Below are positions 1-64,000 of a stretch of DNA of 64,000 nt, in pieces (position 1 is the first letter of the stretch; each line of letters starts with the position of its first letter). Source of the stretch: Alphaproteobacteria bacterium (GTDB lineage Bacteria; Pseudomonadota; Alphaproteobacteria; SMXS01). The DNA is taken from contig WGNW01000018.1 in the NCBI GenBank assembly GCA_016124315.1, positions 1-64,000 of the forward strand, read 5' to 3'. The notes under the pieces were generated by a model. The model ran no database searches and was not told the DNA's origin. It was given only the letters and a program-made list of their open reading frames with translations. The position numbers were made by a program, and so were the translations under genes.

Positions 1-943
1 GCATCAGCAGCGCCAGCACCACGAAGATGATGTTGATCTTGGTCTGCAGCGAGGCCCGGCGCTGCTCCATCTGCTCGTACTCGGCGGCGTGATGGCGCGT
101 CTTCTCGAGCTGTTCGACCACCCGCTGGTCGACGCTGCGACCCACATAGAGATAGCGGTCCACATAGGCGTTGAGCTTGATCAGCGCGCCCACGTAGTCG
201 TCGCTGGAATTGGTCATGGCGGCCACGCCGCCCATCTCCGCCTGCGCCATCGCCCGCCGCGGCAGCGCCGAGGTGCGCGCCATGGTGTCGCCGAAGATGC
301 CGTTGTACTTGGCGTAGATGGTGCCGTTGCGCGACAGCAGGATGGCCTCGGCGAAGGAGCGGCTGCGCGCCTGGTTCTGCATCTCCTCCTTCAGCGCCTC
401 GGGCTCGAAACGGAACTCGTCGGCCCGCGAATTGAGCACCGCGGCCATCTCGATCAGGTCGCGCGAGATGCTCTTCTTGTGCTCCTCCATGTAGTCCTCG
501 GCGATGCGCACCGAGTTCTGCACGCTGCCGCGCACCTGGTCGCTGAACCAGGACTGCAGGCCTAGGTTGAAGTAGAGGGCCGAGAACATGGCCACGATCA
601 CGGTGGGGATGATGGCGACGAGGCTGAGCAGCGTCACCAGCCGCACATGCAGCCGAGATCCGGCTGCGCCGCTGCGCCGCGCTACCCAGAGCCGCACCAT
701 CCGCCGGGTGATCAGCATGGCGAGCACGATGACGATGGCGAGGTTGCCGAAGATCAGCGCGATGGAGCCGCTGGAATCCATCGCCACGGTGCCGGTACTC
801 AGCACCATGTAGGTGGCGATCGCCCAGGCGATGGCCACGGCGCCCAGGACGATGGGCGTCCAGCGACTGCGGCCGAACTGCTTCATCCAGCCAGGGAAGA
901 AACTTTTCCTGGGTTTTTCAGGCGTGCCGCTCAGGCTCGACAT
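1..943 (-). CDS. ntrY: NtrY-type nitrogen regulation sensor histidine kinase, N-terminal part (cut by window edge)
   Basis: Only the first 314 codons are in the window. The protein starts MSSLSGTPEKPRKSFFPGWM and shows three hydrophobic stretches near residues 30-50, 60-80 and 95-118. A periplasmic-type sensing region of about 170 residues follows, and a fourth hydrophobic stretch is just entering at the cut. HAMP, PAS and kinase domains would lie to the left of the window. NtrY is the membrane sensor kinase that phosphorylates NtrX (nitrogen and redox control). The name rests on this topology and on the position directly downstream of dusB-ntrB-ntrC, the usual alphaproteobacterial order. The gap to ntrC is 117 nt, so it may be partly uncoupled from that operon. 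The catalytic half is not visible. Confidence 0.85.
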   Translation of the reverse strand, partial: MSSLSGTPEKPRKSFFPGWMKQFGRSRWTPIVLGAVAIAWAIATYMVLSTGTVAMDSSGSIALIFGNLAIVIVLAMLITRRMVRLWVARRSGAAGSRLHVRLVTLLSLVAIIPTVIVAMFSALYFNLGLQSWFSDQVRGSVQNSVRIAEDYMEEHKKSISRDLIEMAAVLNSRADEFRFEPEALKEEMQNQARSRSFAEAILLSRNGTIYAKYNGIFGDTMARTSALPRRAMAQAEMGGVAAMTNSSDDYVGALIKLNAYVDRYLYVGRSVDQRVVEQLEKTRHHAAEYEQMEQRRASLQTKINIIFVVLALLM

Positions 944-1035
944 TCAGATCGGTTCAATCCGCCTATCCACCGGCGCACGGCGCTGCGCCGGCGCGCAGGG
1001 TATCATAATGTTGCAGATTTGCATCACTCGATTTG

Positions 1036-1054
1036 GGCGGCCGAAACGGCCGCC
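1036..1054 (-). terminator. Stem-loop just downstream of ntrC
   Basis: A perfect 8 bp inverted repeat, GGCGGCCG and CGGCCGCC, has a 3 nt loop and lies 6 nt beyond the ntrC stop. A second dyad (CCGGCGCA and TGCGCCGG, 6 nt loop) sits at 970-991. Neither is followed by a T run on the minus strand, so a simple intrinsic terminator is doubtful. They may instead attenuate or process the mRNA between ntrC and ntrY. Confidence 0.4.
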
Positions 1055-1060
1055 GTCCGG

Positions 1061-2499
<1,439 letters not shown>

Positions 2500-2503
<4 letters not shown>

Positions 2504-3627
2504 GGACGCTGTCTGTTCTTCTGTGGCCTGGGTCCGGTGGGCAGCAGGACCCTGAAGACGGTCCTGCGCGGCACGGATTCGCACTCGATGATCCCGCCAT
2601 GGTCGCCGATGATCTTGGCCACCAGGGCGAGGCCGAGCCCCGTGCCGCCCGGCTTGGTGGTGACGAACGGGTCGAACAGGTGCGACTGCAGATCGTCGGG
2701 CACGCCCGAGCCGTTATCGATGACGCAGATTTCCAGCGGCAGGTTGATCCGCTCGCGGGTGCCGGGGATGGCGACCCGCACGCCGTGCCGGTAAGCGGTG
2801 GTGAGGGTGATCTCGGCGCCGTCGTCGGGCACCGCCTCCGCCGCGTTCTTGATCAGGTTGAGGAACACCTGGATCAGCATGTTGCGGTCGCCGTGCACCG
2901 GCGGTAGCGACGGGTCGTAGAGCTCGGAGAAGTGCACCTTGCGGGCGAAGCCGTTCTCGGCCACCCGCCGGGCGTGCTCCAGCACCTCGTGGATGTTGAT
3001 GGGGGTGCGCTCGATCGGCCTGGTGTCGGAGAATACCTCCATCCGGTCCACCAGGGCGACGATCCGGTCGGTTTCCTCGCAGATCAGCCGCAGCAGTGCC
3101 TTGTCGTCGGCGCCGACAGACGATTCGACCAGCTGGGCGGCGCCACGGATGCCGGAGAGCGGATTCTTGATCTCGTGGGCCAGCACCGCCGCCATGCTGA
3201 CGATGGAACGCGCCGCGCCCCGGTGCAGCAGCTGGTGGTCGATCTTGCTGGCGATCCCGCGCTCGCGCAGGGTGACCAGCAGCAACGTCGGCTCGTCGCC
3301 CACCGGGCAGATTTGCACGTCGACCTGATGCACGCCGATGCGCGGCGTCGACAGCACCAGGCCGTATTCCGACACCGACGAACCGCGGGTGCGCACCTGC
3401 CCCACCAGCGCCACCAGCGGGCTGTCGAAGGGGATGACGTCGGTCAGCCCCTGGCTCTGCAGCACCTTGGCGCTGGACTGGAAGAACTGCTCGGCGGCCA
3501 GGTTGGCGAACCGGATGCGGTCGGACTGGTCGATCGCCAGCAGCGGGTCCGGCAGGTTGTTGACCAGCAGGTCCGTGCTGACCGGCGTCGAGGCCTTGCT
3601 GCGGAACAGGTTGGCCACGGACGGCAT
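2500..3627 (-). CDS. ntrB: Nitrogen regulation sensor histidine kinase NtrB
   Basis: 375 aa soluble kinase. It has an N-terminal PAS domain (about residues 15-120, with [20 protein letters not shown]), an H-box [20 protein letters not shown] holding the phosphorylated His, an N box [18 protein letters not shown], and G boxes DNGSGVPDD and [10 protein letters not shown]. No membrane segment is present. NtrB is controlled by PII proteins and phosphorylates or dephosphorylates NtrC. The start [11 protein letters not shown] was chosen because its ATG overlaps the dusB stop by 1 nt (TGATG); longer frames upstream lie inside dusB. It forms one transcription unit with dusB and ntrC. Confidence 0.96.
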
Positions 3628-4613
3628 CAAGCCGCCAGCCTTTCCATCTGCGGTTCGTAGAAGGCGCGGATCTCGGTCCTCACCTGGGCGGGATCGTCCA
3701 GCCGGTTGATCCGGTCGCGGTATTCGCCCGATCCGGGCATGCCCTTGGAATACCAGCCGATATGCTTGCGGGCGATGCGCACGCCGGTCTCCACCCCATA
3801 ATGGGAGAGCATGTCGTCGTAGTGCTCGAGCACCACGGCGAGCTGCTCTTCGAGCGGCGGGTCCGGCAGGCGCTCGCCGGTGCGCAGATAGTGGACGACC
3901 TGGGCGGGAAACCACGGGCGGCCGTAGCAGCCGCGGCCGATCATCACCCCGTCGGCGCCCGACTGGCGCAGCGACTCGTCGACGTCGTCGAAGCTGTTGA
4001 TGTCGCCGTTGACGATCACCGGGATCGACACGGCGTGCTTCACGTTGCGCACGAACGACCAGTCCGCATGGCCCTTGTAGAGCTGGTTGCGGGTGCGGCC
4101 GTGTACGGTCACCATGCGGACGCCCAGGTCCTCGGCGATCCGCGCCAACTCGGGCGCGTTGCGGTTTCGGTCGTCCCAGCCGGTGCGCATCTTCAGCGTG
4201 ACGGGCACCGTGACGCCCTTCACCGTGCCCTCGATGATCGCCGCCGCGTGGGTCAGGTCGCGCATCAGCGCCGACCCGGCCTCGCCGTTGACCACCTTCT
4301 TCACCGGGCAGCCCATGTTGATGTCGATGATCGCCGCGCCGCGGTCCTGGTTGAGCCGCGCCGCCTCGCCCATCACCGCCGGCTCGCAGCCGGCGAGCTG
4401 CACCGACATGGGGTGCTCCTCGGCGCAGTTGGTCGCCATCTTCATGGAGCGCTTGGTGGCGCGGATCATCGCCTCGCTGGCGATCATCTCCGAGACCACA
4501 AGGCCGGCGCCGTAGCGCTTCACCAGGCGGCGGAACGGCATGTCGGTCACGCCGGACATCGGCGCGAGGACGACGGGATCTTGAATGGAGAGTTGGCCGA
4601 TCGTTATGGTCAT
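3627..4613 (-). CDS. dusB: tRNA-dihydrouridine synthase (DusB/NifR3 family)
   Basis: 328 aa FMN-dependent TIM-barrel enzyme that reduces uridine to dihydrouridine in tRNA. Family marks visible are [13 protein letters not shown] near the start, [12 protein letters not shown] with the catalytic Cys, [23 protein letters not shown] and [10 protein letters not shown] followed by [11 protein letters not shown]. The gene is historically called nifR3 because it heads the ntrBC operon in alphaproteobacteria, as it does here. The start [11 protein letters not shown] was chosen from the family N-terminus; a longer open frame upstream would overlap the divergent ispDF. The 138 bp gap to ispDF (4614-4751) must hold both divergent promoters. 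I could not assign clear -35/-10 boxes there. Confidence 0.95.
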
Positions 4614-4751
4614 TTTTTGAGCAACCAGTGCGGTTGCTGTTTTCCTAAGCAATGTCGTGGGGATGCGCAAGTCTTTATCACATCGTTGACCGATGGCAAA
4701 AACTCTAGCACACCAAGTGAAACTTACCTTACAGGCCGAGCGGGACCAATC

Positions 4752-5906
4752 TTGAAAGTCGCAGCCCTCATCGTCGCCGCCGGCCGCGGCCATCGCGCGG
4801 GGACGCCGACCCCCAAGCAATACCTGCCGCTGCACGGCGAGCCGCTTCTGCGGCATACGGTAAGGTGTTTTGTGGACAGTGGCTTGGTCGACCTTGTTAA
4901 GGTGGCGATTCACCCTGACGACCGGCCGCTGTTCGATGCGGCGACGGCCGGACTCGCGGTGACGGCCCCCTGCCCCGGTGGCGCCACCCGGCAGGAATCG
5001 GTGCGCCTCGGGCTGGAGAGCCTGCTGGGCGACCAGCCGGACCTCGTGCTCATTCACGATGCAGCCCGTCCGTTCGTTTCTGCACGGCTGATACGCAGCG
5101 TTCTCGACGCGCTGGCGTCAAATGAGGCAGCCATTCCGGCGCTGCCGCTCACCGACACCGTCAAGCGCGTCGACGGCGCCGGCGCCGTGCTGGAAAGCGT
5201 CGATCGCGACACGTTGCGGCGCGCCCAGACGCCGCAGGGCTTCCATTTCCGGCCGATCCTGGAGGCCCATCGCCGGCTGGCGTCGCGGACCGACCTGACC
5301 GACGACGCATCCGTCGCCGAGGCGGCCGGAATCCGGGTGGCGGTTGTCGCGGGGGAAGAAAGGAACATCAAGGTGACCACGCCCGAAGACGTCGAGGCCC
5401 TGTCCCGCACTCCCCTGCTGCCCGCCACCGGCAGCGGATTCGACGTGCACCGGCTCGGGCCGGGCGACCACGTCATGCTGGGCGGTCACCGCATTCCCCA
5501 CGACCGGGGCCTGATCGGCCATTCCGACGCCGACGTGGCACTCCACGCGCTGACCGACGCCCTGCTGGGCGCCGTGGGCGCCGGCGACATCGGCCGCCAC
5601 TTCCCGCCGACCGACCCGCAATGGAAGGGCGCGCCGTCGCGCCTCTTCGTCGAAAGGGCCGTCGACCTGATCCGCGGCCAGGGCGGCCGGATCGCCAACG
5701 TCGACATCACCATCATCTGCGAGTCGCCCAGGGTGACGCCGCATGTGGAAGCGATGACCGCGGTGCTCGCCGGCCTGCTCGGCATCCCGTCCCGACGGAT
5801 CAACGTCAAGGCGACGACCACGGAGAAGCTGGGCTTCACCGGCCGCGGCGAAGGCATCGCCGCCCAGGCCGTCGCCAGCGTGCTGCTGCCTGACGCAGCC
5901 CCATGA
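4752..5906 (+). CDS. ispDF: Bifunctional IspD/IspF enzyme of the MEP isoprenoid pathway
   Basis: 384 aa fusion. The IspD part (about 1-225) has the nucleotide-binding start [20 protein letters not shown] and DAARPFV; it makes CDP-methylerythritol from MEP and CTP. The IspF part (about 228-384) has [19 protein letters not shown] with metal-binding Asp and His, [19 protein letters not shown] and [18 protein letters not shown]; it makes methylerythritol cyclodiphosphate. The fusion is typical of alphaproteobacteria. The start is TTG, giving [13 protein letters not shown]; no ATG lies near the IspD N-terminus, and upstream frame extension would enter dusB on the other strand. The stop overlaps the pgpA start by 4 nt. 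Confidence 0.95.
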
Positions 5907-6388
5907 AGGCTGCCCGTTTCCATCCGGCGACGATCCTCGCCACCTGGTTCTGGGTCGGGTTCATCCCGCCGGCGCCCGGCACCTGGGGATCGGTCGCCGC
6001 GCTGCCGCTGGCCTGGCTGGTGCAGACCTTCGCCGGCCCCGGCGCGCTGCTGCTGCTCTGCGTCGTGCTGGCGGTGGTCGGCGTCTGGGCCGCCGGACAC
6101 CACTGCACACGGGTGGAGACCCACGACCCTGGCGAGATCGTCATCGACGAGGTCGCCGGCCAGTGCATCGCCTGCCTGCTGCTGCCGCCCGGCCCGTGGT
6201 GGCTGTGGCTTGCGGCCTTTGTGCTGTTCCGCATGCTCGACATCTTCAAGCCCTGGCCAATCTCGCTGCTCGACCGGAGCGGTCGCGGCGGCATGCGCGT
6301 GATGCAGGACGATCTGGCGGCCGGTCTGCTAGTCTGCGTCGTCATGCAACTTTACCTTCACATGGCGGGGGCGGCATGGATACCGTGA
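5903..6388 (+). CDS. pgpA: Phosphatidylglycerophosphatase A
   Basis: 161 aa membrane enzyme that removes phosphate from phosphatidylglycerophosphate to give phosphatidylglycerol. Family marks are FIPPAPGTWGSVAALP near residue 20, DPGEIVIDEVAGQ near residue 76 with the acidic catalytic residues, FRMLDIFKPWPI near residue 108, and MQDDLAAG close to the end. About four hydrophobic segments are visible. The gene starts within the ispDF stop (ATGA overlap), and its last 13 nt overlap the pncC start, so ispDF-pgpA-pncC is one tightly coupled operon. Confidence 0.94.
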   Translation: MKAARFHPATILATWFWVGFIPPAPGTWGSVAALPLAWLVQTFAGPGALLLLCVVLAVVGVWAAGHHCTRVETHDPGEIVIDEVAGQCIACLLLPPGPWWLWLAAFVLFRMLDIFKPWPISLLDRSGRGGMRVMQDDLAAGLLVCVVMQLYLHMAGAAWIP

Positions 6389-6864
6389 CCCTGCTCGGCA
6401 AGGCGGAGGCGCTGCTGGCCGCCGCCCGCGCGAAACGGCTCAAGCTGGCGGCCGCCGAATCCTGCACCGGCGGCATGCTGATGGCCTGCCTGACGGAGCT
6501 GTCCGGCGCCTCGGAGGTGGTGGACTGCGGCTTCGTCACCTACAGCAATGCGGCCAAACACGAGCTGCTGGGCGTGCCCTTCGAACTGATCGAGGAATAC
6601 GGCGCGGTGAGCGAGCCCGTCGCCCGGGCCATGGCGGAAGGCGCCCTGCGCAATTCCCATGCCGACATCGCCGCCGCCATCACCGGCGTCGCCGGGCCGA
6701 CGGGCGGCACCGCCGACAAGCCGGTGGGCCTGGTCCATTTCGCCGCCGCCCGGCGCGGACGGGAGACCGTCAGCGAGAGCCGGCGCTTCGGCGACCTGGG
6801 GCGCTCGGTGGTCCGGCTGCGGTCGGTGGAGACGGCGCTAGAGCTGATGCAGTCGCTGGTCTGA
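6376..6864 (+). CDS. pncC: Nicotinamide-nucleotide amidase (CinA C-terminal domain protein)
   Basis: 162 aa, the stand-alone CinA C-terminal domain. It converts nicotinamide mononucleotide to nicotinate mononucleotide in the pyridine nucleotide cycle. Visible family marks are LAAAESCTGGMLMACLTELSG with the catalytic Ser region, VTYSNAAKHELLGV, GAVSEPVARAMAEGA and AITGVAGPTGGTADKPVGLV. There is no N-terminal molybdopterin-binding-like COG1058 domain, as is common in alphaproteobacteria. The ATG lies 13 nt inside pgpA. The last 27 nt overlap the convergent COQ10-like gene on the other strand. Confidence 0.92.
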   Translation: MDTVTLLGKAEALLAAARAKRLKLAAAESCTGGMLMACLTELSGASEVVDCGFVTYSNAAKHELLGVPFELIEEYGAVSEPVARAMAEGALRNSHADIAAAITGVAGPTGGTADKPVGLVHFAAARRGRETVSESRRFGDLGRSVVRLRSVETALELMQSLV

Positions 6865-7293
6865 GCCGTAGAGGTCGTCCGCGCGGCTGACGAAAGCGCC
6901 CACCATCCGCTTGACGATCTCGTTGAACACGCCGCCGATCAGCCGCTCGAACAGCCGGCTGCGGAACTCGAACTCGATGAAGAAGTCAATGGTGCAGCTG
7001 CCGTCGCCATTGTCCTGGAACCGCCAGTCGTTGTTCAGCTCCTTGAGCGGGCCGGTCATGTAGGTGACCTTGATCAGCTCGTGGGGCGACAGCTCGACCC
7101 TGGAGGTGAATTTCTCGCGGATCACCTTATAGCCGATCATCAGGTCGGCCATGAACATCTGATCCTCGCGCTTGACGATGCGCACGCCGGTACACCACGG
7201 CAGGAACTCCGGATAGCGCTCCACGTCCGCCACCAGATCGAACATCTGCTTGGCGGTGTGAGGCAGCACCCGCTTTTCGGCGTGGCGGTGCAT
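6838..7293 (-). CDS. COQ10/RatA-like START-domain protein (SRPBCC family)
   Basis: 151 aa. It belongs to the polyketide cyclase/START family of yeast COQ10 and bacterial RatA: HTAKQMFDLVADVERYPEFL near the start is the family opening, DWRFQDNGDGSCTIDFFIEF is the central strand region, and the C-terminal helix contains LIGGVFNEIVKRMVGAF. COQ10-like proteins bind ubiquinone and help it reach the respiratory chain; RatA in E. coli was described as affecting ribosome association. In alphaproteobacteria this gene commonly follows lipA, as here (4 nt gap), and a quinone role is the more likely one. Its end overlaps pncC tail to tail by 27 nt. Confidence 0.9.
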   Translation of the reverse strand: MHRHAEKRVLPHTAKQMFDLVADVERYPEFLPWCTGVRIVKREDQMFMADLMIGYKVIREKFTSRVELSPHELIKVTYMTGPLKELNNDWRFQDNGDGSCTIDFFIEFEFRSRLFERLIGGVFNEIVKRMVGAFVSRADDLYGSDQRLHQL

Positions 7294-7297
7294 CCTC

Positions 7298-8224
7298 TCA
7301 GCGGCCCGCGGCGAGCTGGCGCTGGCGGTTCTCGCGGAGCTGCACGAAATCCTCGCCTGCGTGATAGCTCGAGCGGGTCAGCGGCGAGCTCGAGACCATC
7401 AGGAAACCCTTGGCGCGCGCCATCTTGGCATAGCTGGCGAACTCGTCGGGCGTCACGTAGCGGGCGACTTCGGCGTGGCGCGGCGTCGGCCGCAGGTACT
7501 GGCCGATGGTCAGGAAGTCCACCTCGGCGGCGCGCATGTCGTCCATCACCTGGTAGACCTCGCGCTTGTCCTCGCCGAGGCCGACCATGATGCCCGACTT
7601 GGTGAAGATCGACGGGTCCAGCCGCTTGACCGTGTCGAGCAGGCGCAGGGAATTGTAGTAGCGCGCGCCCGGCCGGATGTTCAGGTAGAGCCGCGGCACG
7701 GTCTCCAGATTGTGGTTGAACACGTCGGGCCGCGCCTCGACCACCGCCTCGATGGCACCCTTCTTGCGCAGGAAATCCGGCGTCAGCACCTCGATGGTCG
7801 TCGAGGGCGAGTGCTCCCGGATGCGGCGGATCACCTGGACGAACTGGCTGGCGCCGCCGTCCGGCAAATCGTCGCGGTCGACCGATGTGATCACCACGTG
7901 CTCGAGGCCGAGCTCACCGACCGCCGCGGCCACGTGCTCCGGCTCGTCCGCGTCCACATGCCGCGGCATGCCGGTCTTGACGTTGCAGAAGGCGCAGGCG
8001 CGGGTGCAGACGTCGCCCAGGATCATCACCGTCGCGTGCTTCTGGGTCCAGCACTCGCCGATGTTCGGGCAGGCCGCCTCTTCGCACACGGTGTTGAGCT
8101 TGAGGTCGCGCATCAGCCGCCGCGTCCTCATGTACTCCTGCGATCCGGGCGCCTTGACGCGCAGCCAGTCGGGCTTGCGCCCATGCTCGGGCTTGTCGCC
8201 CCTGATGGTCTCGACGGTGCTCAT
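7298..8224 (-). CDS. lipA: Lipoyl synthase
   Basis: 308 aa radical SAM enzyme that inserts two sulfurs into protein-bound octanoyl groups. Both iron-sulfur sites are present: the auxiliary cluster motif [12 protein letters not shown] (about residues 46-57) and the radical SAM motif [10 protein letters not shown] (about residues 72-81). The C-terminal [10 protein letters not shown] supplies the conserved Ser-containing RSSYHA. It lies downstream of the pyruvate dehydrogenase genes, whose E2 and E1-beta lipoyl domains it would mature. The 137 bp before it, up to the DUF4170 gene, contains no obvious gene and may hold its own promoter. Confidence 0.97.
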
Positions 8225-8361
8225 GCTTCACCAAATATGCCAAACCGACGGGTAAGTCCAATGCAGGCCGGCGCCCCCGGGAGCCCTCCCCCATATTATG
8301 CCGCCCGACCTGCTCGGGCATCCCTCCGCATGGAGGCCGCCTGGGGCGATGGCGCCGGCGA

Positions 8362-8595
8362 TCAGTGCTCGTGATCCTGCTCCGGGTCCATCAGCCGGTG
8401 CAGGTGGACCACGAAGTAGCGGGTCCTGGCGTCGTCCACCGTCGCCTGCGCCTTGCCCCGCCACGCCTTCAGCGCCTCGGCGTAGTTGGCATAGACGCCG
8501 ACGATGTCGACCTGGTCGAGATTCTCGAATTCCGCGCCCTTCGGGTCCTTGACCCGGCCGCCGATCACCAGGTGGAGAAGCTGTTTGGTCATCAT
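8362..8595 (-). CDS. DUF4170 small protein
   Basis: 77 aa, starting MMTKQLLHLVIGGRVKDP and containing VDIVGVYANYAEALKAWRGKAQ and TRYFVVHLHRLMDP. This matches the small DUF4170 family found almost only in alphaproteobacteria, whose function is unknown to me. It is probably cytosolic; there is no signal or membrane segment. Two adjacent ATGs exist and either could be used. It lies between pdhC and lipA, where lpd is found in some relatives. A protein of this size cannot replace Lpd, so no functional link is claimed. Confidence 0.85.
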   Translation of the reverse strand: MMTKQLLHLVIGGRVKDPKGAEFENLDQVDIVGVYANYAEALKAWRGKAQATVDDARTRYFVVHLHRLMDPEQDHEH

Positions 8596-8666
8596 TTCGT
8601 CCCGTCTGCTGGAACCAGGGTTATTCCTTCAGACGCGAAGACTTCCCGACGGGCCTCCGTTTGCGG

Positions 8667-10049
8667 CTACACCAGCAGCCGGGCCGGATGCTCCAGAAGG
8701 CTCTTGAACACTTGAAGATACTGCGCCCCGATGGCGCCGTCGATGGCCCGGTGGTCGCAGGCCATGGTCACGCTCATCACCGTCGCCGCCTCGATCCGGT
8801 CGCCGCGCACCACGGGCCGCCGCTCGCCGGCGCCCACCGCCAGAATCGACGCCTGCGGCGGGTTGATCACCGCCATGAACTCCTTGATGCCGAACATGCC
8901 CAGGTTGGAGATCGAGATGGTGCCGCCCTGGTATTCCTCGGGCGCCAACTTGCCCTTGCGGGCCCGGCCGGCCAGTTCCTTCATCTCGGCTGAGATCTGC
9001 GCCACGGTCTTCTGCTCGGCGCCCTTGACGATGGGCGTGATCAGGCCGCCGTCGATGGCCACCGCCACAGAGACGTCGGCGCGGGCATAGCGGCGCAGGG
9101 TGTCGCCGGCGTACTGCACGTTGGCGTCGGGGAACTGCATCAGCGCCAGCGCGGCGGCGCGGATGATGAAGTCGTTGACCGACAGCTTCGGCCCGTCGCC
9201 CGCCACCTCGTTGAGGTCCTGGCGGATATCGAGCAGCTTGTCGATCTCCACCTCCACGGTCAGGTAGAAGTGGGGCACCGTCTGCTTGGCCTCGGTCATG
9301 CGTCGGGCGATGGTCTTGCGCATGGTGGAGAGGCGCACTTCCTCGAACGGCGCGTCGCCGGTCACCGGCGGCGCAGCCTTGCCCGGCGCGGCGGCCGGCG
9401 GCACGAACGCCTCCACGTCGGCCCTGACGACCCGCCCGTTCGGACCGGAGCCGGCGATCTGCGCCAGCTCGTAGCCCTTCTCCGACGCCATCCGCCGGGC
9501 GAGCGGGCTGGCGAAGACGCGCCCGGACGCAGGCGATTGCCGCGGCGCGGCCGGCTCGGAAGCGCCGCGCTTCTCGGCGGCGGCGGCCACGTCGCCCTTG
9601 GTGATGCGGCCGTGGGGGCCCGAGCCCTTCACCGCCGACAGGTCAATTCCCGCCTCCTCGGCGAGCCGGCGAGCCGACGGATTGGCCAGCACCGCATCCG
9701 GATGACCCGTCTCCGCCGCCTCCGCGGGCGCCCGCTTCGCGGCAGCGGGCTTCGACAACGCCGGCGCCTCGCCCGTCGCGGGAACATCCAGGTCGTCGGC
9801 GGACTCGCCCTCCTCCAGCAGCATGGCGATGACGGCGTTGACCTTGACGCCCTCGGTGCCTTCGGGCACCAGCAGCTTGCCGACGGTGCCCTCGTCGACC
9901 GCCTCCACCTCCATGGTGGCCTTGTCGGTCTCGATCTCGGCGAGCACATCGCCGGCCTTCACCTCGTCGCCCTCCTTGACCCGCCACTTGGCGAGGGTGC
10001 CCTCCTCCATGGTGGGCGAGAGCGCCGGCATGGTGACGGTGACGGACAT
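8667..10049 (-). CDS. pdhC: Pyruvate dehydrogenase E2, dihydrolipoamide acetyltransferase
   Basis: 460 aa. An N-terminal lipoyl domain (1-78) has the modified Lys in [15 protein letters not shown] (Lys43). Two consecutive segments look like peripheral subunit-binding domains: about 119-156 ([20 protein letters not shown], then [11 protein letters not shown]) and about 178-214 ([20 protein letters not shown], then [11 protein letters not shown]). The C-terminal acetyltransferase domain (about 230-460) ends with the catalytic [16 protein letters not shown]. The enzyme transfers acetyl groups to CoA in the pyruvate dehydrogenase core. It follows pdhB after 3 nt. Having two binding domains is unusual; the usual plan is one. 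No lpd gene follows. Confidence 0.95.
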
Positions 10050-10052
10050 GGC

Positions 10053-11468
10053 TCAGTCCTTGTAGCAGACGGCCTTGGCGGCCTTGACCACGTCGTCCGG
10101 CTGCACGATGGCGAGCTGCTCCAGGTTGGCGGCGTAGGGCATGGGCACGTCGGCGCCGCCCACCCGCGTCACCGGTGCGTCGAGCCAGTCGAAGGCCTGC
10201 TCCATCAGCACCGACGACACCTCCGAGGTGACGCCGTACATGGTCCAGCCCTGCTCGATCACCACCGCCCGGTTGGTCTTCTTCACGGACTCGACCAGGG
10301 TCGCCGCGTCAAGCGGCCGGATGGTGCGCAGGTCGATCACCTCGGCGTCGATGCCCTCCCTGGCGAGCGCCTCGGCCGCGTCCAGGGTCGCGATCATGGT
10401 GTAGGCGAAGCTGATCAGGGTGACGTCCTTGCCCTCGCGGACCACCTTCGCCTTGCCGATCGGCACGGTGTAGTCGTCGAGCTTGGGGACCTCGAACTTG
10501 CGGCCGTAGAGCAGCTCCTGCTCCAGGAATACCACCGGGTTCGGATCGCGGATGGCGGATTTCAGAAGGCCCTTGGCGTCGGCCGCCGAATAGGGCGCCA
10601 CCACCTTGAGGCCGGGCACATGACCGTACCAGCTCGCGTAGCACTGGGAATGCTGGGCGGCGACGCGCGACGCAAAGCCGTTGGGGCCGCGGAAAACGAC
10701 AGGGATGCTAAGCAGGCCGCCCGACATGTAGCGGGTCTTGGCCGCCGAGTTGATGATGTGGTCGATGGCCTGCATGGCGAAGTTGAAGGTCATGAATTCG
10801 ACGATCGGCTTCAGCCCGCCGAACGCCGCCCCCACGCCCAGGCCGGCGAAGCCGTGCTCGGTGATCGGCGTGTCGATCACCCGCTTGTCGCCGAATTCCT
10901 CCAGCAGGCCCTGGGAGACCTTGTAGGCGCCCTGGTACTGCGCCACCTCCTCGCCCATCAGGAAGACGTCCGGGTCCTTGCGCATCTCCGCGGCCATGGC
11001 GTCGCGCAACGCTTCGCGGACGGTCAGCTCGACCATCTCGGTGCCGGCGGGGATGCCCGGGTCCCTGGGCGCCGGCGCGGCCGCGGCCTCGGACTTCTTC
11101 GGCGGCGGCTCGGCGGCCTGGGGCGACGGACGGGATTCGGCCTTGTGCTCCTGCTTCTCCGGCGCCTCGGCCTTGGGCGGCGCGGGCGACTTGGCGGGCG
11201 CCTTGCCCACCTCCTCCAGGTTCTCGCCCTCCTCGGCGAGACGGGCGATGATCTCGTTCACCTTCACCCCTTCGGTGCCCTCCGGCACCAGGATCCGGGC
11301 GACCTTGCCGTCGTTGATGGCCTCCAGCTCCATGGTGGCCTTGTCGGTCTCGATCTCGGCCAGCACGTCGCCGCTGGTCACCTTGTCGCCCTCCTTCACC
11401 AGCCACTTGGCCAGGGTGCCCTCCTCCATGGTGGGCGACAGGGCGGGCATGAGGATATCGATCGGCAT
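10053..11468 (-). CDS. pdhB: Pyruvate dehydrogenase E1 beta subunit with N-terminal lipoyl domain
   Basis: 471 aa. Residues 1-80 form a lipoyl domain with [15 protein letters not shown], and an Ala/Pro/Glu-rich linker runs to about 140. The rest is the transketolase-like E1-beta fold ([72 protein letters not shown]). With PdhA it decarboxylates pyruvate and loads the lipoyl group. The lipoyl extension on E1 beta is characteristic of alphaproteobacteria. The start [12 protein letters not shown] overlaps the pdhA stop by 1 nt (TGATG); a longer frame upstream lies inside pdhA. Confidence 0.96.
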
Positions 11469-12496
11469 CAGGCGTACACCTCGGTGAACAGCTCCCTGGG
11501 ATCGGGCTCCGCGCTCTCCTGGGCGAAATCGGCGGCGTCGGCGACCACCTTCTTGATCTCCTTGTCGATCGCCTTCAGATCGTCCTGGCTGGCCGCGCCG
11601 GCCTTCACCAGCGCCTCGCCCAGATGGTCGATGGGATCGTGCTCGGTGCGCATCTTCTGCACCTCGTCGCGGGTCCGGTACTTGGCCGGATCCGACATGG
11701 AATGGCCGCGGTAGCGATAGGTCTTCATCTCCAGGATGATCGGGCCGTTGCCCTTGCGCACCCACTCGACGGCGTCCTCGGCGGCCGAGCGGACGCTGAG
11801 CACGTCCATGCCGTCGACCTCGTAGCCCGGAATCCGGAAGCTGGCGCCGCGGCGGTGGAAATGGGTTTCCGACGACGAGCGCTCCACCGACGTGCCCATG
11901 GCGTACTGGTTGTTCTCGATGACGAACACCACGGGCAGCTGCCAGAGCTCCGCCATGTTGAAGGTCTCGTAGACCTGCCCCTGATTGGACGCGCCGTCGC
12001 CGAAGAAGGTCACCGACACGCCGCCGTCGCCCCGGTATTTGTGGGCGAAGCCGATGCCGGCACCCAGCGGAGCCGTGGCGCCGACGATGCCGTGACCACC
12101 GTAGAAGCGGTTCTGCGGGTCGAACATGTGCATGGAACCGCCCTTGCCCTTGGACACGCCGCCCGAGCGACCGGTCAGCTCCGCCATCACCGCCTTCGGA
12201 TCGCTGCCGACCGCCAGGATGTGGCCATGGTCGCGGTAGGCGGTGATCAGGCTGTCGGTCTCCTTCATGGCCGACTTGACGCCGACCACCACGGCCTCCT
12301 GGCCGATGTAGAGATGGCAGAAGCCGCCGATCAGGCCCATGCCGTACATCTGACCGGCCCGCTCCTCGAAGCGGCGGATGAGCAGCATGTCACGGTAGAA
12401 GCGGACGAGTTCGTCGGGAGAGGCCTGGTAGGGCGGCGGCGCCGAGCTCCTCGCGCCATGGTTCTCCCGGTCGGATGATTCCTTGCTTTTCGCCAT
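11468..12496 (-). CDS. pdhA: Pyruvate dehydrogenase E1 alpha subunit
   Basis: 342 aa. The thiamine diphosphate site is visible as [20 protein letters not shown] and [18 protein letters not shown]. The phosphorylation-loop-like region [18 protein letters not shown] and the N-terminal [19 protein letters not shown] are also family marks. It forms the alpha2beta2 E1 with PdhB and catalyses the first, committed step of acetyl-CoA formation. The start [13 protein letters not shown] was chosen because upstream in-frame codons do not match the family. It heads the pdhA-pdhB-pdhC unit. The 204 bp upstream, to ftsB, contains no gene and a possible promoter. Confidence 0.96.
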
Positions 12497-12561
12497 GCAT
12501 GCCCCTTCCGCGACCGCTTCGGCGCCCCGCGACAATTCCGGAGTCCCCGCTTGAGATGGCC

Positions 12562-12592
12562 ATATTACCCCCGCTTTCCCCGCGAAAATCAA
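12562..12592 (-). promoter_or_regulatory. Possible pdhA promoter
   Basis: On the minus strand a TTGATT hexamer (12592-12587) and a TAATAT hexamer (12567-12562) lie 19 nt apart, about 65 nt before the pdhA start. The spacing is longer than ideal, so this is only a candidate. Confidence 0.28.
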
Positions 12593-12700
12593 TCGCGGAT
12601 CGGAGACAGCAGGGAGTTCGCCAGTTTGTTGTCGTGGCCATGCCGGATCGGCACGGAAGTTACCGCGCGGGCCTTATCCGGGAAAGAAAATGAGCGCCGC

Positions 12701-13021
12701 TCAGTTCTTCGGATCGAGGATGACGAGATCGTTCGGATCGGCGTAGCCGAGATCGTAGCGGGAGAGCTCGTCCAGCAGGTCCGGATCGACGCCTTCGGGC
12801 GAGAGCAGGTGAACCCGGTGCTCCAGCGCCGTCCGCTCGGCGTGCACGGTGGCCGCCTCGGCCTCGAGCGTTTCGATCTGCCGATCCAGCCGCAGATAGG
12901 AGAGCAGGCCCAGCTCGCCCTGCACGGCGTGGTAGCAGAAATACGCGATGAGACAGAGCATGACCCCGGGCAGGATCGCGTCGAGCATGGTCCGTCTGAT
13001 GGCTCCCTGGCGCATGGTCAT
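12701..13021 (-). CDS. ftsB: FtsB/DivIC-like septum formation initiator
   Basis: 106 aa single-pass membrane protein. The hydrophobic segment is near residues 12-30 (MLDAILPGVMLCLIAYFCYH). It is followed by a coiled-coil stretch with LDRQIETLEAEAATVHAERT and a C-terminal part RVHLLSPEGVDPDLLDELSR typical of this family. The protein acts in the cell division complex with FtsL and FtsQ. Its place between eno and pdhA is the standard one in alphaproteobacteria. The start is uncertain by a few residues, since MTMRQ and MLDAIL are both possible. Confidence 0.88.
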   Translation of the reverse strand: MTMRQGAIRRTMLDAILPGVMLCLIAYFCYHAVQGELGLLSYLRLDRQIETLEAEAATVHAERTALEHRVHLLSPEGVDPDLLDELSRYDLGYADPNDLVILDPKN

Positions 13022-13112
13022 AGCGAATCACAGGCGAGTCTGCCGGTCAAGCGCAAACGTCCGAGGATTCAGCGGCTTGTGCGGAAAAGTGAAAACGGGG
13101 TCGCAGCCCGCT

Positions 13113-16053
<2,941 letters not shown>

Positions 16054-16096
16054 TAACCGGGGGTGTACATGAGCGGTTGAAGGGAACGGGTTTGGG

Positions 16097-16474
16097 TTAC
16101 TCCGAGAACGGCACGGACGGTGCCGCCGGCTGCTCCGGCTTGGCGGGTGCGGCCGCTTCAGGCTTCGATGGCGACGAGGGCTGCGACGACGACGGCGGCT
16201 GGGCCTCGGTTTTGACCTTGTCCATGACCGAGCCGGTGTCCGTGGTCGCGTTGCCGGCGAGCACCGCGAGGATGAGGCTGGTGGCCATGAACGCGGCGGC
16301 GAGGATGGCCGTCAGCCGCGTGAGGAAATTGGCCGCGCCCCGGACGGACATCAGCCCGCCCATGTTGCCGCCACCGGTCAGGCTGGCAGCGCCGCCTTCG
16401 GACTTCTGCATCAGGATGACGATGACGAGGGCGATCGCGATCACCAGCTCGATAACGAGAAAGACTTCTTGCAT
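16097..16474 (-). CDS. secG: Preprotein translocase subunit SecG
   Basis: 125 aa. The start [20 protein letters not shown] is the first membrane segment, followed by the family signature [20 protein letters not shown], a second segment [20 protein letters not shown] (about residues 52-72), and a Pro/Ala/Glu-rich C-terminal tail. It is part of the SecYEG channel in the inner membrane. In many alphaproteobacteria secG directly follows tpiA; here about 5 kb of other genes separate them. Confidence 0.94.
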
Positions 16475-16537
16475 GGCACCTGCTTGGGTCGGCGTTGGGG
16501 GGGCTTTTACACCAAGAGGCCAGACGGTGCCATACCG

Positions 16538-18541
16538 TTATTCGGGCTTGCCGGCCGGCGGCGCGGCGACAGGGACCTGCCCAAGCCCGAGATGTTCCTG
16601 GAGGAAGTCGTCCATGGCCTTGAAGAAGGCGATCCGGTTCGATTCGTGGGTCAGGTAGTGGTCGCCGTCCTTGAGCTTGACCTCGACCACGGCCTTTCCC
16701 GCGTGCTTGAGGGCACTGATCATGGAGGTGCTCTGGTCGGGGTCGACCACCCGGTCGTCGGTGCCGTAGGCGACCAGAATCGGCGCCTTGACGTCGTCGA
16801 CATGGTATCGCGGCGACACCGCCTTGTTGTCGTCCTGGGCGAAGTAGTCCCGCGAGAACATGTAATTGTCGTAGAAGCGGTCGCTGCTGATCATCGCCCC
16901 GATGTCCGAGACGCCGTTGAGCGACACGGCACAGGCGTAGAGGTCCGGCGTGCTCGCGGCGCCCTCCAGCGCGGCGTAACCCCCGTAGCTGGCGCCAACG
17001 ATGCAGATCCGGGCGGGGTCGGCGACACCCTGGGAGACCGCCCAGTTGACGCCGTCGGTGATGTCGTCCTGCATCGCCCGGCCCCATTCGTGGCTGCCGG
17101 CGTCGTGCAGCTGGGTGCCGTATCCGGTGGAACCCCGGAAGTTCATCTGCAGCACCGCCCAGCCGCGGCTGACGAAATACTGCACCCAGTAGTCATAGCG
17201 CAGGAAATCCCGGCTGCCGGGTCCGCCATGGGGATTCACGATCAGCGGCAGGTTGTGGGGGTCGGCCTTCCAGGGCAGCGTCAGGTAGCCGTCGATCTCC
17301 AGGCCGTCCCGCGCCTTGTAGGTGATCGGCCGTGTCTCCGACAGGGTCAGGCCAGCGAGTTCCGGATAGGCGCTGCCCAAGCTCGCATAGACGTTCTTGG
17401 TCATGTCGAAATAGTGGTACGTCGGCGGCGAGCTCGGCGATTCCGTGCGCGATATCAGCTTGGTGCGCGCGCTGTTCCGGCTCACCACCCAGCTTTGCTT
17501 GCCCGGATAGATGCGCCCCAGCGCCTCGTAGTCCTCCTTGTCCGCGTCGTCGAAATAGACCGCCACCGGCGCGTCGGCGATGTAGTGGACGCCGACCGCC
17601 CGATCGGTGCCCGGCGCGTACTCGACGCTGCCGACATCGTATTTCGGGTTCGAGAACAGCGTGCCGACGACCTTCGAGGACGTCACGTCGAACTTGTAGA
17701 TGGCGAGCCGCCCCTGCTCGTTGATGTCGCGGATCAGGATGATCCCGGGTTCCTCCGTGAAGCCGACCACATCGAAAGCATCGCCGTCGATGTCCCGCGG
17801 GTCGAACGTCGCTTCGGTGGAGAAATCGTCGTCGGCGGACTTCCGGAAGATCAGCCGGGCCTCGAACTTGAGATATCCCGACGACTGGCGCCGCAAGCCG
17901 TAGCCCAGGCGGATGACGCCCGCGGCATCCTGCAGCCATTGCTGGATGCCGCCGCGTTCGCGTAGGACGCGGGTTCCGGTGCCGCCGCCGTCGAGGGGAA
18001 AACTGAAAACACCCGGCAGGCCCGGCGTGTCCTCGTCCAGGGCGAGCAGCACCTTTCCGTCGCTCACGGGCAGCCTGCTGACGATCTCGTCCTGGAACTG
18101 GGCGACGTTCTTGGCAGGGTCGCGCGGGCTCGGCGGGCGGTAGTGCACCAGGCTGTCCAGCTTGCCCGACGTGATGTCGAACACGGCCAGACGCGTCTCC
18201 GTCGTCTCCACGCCGTAGCGGCGATAGGGGAAGGCAAAGCTAGCCAGGATGTGCGTATCGTCAGCCCAGTCGATGCGACGTGGCTGGTAGTCGCCATAAT
18301 TGACCATCTTGATGTCGTGCGATCCGTCGGTCGCGAACGACGCGAGCGCCGGCACGCCATGCACGGAAACGATGGTCGCGTAGTGGGCGCCATCCGGCGA
18401 CAGTTCGATATCCGTCGTGTCGCTCGGCCCGCCGATCTTGGGGATGCTGGCGAAATCCTCGACGGGCAGGAGGTCCGCCGCGCGTGCGCCCACCGGCAGC
18501 AGGAGCGCCAGCAACACGGCAAAGCTGCATGTCTTCCACAT
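16538..18541 (-). CDS. Secreted S9-family (prolyl oligopeptidase-like) serine peptidase
   Basis: 667 aa. A signal peptide ends around residue 21 (LLLPVGARA). A long N-terminal half forms a beta-propeller-like region, and the C-terminal alpha/beta hydrolase (about 410-650) has the nucleophile Ser in IVGASYGGYAALEGA, the Asp in AYGTDDRVVDPDQS and the His in DGDHYLTHESNR. HGGPGSRDF is the oxyanion-region motif. This layout fits S9C acyl-aminoacyl-peptidase-like or dipeptidyl-peptidase-like enzymes that act on peptides outside the cytoplasm. It lies 4 nt downstream of a paralogue of equal length. Both sit in DNA inserted between secG and tpiA. Confidence 0.9.
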   Translation of the reverse strand: MWKTCSFAVLLALLLPVGARAADLLPVEDFASIPKIGGPSDTTDIELSPDGAHYATIVSVHGVPALASFATDGSHDIKMVNYGDYQPRRIDWADDTHILASFAFPYRRYGVETTETRLAVFDITSGKLDSLVHYRPPSPRDPAKNVAQFQDEIVSRLPVSDGKVLLALDEDTPGLPGVFSFPLDGGGTGTRVLRERGGIQQWLQDAAGVIRLGYGLRRQSSGYLKFEARLIFRKSADDDFSTEATFDPRDIDGDAFDVVGFTEEPGIILIRDINEQGRLAIYKFDVTSSKVVGTLFSNPKYDVGSVEYAPGTDRAVGVHYIADAPVAVYFDDADKEDYEALGRIYPGKQSWVVSRNSARTKLISRTESPSSPPTYHYFDMTKNVYASLGSAYPELAGLTLSETRPITYKARDGLEIDGYLTLPWKADPHNLPLIVNPHGGPGSRDFLRYDYWVQYFVSRGWAVLQMNFRGSTGYGTQLHDAGSHEWGRAMQDDITDGVNWAVSQGVADPARICIVGASYGGYAALEGAASTPDLYACAVSLNGVSDIGAMISSDRFYDNYMFSRDYFAQDDNKAVSPRYHVDDVKAPILVAYGTDDRVVDPDQSTSMISALKHAGKAVVEVKLKDGDHYLTHESNRIAFFKAMDDFLQEHLGLGQVPVAAPPAGKPE

Positions 18542-18545
18542 CGGA

Positions 18546-20549
18546 TTACTGCCCCTGTCCGGCGATCACGGCGGGGTCGGGCACCGCGCCAAGCCCCAGA
18601 TTCCCCACCAGGAACTTGTCCATGGCCTGGAAGAACGCCAGCCGGTTGCGCTCCAGCGTGAGGTAGTGGTCGCCGTCGTCCAGCTTGACCTCGACGACCT
18701 CCTTGCCGGCCCGCCGCAGCGCGGCGACCATGCTCCGGCTCTGGTCGTTGTCGACGACACGGTCCTTGGTGCCGTAGGCGACGAGTACGGGGGCGGCCAC
18801 CGCCTCGGCGTGATTGACGGGCGAGACCGCCGACGGGTCTTCCTGGGAGAGGTAGTCCTTGATCAGCAGGTAGCTGGTATAGAAGCGTGCGTCCGACACC
18901 ATCGCCTGCAGGTCCGCGACGCCGTTCAGCGAGACCGCGCACTTGTAGAGGCCGGGCGTGCTGGTGGCGCCCTGCAGCGCCGCATAGCCGCCATAGCTCG
19001 CCCCGACGATGCAGATCCGGGCCGGATCGGCCACGTGCTCGGCGACGGCCCAGGCCACGCCGTCGCTGATGTCGTCCTGCATGGCCCGACCCCACTGGTG
19101 CTCGCCGGCCTTCTCGAACGCGCGGCCATAGCCGTCGGAGCCGCGGAAGTTGGGCTGCAGCACCGCCCAGCCCCGGCTCGCGAAATACTGGACCCAGTAG
19201 TCGTAGCGCATGTAGTCGCGGGACGCCGGGCCGCCGTGGGGGAAGACGATCAGCGGCAGCGCCCCCGGCGGCGCGCCCTTGGGCACGGTCAGGAACCCGT
19301 CGATCTGGAGACCGTCGCGTGCGGCGTAGCTGACGGGCCTGGTCTCCGAGAGCGTGCGGCCCGCCAGTTCCGGGTAGGCGCTGCCGAGCGGCGAGTAGAT
19401 GTTCTTCGAGATGTCGAAATAGTAGTAGGCGGGCGGCGACGACGCGCTGCCCACCTTGACCACGCCCTTGGCGCCGGACGCGTCCCGGCTGATGATCCGG
19501 GCGCGGAGCCCGGGATGAAGCCGGGTGACGGTCGCCTCGTCCGCCTTTTCGCCCTCGTCGAAATAGACGGTGTGCGGCTCCTCGGCCACATAGGAGACGC
19601 CCAGCAACCTGTCGGTGCCCGGCACGAACGAAACCCCGCCGGCGTCGTATTTCGGATCGGAGAAGACGGTGTCGACCACCTTCGACGTTGCCGTGTCGAA
19701 TCTGTAGATCGCCATCCTGCCCTGCTCGTTGAGATCGCGGATCAGGATGACCTTGGGATCGGGCGTGAAGCCCTCGACGGCGAACGCCGCGCCCTCCAGG
19801 TCCCGGGGATCGAACCGGGTCAGCGTGGTGAAGTCCTCGTCGCCGGACGTGCGGAAGATCAGCCGCACGTCGTGCAGCAGGCGCTCGTCCTGGTTCGACT
19901 GGTAGCCGACGCCGAGCCGGACGATGCCCTTGGCGTCGGCGAACCAGCCGACGATGCCCTGGCGGTATTTCAGGTAGCGGTGGCCGGTGGAGCCGCCGTC
20001 GAGGGTGAAGCTGTAGACGCTGTCCGAACCGGGCTCCTCCCGGTCCAGTTCTACCAGCACCTCGTTGCCGTCGACGGGCAGCCGGCTCACCACGCTGTCC
20101 TGGATCTGGGAGACGTGGGTCGGCGCGTCGAGCTCGTGGGCATCCTCGTAGCCCACGAGGTTGGCGAGCTTGCCCGTCTCGATGTCGAAGACGCCGAGGC
20201 GGGTCTCCGACGTGGCCACCCCCTGGCGCTTGGTGGCGAAGGCGAAGTGCACCAGCAGGTGGGTGTCGTTCGCCCATTCGAACTCGAGCGGCTGATAGTC
20301 GCCATAGCCGACCAGCTTGACGTCCTTGGAGCCGTCGGTCGGCACCGAGGCCAGCACCGGCTGGCCTTTCATGGCGATGATGGCCGCGAAGTGGGCGCCG
20401 TCCGGCGACAGGGCGACGCCGGTCCACTCGCTGGGGCCGCCGATGGCCGGCAGCCGGGCGAAATATTCGACGGGCAGCGGATCGAACGCCGCTGCGGGCG
20501 TCGTCGTCAGGGCAACAAGACTAAAAAAGCAGGCGGCGCGCGCGACCAT
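18546..20549 (-). CDS. Secreted S9-family (prolyl oligopeptidase-like) serine peptidase, paralogue
   Basis: 667 aa, the same length and layout as the next gene downstream and clearly a tandem duplicate of it. The signal peptide MVARAACFFSLVALTTTPAA is followed by FDPLPVEYFARLPAIGGPSE. The catalytic Ser lies in IVGASYGGYAALQGA, the Asp in AYGTKDRVVDNDQS and the His in DGDHYLTLERNR. The start was placed at the signal peptide; a longer frame upstream would read through the duplicated tpiA tail. The two copies are well diverged over the propeller half and closest around the catalytic motifs, so the duplication is not recent. Substrates are unknown. Confidence 0.9.
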   Translation of the reverse strand: MVARAACFFSLVALTTTPAAAFDPLPVEYFARLPAIGGPSEWTGVALSPDGAHFAAIIAMKGQPVLASVPTDGSKDVKLVGYGDYQPLEFEWANDTHLLVHFAFATKRQGVATSETRLGVFDIETGKLANLVGYEDAHELDAPTHVSQIQDSVVSRLPVDGNEVLVELDREEPGSDSVYSFTLDGGSTGHRYLKYRQGIVGWFADAKGIVRLGVGYQSNQDERLLHDVRLIFRTSGDEDFTTLTRFDPRDLEGAAFAVEGFTPDPKVILIRDLNEQGRMAIYRFDTATSKVVDTVFSDPKYDAGGVSFVPGTDRLLGVSYVAEEPHTVYFDEGEKADEATVTRLHPGLRARIISRDASGAKGVVKVGSASSPPAYYYFDISKNIYSPLGSAYPELAGRTLSETRPVSYAARDGLQIDGFLTVPKGAPPGALPLIVFPHGGPASRDYMRYDYWVQYFASRGWAVLQPNFRGSDGYGRAFEKAGEHQWGRAMQDDISDGVAWAVAEHVADPARICIVGASYGGYAALQGATSTPGLYKCAVSLNGVADLQAMVSDARFYTSYLLIKDYLSQEDPSAVSPVNHAEAVAAPVLVAYGTKDRVVDNDQSRSMVAALRRAGKEVVEVKLDDGDHYLTLERNRLAFFQAMDKFLVGNLGLGAVPDPAVIAGQGQ

Positions 20550-20595
20550 CGAAATCCCCCCGGAAGGCGTCCACCCAGGGAGGTCGGCCTCGCCT

Positions 20596-20682
20596 GGAGC
20601 GGTCAGTCGTATGCCGCAATGATTCCCAGAAAATCGGCATCCTTCAAGCGCGCTCCGCCGACCAGGGCGCCGTTCACTTCGG
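20596..20682 (-). pseudogene. Duplicated 3' end of tpiA (remnant, first copy)
   Basis: This 87 nt stretch matches the true 3' end of tpiA at 21503-21589 with 79 of 87 identical positions, including 41 consecutive identical bases across the stop codon. Read on the minus strand it encodes a C-terminal tail, [19 protein letters not shown] then IIAAYD and stop, against [19 protein letters not shown] and IIAAYD in tpiA. No start or body of a second tpiA is present. It begins 16 nt downstream of the stop of the Cys-rich gene. It is either a relic of a second tpiA copy or a direct repeat left by an insertion at the 3' end of tpiA. Confidence 0.85.
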
Positions 20683-20698
20683 CAAGAGCAGCCCGCTG

Positions 20699-21277
20699 CT
20701 AGTTCTGGTTGGACGGCGCGCAGACGACGACAAAGTTGACGGTCTTGCTCTTGTCCGTCGACCAGTTGGTGCACTCCGTCGTGAACATCCTGTCGGAATA
20801 GAGCTTGGGGCCCTTGTCCGTGGCACAGGTAATGTTGGTCTTGTCCTTTCCTCCACCCTGTTCCTTAAACTCAAGGATCTGGTTGCCGCCTTGGAGGAGG
20901 CATTTCTTCTGGAAGTCGTCGCGCGACTCCGCACCCGCCGCCTTACAGGATTTATCATCCCGCGTGTACGAGTAGGAGCCGCTGCACCGCGCCTTGAAAC
21001 TCTTCGTCTGCCCCTTCTGTATGACCTGCTGGGACTTGCCGCCGCAGGAACAGTATTTCCCCTTCTTGAACTCTTCGCGCGAGGCGTCGGTGACGTTGCA
21101 GGCGCACCTGTACACGCCGCCCGAGTAAACCAGCTGGTCCCTCGCCGCCACCTGCGTCGCCGCAAGAAGCGATGCCGCGCACGCCATGGCGGCGACCGCA
21201 TTCCTTACCGACCGCCCCCTGGTGACGCGTGATGTCGGCCGATACTGCCAAGGCGGAAGCACAAATCGGTGGCTCAT
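20699..21277 (-). CDS. Cys-rich secreted protein of unknown function
   Basis: 192 aa from the chosen start MSHRFVLPPWQYR (an earlier ATG at 21331 and a later one at MACAASLL are also possible). A signal peptide is visible as NAVAAMACAASLLAATQVAA. The mature part holds ten cysteines (for example YRCACNV, GKYCSCGGK, ARCSGSYS, KKCLLQGG, TECTNW), an even number that fits disulfide bonding. The protein is rich in Lys, Ser and Thr, and I do not recognise the family. By eye the gene is less GC-rich than its neighbours. It lies between two copies of the tpiA 3' end, which suggests it was brought in. Confidence 0.7.
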   Translation of the reverse strand: MSHRFVLPPWQYRPTSRVTRGRSVRNAVAAMACAASLLAATQVAARDQLVYSGGVYRCACNVTDASREEFKKGKYCSCGGKSQQVIQKGQTKSFKARCSGSYSYTRDDKSCKAAGAESRDDFQKKCLLQGGNQILEFKEQGGGKDKTNITCATDKGPKLYSDRMFTTECTNWSTDKSKTVNFVVVCAPSNQN

Positions 21278-21502
21278 CTCGAAACTCCCCGTCCGGCCCA
21301 CAAAAAAGCAATGGCCGTCGCAATGCGCCAATACAAATTCCCGGCCAAATGCATGGTCCGGACTTTCCCATTTACATGTACTGGAGGTAGCGTGGTGCAG
21401 TCAGGCACCGCGATCAAGAGTAAATTCCTCGGCACCGCCGGTCGGATGTTCCGCGCCGAACAGACTCTCCCCCGGCCCGCCGGGCGTGATCGGCTTCGTC
21501 CC

Positions 21503-21589
21503 GGAGCGGTCAGTCGTATGCCGCAATGATTCCCAGAAAATCGACGGCCTTCAGGCTCGCTCCGCCGACTAGGGCGCCATTCACCTCGG
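21503..21589 (-). repeat. tpiA 3' end, second copy of the direct repeat
   Basis: This is the partner of the 20596-20682 repeat. It overlaps the last 26 codons and stop of the intact tpiA. The offset between copies is exactly 907 bp. The first 41 bases (21503-21543) are identical and eight differences lie in the remaining 46. Confidence 0.85.
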
Positions 21590-22268
21590 GAACCGCCATC
21601 AGTTCGGCGGCATTGGCCGGCTTGACCGATCCGCCGTAGAGCAGGCGGATGCCGGCGCCCACCTCGCCGAAGCGCTCGACCAGCGCACGGCGCATGAAGC
21701 CGTGCACCTCGGCGACGTCCTCGGGCGTCGGCGTGCGTCCCGTGCCGATTGCCCAGACGGGTTCGTAGGCCACCACCGTGTTGCCCCGCACGGCACCGTC
21801 CGGCACCGAGCCGGCGAGCTGCCCGCCGACCACGTCGAGCGCCCTGCCCGCCTCCCGCTCGGCCTCGGTCTCGCCGACGCAGATGATGGCGACGAGGCCG
21901 GCGCGCCAGGCCGCCTGCGCCTTCGCGGCAACCAGCGCATCTCCTTCGCCGTGGTCCTGCCGGCGCTCCGAATGGCCGACGATCACCGCTGCTGCGCCCC
22001 CATCGGCCAGCATCTCCGCGCTCACGTCGCCGGTATGGGCGCCGCTGGCGGCGGGATGGCAGTCCTGCGCGCCCACGGCGACGGCCGTTCCGGCCAGCGC
22101 CTGCGCCAGGGCGCCGATCAGGGTGAACGGCGGGCAGATCATGACGTCGCAGCCCGCCTTCCCGGCCCTGGCGAGGCCGGCCGCCACCTGCCGCGCCTGC
22201 TCGGCGCTGGCGATCAAGCCGTTCATTTTCCAGTTGCCTGCCACGAGCGGGCGGATCGCGTCGGTCAT
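21510..22268 (-). CDS. tpiA: Triose-phosphate isomerase
   Basis: 252 aa, the normal length. Substrate and catalytic residues are visible: GNWKMNG (Asn and Lys), VIVGHSERR (His), [15 protein letters not shown] (catalytic Glu and flexible loop), and [15 protein letters not shown] plus [14 protein letters not shown] for phosphate binding. It interconverts dihydroxyacetone phosphate and glyceraldehyde 3-phosphate. It is divergent from ppiD with a 159 bp gap. Downstream the usual neighbour secG is displaced by inserted genes. The last 80 nt are repeated 907 bp further on. Confidence 0.98.
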
Positions 22269-22342
22269 CGGATCATCCTGTCACTGCAAGGGAGTTTCCG
22301 GATACCAGACGGGAACCGGCGACGCCAGCGCCGGCTTGCCGG

Positions 22343-22371
22343 TTGCGGGGGGTAGCCCGCGTGACTATGAT
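22343..22371 (+). promoter_or_regulatory. Probable ppiD(-trpE) promoter
   Basis: TTGCGG (22343-22348) and TATGAT (22366-22371) are separated by 17 nt, about 57 nt before the ppiD start. The -10 matches the consensus at 5 of 6 positions and the -35 at 4 of 6, counting TTGACA. Confidence 0.5.
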
Positions 22372-22427
22372 GCGCGCCCATTCCGCCCCGGGAACCCGGG
22401 ATCCGCAGGCCCTGGAGACGAGAATCG

Positions 22428-24329
22428 ATGCTCAGCGCGCTACGCAAAGCCGCCAACAACTGGTACATCAAGGCGCTGCTTGCCCTGCTGGTGGCGGCCT
22501 TCATGCTCTGGGGCGTGCAGTCGGCGCATCTCAGCGGCCCCTCGACGGTGGCCAAGGTCGGCGACGTCCGGGTGACGCCCGATGAATACATGCGGGCCTT
22601 CAACATCGAACTGGATTCCCGTTCGCGCGAGGCCGACAAGGCCTACACCGCCGACCAGGCGGTCAAGGACGGGGTCGACAACCTGGTGCTCGAGCGCCTC
22701 GTCACCGGCGCCGCGCTCGACCAGGCCGCCCACGACCTGGGACTGCACGTCTCCGACGACCGCGTCGCCAAGGCCGTCGATGAATACACCGCCTTCCGCG
22801 GCCCCGACGGCCAGTTCGACAAGGCCGTCTATGCCGCCGCGCTGCGCCAGCTCGGCTTCACGCCCACCACCTTCGAGAAGGAGCAGCGCCGGCTGATCCA
22901 GCGCAGCGACCTGCTCAGCACGCTGGGCGCGGGCGCGGTGGTGCCCGAGGCGCTGGTGCAGGCGATCTTCACCTACCTGACGGAAATGCGCTGGGTCCGC
23001 TATTTCGTGGTGCCCGCGGCCGCCGTCGACAAGGTGCCCGAGCCGACCGCCGCGGACCTGAAGCAGTTCTACGACGCCCATCACGATCTCTACACCGTGC
23101 CCGAGCGCCGCTCCTACGACTACCTGACCCTCACCAAGCAGCAGTTGATGGACCGGGTGAACGTCACGGACGATGAGATCAAGCGGGAATACGAGGCGCG
23201 CAAGTCGGATTTCGGCACGCCCGAGAAGCGCGACCTCAAGCAGATCATCGTGCCGACCCAGGACGAGGCACAGAAGCTGAAAAAGCAGATCGACGGCGGC
23301 CTCGCCTTCGACAAGGCCGCCGAGCAGGCCGGCATGTCGAGCGCCGAGGTGACCAATCCGGACGTCGACGAGAAGAAGCTCGCCTATCTGGGCGACGAGG
23401 CCGCCAAGACGGTGTTCTCCCAGCCGCAGGGCAAGGTCAGCGATCCCATCGAGACCAAGCTGGGCTGGGGCCTGTTCCTGACCGAAAAGATCACGCCCGG
23501 CGAGAGCAAGTCGCTGGACCAGGTGCACGACCAGATCGCCGAGCAGCTGCGCGACAAGGCGGCGACCCAGCAACTCAACGACCTGGCCGAGGACGCCCGC
23601 ACCAAGATCGCCACCGGCGCGACGATCCAGCAGCTGGCCAAGGACATGAAGGTCCAGCTGCATTCCGTGAAGGGCGCCGACCGCGAGGGCCTCGACGCCG
23701 ACGGCAATCCGGTTCCGGAGGTGCCGATGACGAAGCCCTTCCAGAATTCGCTGTTCTCCAAGGAGGAGGGCGAGTTCATCGACCTGGAGGACGACGGCTC
23801 GGGCGGCTACTTCGTGATCCAGCTCAACAAGATCATCCCCGCGGCGCTGCAGCCCTTCGACGCGGTCAAGGAGAAGGTGACCAACGCCTGGATACGCGAC
23901 GCGCGCCGGAACGCCGCCCAGGCCAAGGCGAAGGAGCTGGCCGAGAAGGTGCGCGGCGGCGCCTCCATGGCCGAGGCCGCGGTGGACGCGGGCGCGACCC
24001 TCAGCACCACCCCGCCGTTCAGCCGGTCGAGCCGCCAGATCCCCAACATGTTCTCGCAGGACCTGCTGGTCGACCTGTTCGACGCCAGGAAGGACCAGGT
24101 GCTCACCGGCCCGGCCGCCGGCGGCGACGCCTACGTGGTCGCGCAGATCTCCGACACCAAGGCCCTGCCCGTCGATCCGACGGACCGCGACTACCGCTCG
24201 ACCCGCGACCTGATCGACAAGAGCATGAAGAACGACATCTACGCCCAGTACCAGACCTACCTGTTCAACAAGCACTCGGTGACGCGCAACCAGAGCCTCG
24301 TCAACGACCTGGTCGACCGGCTGCGGTGA
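22428..24329 (+). CDS. ppiD: PpiD/SurA-type peptidyl-prolyl isomerase, membrane-anchored
   Basis: 633 aa. One N-terminal membrane anchor (about residues 14-32, WYIKALLALLVAAFMLWGVQ) leaves the rest in the periplasm. A SurA_N-like chaperone region with YMRAFNIELDSRSREADKAY comes next, followed by a parvulin-like isomerase domain around residues 255-365 (PEKRDLKQIIVPTQDEAQKL, ETKLGWGLFLTEKI). PpiD assists folding of outer-membrane proteins leaving the Sec channel. The gene is located between tpiA and trpE, as in many alphaproteobacteria. The trpE start follows 43 nt after its stop, so the two are probably co-transcribed. Confidence 0.92.
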   Translation: MLSALRKAANNWYIKALLALLVAAFMLWGVQSAHLSGPSTVAKVGDVRVTPDEYMRAFNIELDSRSREADKAYTADQAVKDGVDNLVLERLVTGAALDQAAHDLGLHVSDDRVAKAVDEYTAFRGPDGQFDKAVYAAALRQLGFTPTTFEKEQRRLIQRSDLLSTLGAGAVVPEALVQAIFTYLTEMRWVRYFVVPAAAVDKVPEPTAADLKQFYDAHHDLYTVPERRSYDYLTLTKQQLMDRVNVTDDEIKREYEARKSDFGTPEKRDLKQIIVPTQDEAQKLKKQIDGGLAFDKAAEQAGMSSAEVTNPDVDEKKLAYLGDEAAKTVFSQPQGKVSDPIETKLGWGLFLTEKITPGESKSLDQVHDQIAEQLRDKAATQQLNDLAEDARTKIATGATIQQLAKDMKVQLHSVKGADREGLDADGNPVPEVPMTKPFQNSLFSKEEGEFIDLEDDGSGGYFVIQLNKIIPAALQPFDAVKEKVTNAWIRDARRNAAQAKAKELAEKVRGGASMAEAAVDAGATLSTTPPFSRSSRQIPNMFSQDLLVDLFDARKDQVLTGPAAGGDAYVVAQISDTKALPVDPTDRDYRSTRDLIDKSMKNDIYAQYQTYLFNKHSVTRNQSLVNDLVDRLR

Positions 24330-24344
24330 CGGAGGCGGTGCGAC

Positions 24345-24419
24345 ATGGACTCGCTGGATCGATGGTGCGCCAATGACCGACTTTTCGCCGGGACAGAGCG
24401 CGTTCGAGGCCGCCTATAG
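24345..24419 (+). other. Short overlapping reading frame with a good ribosome site, before trpE
   Basis: A 24-codon frame (MDSLDRWCANDRLFAGTERV and four more residues) starts 9 nt after a GGAGG and ends 47 nt inside trpE in another frame. It contains one Trp codon at position 7. The trpE ATG at 24373 itself has no comparable ribosome site. The frame may be a coupling leader peptide or chance; one Trp codon is too few for classical attenuation. Confidence 0.3.
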
Positions 24420-25893
24420 GGAGGGCCGGCCGCAGGTCGTCTGGACCACCCTGGTCGCCGACCTGGAGACGCCCGTCTCCGCCTACCTGAAACTCAGCCA
24501 CGGCCGGCGCCACAGCTTCCTGCTGGAATCCGTGGAAGGCGGCGCCATCCGCGGCCGCTATTCCATCATCGGCCTCAGGCCCGACCTGATCTGGCGCTGC
24601 CGCGGCGACCGGGCGGAGGTCAACCGACACGCCCTGACCGAGCCGGACGCCTTCGAGCCCGACGTGCTGCCGCCGCTGCAGTCCATGCGGGCGCTGATCG
24701 CCCAGTCGCTCATCGACATGCCCATCGACCTGCCGCCCATGTCGGCCGGCCTGGTGGGCTACATGGGCTACGACATGGTGCGGTTGATGGAGACGCTGCC
24801 GGCGCCCAATCCCGATCCGCTCGGGCTGCCCGACGGCCTGTTCGTGCGGCCGACGCTGATGGCGGTGTTCGATTCCGTCAAGGACGTGGTGATCCTGGTC
24901 ACGCCGGTGCGGCCACAGGCCGGGGTGAGCGCCGAGGCGGCCTACAGCCGCGCCCAGGACCGGCTGTGGCTCGCCATCGACGCGCTCGACCAGTCGGTGC
25001 CCGCCGCCCACAGCGCCGGCATGGACGTGGGCGCCCTGCCCGAGCCGGTCTCCAACACGCCCACCGAGGACTACCTCGCCATGGTCCGCCGTGCGCAGGA
25101 CTACATCGCCGCCGGCGACATCTTCCAGGTGGTGCTGTCGCAGCGCTTCGGCGTCCCCTTCGACCTGCCGCCGGTCTCGCTCTACCGGGCGCTGCGGCGT
25201 ACCAACCCGTCGCCCTACATGTTCTTCATGGATTTCGACGGCTTCTCGGTGATCGGCTCCAGCCCCGAGATCCTGGTGCGGCTGCGCGGCGGCGAGGTCA
25301 CCATCCGGCCGATCGCCGGCACCCGGCCCCGCGGCGCGACGCCCGAGGAGGACGAGGCGCTGATGCAGAGCCTGCTCGCCGACCCCAAGGAACTTGCCGA
25401 GCACCTGATGCTGCTCGACCTGGGCCGCAACGACGTGGGCCGGGTGGCCAGGGCCGGCACGGTCGAGGTGACCGAGCAGTACACCATCGAACTCTACTCC
25501 CACGTCATGCATATCGTCTCCAACGTGCGCGGCGAGATCGACCCGCGCCACGACGGCATCGACGCGCTGTGCGGCGGCTTCCCGGCCGGCACCGTCTCCG
25601 GCGCGCCCAAGGTGCGCGCCATGGAGATCATCGACGAGCTGGAGAAGGAAAAGCGCGGCATCTATGCGGGCGGCGTCGGCTATTTCTCCGCCGACGGCTC
25701 CATGGACACCGCCATCGTGCTGCGCACGGCCATCGTCAAGGACGGCGTGATGTACGTCCAGGCCGGCGCCGGCATCGTCGCCGACAGCGTGCCCGTGAGC
25801 GAGGACGCCGAATGCCGCGCCAAGGCTCGCGCCCTGATCCGCGCCGCCGAGGAAGCCGTCCGCTACGCCGCCACCCCTGGCCGAGGGCAGTAG
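24373..25893 (+). CDS. trpE: Anthranilate synthase component I
   Basis: 506 aa. The N-terminal part holds the LLES feedback-site motif (HSFLLESVEGGAIRGRYSII), so tryptophan inhibition is expected. The C-terminal chorismate-binding domain has IFQVVLSQRFGVPF, SSPEILVRLRGGEVTIRPIA, GTRPRGATPEED, LLDLGRNDVGRVA, HIVSNVRGEID, GGFPAGTVSGAPKVRAMEII and VQAGAGIVADS. It converts chorismate to anthranilate using ammonia from TrpG. It is separated from trpG by the minus-strand deacetylase gene. A better ribosome site lies before an out-of-frame short ORF than before this ATG. Confidence 0.97.
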   Translation: MTDFSPGQSAFEAAYREGRPQVVWTTLVADLETPVSAYLKLSHGRRHSFLLESVEGGAIRGRYSIIGLRPDLIWRCRGDRAEVNRHALTEPDAFEPDVLPPLQSMRALIAQSLIDMPIDLPPMSAGLVGYMGYDMVRLMETLPAPNPDPLGLPDGLFVRPTLMAVFDSVKDVVILVTPVRPQAGVSAEAAYSRAQDRLWLAIDALDQSVPAAHSAGMDVGALPEPVSNTPTEDYLAMVRRAQDYIAAGDIFQVVLSQRFGVPFDLPPVSLYRALRRTNPSPYMFFMDFDGFSVIGSSPEILVRLRGGEVTIRPIAGTRPRGATPEEDEALMQSLLADPKELAEHLMLLDLGRNDVGRVARAGTVEVTEQYTIELYSHVMHIVSNVRGEIDPRHDGIDALCGGFPAGTVSGAPKVRAMEIIDELEKEKRGIYAGGVGYFSADGSMDTAIVLRTAIVKDGVMYVQAGAGIVADSVPVSEDAECRAKARALIRAAEEAVRYAATPGRGQ

Positions 25894-25914
25894 GGCGGCC
25901 GCCTGCGCCTTCCG

Positions 25915-26937
25915 TTAGTGCGACGCCACCGCCTGGCCGGCCTGGCCGGGTTCCAGCACGGCGGTGATCGGCACCAGGGTCACGCCCCGCAGCGACGGAA
26001 TCCACGACTTGAGCGCGGCGATGGTGGTCGGGTGCGGATGGCCGATGACAACCGCCCTGCCCTTCTCCCGCGCCAGCGCCACGGCCTTCTCCAGCTGGGC
26101 GTGGACGGCGGCGACGTCCTGGACATTGTCGAGGAACACGTCGCGCTGAACGGCCGGCACGCCGTAGCGCGCGGCGGTCGCCGCGCCGAGCGTCTTGGCG
26201 GTGGTCCGGGAATCCAGGAACATCAGGCCGCGGCGGTGCGCGGCGGCCATCACCGCATCCATGCCGGTCCGGTCGGCGGTGAACCTGCTGCCCATGTGAT
26301 TGTTGAAGCCCACATAGCCGTGGATCTTGTCCATGTTCTTGGCGATCCGGTCCTGGAGGACGGCATCGGACAGCTCGGTGGTGAGCGCGTCGGGGCCGGG
26401 GTCCTCCTTGCGGCTCAGCGGTTCCATGGGGAGATGCAGCATCACCTCGTGGCCGGCCCGGCGGGCGTCGTCGACCAGTGCCTGCACGCCGTCGCCGTAG
26501 GGCAGGAAGGACAGCGTCACCGGTCCGGGCAGCGCGATCACCTCGTCCGCCTTTTCCTTGCTCAGCCCGACGTCGTCGATCACCAGGGCGATCACCGGCT
26601 TGCCGGCCGGGACGGAAACCGCCGCCGACGCATAGCGCTTCCAGGCTGGCGCGCCTTCCGGCCCCTCCGACAGCGCCTTGCCGGCGGCGGCGCCCTCCGG
26701 CAGGTCGCCGATCAGCGCGCCGATGGGATCGCTCCCCTTCTGCCGGGCGTCGGCGGACGGTTTGGCGGGGCCGGCCTTGGCGGGTGGCGCGGACGCCGAG
26801 GCGACGGCCGAGGCCGGCTCGGGGCGGTTGAGCAGCGCATAGGCCGCCAGGGCTGCGGCAGCGACGAGGGCGACGGCCGCGATGATCAGCGGCAGGCGGT
26901 TGGTGCGGGAGGAGGTCTTACGGCGCTTGGCGTTCAA
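25915..26937 (-). CDS. Divergent polysaccharide deacetylase (YibQ type)
   Basis: 340 aa. A cytoplasmic basic start is followed by one membrane segment (about residues 15-35, LPLIIAAVALVAAAALAAYA), an Ala/Pro/Lys linker, and a periplasmic domain. That domain contains KPVIALVIDDVGLSKEKADE, GPVTLSFLPYGDGVQ, HEVMLHLPMEP, GYVGFNNHMGSRFTADRTGM and FLDSRTTAKTLGA. This is the divergent polysaccharide deacetylase 2 family; activity is unproven, but the Asp and His of the metal site (IDD, NNHMGS) are kept. It interrupts the trp genes on the opposite strand. Its end is 21 nt from the convergent trpE stop. Confidence 0.85.
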   Translation of the reverse strand: MNAKRRKTSSRTNRLPLIIAAVALVAAAALAAYALLNRPEPASAVASASAPPAKAGPAKPSADARQKGSDPIGALIGDLPEGAAAGKALSEGPEGAPAWKRYASAAVSVPAGKPVIALVIDDVGLSKEKADEVIALPGPVTLSFLPYGDGVQALVDDARRAGHEVMLHLPMEPLSRKEDPGPDALTTELSDAVLQDRIAKNMDKIHGYVGFNNHMGSRFTADRTGMDAVMAAAHRRGLMFLDSRTTAKTLGAATAARYGVPAVQRDVFLDNVQDVAAVHAQLEKAVALAREKGRAVVIGHPHPTTIAALKSWIPSLRGVTLVPITAVLEPGQAGQAVASH

Positions 26938-26994
26938 GGATCACCTGGATGGACGGGCCGCGGCGCGGCATGGACGGGAACGGGCATGTTTTGC

Positions 26995-27024
26995 CTGACA
27001 TCGGCGCCCCCTATCGCCTATATA
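26995..27024 (+). promoter_or_regulatory. Probable promoter of trpG-trpD-trpC
   Basis: CTGACA (26995-27000) and TATATA (27019-27024) lie 18 nt apart, about 30 nt before the trpG start, within the 116 bp divergent gap. The -35 matches TTGACA at 5 of 6 positions. Confidence 0.45.
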
Positions 27025-27053
27025 TGCGCGGACTCATGAGGAATCGACGGTCG

Positions 27054-27638
27054 ATGTTCGTCCTGATCGACAACTACGACAGCTTTACCTACAACCTGTT
27101 CCACTATCTGGCGGAACTGGGAGCCGACGTGGCCGTCCACCGCAACGACCAGATCGCGGTGGGCGAGCTGATCGACATGCGGCCCGAGGGCATCATCCTG
27201 TCGCCCGGCCCGTGCACGCCCAACGAGGCGGGCATCTGCCTCGACCTGATCACCGCCGCCGCCGGCAAGCTACCGATCCTCGGCGTCTGCCTCGGCCATC
27301 AGGCCATCGCCCAGGCGTTCGGCGGCCGGGTGATCCGCGCGCCCCAGCTGATGCACGGCAAGGTCAGCGAGATCGTCAACACCGGCAAGGGCATCTTCCG
27401 GGGCCTGCCGCCCCGCTTCCGCGCCACCCGCTACCACTCGCTGATCGCCGAGCGGGAGAGCCTGCCCGACTGCCTGGAGATCACCGCCGAGACCGACGAC
27501 GGCCTGATCATGGGCCTGGAGCACCGGCAGTTCGAGATCCACGGTGTCCAGTTCCACCCGGAAAGCATCGAGTCCGAGCACGGCCACGCCCTGCTGCGCA
27601 ACTTCATCGACAGGGCGCGCACCCGCGACGCGGCCTGA
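27054..27638 (+). CDS. trpG: Anthranilate synthase component II (glutamine amidotransferase)
   Basis: 194 aa. It starts [20 protein letters not shown]. The nucleophile Cys is in [15 protein letters not shown], the His/Glu pair in [16 protein letters not shown], and [12 protein letters not shown] is the oxyanion region. It supplies ammonia to TrpE, and may also serve PabB if present elsewhere. The start was chosen at the family N-terminus; an upstream in-frame ATG at 26949 would cover the promoter. The stop overlaps the trpD start (TGATG). Confidence 0.96.
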
Positions 27639-28654
27639 TGTCGGGGATCAAGCCGTTCATCGCCAAGGTCGCCACCGGGGCGAGCCTCACCGAGGACGAG
27701 GCCGAGGCCGTCTTCCAGGCGATGATGGAGGGCGCGGCGACGCCTGCACAGATGGGCGGCCTGCTGATGGCCATGCGGGTGCGCGGCGAGACCGTGGCCG
27801 AGATCACCGGCGGCGCCCGCGCCATGCGCGCCAAGGCGCTGCGTGTGACCGCACCGCCCGGCGCCATCGACACCTGCGGCACCGGCGGCGACGGCAGCGG
27901 CAGCTTCAACATCTCGACCGCCGTCGCGCTGGTGGTCGCCTCGCTCGGCGTGCCGGTGGCCAAGCACGGCAACCGCGCCCTGTCGTCCCGCTCCGGCTCG
28001 GCCGAGGTGCTGCACCAGCTCGGCGTGAACATCGAGGCGGACCTGTCCGTGCTGGAGCGCTGCCTCAAGGAGGCGAACATCGCCTTCCTGATGGCGCCGC
28101 GGCACCATTCGGCGATGCGCCATGTCGGGCCGGTGCGCGTCGAGCTGGGCACGAGAACGCTGTTCAACCTGCTGGGCCCGCTGGCCAATCCGGCAGGCGC
28201 CGACCGCCAGCTGCTGGGCGTGTTCGACGCCCGCTGGATCCGTCCCATGGCCGAGGTGCTGCGCAACCTGGGCTCGCGCCGGGTCTGGGTGGTGCACGGC
28301 GAGGACGGGCTGGACGAGATCACCACCACCGCCGCCACCCGCGTCGCCGAACTCAGGGACGGCACGATCCGCGAGTTCATCCTGACGCCGGAGGAGGCAG
28401 GCTTGCGCCGCGCCGATCCGGCCGAGTTGAAGGGCGGCGACCCGGCCCATAACGCGGCCGCCCTGCGCGCCCTGCTGGACGGCGCCCAGGGCGCCTACCG
28501 GGACATCGTGCTGCTCAACAGCGCCGCCGCGCTGCTGGTCGCGGGGCGGGCCGACGACCTGCGCGGCGGGCTCGCCCTCGCCGCTCGGGCCTTGGACTCC
28601 GGCGCCGCCCGCGCCACACTGGAGAAACTCGCAATGCTGTCCCACGGCCGATGA
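27638..28654 (+). CDS. trpD: Anthranilate phosphoribosyltransferase
   Basis: 338 aa. The PRPP-binding loop is [20 protein letters not shown]. Further marks are [40 protein letters not shown] and [15 protein letters not shown]. It joins anthranilate to PRPP in the second step of tryptophan synthesis. The start [14 protein letters not shown] overlaps the trpG stop by 1 nt, and its own stop overlaps the trpC start by 4 nt. A longer frame upstream is a different reading of trpG and was rejected. Confidence 0.97.
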
Positions 28655-29445
28655 CCGATGTCCTCGCCAAAATCTGCGCCGACAAGCGCGCCCATGTCGC
28701 CCGCCGCAAGGCCGAACGGCCGCCTTCGGCCGTGGAGGCCGACGCGCGCGACGCCTCGCCGGTGCGGGGCTTTACCGCCAGCCTGCGCAGCATGGCCGAC
28801 GCCGGCCGCTTCGGGCTGATCGCCGAGATCAAGAAGGCCAGCCCCTCCAAGGGCCTGATCCGCCCCGACTTCGATCCGCCGGCCCTCGCCCGCGCCTACG
28901 AGGCGGGCGGCGCCACCTGCCTGTCGGTGCTCACCGACGAGCCGTACTTCCAGGGCCGCGACTCCTATCTGGCAGCCGCCCGCGAGGCCTGCTCCCTGCC
29001 GGTGCTGCGCAAGGACTTCATGCTCGATCCCTACCAGGTGGCCGAGGCGCGGGCGCTGGGCGCCGACTGCATCCTGCTGATCATGGCCGCGCTGGAGGAC
29101 AGCCAGGCGCTGGAACTGGCGGCTTGCGCCGCCCGCTGGGGGATGGACGTGCTGGCCGAGGTGCACGACGCCGCGGAACTGGACCGTGCGCTCGATCTCG
29201 ACGTGCCGCTCATCGGCATCAACAACCGCAACCTCAAGACGCTTACCGTCGACCTGCAGACATCACGGGATCTGGCGCCGCGCGTCCCCATCGACCGGCT
29301 GGTGGTGGGCGAGAGCGGCATTTACAGCCACCATGAGCTTCTCGATCTAAAGCACTACAACATATCCTGTTTCCTCGTTGGCGAATCGCTCATGCGGCAG
29401 CCGGACGTGGAACGGGCGACAGCCGTGCTGCTGGGGGCCGACTGA
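28651..29445 (+). CDS. trpC: Indole-3-glycerol phosphate synthase
   Basis: 264 aa TIM-barrel enzyme. Marks are [20 protein letters not shown] (catalytic Glu and Lys), [72 protein letters not shown] and [12 protein letters not shown]. It closes the ring to give indole-3-glycerol phosphate. It is fused to neither trpF nor trpD. The start overlaps trpD (ATGA) and the stop overlaps moaC (TGATG), so molybdenum cofactor genes are translationally coupled to the trp genes here. Confidence 0.97.
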
Positions 29446-29921
29446 TGGCGGACTTCACCCACTTCGACCGCGAGGGCAACGCCGTCATGGTCGACGTGTC
29501 GGAGAAGGCCGTCACCGAGCGGGTGGCGGTCCCCCGCGGACGGGTGTTCATGAAGCCCGCGGCCCTGGCGACGATCGCCAACGGCGGCCACAAGAAGGGC
29601 GACGTGCTCTCGGTGGCCCAACTCGCCGGCATCATGGCGGCCAAGCGCACCGGCGAGCTCATCCCGCTGTGCCATCCCCTGCCGCTCGACAAGGTCACCG
29701 TCTCGCTGTCCTGCAACGCGGCGGACAGCGCCGTCGACATCGAGGCGACGGTCAAGGTTACCGCCCGTACTGGCGTGGAAATGGAAGCGATGACAGCGGT
29801 TTCCGTGGCAGCGCTCACCGTCTACGACATGTGCAAGGCGGTCGACCGCGGCATGCGCATCGGTGACATCCGACTGGTCCGCAAGTCCGGCGGCAAGTCG
29901 GGCACCTTCGAGGCGGACTGA
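29445..29921 (+). CDS. moaC: Cyclic pyranopterin monophosphate synthase MoaC
   Basis: 158 aa. Family marks are [40 protein letters not shown] with catalytic His and Lys residues, and [20 protein letters not shown] plus [10 protein letters not shown]. With MoaA it turns GTP into cyclic pyranopterin monophosphate, the first intermediate of molybdenum cofactor. It is coupled to trpC by a 1 nt overlap and to moeA by a 1 nt gap. MoaA is not in the window. Confidence 0.97.
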
Positions 29922-29922
29922 C

Positions 29923-31122
29923 ATGATCTCGGTGGAGGAAGCGGTCGAGCGGATCACCGGCGCCTGCCGGCTGATGCCGCCGGAGAGCGTCGCCCTGCCC
30001 GAGGCGCATGGCCGGGTGCTGGCGTCGGACGCGGTCTCGAGGCGCACCCAGCCGCCGGCCGACGTCTCAGCCATGGACGGCTACGCCGTGCGCGCCGCCG
30101 ATACCGACAGCGTGCCGGCGACTCTCGCGGTGGTCGGTCACGCGCCGGCCGGCGGCGCCTTCGACGGCACGGTCGGACCGGGTCAGGCGGCGCGCATCTT
30201 CACCGGCGGCCCCGTGCCCGCGGGTGCAGACGCCGTCGTCCTGCAGGAGGATACCCAGGCGGAGGGCGACCGGGTAACGGTGCGCGAGACCGCCCGCGCC
30301 GGGCAGCACGTCCGGCGCGCCGGCATCGACTTCGCCGAAGGCGACACGCTGCTGAAGGCGGGCGAGCGCCTCACCGCGCCCATGCTGGGCCTGCTGGCGG
30401 CCATGGACCGGCCCTGGGTCGACGTCCGCCGCCGACCGCGCGTCGCCATCCTGGCGACCGGCAACGAGCTGGTCCGCCCGGGCGAGCCCGTCGGCCCCAA
30501 CCAGATTGTCAGTTCCAACTCGATCGCCGTGAAGGCGCTGGTGGAGCGGTACGGCGGCGTCGGCGTCGACCTGGGCATCGCCCGCGACGACGCGGCGTCG
30601 CTGCGCGCCCTGGCCGAGGGCGCCCGGGGCGCCGACGTGCTCGTCACTATCGGCGGTGCCTCGGTGGGCGACCACGACCTGGTCAAGCGGGTGCTGGGCG
30701 ACGCCGGGCTGGAAATCGACTTCTGGAAGATCGCCGTGCGGCCGGGCAAGCCGCTGATCTTCGGCCGGCTGGGCGACGCCCTGATGCTGGGTCTGCCCGG
30801 CAATCCGGTCTCGGCGATGGTCTGCGCCCTGCTGTTCCTCGTGCCGGCGCTGCGCCGCATGCAGGGCATCGAGCCCGTCGAGCTGCCGCGCGCGACGGCG
30901 GTGCTGGGCCGCGACCTGCCCGCCAACCGGGAGCGCCGCGACTTCATGCGGGCAGCCCTGGAACGGCGGGACGGACGGCTGGTCGCGACGCCCTTCGCGT
31001 CCCAGGACAGCTCGGTCATCTCGCTGTTCGCCACCGCCGGGGCTCTGGTGATCCGGCCGCCCCACGCGCCTGCCGCGACAGCCGGGGACACGGTCGAAAT
31101 ACTGCCGATGACAGAGCTCTAG
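29923..31122 (+). CDS. moeA: Molybdopterin molybdenumtransferase MoeA
   Basis: 399 aa. It shows the N-terminal ISVEEAVERITGACRLMPPE, DVSAMDGYAVRAADTDSVPA, IFTGGPVPAGADAVVLQEDT and the MPT-binding central domain with ILATGNELVRPGEPVGPNQI, TIGGASVGDHDLVK and MLGLPGNPVSAMVCALLF. A C-terminal beta domain is also present. It inserts molybdate into adenylated molybdopterin. The start was chosen at MISVEEAVER, 1 nt after the moaC stop; an earlier ATG at 29863 lies within moaC. lexA follows after 74 bp with its own promoter. Confidence 0.96.
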   Translation: MISVEEAVERITGACRLMPPESVALPEAHGRVLASDAVSRRTQPPADVSAMDGYAVRAADTDSVPATLAVVGHAPAGGAFDGTVGPGQAARIFTGGPVPAGADAVVLQEDTQAEGDRVTVRETARAGQHVRRAGIDFAEGDTLLKAGERLTAPMLGLLAAMDRPWVDVRRRPRVAILATGNELVRPGEPVGPNQIVSSNSIAVKALVERYGGVGVDLGIARDDAASLRALAEGARGADVLVTIGGASVGDHDLVKRVLGDAGLEIDFWKIAVRPGKPLIFGRLGDALMLGLPGNPVSAMVCALLFLVPALRRMQGIEPVELPRATAVLGRDLPANRERRDFMRAALERRDGRLVATPFASQDSSVISLFATAGALVIRPPHAPAATAGDTVEILPMTEL

Positions 31123-31134
31123 CGCGGATTCGTC

Positions 31135-31163
31135 TTGACCCGCATCAAGAACTAAAATAGAAC
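31135..31163 (+). promoter_or_regulatory. lexA promoter with SOS box
   Basis: GAAC-N7-GAAC at 31149-31163 is, on the other strand, the alphaproteobacterial LexA site GTTC-N7-GTTC. It overlaps a likely promoter: TTGACC at 31135-31140, a 17 nt spacer, and TAGAAC at 31158-31163. It lies about 34 bp before the lexA start, as expected for autorepression. Confidence 0.8.
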
Positions 31164-31196
31164 ATTTGAGCATTATTTGTTCCCCTGGGAGGCACA

Positions 31197-31895
31197 ATGC
31201 TCACGCGCAAGCAGCACGAACTTCTGACCTTCATCCACGAGCGCCTCGAGGCCACCGGCATCTCGCCGTCCTTTGAGGAAATGAAGGAGGCGCTCGATCT
31301 GCGGTCGAAGTCGGGCATCCACCGGCTGATCACGGCGCTCGAGGAGCGCGGCTTCATCCGCCGCCTGCCCCACCGCGCCCGGGCGCTGGAAGTGCTGCGG
31401 CTGCCCGAGGCCAAGGCGCCTGCCCGCGGCCGGCGGGAGCGCACCAACGTCATCGAGCCCAACTTCAAGCGGCGGCCCGAGGGCCTCGCCGGCGCGGTCG
31501 GCGGCGCCGACGGCGTGGTGGAGATGCCGCTCTGGGGCCGGATCGCCGCCGGCACGCCCATCGAGGCGCTGCAGAACCACGACCGGACGGTGGGCTTTCC
31601 CGCCGGCATGCTGAGCGCCCGCGAGCACTACGCGCTCGAAGTGGCGGGCGATTCCATGATCGAGGCCGGCATCCTCGACGGCGATACCGTGATCGTCGAG
31701 CGCTGCGACACGGCGGACAATGGCGCCATCGTCGTCGCGCTGGTGGACGATCAGGAGGCCACCCTCAAGAAGCTGCGGCGCAAGGGCGCCTCCATCGCCC
31801 TCGAGGCGGCCAATCCCGCCTACGAGACGCGCATCTTCGGCCCCGACCGGGTCAAGATCCAGGGCCGTCTCGTCGGCCTGCTGCGACGCTACTGA
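31197..31895 (+). CDS. lexA: SOS response repressor LexA
   Basis: 232 aa. The N-terminal winged helix reads [20 protein letters not shown] followed by [20 protein letters not shown]. The Ala-Gly self-cleavage site lies in [11 protein letters not shown], the nucleophile Ser in [15 protein letters not shown], and the Lys in [11 protein letters not shown]. It represses DNA-damage genes until RecA filaments trigger cleavage. A GTTC-N7-GTTC box sits in its promoter. Its length matches alphaproteobacterial LexA. The last 44 nt overlap the convergent comEC end. Confidence 0.98.
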
Positions 31896-34056
31896 GCCGG
31901 GCCGCCCGCCTCGCGTAGATCGACCACGGCCTGTCGCCCTGTGCGCCGGCCACCGTCCGCACTAGCGTGCCGTCCACAGCGATCCTCAGGGCGTGCGGTC
32001 CGCGCCGCCACAGGTCGAACCGGTCGACCACCACATCGGGCCCGCGGCAGCGGCCGAAGGTCGGCACCGCGCTGATCACCACGCGGGCGCGGCCGCAATC
32101 CTCGGCCAGCGCGTCGGGCATGCGGACCAGGGCCACCGCCACGCCCGGCGCACGGGGCGGCCTATACACGCAGCCCAGGGCATCGCAGGCATAGGGGAGA
32201 TCGGCCGCGACCGGTTCCGCGCCGTCCTGCTGGGCGGCGCGCCTCAGCCATGTCTCGCGGGCAAAGGAGCGCCGCCCGCCGATCACCGCCAGATCGCCCC
32301 GCGCATCCCGCACCGCCACCACCTTGCCGGTCGCGTCCACCAGCAGGTCGGGCGGCCGGGCGAGCCAGATCGCGCCGATGCCTGCGGCCATCGCCGCGAC
32401 GCCCCACCAGCGCCAGCGGCGCCGCCACAGCAGCAGCCAGAGCCCGCCGACCACGACCAGCACCAGGCTCGCCGCCGGCAGCTGCGGCACCAGCATGTCG
32501 GCACCGGGCCACGAGGCGACGAACGCCGCGACCTTGATGACCAGCGCCGCTCCCTTCTCCACGCCCCAGAGCGGCCAGGCTTCAAGCCCGAACGGCAGCG
32601 CGACGAACACCAGCGCCACGCAGGGCATGATGACCAGCGCCATCACTGGCACCGCGACCACGTTGGCGGCCAGGCCGTAGACCGCGAAGCGGTTGAAATG
32701 GTAGGCGGCGAAAAAGCCGGTCGCGGCGCCGGCGACGACGCTGGTCAGGGCCACCGCGGCCAGGTAGCGGCCGGCCCGCCCCAACGGCCCCCGGCGCCCG
32801 CCCGCGAGCCAGCCCTTTTCCCGCGCCGCCTCGTAGACCGCGACAAGGCTCGTGACGGCGGCGAACGACATCTGGAAGGACACGCTGAGCAGGCTTTCCG
32901 GCGCCGCCAGCAGCAGCACGGCGGCGGCGATCGCCACCAGCCGCATGGTCAGCGACACCCGGTCCAGCAGGATGCCGGCGAGCACGATCCACGAGGCGAG
33001 GAACGCCCGCTGGGTCGGGATCGTCGCGCCGCTCATCAGCAGGTAGAACAGCCCGGCGGCCATGGCCGCGATCGCCGCCCACTGCTTGATCGGGCGGCGC
33101 AGCGCCAGGCCCGGCACGCAGGCGAGCAGCAGTCGCACGGTCCAGAACACCACCCCGGTCATCAGCGCGATATGCATGCCGGAGATCGCCAGCAGATGGG
33201 CCACGCCCGCGATCCGCAGCTGCTCCAGCGCCTGCTCCGAGAGCGCCGAACGGTCGCCGGTCACCAGCGCGACCGCCATCGCGCCGGCGTCTCCCCCGGT
33301 CTGCGCCAGCAGCCGCCGGCCGATGTCGTCCCGGAGACGGGCGAGCCGGGTTGCCGGGCTGCCCGACGCGAGCGGCGCGGTCACCGTCACCGGCGAGACC
33401 GCATAGCCCACCGCGCCCAGCCGGTCGAACCACGCCTGCCGCCCGAAATCGTAGGCGCCGGGGCTGCTGGGCCCGGGCGGCGGCATGAGCACCGCCCGCA
33501 GGCGCACCCGGTCGCCAGCCCGCACGTCGTCCGCCGTGGTCCGCACGCCGATACGCACGCTCCGGGGAATCGTCCCCTCATGCCAGGAGGCGATGGCGAG
33601 AGAGCCCAGGGTGAGGCGCAGGTGCCGCGGCCCGAACCGCTCGACCCGCTTCACGACGGCCTCGACGGCGACGGGGCGCGTCTCGTCGGAAAGCACCGGA
33701 CCCGCCACCAACTGCGCGCGCAGGCAGGCCGCGAAGAACCCCAGAAAGAGGAGGAAAATCATTCCGGCCGGCCAACGCATACGCTCCGGCGCCGCCGCCA
33801 TGGCCGCCAGGGCCGCCAGGGCGGCGCCCCCGCCGATCCAGAGCGACGGCTCCCGGGGCCAGGCGAAATAGAGCGCGATCCCGACGCCGAGCAGAACCGG
33901 ACACCACAGCGGCCACCGGTCCCGCTCGGCCGCGAGGCTGTCGCCCAATCCGGTGAAAAACGACTTCAACAACCGCTTGCATCCCACTTTGGCGCGGCCA
34001 CGGGCGGCACGGGCCGCCTGTCGGTTCGCCACCGGACCAACTTCCGGAAAAGTCAT
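31852..34056 (-). CDS. comEC: ComEC/Rec2-type competence DNA channel protein
   Basis: 734 aa polytopic membrane protein. There is a hydrophobic N-terminal block ([13 protein letters not shown] region), a DUF4131-like soluble part, and a competence domain with [40 protein letters not shown] and [20 protein letters not shown]. Many further helices follow, then a short C-terminal domain that seems to lack a full beta-lactamase-type part (an HXHXDH motif was not seen). It would carry single-stranded DNA across the inner membrane. The start was set at [13 protein letters not shown]; the longer frame upstream overlaps gltX. The end overlaps lexA. Confidence 0.9.
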
Positions 34057-34147
34057 GCGTGATAGTTTATACTTCAGCGCGAGGTATGGTAGAAGCGTCC
34101 TGCGCCGGCAGACAGCTGCGCCCATCCCTTGCTTTGTCAGGAGTCCC

Positions 34148-35578
34148 GTGTCGACCTCGTCTCCTTCCCGTGCGCCCGTAGTCACGCGCTTCGCCCCGTC
34201 GCCGACGGGCTTCCTGCATATCGGCGGCGCCCGGACGGCGCTGTTCAACTGGCTGTTCGCCCGGCACCATGGCGGCCGGTTCCTGCTGCGCATCGAGGAC
34301 ACCGACCGGGAGCGCTCCACCCAGGCGGCGATCGACGCCATCCTGGCCGGCATGAGCTGGCTCGGCCTCGCCCACGACGGCGAGGTGGTCTACCAGTCCC
34401 ACCGTGCGGCGCGCCATGCCGAGGTCGCGCAGCAACTGCTGGACGCCGGCAACGCCTATCGCTGCTACGCCTCCGTGGAGGAACTCGCCGAAATGCGCGA
34501 GCTTGCCCGCGCCGAGAGCCGGCCGATCCGCTATGACGGCCGCTGGCGGGACCGCGACCCGGCGGACGCGCCGCCCGGCGTCGCCCCCGTCATCAGGCTG
34601 AAGGCGCCGCAGAGCGGCGAGACGGTGATCGACGACGCCGTGCAGGGCACGGTGCGGATCGCCAACGACCAGCTCGACGACATGGTGCTGCTGCGCGCCG
34701 ACGGCACGCCGACCTACATGCTTTCCGTCGTCGTCGACGATCACGACATGGGCATCACCCACGTCGTCCGCGGCGACGACCACCTGACCAACGCCTTCCG
34801 CCAGTCGCACATCTACCGGCTGATGGGCTGGGACGTGCCGGTGTTCGCCCACATCCCGCTGATCCACGGCCCCGACGGCGCCAAGCTGTCGAAGCGCCAC
34901 GGCGCGCTGGGCGTGGAGGCCTACCGCGACATGGGCTACCTGCCCGAGGCGCTCAGGAACTACCTGCTGCGGCTCGGCTGGGGCCATGGCGACGACGAGA
35001 TCATCTCCACCGAACAGGCAGTCGAGTGGTTCGACCTCGACGGCGTCGGCCGCTCCGCAGCCCGGTTCGACTTCGCCAAGCTGGAATCCCTCAACGGCCA
35101 CTACATCCGCCAGGCCGACGACGGACGCCTCGCCGACCTGGTGGCGCCGATGATCGAGGCGCAGCTCGGCGCCGTTCTTGACGCAGATGCGAAGGAACGG
35201 ATTCTGCGCGCCATGCCGGGCCTCAAGGAACGGGCGAAAACCTTGGTCGAGCTTGCTGATGGAGCACTGTTTCTCGTTGTGCACCGCCCACTGAAAGTGG
35301 ACGAGAAGGCACAAATGCTGCTAAATAATCCCGAAGCCAAAGAGATCCTGGGACGGGCCCTGACCGGCCTGCAGGGCGTCGATGAGTGGACGCCCGATAC
35401 CCTCGATCAGACACTGAGAAAATTAAGCGAGGCCGAAGGTATCAAGTTTGGCAAGATTGCTCAGCCGCTGCGCGCGGCGCTGTGCGGCCGAACCACCTCG
35501 CCAGGTATATTCGATGTGCTTGCCGTGCTCGGGCGGGAAGAAAGTCTCGGGCGAATCGTGGACCAGATGAACGCATAG
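34148..35578 (+). CDS. gltX: Glutamate--tRNA ligase
   Basis: 476 aa class I synthetase. Marks are [20 protein letters not shown] (HIGH-type motif), [33 protein letters not shown] and [14 protein letters not shown] (KMSKS-type motif). It charges tRNA-Glu, and in alphaproteobacteria without GlnRS may also charge tRNA-Gln. The GTG start gives [19 protein letters not shown] and has an AGGAG ribosome site just before it; an earlier ATG at 33953 would overlap comEC. The region around 35161-35470 reads as less GC-rich than the rest, still in frame. gltA follows. Confidence 0.97.
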
Positions 35579-35614
35579 GGCGGCGCCTGCCGCTTGCCAG
35601 ACAGGGGACAGTAT

Positions 35615-36913
<1,299 letters not shown>

Positions 36914-36937
36914 GCTTGCAGGCCATCAGAACGGACA

Positions 36938-36964
36938 AACGGCCTTCCCCCGGAAGGCCGTTTT
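36938..36964 (+). terminator. Intrinsic terminator after gltA
   Basis: An 11 bp perfect inverted repeat (AACGGCCTTCC, 3 nt loop, GGAAGGCCGTT) runs into TTTT on the plus strand 25 bp after the gltA stop. On the other strand the stem starts with AA, so it may also serve the convergent der gene. Confidence 0.85.
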
Positions 36965-36979
36965 GCATTGGCCCGCCTC

Positions 36980-38320
36980 TCAATCGGCGTAGGGATTCTC
37001 GCCTTTCTTCAGGCGGATCCGGATCGGCGTGCCCCACAGGCCGAACGTCTCGCGGATACCGTTCATCAGGTAGCGCATATAGGAGTCCGGCAGGTCCTCC
37101 GGCCGCGAGCAGAACGCGACGAAGGTCGGCGGCCGGGCCTTCACCTGGGTCATGTAGCGCAGCTTGATGCGCCGTCCCGACGGGGCGGGCGGCGGATGCG
37201 CCTGGGTGGCGGCGTCGAGCCAGCGGTTGAGCCGCGCCGTCGAGATGCGGCTGTCCCACGCCCCGTAGGCCTTCATCACCGCCGGCATCAGCCGTTCGGT
37301 GCCGCGTCCGGTGAGCGCCGAGAAGGTGACCAGCTCGACGCCCCTCACCTCGGGCATGTCGAGATCGAGCATGTCCTCGACCTCCTTGAGCACGGCGGCC
37401 TTGTCGTCGACGAGGTCCCACTTGTTCAGGGCGACGACAAGCGCCCGGCCCTCGCGCGCGACCATGTTGGCCAGCACCCGGTCCTGCCGGTCCAGCGGCG
37501 AGGTGGCGTCCACCAGCAGCACCACGACCTGGGCGAACTTCACCGCCCGCAGGCCGTCCGCCACCGAGAGCTTCTCCAGCTTGTCGACCACCTTGGCGCG
37601 CTTGCGCATGCCGGCGGTGTCGAACAGCCGGATCACCGCGCCCTCGTAGGACCACTCCACGGCGATGGAATCGCGGGTCAGCCCGGCCTCGGGACCGGCC
37701 AGCAGCCGCTCCTCGCCGATCAGCGTGTTGATCAGCGTGGACTTGCCCGCGTTCGGCCGGCCGATGATCGCCAGATGCAGCGCGCCGTCGCCCGCGCCCT
37801 CGCCGTCCTCGTCGCCCGGTTCGACGAGTTCCACGTGCTCCAGCATGGCGTCGTGGAGCTCGACCAGCCCCTCGCCGTGCTCGGCCGAGATCGGCACCGG
37901 CTCGCCGAGCCCCAGGGAGAAGGCCTCGAGATAGCCCGCGTCGCCGCCGGCGCCCTCGCTCTTGTTGGCCACCAGCACCACCGGCTTGCCGGTCTGGCGC
38001 AGCCAGTTGGCGAAATGGCTGTCGAGCGGGGTGACCCCGGCGCGGGCGTCGATCAGGAACAGCACCACGTCGGCGCCCTCGATGGCGCGCTCGGTCTGGC
38101 GCCGCATGCGGGCTTCCATGGACTGGTCGTTGACGTCCTCCAGCCCGGCGGTGTCGATCAGGGTGAACTCGAGGCCGGCGATCCGCGCCGGCGCCTCGCG
38201 CCGGTCGCGCGTCACGCCCGGCCGGTCGTCGACCAGGGCGAGCCGCTTGCCGGTCAACCGGTTGAAGAGGGTGGACTTGCCGACATTGGGTCGGCCGATG
38301 ATGACTGCTGTGAAGGACAT
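36980..38320 (-). CDS. der: Ribosome biogenesis GTPase Der
   Basis: 446 aa with two GTPase domains in tandem. The first P-loop is [16 protein letters not shown] (about residue 8) with DTAGLE; the second is [16 protein letters not shown] (about residue 170) with [15 protein letters not shown] and NKWD are the base-recognition motifs. The C-terminal KH-like domain (about 350-446) ends the protein. Der acts in maturation of the 50S subunit. bamB lies 13 nt upstream on the same strand; bamB-der linkage is widely conserved. Confidence 0.97.
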
Positions 38321-38333
38321 GGAAGGGGCATCG

Positions 38334-39710
38334 TCACCGCATCGCGATCAGTTCGCCGTCGTCTCCCATCAGGTAGAGCGTGCCGTTGGCGACCACGGGC
38401 GAGATGAAGTTCCGCTTGGAGGGGATTTCGACGCCGCCCAGGAACTCCCCCGTATAGGGCGAGAAGGCCGCCAGCATGCCGGCGTTGTTCACCACCAGCA
38501 GACGATCGCCCGCGAGCACGGGTCCGGTCCAGATGATCAGCCGCTTCTTCTTGTTGTTGCCCTTGTAGCGCTGCAGGTCGGTAAGCCACTTGGCGTGGCC
38601 GTTCTGCCGCGTCACGCAAACGAGTTGGTTGTCGGCGGTGATGACATAGAGATAGTCGCCCGCCACCCAGATGGTCTGGGCGCTGGGAATGTTGTTTTCC
38701 CAGAGCCGCGTGCCGGTCTTCAGATCGATCGCCGCCATGCGGCCGCTGTGACCGACGGCGAACACCTCGCCGCGGTCGACGACCGGATCGCCGTCGATGT
38801 CGTTGAGGGTCGACAGGGCGGTCATGCGGCCGACCCGGGTGAGCGAATCCGCCCAGGCGACGCGCCCGTTGCTGGCCTGCAGCGCGAACAGTTCGCCGGA
38901 AGCGAAGGCGGCCACCACCGTGCCGCCGATCACCGCCGGGCTCGCCGAGCCGACCATGCCCGCCTGCTCGGCAATCGCCACGTGCTGCCAGACCACGGAC
39001 CCATTGTCCGGGTTGACGGCGTAGAGCTGGTCGTCGTGGGTGGTATAGAACACGAAGCCGTCGCCGGCCGTCGGCGCGCCGCGCAGGGCCACGTCGAACT
39101 TGGTGTGCCAGAGTTCGGATCCCGTCCGCGGGTCGAGCGCGGCGGCGACGCCGGTGCCGACCGCGACGAACAGCTTGCCGTCGTGGTAGCTGATGCCGCC
39201 GCCCGCCGCGGAATCCTCCTTCTCCCGCTCGCCCTTGTCGGCGCGGATGTCGGTCGTCCAGAGCTTGCGGCCGGTGTCGGCGTCGAAGGCGGTGACGCCC
39301 CAGCCGGAGCCCATGGCATAGACCACGCCGTTGACGACGATGGGCTGCGCGGTCAGCGGCCGATTGCGCGACGCGCTGCCGACCTTGGCGCGCCAGATGA
39401 TTCGCGGCGACGGCGCCAGCTGCAGATGCTCCATGGCGTGGTTCGCATAGCCGCCCGCCTGTGGCCAGTCGGGATTGAGATACGGCGCCGGAAGCCGGAC
39501 CTCGACGTCGTGCAGCGCCGGATCGGGCGTCAGCTGCTCGCTCAGTTCGACGATCGGCCGGCGCTCGCCCTCCAGCACGATCTTCTTGGACTTGCTGCCA
39601 TTGCAGCCGGCCAGCAGGGCCGCCGTCGCCAGCACCATCACGGCGACGACGCCAATCCGGTGTCGGTCGGGCTGCCGACGGAAACTGGTCGGCGAGGTAG
39701 GAATCGGCAT
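38334..39710 (-). CDS. bamB: Outer membrane assembly lipoprotein BamB (PQQ-like propeller)
   Basis: 458 aa. A lipoprotein signal ends in LLAGC ([20 protein letters not shown]). The mature part has repeated PQQ-propeller blades, seen as [45 protein letters not shown] and similar. It scaffolds BamA in inserting beta-barrel proteins. The start [13 protein letters not shown] was chosen to give a normal signal; an earlier ATG at 39758 would overlap the upstream gene. It lies between the YfgM-like gene (13 nt gap) and der, the common order. Confidence 0.9.
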
Positions 39711-39723
39711 CGGGCGCACCACT

Positions 39724-40398
39724 TCAGTTTTTCTTGGCGAGTTCGCTCGAGGGCACACCGAGCACGGCCAGCATCTCGGCGGACCGTCCCTTGAACCCGG
39801 ACTGCTCGGGCGCGGCGTCGAACAACGTGCGGAACGTCGTCTTCGCCGCGTCGCGCTGGCCCATCTTGTACTGGTTCAGGCCCTTCAGTTCCATGACCGA
39901 CAGATGCCACGGGTTGTCGGCGTCATCCATCTTGTCCAGGCGCTTGGCCAGATCGGCGCCGCCGCCCTCCTCGAGGCCAAGGCTCGCCGAATAGAGCGCC
40001 GCCAGGTCGCGATAGACGTCGGCCACCCCGGAATCCGCCGCGATCTCGTCATAGGCGGTCCGGGCTCCCTTGCGGTCCTTGCTCTCGGCCAGCAGTTCCG
40101 CGATCCGGAACCGGGACAGCAGTCCATAGCTCTCGTCGGGATCCTCCTTCGCCAGCGCGGCGAACTTGGCACGGGCCTGGTCGGTGTCGCCCTTGCTGGC
40201 CAGGTCGGTCGCAGCGACGAAGCTGTCGCCCATGCCGGCGTGCTGCCGCTGCTTCTGGTCTTCCAGGTAGCGATACCCCGCGACGCCGATGATCACCAGC
40301 GTGATGACGACCGCCAGGTACTTTCCGTAGCGCTTCAGGAAAGTCGTGATCTGCTCTTGGCGGACCTCTTCATCGACTTCGCGGAAGATGTCGCTCAC
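39724..40398 (-). CDS. YfgM/tetratricopeptide-like inner membrane protein
   Basis: 224 aa. A cytoplasmic start MSDIFREVDEEVRQEQIT is followed by one membrane helix (about 28-45, YLAVVITLVIIGVAGYRYLE) and a periplasmic helical repeat region with TDQARAKFAALAKEDPDESY and MGQRDAAKTTFRTLFDAAPE. This fits the YfgM/TPR_21 family, which in E. coli works with PpiD at the Sec channel and is encoded next to bamB, as here. ppiD is also in the window (22428-24329). Confidence 0.85.
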   Translation of the reverse strand: MSDIFREVDEEVRQEQITTFLKRYGKYLAVVITLVIIGVAGYRYLEDQKQRQHAGMGDSFVAATDLASKGDTDQARAKFAALAKEDPDESYGLLSRFRIAELLAESKDRKGARTAYDEIAADSGVADVYRDLAALYSASLGLEEGGGADLAKRLDKMDDADNPWHLSVMELKGLNQYKMGQRDAAKTTFRTLFDAAPEQSGFKGRSAEMLAVLGVPSSELAKKN

Positions 40399-40487
40399 TC
40401 AGGCCTCCTTTGCCGGGAACGGGCGGCTACCTTAGCTTGCGTCCCCCGGGTTCGCAAACGATCTGGCGGCCGAAAACCGGCCCGGAA

Positions 40488-41303
40488 TCAGTCGCGCATT
40501 GAATATGTATGTTCGGCGCCGGGGAAACGCCGCGCCTTGACTTCTGCGGCGTAGTTGGCGGCCGCTTCGTCGATGGCCGCGCCCCATTCGGCGTAGCGCT
40601 TGACGAAGCTCGGGGTGGTGGCGAACAGGCCGATCATGTCCTCCGTGACGAGGATCTGACCGTCGCAGGCCGAGGACGCGCCGATGCCGATGGTGACGTT
40701 GGACGCCTCGGCCGTCACCCGCTCGCCCAGATCGCCGGCGACCGCCTCGACCACCGTCGCGAAGGCGCCGGCGTCGGCGACCGCCCGGGCGTCGGCGATC
40801 ACGTCGTCCCACTCGTCGCGGCGGCGGCCCTTGGCGGCATAGCCGTGCATGTTCACCTTCTGGGGCTGCAGGCCGATATGGCCCATCACCGGAATGCCCC
40901 GCTTGACCATGAACTCGATGGTGGGCGCCATCACCCGGCCGCCTTCCAGCTTCACCGCCGCGCAGCCGGTCTCGCGCATGATCCGCGCGGCGTTGGTAAA
41001 GGCCTGCTCCGGCGACGCCTCGTAGCTGCCGAACGGCATGTCGACGACGATGCAGGCGCGCGGCGCCCCGCGCATGACCGCCTGGCCGTGCAGGATCATC
41101 ATCTCCATCGTGACGCCGACCGTGTTGGGCAGGCCGTGGATCACCATGCCCACGGAATCGCCCACCAGCAGCAGGTCCACGTGGGGATCGAGCAACTTGG
41201 CGACCAGCGCGGTGTAGGCGGTCAGGCACACTACGGGCGCCTTGCCCTTGCGGGCCGCGATGTCGCGGACCGTGACGTTGCGCTGCTTCTCGAATTTCGA
41301 CAT
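40488..41303 (-). CDS. panB: 3-methyl-2-oxobutanoate hydroxymethyltransferase
   Basis: 271 aa. Marks are [88 protein letters not shown] and ITIGIGAS-type [20 protein letters not shown]. It makes ketopantoate from 2-oxoisovalerate in pantothenate synthesis. The substrate comes from the branch that includes IlvD, encoded 2 kb away. panC is not adjacent. An 89 bp gap precedes the YfgM-like gene, and the gene is divergent from yceI. Confidence 0.96.
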
Positions 41304-41471
41304 GCCGTTCCCCTTGGGTGTGGCGGCCGGACATGGCGTCCGGCGCCTTCATAGCACTCCCGCTCCCGTCCTCCAACCGGCTTGCGTCCGGCTCATTCGG
41401 CGTTTGACGCCGCAAGCGGGGCGGCGGATCATCGCGCCGAGGTCCCCGTCCCGCTGCCGTGGAGAAGGTCC

Positions 41472-42134
41472 ATGAAACGTCTCGCAATGCTTGTCCTGGC
41501 GTGCACCGCCCTCGCCCTCCCGGCACGCTCGGAAGAGGAAGCCCCGCCGCCGGCGGCGGGCGAAATTCCCGCCGGCGACTACGCGCTGGACAAGAGCCAC
41601 GCCACCCTTGTCTTCCGGCTCAGCCACCTGGGCTTCTCGCTCTACACGGCGGAATTCCGAGACTTCGACGCCTCGCTGACCTTCGACCCCGCCGATCCTG
41701 CCGCCGCCGCCGTCGAGGCCACCGTCGATGCGGCTTCCCTGGACCTGCCGCATCCGCCCGAAGGCTTCGCCGACACGATCAAGGGCCCGGAATGGCTGGA
41801 CACCGCGCAATACCCCGAAATCACCTTCCGCTCGACGGCCGTCGAGCCGACAGGCGGCAACGACGCGCGCATTACCGGCGACCTCACCCTCCACGGCGTG
41901 ACCAGGCCGGTGACCCTCGACGCCACGTTCAACGGCGGCTGGGCCGGCCACCCGATGGACCCGCACGCGCGCATCGGCTTCTCGGCCACGGGTACCTTCA
42001 GCCGGTCGGATTTCGGCGTCAGCTACGGCGTGCCGGCGCCGGGCAGCAGCATGGGCGTGGGCGACACCGTCGAGGTGACCATCCAGGCGGAGTTCACCGG
42101 TCCGCCGCTCGCGCCCGCGCCCGCCACCCCTTAG
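41472..42134 (+). CDS. YceI-family periplasmic lipid-binding-like protein
   Basis: 220 aa. The signal peptide is MKRLAMLVLACTALALPARS. The mature YceI lipocalin-like domain has the family start GDYALDKSHATLVFRLSHLG, FDASLTFDPADPAAAAVEAT, EWLDTAQYPEITFRSTAVEP, DLTLHGVTRPVTLDATFNGG and DFGVSYGVPAPG. YceI proteins bind polyisoprenoid-type lipids in structures; the role here is unknown. The start is placed at the signal peptide (41472); the 168 bp before it is shared with divergent panB. Confidence 0.9.
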   Translation: MKRLAMLVLACTALALPARSEEEAPPPAAGEIPAGDYALDKSHATLVFRLSHLGFSLYTAEFRDFDASLTFDPADPAAAAVEATVDAASLDLPHPPEGFADTIKGPEWLDTAQYPEITFRSTAVEPTGGNDARITGDLTLHGVTRPVTLDATFNGGWAGHPMDPHARIGFSATGTFSRSDFGVSYGVPAPGSSMGVGDTVEVTIQAEFTGPPLAPAPATP

Positions 42135-42179
42135 GCCCCGCGTCCTATCCCTCGGGCTTAGTCGGCACAGGAGGAAGCA

Positions 42180-42641
42180 ATGCTGTATCTGCTCGCACTG
42201 CTGATCGGCGGCGTCGCCGGCCTGCGCACCTTCACCGCGCCCGTCGCCGTGGCGTGGGCAGCCGTCGGGGGCTGGCTGGCGCTCGCGGGGACCCCGTTCT
42301 CGTTCATGGCCACCTTCGTCGCCGCCGGCATCCTCTCCGCCCTGGCGCTGGGCGAGCTGGTGGTCGACACGCTGCCCTCCACCCCCAGCCGCAAGGCGCC
42401 GCCGGGATTCATCGCACGGCTGGTGTCGGGCGGGTTCTCGGGAGCGGTCGTCGGCGCGGCCGGCGGCTCGCTGTTCGGCGGCGCCATGGCCGGGCTGGCC
42501 GGCGCGGTCGCCGGCACGCTGGGCGGCTACGCATTCCGCATGCGACTTGCTCGCGCCCTGGGAAAGGACCTCCCCGCGGCCCTCATCGAGGACGCGATCG
42601 CCCTCGGCGGCGCTGCGCTCATCATGCTGGCGGCCCGATGA
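42180..42641 (+). CDS. DUF4126-like small membrane protein
   Basis: 153 aa, almost entirely hydrophobic and Gly/Ala-rich, with about four membrane segments (LYLLALLIGGVAGLRTFTAP, FMATFVAAGILSALALGELV, LVSGGFSGAVVGAAGGSLFG, and the end IALGGAALIMLAAR). ELVVDTLPSTPSRK is a conserved polar element of this family. Function unknown. It has a strong AGGAGG ribosome site. It follows yceI by 45 bp and converges on the unknown membrane protein gene 4 nt further on. Confidence 0.8.
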   Translation: MLYLLALLIGGVAGLRTFTAPVAVAWAAVGGWLALAGTPFSFMATFVAAGILSALALGELVVDTLPSTPSRKAPPGFIARLVSGGFSGAVVGAAGGSLFGGAMAGLAGAVAGTLGGYAFRMRLARALGKDLPAALIEDAIALGGAALIMLAAR

Positions 42642-42645
42642 GGCA

Positions 42646-43281
42646 TCACGGCGAACGGCAGTCGGCCCGCGCCGGCGTCTCGCCTCCCAGTTCGAGGGCC
42701 AGCAAGATCATCGCCGCCGGGAAGGTGACGATCCAGGGCGAAGCCGCGTAGAGCAGCTCGGGCCACGCCAGCTGGCCGAAGATCGGGATGCCGACCAGCC
42801 CGTTGGCGACCAGCGCCCCGCGCAGCCAGCGCCGTCGGCCGCCGCCCGGAAAGGCCGGCGCCAGCAGCAGCGTCGATGCGCTCATCCAGGTGTAGCCCAG
42901 CAGGTCCACCGCCATGGTCGGCATGCCGTAGGCGCAGCAGGACGCCCACGCCACCGCCGCGCCCTCGCCCCGCATGTCATGCGGGATGACCGAGCCGAGC
43001 TGCATGACGTACATCATGCTGACATCGGCGGCGTAGAGGATGGCGAGGCAGAGCGCCGCCACGCTCCAGACCTTGCCGTCCCGCGGCGTCGCCGCGTGGG
43101 CGGCGGCGACCGCCAGCACGTAGCAGGGCGCCAGCAGCAGCGACGGCGCGAAGATCAGGATGCGGTCCCAGGGATCGGCGAGCATGCCCGCGACCTGGAG
43201 CAGCTGGGGGATGATATAGCCGATCGCCGCCGCGCACGCCGCCAGAGCCGCCCAAAAGCCGAACCGCGATGCCGCCGCCAT
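42646..43281 (-). CDS. Unknown multi-pass membrane protein
   Basis: 211 aa. I count about six hydrophobic segments, for example [80 protein letters not shown] and [16 protein letters not shown], with few charged residues between. I do not recognise a named family. It is divergent from ilvD with a 208 bp gap (43282-43489) in which I see no gene or clear regulatory motif. Confidence 0.75.
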
Positions 43282-43489
43282 GGCTCATCTCCCTGCAGAC
43301 ATCGCACACTGGCAGGACCGCGACCGCCGCGCATTGAGCAGAGTCAAACCGCTGCGGAACGGCGCGCGAGCCCACCAGAGCCGGGCGAGCCGGCGGAGGA
43401 AACGTGGACAGGGCGTGCCGAACGGGCTATCTCGAGGGCTTGAACGCCGGCATGGCCGGCGCACACCGTTCATCGACCGGGGAACCGAC

Positions 43490-45337
43490 ATGCCCGCCTA
43501 TCGCTCCCGCACTTCCACCCACGGCCGCAACATGGCCGGCGCCCGCGGCCTGTGGCGCGCCACCGGCATGAAGGACGGCGACTTCGGCAAGCCGATCATC
43601 GCCGTGGTCAACTCCTTCACCCAGTTCGTGCCCGGCCACGTGCACCTGAAGGACCTGGGCCAGCTGGTGGCCCGCGAGATCGAGCGCGCCGGCGGCGTCG
43701 CCAAGGAGTTCAACACCATCGCCGTGGACGACGGCATCGCCATGGGCCATGACGGCATGCTCTACAGCCTGCCGTCCCGCGAGCTGATCGCCGACAGCGT
43801 CGAGTACATGGCCAACGCCCACTGCGTCGACGGGCTGGTGTGCATCTCCAACTGCGACAAGATCACCCCCGGCATGCTGATGGCCTCGCTGCGGCTCAAC
43901 ATCCCGTCGGTGTTCGTCTCCGGCGGCCCGATGGAGGCCGGCAAGGTGCTGCTGAAGGGCAAGGAAGTGGCCCTCGACCTGGTGGACGCCATGGTCGCCG
44001 CCGCCGACGACAGCGTCAGCGACGAGGAGGTGGCGAACATCGAGCGCTCGGCCTGCCCGACCTGCGGCTCGTGCTCGGGCATGTTCACCGCCAATTCCAT
44101 GAACTGCCTGACCGAGGCGCTCGGCCTGTCGCTGCCCGGCAACGGCTCGGTGCTGGCCACCCACGCCGACCGAGAGCGGCTGTTCCGCGAGGCCGGCCAC
44201 GTGGTGGTCGACATCGTCCGCCGCTACTACGAGCAGGACGACGAGAGCGTGCTGCCCCGCGCCATCGCCAGCTTCCCGGCGTTCGAGAATGCCATGAGCC
44301 TGGACATCGCCATGGGCGGCTCCACCAACACGGTGCTGCACCTGCTGGCCGCCGCCCACGAGGCGCAGGTGGACTTCACCATGGAGGACATCGACCGGCT
44401 GTCGCGCCGGGTGCCCTGCCTGTCGAAGGTGGCGCCCGCCAAGTCCGACGTGCACATGGAGGACGTCCACCGCGCCGGCGGCATCATGGCGATCCTCGGC
44501 GAACTGGACCGGGGCGGCCTGATCCACGCCGACGTGCCGACGGTGCACAGCGCCAGCCTGGGCGACGCGCTCGACCGCTGGGACGTGTGCCGTACCGAGA
44601 GCGAGTCGGTCCACACCTTCTACCGGGCGGCGCCCGGCGGCGTGCCCACCCAGGTGGCGTTCAGCCAGCGGCAGCGCTGGAAGGAGCTGGACCTGGACCG
44701 CGAGGGCGGCGTGATCCGCGACGTGGAGCACGCCTTCTCCAGGGACGGCGGCCTCGCCGTGCTGAAGGGCAACCTGGCGCCCGACGGCTGCATCGTGAAG
44801 ACCGCAGGCGTCGACGAGAGCATCCTGAAGTTCTCCGGCCCGGCCAAGGTCTACGAGAGCCAGGACGCGGCGGTCTCCGCCATCCTCACCAACAAGGTGA
44901 AGGAAGGCGACGTGGTGGTGATCCGCTACGAGGGCCCGCGCGGCGGCCCGGGCATGCAGGAGATGCTCTATCCGACCAGCTACCTGAAGTCGAAGGGGCT
45001 GGGCAAGGCCTGCGCCCTGATCACCGACGGCCGCTTCTCCGGCGGCACCTCGGGCCTGTCCATCGGCCATGTCTCGCCCGAGGCGGCCGAGGGCGGCCTG
45101 ATCGGCCTGGTCGAGGACGGCGACACCATCGAGATCGACATCCCGAACCGCACCGTCAGGCTGGCCCTGCCCGACTCCGACATCGAGGCGCGGCGCAGGG
45201 CCATGCAGGCGAAGGGCGAGGACGCCTGGAAGCCGGGCGAGCGGACCCGCAAAGTCTCCACCGCCCTCAGGGCCTACGCCGCCTTCACCACCAGCGCCGC
45301 CCGCGGCGCCGTACGCGACGTCGACCAGAAGCGGTAG
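43490..45337 (+). CDS. ilvD: Dihydroxy-acid dehydratase
   Basis: 615 aa. Iron-sulfur ligands are visible in [16 protein letters not shown] and [18 protein letters not shown]. Further marks are [75 protein letters not shown] and [20 protein letters not shown]. It acts in valine, leucine and isoleucine synthesis and supplies the precursor of pantothenate. The start at [14 protein letters not shown] was chosen from the family; a longer frame to 43280 exists but would run into the divergent gene. Confidence 0.98.
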
Positions 45338-45468
45338 GCCGGGGTCCGGTCCCATCCCGATGCGACAGCGGTTCGTGCGCCCCGAAACGCGGATGAGCCG
45401 CGACGGGGTGGTGAGCGACTATTACCTTCCCCGTCGTAACAGATCGGCGACTTCCGAAAATCAACCGG

Positions 45469-45501
45469 CTGTCATCCAACCGTCACATACCCTGCCATAA
45501 T
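45469..45501 (+). promoter_or_regulatory. Putative Pho box and -10 element before pit
   Basis: CTGTCAT (45469-45475), 4 nt, CCGTCAC (45480-45486) fits the PhoB direct repeat CTGTCAT-N4-CTGTCAT with 7 of 7 and 5 of 7 matches. A CATAAT (45496-45501) lies 9 nt further, as expected when PhoB takes the place of a -35 element. The pit start is 71 nt downstream. Confidence 0.55.
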
Positions 45502-45571
45502 GGTTGAGGGCCGTGTTGCTGCGAGAAATCCGCAGTGGCCGACAACCCATTGAATTTGGCGGGGGATCAGA

Positions 45572-47176
45572 ATGAGCACGCAATCCGGCACGGTGGACGG
45601 CCCGGCCGAAGGGGGAAAGGGCCCGTCGGGGTTAAGCTGGTTCTTCGGCGCGCTGTTCATCGTCGCCACGGGTTATTTTCTTTACTGGGCGACCGGCTAT
45701 ACAAACGGAAACTACTGGATACTGCTGCTGCTCGCCACGCTGTTCGGCGTGTTCATGGCGTTCAACATCGGCGGCAACGACGTCGCCAACTCGTTCGGCA
45801 CCAGCGTCGGCGCCGGCACGCTGACCATCAGGCAGGCGCTCGCCATCGCGGCGATCTTCGAGGTGAGCGGCGCGATCATCGCCGGCGGCGCGGTCACCAG
45901 CACCATCAGGGGCGGCATCGTCGACCTGGGCGGCATGCAGGTGCAGCCGCTCGACTTCGTCTACATCATGATGTCTGCGCTGGTCGCGGCGGCGCTGTGG
46001 CTGCTGTTCGCCACCAAGAAGGGCTATCCCGTCTCCACCACCCACTCGATCGTCGGCGCCATCGTCGGCAGTTCGATCACCCTCGGCATCCTGATGAGCG
46101 GCACCAGCGACGCCTTCTCCCTGGTGCAATGGGGCAAGATCGGCCAGATCGCCATCTCCTGGGTGCTGTCACCGGTGCTGGGCGGCCTCGTCTCCTACAC
46201 GCTGTTCTCCCAGATCAAGAAGCACATCCTGAGCTACAACGAGGCGGCCGAGGCCCAGCTCGCCGAGATCAAGCAAGAGAAGCGCGAGCACGGCCGGCGG
46301 CACAAGGAAGCCTTCGAGCGGCTGTCCGAGATCCAGAAGATCTCCTACACCCATTCCCTGGCGCGGGACGTCTCCCTCGCCAGCGGCGAGGACTTCGACC
46401 CCGCGGATCTCGAATCCGACTACTACCGGGAGCTGCACCGGATCGACCAGAAGCGCGAAAGCCTGAAGGCTTATCGGGCACTTGAGACCTGGGTGCCGCT
46501 GGTCGCGGCCATCGGCGCCATGATCATTTCCTCCATGGTGCTGTTCAAGGGCCTCAAGCACATGGACCTCGGCCTGACGACCCTCAACAACTACCTGATC
46601 ATGGCGATGATCGGCGCCGGGGTCTGGATGGCCACCTTCATCTTCGCCAAGACGCTCAAGGGCCAATCCCTGGGCCGGTCCACGTTCCTGATCTTCAGCT
46701 GGATGCAGGTGTTCACCGCGTCCGGTTTCGCCTTCAGCCACGGCTCCAACGACATCGCCAACGCCATCGGCCCGTTCGCCGCCATCCTGGACGTGCTGCG
46801 CACCAACGGCATCGAATCCAACGTCGCGGTGCCCGCCCCGGCCATGATCACCTTCGGCATCGCGCTGATCGTCGGCCTCTGGTTCATCGGCAAAGAAGTG
46901 ATCGCGACCGTCGGCCACAACCTGACCAAGATCCACCCGGCCTCCGGCTTCTCGGCCGAGCTGTCGGCGGCCGGCGTGGTGATGCTGGCCTCGACCTTCG
47001 GCCTGCCGGTCTCCAGCACCCACATCCTGATCGGTGCGGTGCTGGGCATCGGCCTAGTGAACCGGCAGACCAACTGGGGCCTGATGAAGCCGATCGCCCT
47101 CGCCTGGGTGATCACCCTGCCGGCGGCCGGCATCCTCAGCGCCATCGCGTTCCTGCTGCTGCGGGCAATCTTCTAG
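45572..47176 (+). CDS. pit: Inorganic phosphate transporter, PiT family
   Basis: 534 aa. It has the duplicated PiT signatures: [20 protein letters not shown] in the first half and [20 protein letters not shown] in the second, plus [14 protein letters not shown] and [14 protein letters not shown]. About ten membrane segments are visible. The two halves are separated by a charged, cytosol-type stretch of roughly 100 residues (about 215-310, containing [20 protein letters not shown]). It takes up phosphate driven by protons. A putative Pho box lies upstream within a 234 bp gap that contains no gene. Confidence 0.93.
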
Positions 47177-47194
47177 GCGGCGGAGCGACCACGG

Positions 47195-47268
47195 ATAACG
47201 CGGATAAAACCTGTCTGCGTTTTGTGCTTGCGAGCCATAACGCGGAGTGATAGTGTCCGCGTTATGGC
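47195..47268 (+). promoter_or_regulatory. rrf2 operator: perfect dyad plus an extra half-site
   Basis: GCCATAACGCGGA (47234-47246), 9 nt, TCCGCGTTATGGC (47256-47268) is a perfect 13 bp inverted repeat that covers the rrf2 start codon. A third copy of the core ATAACGCGGA lies at 47195-47204. The arrangement suggests autoregulation by the encoded Rrf2 protein. Confidence 0.65.
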
Positions 47269-47806
47269 ACACATCACCTCCAGCGTCGAATATGCGATCC
47301 ACTGCCTGCTCTACCTGGTGGGCTCGGGCGACACGCCGCTCAGCAGCCGCGACCTGGCCGAGCTGCAGGGCGTCTCGCCCTCGTTCCTGGCCAAGATCTT
47401 TCCCAGGCTGGAGAAGGCCGGGATCGTCGCCGCCAGCGAGGGCGTGCGCGGCGGCTACGTGCTGGCGCGCCCGGCCGAGGCGGTCACCTTCCTCGACGTG
47501 GTCGACGCCGTCGAGGGCGACAAGAAGCTGTTCGACTGCCAGGAGATCCGCGGCCGCTGCGCCCTGTTCGAGGGCGACCCGCCCGGCTGGGCGACGAAGG
47601 GCGTCTGCGGCATCCACGCGGTGATGCTGAGCGCCGAGAAGGCGATGCGCGACAGCCTCGCCCGCACCACCCTCGCCGACGTGGCCGCCGGCTTCGGCCG
47701 CAAGGCGCCCAAATCGTTCTATGCCGACCTGTCCGACTGGATGGACGGGCGGATCAGGGCCCGCGCCTCGCCGCGCAGGGCGCGACCGGAGGAAGGCGCG
47801 GGCTAG
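47264..47806 (+). CDS. Rrf2-family transcriptional regulator
   Basis: 180 aa. The N-terminal winged helix reads SSVEYAIHCLLYLVGSGDTP, SSRDLAELQGVSPSFLAKIF and GVRGGYVLARPAEAVTFLDV. Three cysteines follow in FDCQEIRGRC and TKGVCGIH (spacing C-x6-C-x15-C), a possible iron-sulfur site as in NsrR/IscR but with longer spacing. The start MAHITSSVEY is embedded in a perfect dyad and has no ribosome site at normal distance, so translation may be nearly leaderless. The gene is followed, after 129 bp, by an NDH-2-like flavoprotein that may be its target. Confidence 0.88.
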   Translation: MAHITSSVEYAIHCLLYLVGSGDTPLSSRDLAELQGVSPSFLAKIFPRLEKAGIVAASEGVRGGYVLARPAEAVTFLDVVDAVEGDKKLFDCQEIRGRCALFEGDPPGWATKGVCGIHAVMLSAEKAMRDSLARTTLADVAAGFGRKAPKSFYADLSDWMDGRIRARASPRRARPEEGAG

Positions 47807-47935
47807 GCCCGGCGCTTCCGCCACCGACAGTTCCGAGCCCCTTCACGGCGCTGCGCCGGCAGCCGGGAAGTGCGCCGCGGCCTTGCGCCCGGCGAACGGG
47901 CTTCCCTTGCCCGGCGCCCTCGAAAGGACATCGCC

Positions 47936-49144
47936 ATGACCAAGCAGATCCTCATCGCCGGTTCCGGATTCGCCGGCACCTGGGCCGCCCTCGCCGCCGC
48001 CCGCGCCGTCTCCCTGGCCGGCAAGGAGGGCGAGATCGCCGTCACCGTGGTCTCGCCCGAGCCGGCGCTGCACATGCGGCCCCGCCTCTACGAGACCGCC
48101 TTCGACGAGATGACGCCCGGCATCGGCCCGCTGCTCGAGGCGGTCGGCGTGCGCCACCTGCCCGGCACGGTGAGCGACGTGGACACCGCCGGCCGCCGCG
48201 TCACCGTCGCGGGCAAAGACGGGACGGAGCGGGTCCTGTCCTACGACCGGTTCGTGCTGGCGACCGGCAGCACCCTGTTCCGTCCCGCGATCCCCGGCCT
48301 CGCCGAGCACGCCTTCGACGTCGACCAGTTCGACGGGGCGACCCGGCTGCACGACCACCTCACCGCCCTCGCCGGCCGGCCGGACACGCCCGCCCGCAAT
48401 ACGGTGGTCGTGGTCGGCGGCGGCTTCACCGGCATCGAGCTGGCGACCAAGCTGCCGGCCCGGCTGCGGTCCATCCTGGGGCCGGACGCCGCGGTCCGCG
48501 TGGTGGTGCTGGAGCGCGCGCCCGCCGTCGGCTGGGAACTGGGCGACGGGCCTCGGCCGGTCATCGAGGAGGCGCTGGCCGACGCCGGCGTGGAATCGCG
48601 GACGGGCGCCGCCGCCGGCGCCATCGACGCCGGCGGCGTGGTCACCACGTCGGGCGAGCGGATCGAGGCCGCCACGGTGGTGTGGACCGCCGGCATGCGC
48701 GCCAGCCCGCTCGCGGCCCGCATCCCCGGCGCCCACGACGCGCTGGGCCGGCTCGCCGCCGACCGCTACCTGCGGGCGCAGGGCGTGCCGGGCGTCTTCG
48801 TCGCCGGCGATGTGGCCCTCGCCGCCACCGACGACGACGGCAACACCGCGCTGATGTCGTGCCAGCACGCGCTGAAGCTGGGGCGCGTCGCCGGCCACAA
48901 CGCCGCCGCCGAGCTGGCGGGCCTGCCGCTCCACCCCTACAGCCAGGCGCTCTACGTCACCTGCCTCGACCTCGGGCCGTGGGGCGCGGTGCAGACCGAG
49001 GGCTGGGACCGCCGGGTGGTGCTGACCCGCGGCGAGGCCAAGGCGCTCAAGCGGGAGATCAACACCAAGTGGATCTACCCGCCCGCCCCCGACCGCCAGG
49101 CCGCCTTCACCCTGGCCGACCCGGCCTACGAGATCGTGGGGTGA
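47936..49144 (+). CDS. NDH-2-like FAD-dependent pyridine nucleotide oxidoreductase
   Basis: 402 aa. The FAD-binding start is ILIAGSGFAGTWAALAAARA, and the second nucleotide (NADH) site is VVVVGGGFTGIELATKLPAR. VFVAGDVALAATDD closes the FAD site. No C-terminal membrane anchor stands out. The size and folds match type II NADH dehydrogenases and related flavoproteins; the electron acceptor cannot be told. It lies downstream of the rrf2 regulator on the same strand. The start MTKQILIAGSGFAG has an AAAGGA ribosome site. Confidence 0.85.
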   Translation: MTKQILIAGSGFAGTWAALAAARAVSLAGKEGEIAVTVVSPEPALHMRPRLYETAFDEMTPGIGPLLEAVGVRHLPGTVSDVDTAGRRVTVAGKDGTERVLSYDRFVLATGSTLFRPAIPGLAEHAFDVDQFDGATRLHDHLTALAGRPDTPARNTVVVVGGGFTGIELATKLPARLRSILGPDAAVRVVVLERAPAVGWELGDGPRPVIEEALADAGVESRTGAAAGAIDAGGVVTTSGERIEAATVVWTAGMRASPLAARIPGAHDALGRLAADRYLRAQGVPGVFVAGDVALAATDDDGNTALMSCQHALKLGRVAGHNAAAELAGLPLHPYSQALYVTCLDLGPWGAVQTEGWDRRVVLTRGEAKALKREINTKWIYPPAPDRQAAFTLADPAYEIVG

Positions 49145-49159
49145 GGACATAGGTTTGAC

Positions 49160-49248
49160 GTCCTTGCGAGCGCCGCGAAGCGACCCACGGGCAGCCGCCT
49201 CGGCCCACCGCCCCTGGGTTGCCGCGGCGCTGCGCGCCTCGCAAGGAC
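49160..49248. repeat. Palindromic intergenic repeat, family A, copy 1
   Basis: This 89 bp element begins GTCCTTGCGAG and ends CTCGCAAGGAC, so its ends are inverted repeats and the whole can fold into a long imperfect hairpin. It differs from copy 2 (49408-49496) at four positions only. It lies 15 bp after the flavoprotein stop. The 49145-49602 stretch contains no gene and consists mostly of such elements. Confidence 0.85.
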
Positions 49249-49270
49249 GGGGAGAGGATCTTTCATGCGG

Positions 49271-49384
49271 CCGTGCTTCGCGACGGGCCTTCGGCCCTCC
49301 TCGGCACCAACGGTGAATATCCAGTCCCGCTCGTCCTGAGGAGCGGCCCTGAACGCAGGCGAAGGGACGCGTCGCGAAGGACGG
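49271..49384. repeat. Palindromic intergenic element, family B
   Basis: About 114 bp bounded by CCGTGCTTCGCGAC and GTCGCGAAGGACGG, inverted copies with 13 of 14 matches. An inner hairpin GGGCC-TTC-GGCCC is present. It sits between the two family A copies. No protein can be supported. Confidence 0.6.
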
Positions 49385-49407
49385 CGCGGGCCTGCCACCC
49401 CCGCTTG

Positions 49408-49496
49408 GTCCTTGCGAGCACAGCGAAGCGACCCACGGGCAGCCGCCTCGGCCCACGGCCCCTGGGTTGCCGCGGCGCTGTGCGCCTCGCAAGGAC
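49408..49496. repeat. Palindromic intergenic repeat, family A, copy 2
   Basis: 89 bp, 85 of 89 positions identical to 49160-49248, in the same orientation. The ends GTCCTTGCGAG and CTCGCAAGGAC are preserved. Confidence 0.85.
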
Positions 49497-49524
49497 GTCG
49501 GGAGGGAGGCCGCTGTTTCCCGCT

Positions 49525-49564
49525 CGCATCGAGTGCGGCCCGCAGGGCCGCGTATCGAGATGCG
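49525..49564. repeat. Small dyad near the hemN end
   Basis: The outer arms CGCATC and GATGCG enclose a hairpin GCGGCCC-GCA-GGGCCGC. It lies 39 bp from the hemN stop and could end transcription of hemN, but there is no T run. Confidence 0.4.
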
Positions 49565-49602
49565 CCGCCCTGGCCCGACCGGGCCGCGAGCGCAAGCGTG
49601 CC

Positions 49603-50979
49603 CTAAACCGACAGGGAATGCCTGGCGCCGCCTTCCGGGTCGAGGTAGGCGTCGAAGCGGGCGCAGACGTGGCGGACGAACGGGCGGCCCCGTTCGGTGA
49701 TCCGCAAGCCGTCCGCCGTGCGCTCGACGAAACCGTCCTCATCGTCCGCCAGCACCGACCCGGCGACGGCGCGCACGGCCGCGGCCGCCGCCCCGCCGAA
49801 GCGCGCCGCCACCGCGTCCAGCGACAGGGCGAAGTCGCACATCAGCCGCTCGATGGCGAAGCCGCGCGCCCGGTCGTCGTCGCTCAGGGCCCAGCCGCGC
49901 ACCGTCGCCAGCCCGCCCCCGGCGACGCGGGCCGCATAGTCGGCAGCAGCCACCGCGTTCTGCACATAGCCCCGGGGCATCAGGCCGATGGCGGAAGCGC
50001 CCAGGCCGATCAGCGCGTCGGCCCGGTCGGTGGTGTAGCCCTGGAAGTTGCGGTGGAGCGCGCCGGTCGCCAGCGCGTCGTCCGGCCGGGCGAAATGGTC
50101 GAGCCCCAGCGCCACGTAGCCCGCCTGCGCCAGCCGCTCGGCCAGCAGCCGCGACTGGGCGAAGCGCTCGACGGCACCGGGCAGCGCCGCCCCGTCGATC
50201 AGCTTCTGGTTGGCGACCCGCCGCGGCAGGTGGGCGTAGCCGAACACGGCGATCCGGTCGGGCGCCAGGGCCAGCACCTGCTCGACGGTCGCGGCGAGGC
50301 TCGCCTCGGTCTGGCGCGGCAGGCCGTAGACCAGGTCGACGTTGACCGAGCGCACGCCCCGCGCGCGGAACAGGCCGATGGCCTCGCGCGTCACCTCGAC
50401 GCCCTGCAGCCGGCCGATGGCCTGCTGCACCGCCGGGTCGAAGTCCTGCACGCCGACCGAGATGCGGGTGACGCCGGCGGCGGCCAGCGCGTCGGCCTTC
50501 CCGGCCGTCATCAGCCGCGGGTCGACTTCGACGGCGAACTCGGCGTCCTCCTCCACCGCGAACCGCGCCCGCAGGGCGGCGGCGAGCCGGGCGATGTCGG
50601 CCGGCGTCAGGATGTCGGGCGAGCCGCCGCCCCAGTGGATGTGGGTGACACGGTGCCGCGCCGGCGCCAAGGCCGAGACCGCCGCGATCTCCGCCTCCAG
50701 CGCGTCCAGATAGCGCGCCACCGGCTCGTAGCGCCGCGTCGCCCTGGTGCTGCAGGCGCAGTACCAGCACAGGGTGTCGCAGAACGGGATATGCAGGTAG
50801 AGCGACAGCGCCGCCCCTTCCGGCAGCGCCGCCAGCCAGCGCCGGTAGTCGGCCGCGCCCACGCCGGCGCCGAAGTGGTTGGCGGTGGGATAGGAGGTGT
50901 AGCGCGGCAGCGCCGCCGCCCGCCGCGCCACCAGGGCGGCGTCGGCATCGGGCACGGCGAGGGAAACGGGCTTGTTCAC
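49603..50979 (-). CDS. hemN: Oxygen-independent coproporphyrinogen III dehydrogenase HemN
   Basis: 458 aa radical SAM enzyme of heme synthesis. The cluster motif is HIPFCDTLCWYCACST (C-x3-C-x2-C-x-C), and the family start RYTSYPTANHFGAGVGAADY is present, with HWGGGSPDILTPADI, EVDPRLMTAGKADAL and VNVDLVYGLPRQTEASLAAT. It converts coproporphyrinogen III to protoporphyrinogen IX without oxygen. The start was set at GTG (VNKPVSLAVPD) with GGAG before it; an ATG at 51039 would overlap a FixK/FNR-like box (51039-51052) placed suitably for this later start. Confidence 0.93.
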   Translation of the reverse strand: MNKPVSLAVPDADAALVARRAAALPRYTSYPTANHFGAGVGAADYRRWLAALPEGAALSLYLHIPFCDTLCWYCACSTRATRRYEPVARYLDALEAEIAAVSALAPARHRVTHIHWGGGSPDILTPADIARLAAALRARFAVEEDAEFAVEVDPRLMTAGKADALAAAGVTRISVGVQDFDPAVQQAIGRLQGVEVTREAIGLFRARGVRSVNVDLVYGLPRQTEASLAATVEQVLALAPDRIAVFGYAHLPRRVANQKLIDGAALPGAVERFAQSRLLAERLAQAGYVALGLDHFARPDDALATGALHRNFQGYTTDRADALIGLGASAIGLMPRGYVQNAVAAADYAARVAGGGLATVRGWALSDDDRARGFAIERLMCDFALSLDAVAARFGGAAAAAVRAVAGSVLADDEDGFVERTADGLRITERGRPFVRHVCARFDAYLDPEGGARHSLSV

Positions 50980-51038
50980 GGGCAGGCTCCGGCCGGTTGC
51001 ATCGGACCGGACCTTGCCGCGCCGGACGGCCGGCGGCA

Positions 51039-51052
51039 TTGCGCTGGCGCAA
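51039..51052 (-). promoter_or_regulatory. FixK/FNR-type activator box before hemN
   Basis: TTGCGCTGGCGCAA is a 6 bp inverted repeat with a 2 nt centre and fits the FixK2-type pattern TTG(A/C)-N6-(T/G)CAA. Its centre is about 66 nt before the hemN GTG. An activator at -41.5 would put the transcript start near 51004, about 25 nt before that GTG. Confidence 0.55.
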
Positions 51053-51063
51053 AGGCGGCGGCG

Positions 51064-51309
51064 CTATTCCTCCTGCCCGGCCTCGGCCAGGCCGACCAGA
51101 TAGGCCTCGATCTCGTCCAGGTCGGCGCAATAGGGATAGTCGGCGTCGCCGAAGACGATCTCGAAGCTGTCGGCGTCGCGCAGCATGTAGCCGCCATGGG
51201 CGCGCACCCGCTTGTCGGGCTTCTGCGCCTTCAGCAGGTGCCAGCCGCGCCGCACCGCCAGCCGGCGCACGCGCCGCTCCACGGCGGGAAGGCTGTCGCG
51301 GTAGCTCAT
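51064..51309 (-). CDS. Small hypothetical protein
   Basis: 81 aa, starting MSYRDSLPAVERRVRRLAVR. The first third is Arg-rich and the end is acidic (ADYPYCADLDEIEAYLVGLA). HGGYMLRDADSFEIVFGDAD lies in the middle. There is no signal or membrane segment. I do not recognise a named family, though the layout suggests a small folded cytosolic protein. It is transcribed toward hemN and divergent from the GST-like gene. The start is chosen at a Met with normal spacing; an upstream frame to 51489 exists but overlaps the divergent gene. Confidence 0.65.
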   Translation of the reverse strand: MSYRDSLPAVERRVRRLAVRRGWHLLKAQKPDKRVRAHGGYMLRDADSFEIVFGDADYPYCADLDEIEAYLVGLAEAGQEE

Positions 51310-51487
51310 GGTCGTGGGTTCTCCGTCCCTGCCCGGTTCGCCGCCACTATAGCCGGCCGGCCGCCGGGCGCCAGCGTTGGCTCGTGCCGCGCGATCCCCA
51401 GCGGCGAACCGACCCCTGCCCAGTTGGTGCCTGGAACCTATCTCACCGGGTGTCGCCCTCATCGTCCACCAGGCCGGGAGCCCCGCC

Positions 51488-52189
51488 ATGGCCGACTACG
51501 AACTCTACTACTGGTCCGTGCCGTTCCGCGGCCAGTTCGTGCGCGCCGTGCTCGCCTGGGGCGGACGGGAATGGACCGAGGCCGGCGACGCCGCCATCGC
51601 CGCCGCGAAGGACGGGCCGGTCGCCGACATGCCCGTGCCCTTCATGGGCCCGCCCCTGCTGGTCGACCGCACGGCGGACGTGGCCGTCGCCCAGATGCCA
51701 GCCATCGTGCTCTACCTGGGCGAGAGCCTGGGCCTGATGCCCGCCTCGCCCGGCCTGCGCGCACTGACCCTCAAGATCGTCTGCGACGCCAACGACGTGA
51801 TCGACGAGATGACGCTGGACGGCGGCCGCCAGATGTGGACGCCGGAGCGCTGGCGCGACTTCGAGCCCCGCCTGCGCCGGTGGATGTCGTTCTGGGAGGA
51901 GACCGGCCGCCGCCACGGGCTGACCGCCGGCGGCGGCTTCCTGCTGGGCGGCGACGCGCCCGGCCTCGCCGACGTGGTGAGCGCCACCCTGTGGTCCACC
52001 ATGGCCGACCGCTTCCCCGCCCTCGGCCGGATACTGGACGAGAGCGCGCCGCTGACCGCCGCCCTCACGCGCCGCGTCGCCGCCCTGCCGCCGCTGGCCG
52101 AGCTGGCCGAGAAGGCGAAGCGGGACTACGGCGACACCTGGTGCGGCGGCCAGATCGAGGCGTCGCTGCGGAAGGTGCTGAGGGATTAG
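51488..52189 (+). CDS. Glutathione S-transferase-like protein
   Basis: 233 aa. The N-terminal thioredoxin-like domain reads ELYYWSVPFRGQFVRAVLAW and VPFMGPPLLVDRTADVAVAQ with MPAIVLYLGESLGL, the usual Pro and Ser/Glu glutathione-site region. A helical C-terminal domain follows (RWMSFWEETGRRHG, PGLADVVSATLWSTMADRFP). It may conjugate or bind glutathione; the substrate is unknown. The start MADYELYYWS is chosen over a longer in-frame extension that lacks family similarity. It is the last gene before the toxin-antitoxin island. Confidence 0.85.
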   Translation: MADYELYYWSVPFRGQFVRAVLAWGGREWTEAGDAAIAAAKDGPVADMPVPFMGPPLLVDRTADVAVAQMPAIVLYLGESLGLMPASPGLRALTLKIVCDANDVIDEMTLDGGRQMWTPERWRDFEPRLRRWMSFWEETGRRHGLTAGGGFLLGGDAPGLADVVSATLWSTMADRFPALGRILDESAPLTAALTRRVAALPPLAELAEKAKRDYGDTWCGGQIEASLRKVLRD

Positions 52190-52920
<731 letters not shown>

Positions 52921-52962
52921 GCGGAAACAGCCGTAGTTCGCGCTCCGAAACCCCGTGCACAC

Positions 52963-53805
52963 ATGGCCGTTGACTGGAGCGACGATGAGAACGACGCCAT
53001 TGTCGCGGATTATTTCGCGATGCTGGCGGAAGACATCGCCGGCCAGCCCTACGCCAAGGCCGAACACAACCGGATGCTTCAAACGATGATCGGTCGGCCG
53101 CGCGGCTCCATCGAGTATAAACACCAGAACATCAGTGCCGTCCTTCAGTGCATGGGCCAGCCCTGGATTTTCGGGTACAAACCGGCCTTTAACTTCCAGG
53201 CATCCTTGGCGGACGCGGTTGCCCGTTGGCTGGACCGTCATCCTGACTGGCTCGCGCCAGTATGGCGCCCAAGCAATCGGCAAATTCCGCCGCCTCTTGG
53301 GGAAGACGATGCAGTCCTGTGGATCGGCCCGCCCCCCACCCGCAGCAATCAGCCACCTCCGAAGGAGTTGGAGCGAATGACCGCACTCGCCCGGCAATTC
53401 GACGCGGCCGAAAGGGACGCCCGCAATCGGGCGCTGGGCCGCGCGGGCGAGGAGCTCGTGTTGGCCCACGAGCACGCCGTCCTCCGTACCGCCGGCCGAA
53501 CCGATCTCGCCGGAGGCATTCGCTGGACGTCCCAGGTGGATGGCGACGGCGCAGGCTACGACATCGAAAGCTTCGAGCCCGATGGCAGTCGACGCCTGAT
53601 TGAGGTGAAGACCACCAATGGCTGGGAACGCACGCCTTTCCACATTACCAGCAACGAGTTCGCCGCCTCTGAAGACTGCGGCGACGAGTGGAGTCTGGTA
53701 CGGCTATGGAATTTCGCTCGCGAGCCACGGGCCTTCGAGTTGCGCCCGCCCCTAGAGACTCATGTGTCTCTGGTGGCTACAGCTTACCGAGCGACCCTGC
53801 GCTAG
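52963..53805 (+). CDS. DUF3883 nuclease-like protein
   Basis: 280 aa. The N-terminal part has WSDDENDAIVADYFAMLAED, AEHNRMLQTMIGRPRGSIEY and KHQNISAVLQCMGQPWI, a conserved helical block of this family. The C-terminal DUF3883 domain has GAGYDIESFEPDGSRRLIEV followed by KTT, which is the D...ExK core of a PD-(D/E)xK nuclease-like fold. Such proteins occur near defence and restriction genes, so a role in DNA defence is possible but unproven. It is on the same strand as the toxin-antitoxin pair, 42 nt after it. The 97 bp after it is AT-richer and contains no gene. Confidence 0.8.
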   Translation: MAVDWSDDENDAIVADYFAMLAEDIAGQPYAKAEHNRMLQTMIGRPRGSIEYKHQNISAVLQCMGQPWIFGYKPAFNFQASLADAVARWLDRHPDWLAPVWRPSNRQIPPPLGEDDAVLWIGPPPTRSNQPPPKELERMTALARQFDAAERDARNRALGRAGEELVLAHEHAVLRTAGRTDLAGGIRWTSQVDGDGAGYDIESFEPDGSRRLIEVKTTNGWERTPFHITSNEFAASEDCGDEWSLVRLWNFAREPRAFELRPPLETHVSLVATAYRATLR

Positions 53806-53902
53806 GTCGCGAGATCGTCAAGGCGAACTTGGCACCTAATACCGCAACCTTGTTTGTCACCGACTTGTGGTGTTGTTTCGCGCACGCCCGGTTGAGCCAA
53901 AA

Positions 53903-55450
53903 TTACTCCCACTCGATCGTCCCCGGCGGCTTTGAAGTCACATCGTACACCACCCGGTTGATCCCCCGCACCTCGTTGATGATGCGGCTGGAGACGCGGC
54001 CCAGGAAGTCGTGGTCGAAGGGGTAGTAGTCGGCGGTCATGCCGTCGGTGGAGGTCACGGCGCGCAGGGCGCAGACATGGTCGTAGGTGCGCTCGTCGCC
54101 CATCACGCCAACGGTACGCACCGGCAGCAGCACGGCGAAGGCCTGCCAGATGGCGTCGTAGAGGCCGGCGCGGCGGATCTCCTCCAGATAGATCCTGTCG
54201 GCCTTCTGCAGGATGGCGATCCTGTCGGCGGCGATCTCGCCGGGGATGCGGATGGCGAGGCCCGGGCCGGGGAACGGGTGGCGGCCCACCAGCGTCTCGG
54301 GCAGGCCCAGTTCGCGGCCCAGGTCGCGCACCTCGTCCTTGAACAGCTCGGGCAGGGGCGCCACCAGCGCCATGTTCATGCGCTCGGGCAGGCCGCCGAC
54401 GTTGTGGTGCGACTTGATGGTGACGCTGGGGCCGCCGCCGAACGAGACGGACTCGATCACGTCCGGGTAGAGCGTGCCCTGGGCGAGGAACCGGGCGCCG
54501 CCCACCTTCTTCGCCTCGGCCTCGAACACGTCGATGAAGGTGGCGCCGATGATCTTGCGCTTCTTCTCCGGGTCGGTGACGCCCGCCAGCTTCTCCAGGA
54601 ACAGCGTCGAGGCGTCGACGTGCACCAGCGGGATGTTGTAGTGGCCGCGGAACAGGCTCACCACCTCCTCGGCCTCGCCGGCGCGCAGCAGGCCGTGGTC
54701 GACGAAGACGCAGGTGAGCTGGTCGCCGATGGCCTCGTGCAGCAGCACCGCCACCACCGAGCTGTCGACGCCGCCGGACAGGCCGCAGATCACCCTGCCC
54801 TCGCCCACCTGCTTGCGCACCTCGGCGATCTTGGCGTCACGGAAGGCAGCCATGGTCCAGCCCGAGGCGCAGCCGCAGACGTTGTGGACGAAGTTGGCCA
54901 GCAGCCGGCCGCCATCGGGCGTGTGCATCACCTCGGGATGGAACTGGACGGCGTAGATGCGCCGGTCCTCGTCGGCGATGGCGGCGAAGGGCGCGCCGTC
55001 GCTGACGCCGACGATGCGGAAGCCGGGCGGGATGGAGTCGACCCGGTCGCCGTGGCTCATCCACACCTGGTGGCGCTCGCCGGGCGACCAGACGCCGTCG
55101 AACAGGGCGCAGGAGCCGGTCACCTGCAGGAAGGCGCGGCCGAACTCGCGGTGGTCGGCCGCCTCGACCGAGCCGCCGAGCTGGGCGCACAGCGCCTGCT
55201 CGCCGTAGCAGATGCCGAGGATCGGCACGCCCTGCTCGAACACGCTCGCGGGAATGCGCGGCGTGTCCTCGGCGATCACCGAGGCGGGACCGCCGGAGAG
55301 GATGATTCCCTTGGGCGCGAAGCCGCCGATCATCTCGTCCACCTTGTTGAAGGGGACGATCTCGGAATAGACGCCCGCCTCGCGCACCCGGCGGGCGATG
55401 AGCTGGGTCACCTGGGACCCGAAATCGACGATCAGCACGTTCTCTGTCAT
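53903..55450 (-). CDS. guaA: GMP synthase (glutamine-hydrolysing)
   Basis: 515 aa. The amidotransferase domain has the nucleophile Cys81 in [16 protein letters not shown] and the His/Glu in [16 protein letters not shown]. The ATP pyrophosphatase P-loop is [15 protein letters not shown], and the C-terminal dimerisation domain has [34 protein letters not shown] and EWE. It converts XMP to GMP. The residue after CYG is Glu where Met or Gln is more usual; the catalytic residues are intact. It is the last gene of the ppx-rlmE-guaB-rsmB-guaA run, 11 nt after the methyltransferase gene. Confidence 0.97.
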
Positions 55451-55461
55451 GGCGGCGGACC

Positions 55462-56736
55462 CTAATTCGAGCGCTGGAGGACGGCAACGAAAAAGCCGTC
55501 GGTGCGGTGGCTGGCGGGGCTGAGCACGAGGTAGTCGGGCACGGCCGACAGGGTGGCGGGTGGCGCGCCCTCTTCCGCCGGCCAGGCGTCCCCGTAGGGC
55601 ACGGCGCGGAAGCCGCCGTTGCGGTCGAGGAAGGCGGCGACGCGGTCCTCGTCCTCCTCGGGCAGCAGCGAGCAGGTCATGTAGACCAGCCGCCCGCCGG
55701 GCCCGACCAGCGCGGCGCCCCGGTCCAGCAGCTCGTCCTGCAGCCGGACCAGGCCTTCGAGGCGGTCGGGCGTCAGCCTTGTGCGCAGCTCCGGGCTGCG
55801 CCGCCAGGTGCCAGTGCCGCTGCACGGCACATCGAGCACCACCCGGTCCATGCCGGCGGGCAGCGCGGCGGCGGCGCGCACGTACTGGATGTTGGTGGCG
55901 CCCGCCCGCTTGGCCCGTGGCCGCATCCGCTCCAGCCGCTTCGGGTCGGCGTCGTAGGCGAAGATCTGGCCGCGGCTTGCCATCCGCGCCGCCATGGCCA
56001 GCGCCTTGCCGCCGCCGCCGGCGCACAGGTCGAGCACCTGCAGGCCGGGCGCGGCGCCGGCCAGCGCGGCGCCCGCCTGCGAAGCTTCATCCTGGATCTC
56101 CACGACGCCCTTCAAGTATATGGCTTCATGGGAGATGTCGTGGCCCGGCGGCAGCCGCAGCGCGGTCGCAAGCAGGCCGCCCTGGGAGGCCCCGGGCAAC
56201 GCCGCCAGCGCCTGCTCGACGGTGCCGCGCAGCGTGTTGACCCGCAGGTCGAGGGGTGCGCGGCCGTCGAGCGCCGCCATCTCCGCCTCCAGCCGGTCGC
56301 CGAACCGCCGCTCGAAGGACGGCTGCAGCCATTCGGGGAAGTTCAGCCGCGCCCAGGCGGGGGCGTGGTAGAGATCCCGGCGCGCCGCCGCCTCTAGGGC
56401 CGCCGCCTCGTCGGCCGAGGGCGGCGCGGGGGCGTGGTCGTCGCCTGCGAAAAGCGCCGCAAGCCTCTGGACCGTCTCGCCTTCCAGGCAGAGGTGGAGC
56501 AGCACGGCAAGGCGTGCGTCGGCATCGGCGTCGAGCCGCCAGTCCAGCTCGACCCGGCGGCGCAGCACGGCGAACAGCAGGTCGGCGACGGCGCGGCGGT
56601 CCTTTGAGCCGGCGTAGCGGCGGGGGCGGAAATAGTCGCGCAGGATGACGTCGGCCGGGGCGCCGCCGGCGCGGGCCGCCTGCCCGACCGCGCCCGCCAG
56701 GTCGATGACGGCCTGGATGCGGGCGCCGGGGCGCAT
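55462..56736 (-). CDS. RsmB/NOP-family RNA (cytosine-5) methyltransferase
   Basis: 424 aa. The N-terminal NusB-like/RsmB region has [20 protein letters not shown] and [18 protein letters not shown]. The methyltransferase domain has the SAM-binding [33 protein letters not shown] with the catalytic PC motif, and [18 protein letters not shown] with the second Cys (TCS). It methylates a cytosine in rRNA or tRNA; the exact site is not clear from sequence. It lies between guaB (3 nt gap) and guaA, a common alphaproteobacterial order. Confidence 0.92.
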
Positions 56737-56739
56737 GGG

Positions 56740-60136
<3,397 letters not shown>

Positions 60137-60367
60137 GGCGAGAGAGCGGCAGGATGCGGATCGAATGCCATTCCGGCATTCGACCATGCGTCTCGCCGTC
60201 GGATCAAGGCCGTGTCCCATCCGCGGCCCGCTCTCCGCTGCACCGCAACCGGGGCCGCGCCGCCGATCCATCGGTTGCGTCGCCCGCGCGCGTGCCCTAT
60301 ATCGGGCGCCTGTGCGCATGCCGGCGGTCACGCGGCGCGCATCCGACCCGGGCTCCGGCCCTGCGGT

Positions 60368-60441
60368 TGGGGGATAGTTTAGCGGTAGAACATCGGACTC
60401 TGACTCCGAGAGCCCTGGTTCGAATCCAGGTCCCCCAGCCA
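60368..60441 (+). tRNA. tRNA-Gln (anticodon CTG)
   Basis: A complete cloverleaf: acceptor arms TGGGGGA and TCCCCCA, D arm with AGCGGTA, anticodon stem TCGGA/TCCGA with loop CTCTGAC (anticodon CTG, codon CAG), and T arm with GGTTCGAATCC. The CCA end is encoded. It is followed by apparently acquired genes (60504 onward). Confidence 0.97.
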
Positions 60442-60503
60442 CTCCCGCGCCCGCGCGTCGATCGCGCGGGACGCGCCGGCCGAGCACACCACGCCGCAGC
60501 GTC

Positions 60504-61586
60504 TCACGATGTCGCCGGGGGAAGGTTCTCCCGCAGGACGATGTCCATGGGGAGCGGGGCGAGCGTCGCGATGCGGCGGCCGCTCCGGGCGGCGTCGACC
60601 GCCGCCAGCACGCGCGTGACGAGATGCTCGGGGTTGGCGTTGAGCACCGCGTCGATCGTCCCCTCCATCAGGAGCGCGCGCGTGTCCGGGGTCATGCCGT
60701 GGCCGATGAGGATGACGTCGCGGGCCCGGCCGCAGTCCTGCAGCGCCCTCGCCACCCCGTCCGATGCGCCGCCGACGTTGTAGAGGCCGGTCAGCCCGGG
60801 GACCTGATCCAGGATCGCGCGCGTCTGGGCGTAGTTCCTGTCCCGGTCGTCGTGTCCCTCCCGCGCCGCGCCGATCACGGTGAGATGGCCGAACATCTCC
60901 TGCAGGACGCTATGAAAGCCCATCTCGCGCTCGGCGTGGGCGCGGTAGCTCAGGCTCCCGGCGATCACCCCGACCGCGCCGCGCGCCGATCGGTGGAACC
61001 GTCCCATGAGGTAGCCGGCGGTGCGGCCCGCGGCGACGTTGTCGAGGCCGACATAGGCGGCGCGTCCCGGCGCGACGACGTCGGACACGATGGTCACGAT
61101 GGTCTTTCCGGCGGCGGCCAGCTCGTCGACGGCGTCGCGCACCAGCGGGTTCTCGATGGCCATGAAGGCGATCGCATCCGCCCATCGGGCGTGGTGGCGC
61201 AGCGCCGCGACGAGGGGCTCGGGACGAAAGCTCTCGATGAACGCGCACCTGAGCCGCGCACCGACCGTCTCCTCCGCGGCGAGCCGGCGGACGCGCCGTC
61301 CGAGATCGGTGAGATAGGGGTTCGTGCCGGCCGGGATGAGGAAGGCGATCTTCGGGGGGCGGGGCCGCGCGATCGCGTGCCGCTCCTCGTCGGTGAGGTA
61401 GCCGATGGCGACGGCGGCGGCGAGAACGCGCGCGGCGGTCGCCGACTTGACGCCGCCGCGCCGGTTCAGGACGCGGTCCACGGTCGCGCCGGAGACCCCG
61501 GCCGCCTGCGCCACGGTCGCCATCAGGGGCCGCCGGAACAGCTCGGGACCGCTCCCCGCGACGGGGTCGGACACCTCAAAAACCAT
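60504..61586 (-). CDS. LacI-family transcriptional regulator
   Basis: 360 aa. The N-terminal helix-turn-helix reads MATVAQAAGVSGATVDRVLN RRGG-type start followed by KSATAARVLAAAVAIGYLT. The ligand-binding domain resembles periplasmic sugar-binding folds (KIAFLIPAGTNPYLTDLGRR, TIVSDVVAPGRAAYVGLDNV, AGRTAGYLMGRF, GLYNVGGASDGVARAL, ILIGHGMTPDTRALLMEGTI). The ligand may be a sugar or sugar acid, judging by family only. It is divergent from the TRAP transporter genes and probably controls them. Met21 is an alternative start. Confidence 0.9.
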   Translation of the reverse strand: MVFEVSDPVAGSGPELFRRPLMATVAQAAGVSGATVDRVLNRRGGVKSATAARVLAAAVAIGYLTDEERHAIARPRPPKIAFLIPAGTNPYLTDLGRRVRRLAAEETVGARLRCAFIESFRPEPLVAALRHHARWADAIAFMAIENPLVRDAVDELAAAGKTIVTIVSDVVAPGRAAYVGLDNVAAGRTAGYLMGRFHRSARGAVGVIAGSLSYRAHAEREMGFHSVLQEMFGHLTVIGAAREGHDDRDRNYAQTRAILDQVPGLTGLYNVGGASDGVARALQDCGRARDVILIGHGMTPDTRALLMEGTIDAVLNANPEHLVTRVLAAVDAARSGRRIATLAPLPMDIVLRENLPPATS

Positions 61587-61642
61587 CAGGTCTTACCGTT
61601 TGACCGTCATGGCGGCCGTTCCTAGCTTTCCTCGGAGAAATA

Positions 61643-61676
61643 AGGCGCGCCCGACGATCGGACGGGCGTTGCGCCT
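61643..61676. promoter_or_regulatory. Dyad between LacI regulator and TRAP genes
   Basis: Nested inverted repeats AGGCGC/GCGCCT and GCCCG/CGGGC surround a centre with CGATCG. It lies in the 116 bp divergent gap, 27 bp before the chosen dctP start, and may be the operator of the LacI regulator. A hairpin in the dctP leader is the alternative. Confidence 0.35.
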
Positions 61677-61702
61677 CAAAAACCAGCATGGGAGGAGCCA
61701 TC

Positions 61703-62734
61703 GTGTCAAAGTCTCCGAAACGCTCGCGTCCGCTCGTTTCCCGGCGCTCGACTCTGGCGCTCGGCGCCGCCGCGGCCGGGGCGCTGGCGTTCCCCTCTAT
61801 CCTGCGCGCCCAGTCCAAGACGCTGCGCTACGGCCACAACAACGAGGTCGCGTCGGTCGCCGGCGCCCAGGCCGACTGGTTCGCCACGGCGGTCGGCGAG
61901 CATTCGGGCGGCGATCTGGCGGTCCAGGTGTTTCCGAACTCGCAGCTCGGCAAGCTGCAGGAGCTGGCGCAGGCGGTGTCGCTCGGCACCGTCGCCATCT
62001 CCCACAACACGGCGGGCGCGCTCGGCTCGCTCTACGCCCCGTTCGCGGCGCTCGACACGCCCTACCTCTACCGCGACGTCGACCACCTCATGAAGGTGAT
62101 GGACGTGAGCTCGCCGGTGATGTCGGAGCTCAACAAGGGGCTCATCGACGCGGCCAACATCCGCGTCCTCTACGCGCACTACTTCGGCGCCCGCAACCTC
62201 ACCTGCGACCGGCCGATCAAGTCGCCGGCCGACCTGTCGGGCGTGAAGATCCGTGCCGTTCCCTTCCCGATCTACACCACCGCCGTCGAGGGGCTGGGAG
62301 CCGTGCCGATCCCGGTCGACTGGTCGGAGGTGCCGACCGCGCTCGCCACCGGGGTGGTCGCCGGACAGGAGAACCCGGTGAACGTGATCCTCTCGGTCAA
62401 GCTCTACGAGGTCCAGTCACACCTGATGCTGACCCGGCACATGTCCAACGCCGAGGTCGTCGTCATGAACGAGGACGAGTGGCAGGCGCTGTCCGACAAG
62501 CAGAAGCAGGCGGTGCAGGCCGCCGCCGCGGACACGCGCATCCGGGCGACCAAGGCCATTCAGGACAACGAGGCGAGCGAGACCGAAGAATTGAAGAAGC
62601 GCGGGATGACGGTCATCGGGCCCGACGACGGGCTCGAGATCGACGCCTTCCGCACGTCGGTCAGCGCGCTGGTCAAGGAGCGCTTCGGCGACCAGTACGG
62701 CGCGCTCTACGAGAAGATCCGCGCCATCTCCTGA
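61703..62734 (+). CDS. TRAP transporter substrate-binding protein (DctP family)
   Basis: 343 aa from the GTG start chosen because GGAGGAG lies 5 nt before it; an ATG 15 nt earlier overlaps that ribosome site. A twin-arginine signal VSRRSTLALGAAAAGALAF is followed by the DctP-fold body with LRYGHNNEVASVAGAQADWF, VFPNSQLGKLQELAQAVSLG, KSPADLSGVKIRAVPFPIYT and GVVAGQENPVNVILSVKLYE, where the Arg binds a carboxylate. It captures an organic acid or sugar acid in the periplasm and hands it to DctQ/DctM. Confidence 0.92.
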   Translation: MSKSPKRSRPLVSRRSTLALGAAAAGALAFPSILRAQSKTLRYGHNNEVASVAGAQADWFATAVGEHSGGDLAVQVFPNSQLGKLQELAQAVSLGTVAISHNTAGALGSLYAPFAALDTPYLYRDVDHLMKVMDVSSPVMSELNKGLIDAANIRVLYAHYFGARNLTCDRPIKSPADLSGVKIRAVPFPIYTTAVEGLGAVPIPVDWSEVPTALATGVVAGQENPVNVILSVKLYEVQSHLMLTRHMSNAEVVVMNEDEWQALSDKQKQAVQAAAADTRIRATKAIQDNEASETEELKKRGMTVIGPDDGLEIDAFRTSVSALVKERFGDQYGALYEKIRAIS

Positions 62735-62752
62735 TCGCAAGGGGGGCGCCGC

Positions 62753-63256
62753 GTGGGGCTTCTCTCCCGTGCCGCCGCGGCGGCCGCCCGTCTCGGTCTG
62801 TGGCTCGGCGTCGGCTTTCTGGGGCTGATGGCGGTGCTCGTGGTGGCGCAGGTCGTCGCCCGCAACGCGCTCGATCTCGGCCTGCCCGCCGCCGACGAGC
62901 TGGCGCGCTACGCCTGCATCGCGCTCGTCTACCTCGCGGTGCCGAGCCTCGCCCTCAGAGGTCAGCACGTCGCCGTCGACATCCTCGTGCAGGCCGCGCC
63001 GCGCCGGCTCCGCCGGCCCCTGAGGGCCGCAACCGAGGTCGCCGTGCTCGCGTTCTGCGCGATCAGCCTCTACGCGCTCGCCGCTTTCCTCGCGCGGGCG
63101 GGCAAGTTCACGACGCCGGCGCTCGGGATGCCGAATACGCTGTTCTACGCTCCGGCGGCGGTCGGCTTCGCGCTCCTCGCCGCGGTCACGCTCGCACGGC
63201 TCCTGCGGCTGATCCTCGGGCCGTCGTCCGACGAAGGGCCTCCGTCCGGGCCGTGA
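62753..63256 (+). CDS. TRAP transporter small membrane subunit (DctQ)
   Basis: 167 aa with four hydrophobic segments (LGLWLGVGFLGLMAVLVVAQ, YACIALVYLAVPSLALRG, VAVLAFCAISLYALAAFLAR, FYAPAAVGFALLAAVTLARL). The LPAADELARYACIALVYLAV part is typical of DctQ. It starts with GTG and its stop overlaps the dctM start by 4 nt (GTGA). It works with DctM as the small subunit of the ion-driven uptake system. Confidence 0.9.
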   Translation: MGLLSRAAAAAARLGLWLGVGFLGLMAVLVVAQVVARNALDLGLPAADELARYACIALVYLAVPSLALRGQHVAVDILVQAAPRRLRRPLRAATEVAVLAFCAISLYALAAFLARAGKFTTPALGMPNTLFYAPAAVGFALLAAVTLARLLRLILGPSSDEGPPSGP

Positions 63257-64000
63257 GCGTCGCACTCGTCCTCATCTTCGCCCTGAGCCTCGTCGCCGGC
63301 GTTCCCGTGGCGGCGGCGCTGGGCCTGTCCGCGGGCGCGGTCGTCCTTCTCTACGGGCTGCCGCTCACCGTCGTCGCGCAGCGCGCGGTGAACGCGCTCG
63401 ACTCGACGCCGCTCCTCGCCGTGCCGCTGTTCATCCTGGCGGCCTCGCTTCTCAACGCGGCGGGGGTGACGACCCATCTCTTCGAGCTCGTGCGGCTCCT
63501 CTTCGGCCGGGTCAAGGGCGCCATCGCGCAGGTCTCCGTCCTGGTCAGCCTCGTGTTCTCGGGGATTTCCGGCGCGGCCCTCGCCGACATCGGCGCGCTC
63601 GGGCGGGTTCAGATCGAGGAGATGCGCCGCCAGGGCTATCGCGACCGCTTCGCGGCGGGCGTCACCATGGCGGCCGCCACGATCGGGCCGATCTTTCCGC
63701 CGTCGATCCCGATCATCATCTACGCGAGCGTCGCCAACGTCTCGGCGGTCAAGCTGCTACTCGCCGGCATCGTGCCGGCGCTCGTGATCACCCTCCTCCT
63801 GATGGGGCAGATCGCGGTGATCGCCCGGCTGAAGGGCCTGCCCCAGGACGACGCCCGCGCGTCCGCCCGTGCGATCGGCCGGCAGGCGCTGATCTCGCTG
63901 CCGGCCCTCCTCGCCCCGGTGATCCTGATCGGCGGGCTGATGACCGGCTATTTCGGGCCGACCGAGGTCGCCGGCGTCACCGTCGCCTATGCGCTCTTCG
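63253..64000 (+). CDS. TRAP transporter large membrane subunit (DctM), cut by window edge
   Basis: The first 249 codons are in the window. It starts VSVALVLIFALSLVAGVPVA and shows the DctM marks LLAVPLFILAASLLNAAGVT, FSGISGAALADIGALGRVQI, MRRQGYRDRFAAGVTMAAAT and IGPIFPPSIPIIIYASVANV. It is the large channel subunit that moves substrate with sodium or protons. Leucine is written as CTC about as often as CTG here, unlike the CTG-dominated housekeeping genes to the left. Confidence 0.92.
   Translation, partial: MSVALVLIFALSLVAGVPVAAALGLSAGAVVLLYGLPLTVVAQRAVNALDSTPLLAVPLFILAASLLNAAGVTTHLFELVRLLFGRVKGAIAQVSVLVSLVFSGISGAALADIGALGRVQIEEMRRQGYRDRFAAGVTMAAATIGPIFPPSIPIIIYASVANVSAVKLLLAGIVPALVITLLLMGQIAVIARLKGLPQDDARASARAIGRQALISLPALLAPVILIGGLMTGYFGPTEVAGVTVAYALF

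Follow-up and report, generated by a model that had tools for sequence, protein, structure and literature searches.

Within the window, the whole 64-kb stretch of alphaproteobacterial DNA analysed here, a gene encoding an Rrf2-family regulator (rrf2) lies on the forward strand downstream of pit, a phosphate transporter gene, and is followed by a gene encoding an NDH-2-type NADH dehydrogenase. Two 25-bp dyads, each a putative operator, sit immediately before the rrf2 start codon, and the nearer of them overlaps an inferred promoter. The features of the locus are as follows.

47197..47221, no strand: putative distal operator, AACGCGGA-N9-TCTGCGTT, 42 bp upstream of the proximal one, with 2 mismatches in the 29-mer
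47228..47233, + strand: inferred -35 element TTGCGA; its TTG lies 11 bp upstream of the proximal dyad and the spacer measures 17 bp, a layout shared by 18 of 38 orthologous loci
47239..47263, no strand: putative proximal operator, 25-bp core AACGCGGA-N9-TCCGCGTT, with perfect arms out to 47234-47268; orthologs share the frame
47251..47256, + strand: inferred -10 element TAGTGT, within the proximal operator and ending 7 bp before the ATG
47264..47806, + strand: rrf2, encoding a probable RsrR-like regulator of 180 aa (Glu9, Tyr10, His13, Ala43, Cys92, Cys99, Cys115, His118)
47936..49144, + strand: NDH-2-type NADH dehydrogenase gene (Pyr_redox_2 by Pfam), probably the operon's second gene; among solved chains, 4nwz is the closest (E 3.2e-30)

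Paired dyads at the rrf2 start codon

An earlier note on this DNA described three copies of a 10-mer around the rrf2 start codon, two of them forming a perfect dyad. Direct search indeed finds ATAACGCGGA at 47195-47204 and 47237-47246 and, inverted, at 47256-47265, and the last two copies extend, as claimed, into an inverted repeat at 47234-47268 whose 13-bp arms match perfectly around a 9-bp spacer and which runs across the ATG at 47264. The copy at 47195, however, is not a single element. It pairs with TCTGCGTTTT at 47214-47223 to form a second dyad with an equal 9-bp spacer and 2 mismatches, and the locus therefore carries two 25-bp dyads, at 47197-47221 and 47239-47263, set 42 bp apart.

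The genome-wide search proposed in the earlier note was performed on the genome's own assembly (3.95 Mb, 84.1% complete). With up to three mismatches allowed, ATAACGCGGA-N9-TCCGCGTTAT has just two occurrences, an exact one at 47237-47265 and one with two mismatches at 47195-47223, and its reversed form, used as a control, has none. The dyad is thus not a widespread repeat, and the supposed third copy is the left arm of the second dyad, since the genome search recovers 47195-47223 in its own right. Within the window, 47234-47268 is the sole inverted repeat with arms of at least 13 bp and a spacer of at most 20 bp, and first-order Markov simulation of the window produced a comparable repeat in 1 of 20 runs. 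The 10-mer alone shows no excess over chance in the window (4 matches with at most one mismatch, 2.21 expected), so the weight of the argument falls upon the arrangement of the copies and their conservation.

Conservation of the dyads and of an inferred promoter geometry

Thirty-eight orthologs were compared, namely the window gene, five further genes of its genus (L004-L008) and 32 found in GTDB genomes (L033-L064) of Azospirillum, Novosphingobium, Sphingomonas, Zoogloea, Aromatoleum, Acinetobacter, Bradyrhizobium, Hyphomicrobium and other genera; 12 of the 38 are near-identical Acinetobacter sequences. A 34-residue partial match (L065) was excluded from this set. L008, irregular after about residue 73, was kept in the counts, which leave aside five loci without a picked ORF and several paralogs with doubtful ORFs. 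Family-level and order-level genome searches returned an identical 10 genomes.

The earlier note had staked its reading on conservation of the dyad upstream of orthologous rrf2 genes, and by sequence comparison the dyad is so conserved. A 25-bp dyad within three mismatches of AACRCRGA-N9-TCYGYGTT lies upstream of 36 of the 38 orthologs, with zero mismatches in 26. This degenerate 25-mer, which was drawn up after inspection of the orthologs, matches equally well in 5 of 1926 random windows of those loci, and the best match to its reversed form has at least 5 mismatches at all 38 loci. A pattern taken from the window only gives a comparable picture among the 37 other orthologs, with 20 matches at three mismatches or fewer (background 5/1957) and 35 at four or fewer (background 14/1957). 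In both comparisons the random background windows may themselves contain a few true sites. The two orthologs lacking an upstream dyad are both from Bradyrhizobium (L059, L060). Compensation between the arms was looked for as well: pairing is slightly better within than between sites (means of 7.04 and 6.73 pairs of 8 among 24 representatives), a difference too small to carry weight.

The pair is conserved as well. A second dyad (four mismatches or fewer) lies 35-42 bp from the first at 26 of the 36 loci, at exactly 40 bp in 19 of them; leaving aside the 12 Acinetobacter loci the count is 14 of 24, against 2/176 for an equal-offset control. In another genome of the same genus (G003) the pair is again 42 bp apart. 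Among eleven further loci (L090-L100), the ortholog of genome G046 (L090) has a pair of one-mismatch dyads and L091-L094 carry a dyad within three mismatches; the settled remainder fits the clade pattern poorly, at 4-6 mismatches.

This recurrence bears on what the distal dyad is. Its stem (47197-47221), together with the tail TTGTGCTTGC, resembles an intrinsic terminator placed 20 bp past the pit stop codon (1 such element found in a terminator scan, 0.4 expected in shuffles), and it might serve pit and nothing else, leaving the proximal dyad as the entire operator. We consider this quite unlikely, given that a second dyad accompanies the first at most loci that have one and that in Azospirillum NDH-2 and NmrA-like genes are likewise preceded by pairs 42 bp apart, as described below. 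One sequence may also act both as terminator and as operator.

Exact dyads were also sought in 385 genomes of the class, 15 of which bear an ortholog at E 1e-25 or better. Zero-mismatch dyads occur in nine of the 385, and in three for the reversed control. Four of the 15 ortholog-bearing genomes hold seven such dyads, all of them just upstream of the ortholog at distances of 0-42 bp (0 and 43 bp in genome G182); the other 11 hold none, and several of them have a dyad with one to three mismatches instead. Five of the 370 remaining genomes contain one dyad each, by eye two of these terminator-like (L085, L086) and one tandem-repeat-like (L082), with two unclassified.

The dyad nearest the start also holds its position relative to an inferred promoter. 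Found by a search tuned to this region, the window promoter matches 7 of 12 consensus bases, and a standard, stricter consensus promoter scan reported nothing at the locus. At the 12 Acinetobacter loci the offset from TTG to dyad is 9, with the spacer likewise 17 bp. The -10-like hexamer reads TATAGT at 10 loci, TACAGT at five, TAGTCT at 13 (Acinetobacter and L036) and TAGTGT in the window, and it ends 6-8 bp before the ATG at 19 of the 38 loci, the window included, with 7 bp at 17. By eye, the 15 bases before the ATG at those 19 loci contain no Shine-Dalgarno sequence. Because the -10 element ends about 7 bp before the ATG and no Shine-Dalgarno sequence is seen, the transcript at these loci is probably leaderless.

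The distance from dyad to ATG, by comparison, varies, being 25 bp in Acinetobacter, 37 bp in Azospirillum and 90 bp at L052. Since this distance changes while the -35/-10 geometry is kept, the dyad is linked to the inferred promoter rather than to the start codon. The same evidence addresses control at the RNA level, wherein an mRNA hairpin would hide the start codon and regulate translation. The RNA of 47190-47300 does fold strongly in prediction (-43.3 kcal/mol, z -3.8), with a 13-bp stem around the AUG. An RNA hairpin is nevertheless disfavoured as the conserved element because the dyad tracks the inferred promoter; moreover, the inferred transcription start would leave most of the stem untranscribed, and the same dyads precede NDH-2 and NmrA-like genes. 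Translational control of this kind is thus highly improbable. Absent from the rest of the assembly, conserved before 36 of 38 orthologs and overlapping the inferred promoter, the two dyads very probably constitute an autoregulatory operator, in agreement with the proposal of the earlier note.

The regulator and its nearest relatives

The window protein belongs to the Rrf2 family according to PF02082 (120.9 bits, cut-off 30) and TIGR00738 (104.4, cut-off 73.3). It shares family and winged helix-turn-helix fold with NsrR and RirA, yet falls far below the cut-offs of the curated models for both (40.1 bits against 182 for NsrR, 52.6 against 193 for RirA); the NCBIfam IscR model likewise scores 51.4 bits against a cut-off of 207.55. 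Among solved structures, RsrR of Streptomyces venezuelae is the closest to it in sequence (2e-28, with IscR at 6e-11). A structure predicted from 31 relatives (pLDDT 87.1) retrieves RsrR chains at ranks 1-11 (8e-13 to 6e-12), followed by CymR and IscR at about 1e-7 and NsrR at 2e-6.

A tree of 39 rows was computed from 21 of the 38 orthologs, nine of the eleven further loci, a 140-residue stretch of RsrR and eight paralogs, these being other Rrf2 proteins of the taxonomic family; characterised IscR and NsrR proteins lay outside this set. RsrR, on a long branch, groups together with L099 and L100 and with the window clade, apart from the eight paralogs (support 97/93), and the fork leading to the window clade has support 89/81.

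Alignment columns were assigned to cluster ligands using RsrR residue numbers that we take to be correct. In terms of residue identity only, all 38 orthologs have Glu9 and His13 in the respective RsrR ligand columns, and 37 have Cys92 and Cys115 in theirs, the exception being L008. Glu9 and His13 are furthermore invariant in 31 of 31 aligned rows, distant rows included, and by eye are absent from those positions in the eight paralogs of the tree. RsrR is described as having a cluster held by two Cys of one monomer and Glu and His of the other, with Trp9 beside it as a redox gate (PMC11138216). All 38 orthologs carry Tyr (Tyr10) in place of this Trp and so lack the Trp9 gate as such, and the distant class members L099 and L100 carry Trp. 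The clade also adds two residues that RsrR lacks, Cys99 (37 of 38, L008 again excepted) and His118 (38 of 38). Position 43 is Ala in 36 orthologs and Ser in two, and the recognition segment SPSFLAK is close to SPSYLAK of RsrR. These comparisons make it likely that the regulator is RsrR-like.

The operators resemble each other, too. The sven6562(nmrA)-rsrR intergenic region contains two inverted repeats to which RsrR binds (PMC5015018), so that its own promoter region, like that of the window regulator, holds two full sites. Taken from the primer table of that report and set in the 25-bp frame, these sites read AACTCGGA-N9-TCCGAGAT and TACTCGGA-N9-TCCGAGTC; within the same frame, 3 of 16 positions in the first and 4 in the second depart from the window pattern. 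The common form is (A)ACnCGGA-N9-TCCGnG(T/A). By sequence resemblance, the window promoter carries a putative RsrR class-1 inverted-repeat operator with one base changed per arm, G here for T in RsrR. An intermediate form occurs in a more distant class member (L094, 55% identical), in which AACTCGGA-N9-TCGGAGTT lies 4 bp before the likely start. The proteobacterial system differs from that of Streptomyces in the spacing of its pairs, 39-43 bp in most loci that have one, and in its Tyr10 for Trp9, its added Cys99 and His118, its NDH-2 partner and its probable leaderless promoter. The number of sites also differs, two in our assembly against 630 sites reported as bound by RsrR in S. venezuelae by ChIP (PMC5015018), although a sequence search and a ChIP experiment give different kinds of count.

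Comparison with IscR is closer than the earlier note allowed in setting the site apart from IscR and NsrR boxes. The outer arms do bear that remark out, reading AACGCG here against ATASYY in IscR type-1 sites, and the dyads do not match the full type-1 operator ATASYYGACTRWWWYAGTCRRSTAT. The frame, on the other hand, is that of the RsrR operator, and the ortholog consensus agrees over its inner 13 bp (GACTAATATAGTC) with the core of IscR type-1 sites, given as GACTRWWWYAGTC (PMC6599224); the window's own cores, GAGTGATAGTGTC and GATAAAACCTGTC, do not fit it fully. Type-1 sites share the 25-bp size as well, and the Pseudomonas aeruginosa iscR promoter is described as having two sites, one between -35 and -10 and one upstream of -35 (PMC6599224, PMC5411485).

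This fit of the inner core invites the suggestion that another Rrf2 protein, of the IscR, NsrR or RirA type, binds the dyads while the local protein acts elsewhere. Such a division of labor is hardly credible. In the 15 ortholog-bearing genomes, exact dyads occur in four and lie at this gene only; the outer arms misfit the IscR consensus; and the recognition segment is that of RsrR to within one residue, with Ala43 in place of the Glu43 of IscR. Replacement of Glu43 by Ala is reported to enable apo-IscR to bind type-1 sites (PMC5411485). No isc gene was noticed at the window locus.

A separate alternative concerns the sensor and leaves the operator as proposed. Cys92, Cys99, Cys115 and His118 could hold the cluster in the manner of IscR, whose ligand set is given as three Cys and one His (C92, C98, C104, H107; PMC6599224), and the signal would then be Fe-S or iron status and not redox state. 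The near-universal Cys99 and invariant His118 resemble this set. Against it stand Glu9 and His13, invariant at the RsrR ligand positions and by eye missing there from the paralogs, the overall similarity to RsrR, and the association of the putative operators with NAD(P)H-related genes. An IscR-like ligand set accordingly remains a live rival for the sensor, possible if clearly the less probable choice, and is no rival for the operator.

NDH-2, other candidate targets and a proposed redox-feedback model

The probable second gene of the operon has its closest solved match in 4nwz, which we take to be an NDH-2, and its next in the NADH dehydrogenase-like chains 9pxk and 5na1. In the window and at 24 of the other 37 loci, 25 of 38 in all, an NDH-2 gene follows rrf2 on the same strand; at the remaining 13 it is not adjacent. 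At one Hyphomicrobium locus (L056:4544-8525) the ortholog is followed instead, by eye, by efflux-pump genes encoding a membrane fusion protein and an RND transporter. The gap between rrf2 and NDH-2 contains no operator in the window, where the best 25-mer has 7 mismatches, or in seven other gaps, where it has 6 or 7.

Copies of the dyad away from orthologous rrf2 genes point to possible further targets. In the Bradyrhizobium ortholog loci without an upstream dyad, a one-mismatch dyad lies at the 5' end of the neighbouring NDH-2 gene (L060), and a zero-mismatch degenerate dyad at 2132-2156 precedes a shortened rrf2 remnant that leads into NDH-2 (L059). A zero-mismatch dyad before an internally shortened rrf2 remnant is thus seen in two Bradyrhizobium genomes (L059 and L118:2783-2807), with other rrf2 copies nearby. 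In Azospirillum rugosum and A. canadense, rrf2 lies with its own operator between nifK and nifE (L033, L034: 4001-4522), the nif genes identified being nifD, nifK and nifN in L033 and nifE in L034. A. canadense has in addition a pair 42 bp apart before NDH-2, with one mismatch in each dyad (L117), and both species have a zero-mismatch 42-bp pair before a gene encoding an NmrA-like NAD(P)-binding protein (L115, L116).

Across 19 ortholog-bearing genomes, a set that excludes the genome of L059, the pattern with at most one mismatch occurs at 37 places in 17 genomes, from 0 to 5 places per genome, and the reversed control at four. Eighteen of these places lie 0-67 bp upstream of an ortholog. One immediately precedes the ATG of an additional rrf2 copy (L120) and another the remnant leading into NDH-2 (L118); three lie before NDH-2 and four before NmrA-like genes. 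One more, with one mismatch, precedes a gene for a GntR/aminotransferase-type regulator in Bradyrhizobium (L119:2552-2576), a possible further target. This assignment to genes covers 28 of the 37 places; the other nine all have one mismatch. An NmrA-like target was also considered in the genome of the window itself, in which only a 27% relative was found.

The candidate targets of the clade are thus tied to NAD(P)H metabolism, as in Streptomyces, where the main RsrR target carries an NmrA domain (PMC5015018). The NmrA-like partners are not equivalent; that of Streptomyces is described as a LysR-type regulator with an NmrA domain, whereas in Azospirillum the gene encodes a short protein resembling NmrA. 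According to the same report, the RsrR mutant showed no phenotype.

Together, these comparisons suggest that the dyads are probably the operator pair of an RsrR-like Fe-S redox repressor that controls both itself and NDH-2. We favour repression over activation. A dimer bound to 47239-47263 would cover the -10 element and most of the -35/-10 spacer and thereby block RNA polymerase, and a second dimer about four helical turns upstream, at 47197-47221, would assist. Because NDH-2 lies downstream and probably in the same operon, repression at this promoter would set the levels of both rrf2 and NDH-2.

The recurrence of NDH-2 and NmrA-like targets, together with the precedent of RsrR, suggests that the signal is the redox state of NAD(P)H. 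If the regulator works as RsrR does in S. venezuelae, DNA would be bound by its oxidised [2Fe-2S] form and released by the reduced one. Surplus NADH would then reduce the cluster and open the operon, NDH-2 would burn NADH, and the loop would close. On balance we lean, by a modest degree, towards redox control of NDH-2. The idea is directly testable because the operator is short and sharp, each genome holds few close matches, and NDH-2 is a clear candidate target.

A more elaborate proposal, speculative and on present evidence unlikely, is that these proteins form a distinct proteobacterial sister clade of RsrR, linked to NDH-2, in which either of two jointly conserved ligand sets could hold the cluster, the RsrR-like Glu9/His13/Cys92/Cys115 or the IscR-like Cys92/Cys99/Cys115/His118; ligand exchange, with Tyr10 replacing Trp9, would then be the switch. 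If true, the cell's NADH-burning enzyme would be under direct NADH-responsive control. In the literature searched, which consisted mostly of articles other than subscription papers and preprints, the work on RsrR concerns one Streptomyces species, and nothing was found that deals with this clade or with control of NDH-2 by an Rrf2 protein; the proteins described here come from a proteobacterial sister clade, and their conserved change at the switch residue, with the extra Cys and His, offers natural variants for study of the mechanism.

Two further observations concern the DNA beyond NDH-2. Convergent with the NDH-2 gene lies hemN (49603-51039), encoding an oxygen-independent coproporphyrinogen III oxidase (405.2 bits, cut-off 324.95); this neighbour, too, is related to redox or oxygen. 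Farther on, 52250-52920 encodes a Phd-family antitoxin (TIGR01552) followed by what by eye is a PIN-domain-like toxin gene, itself without an NCBIfam match, and the two form a probable toxin-antitoxin pair.
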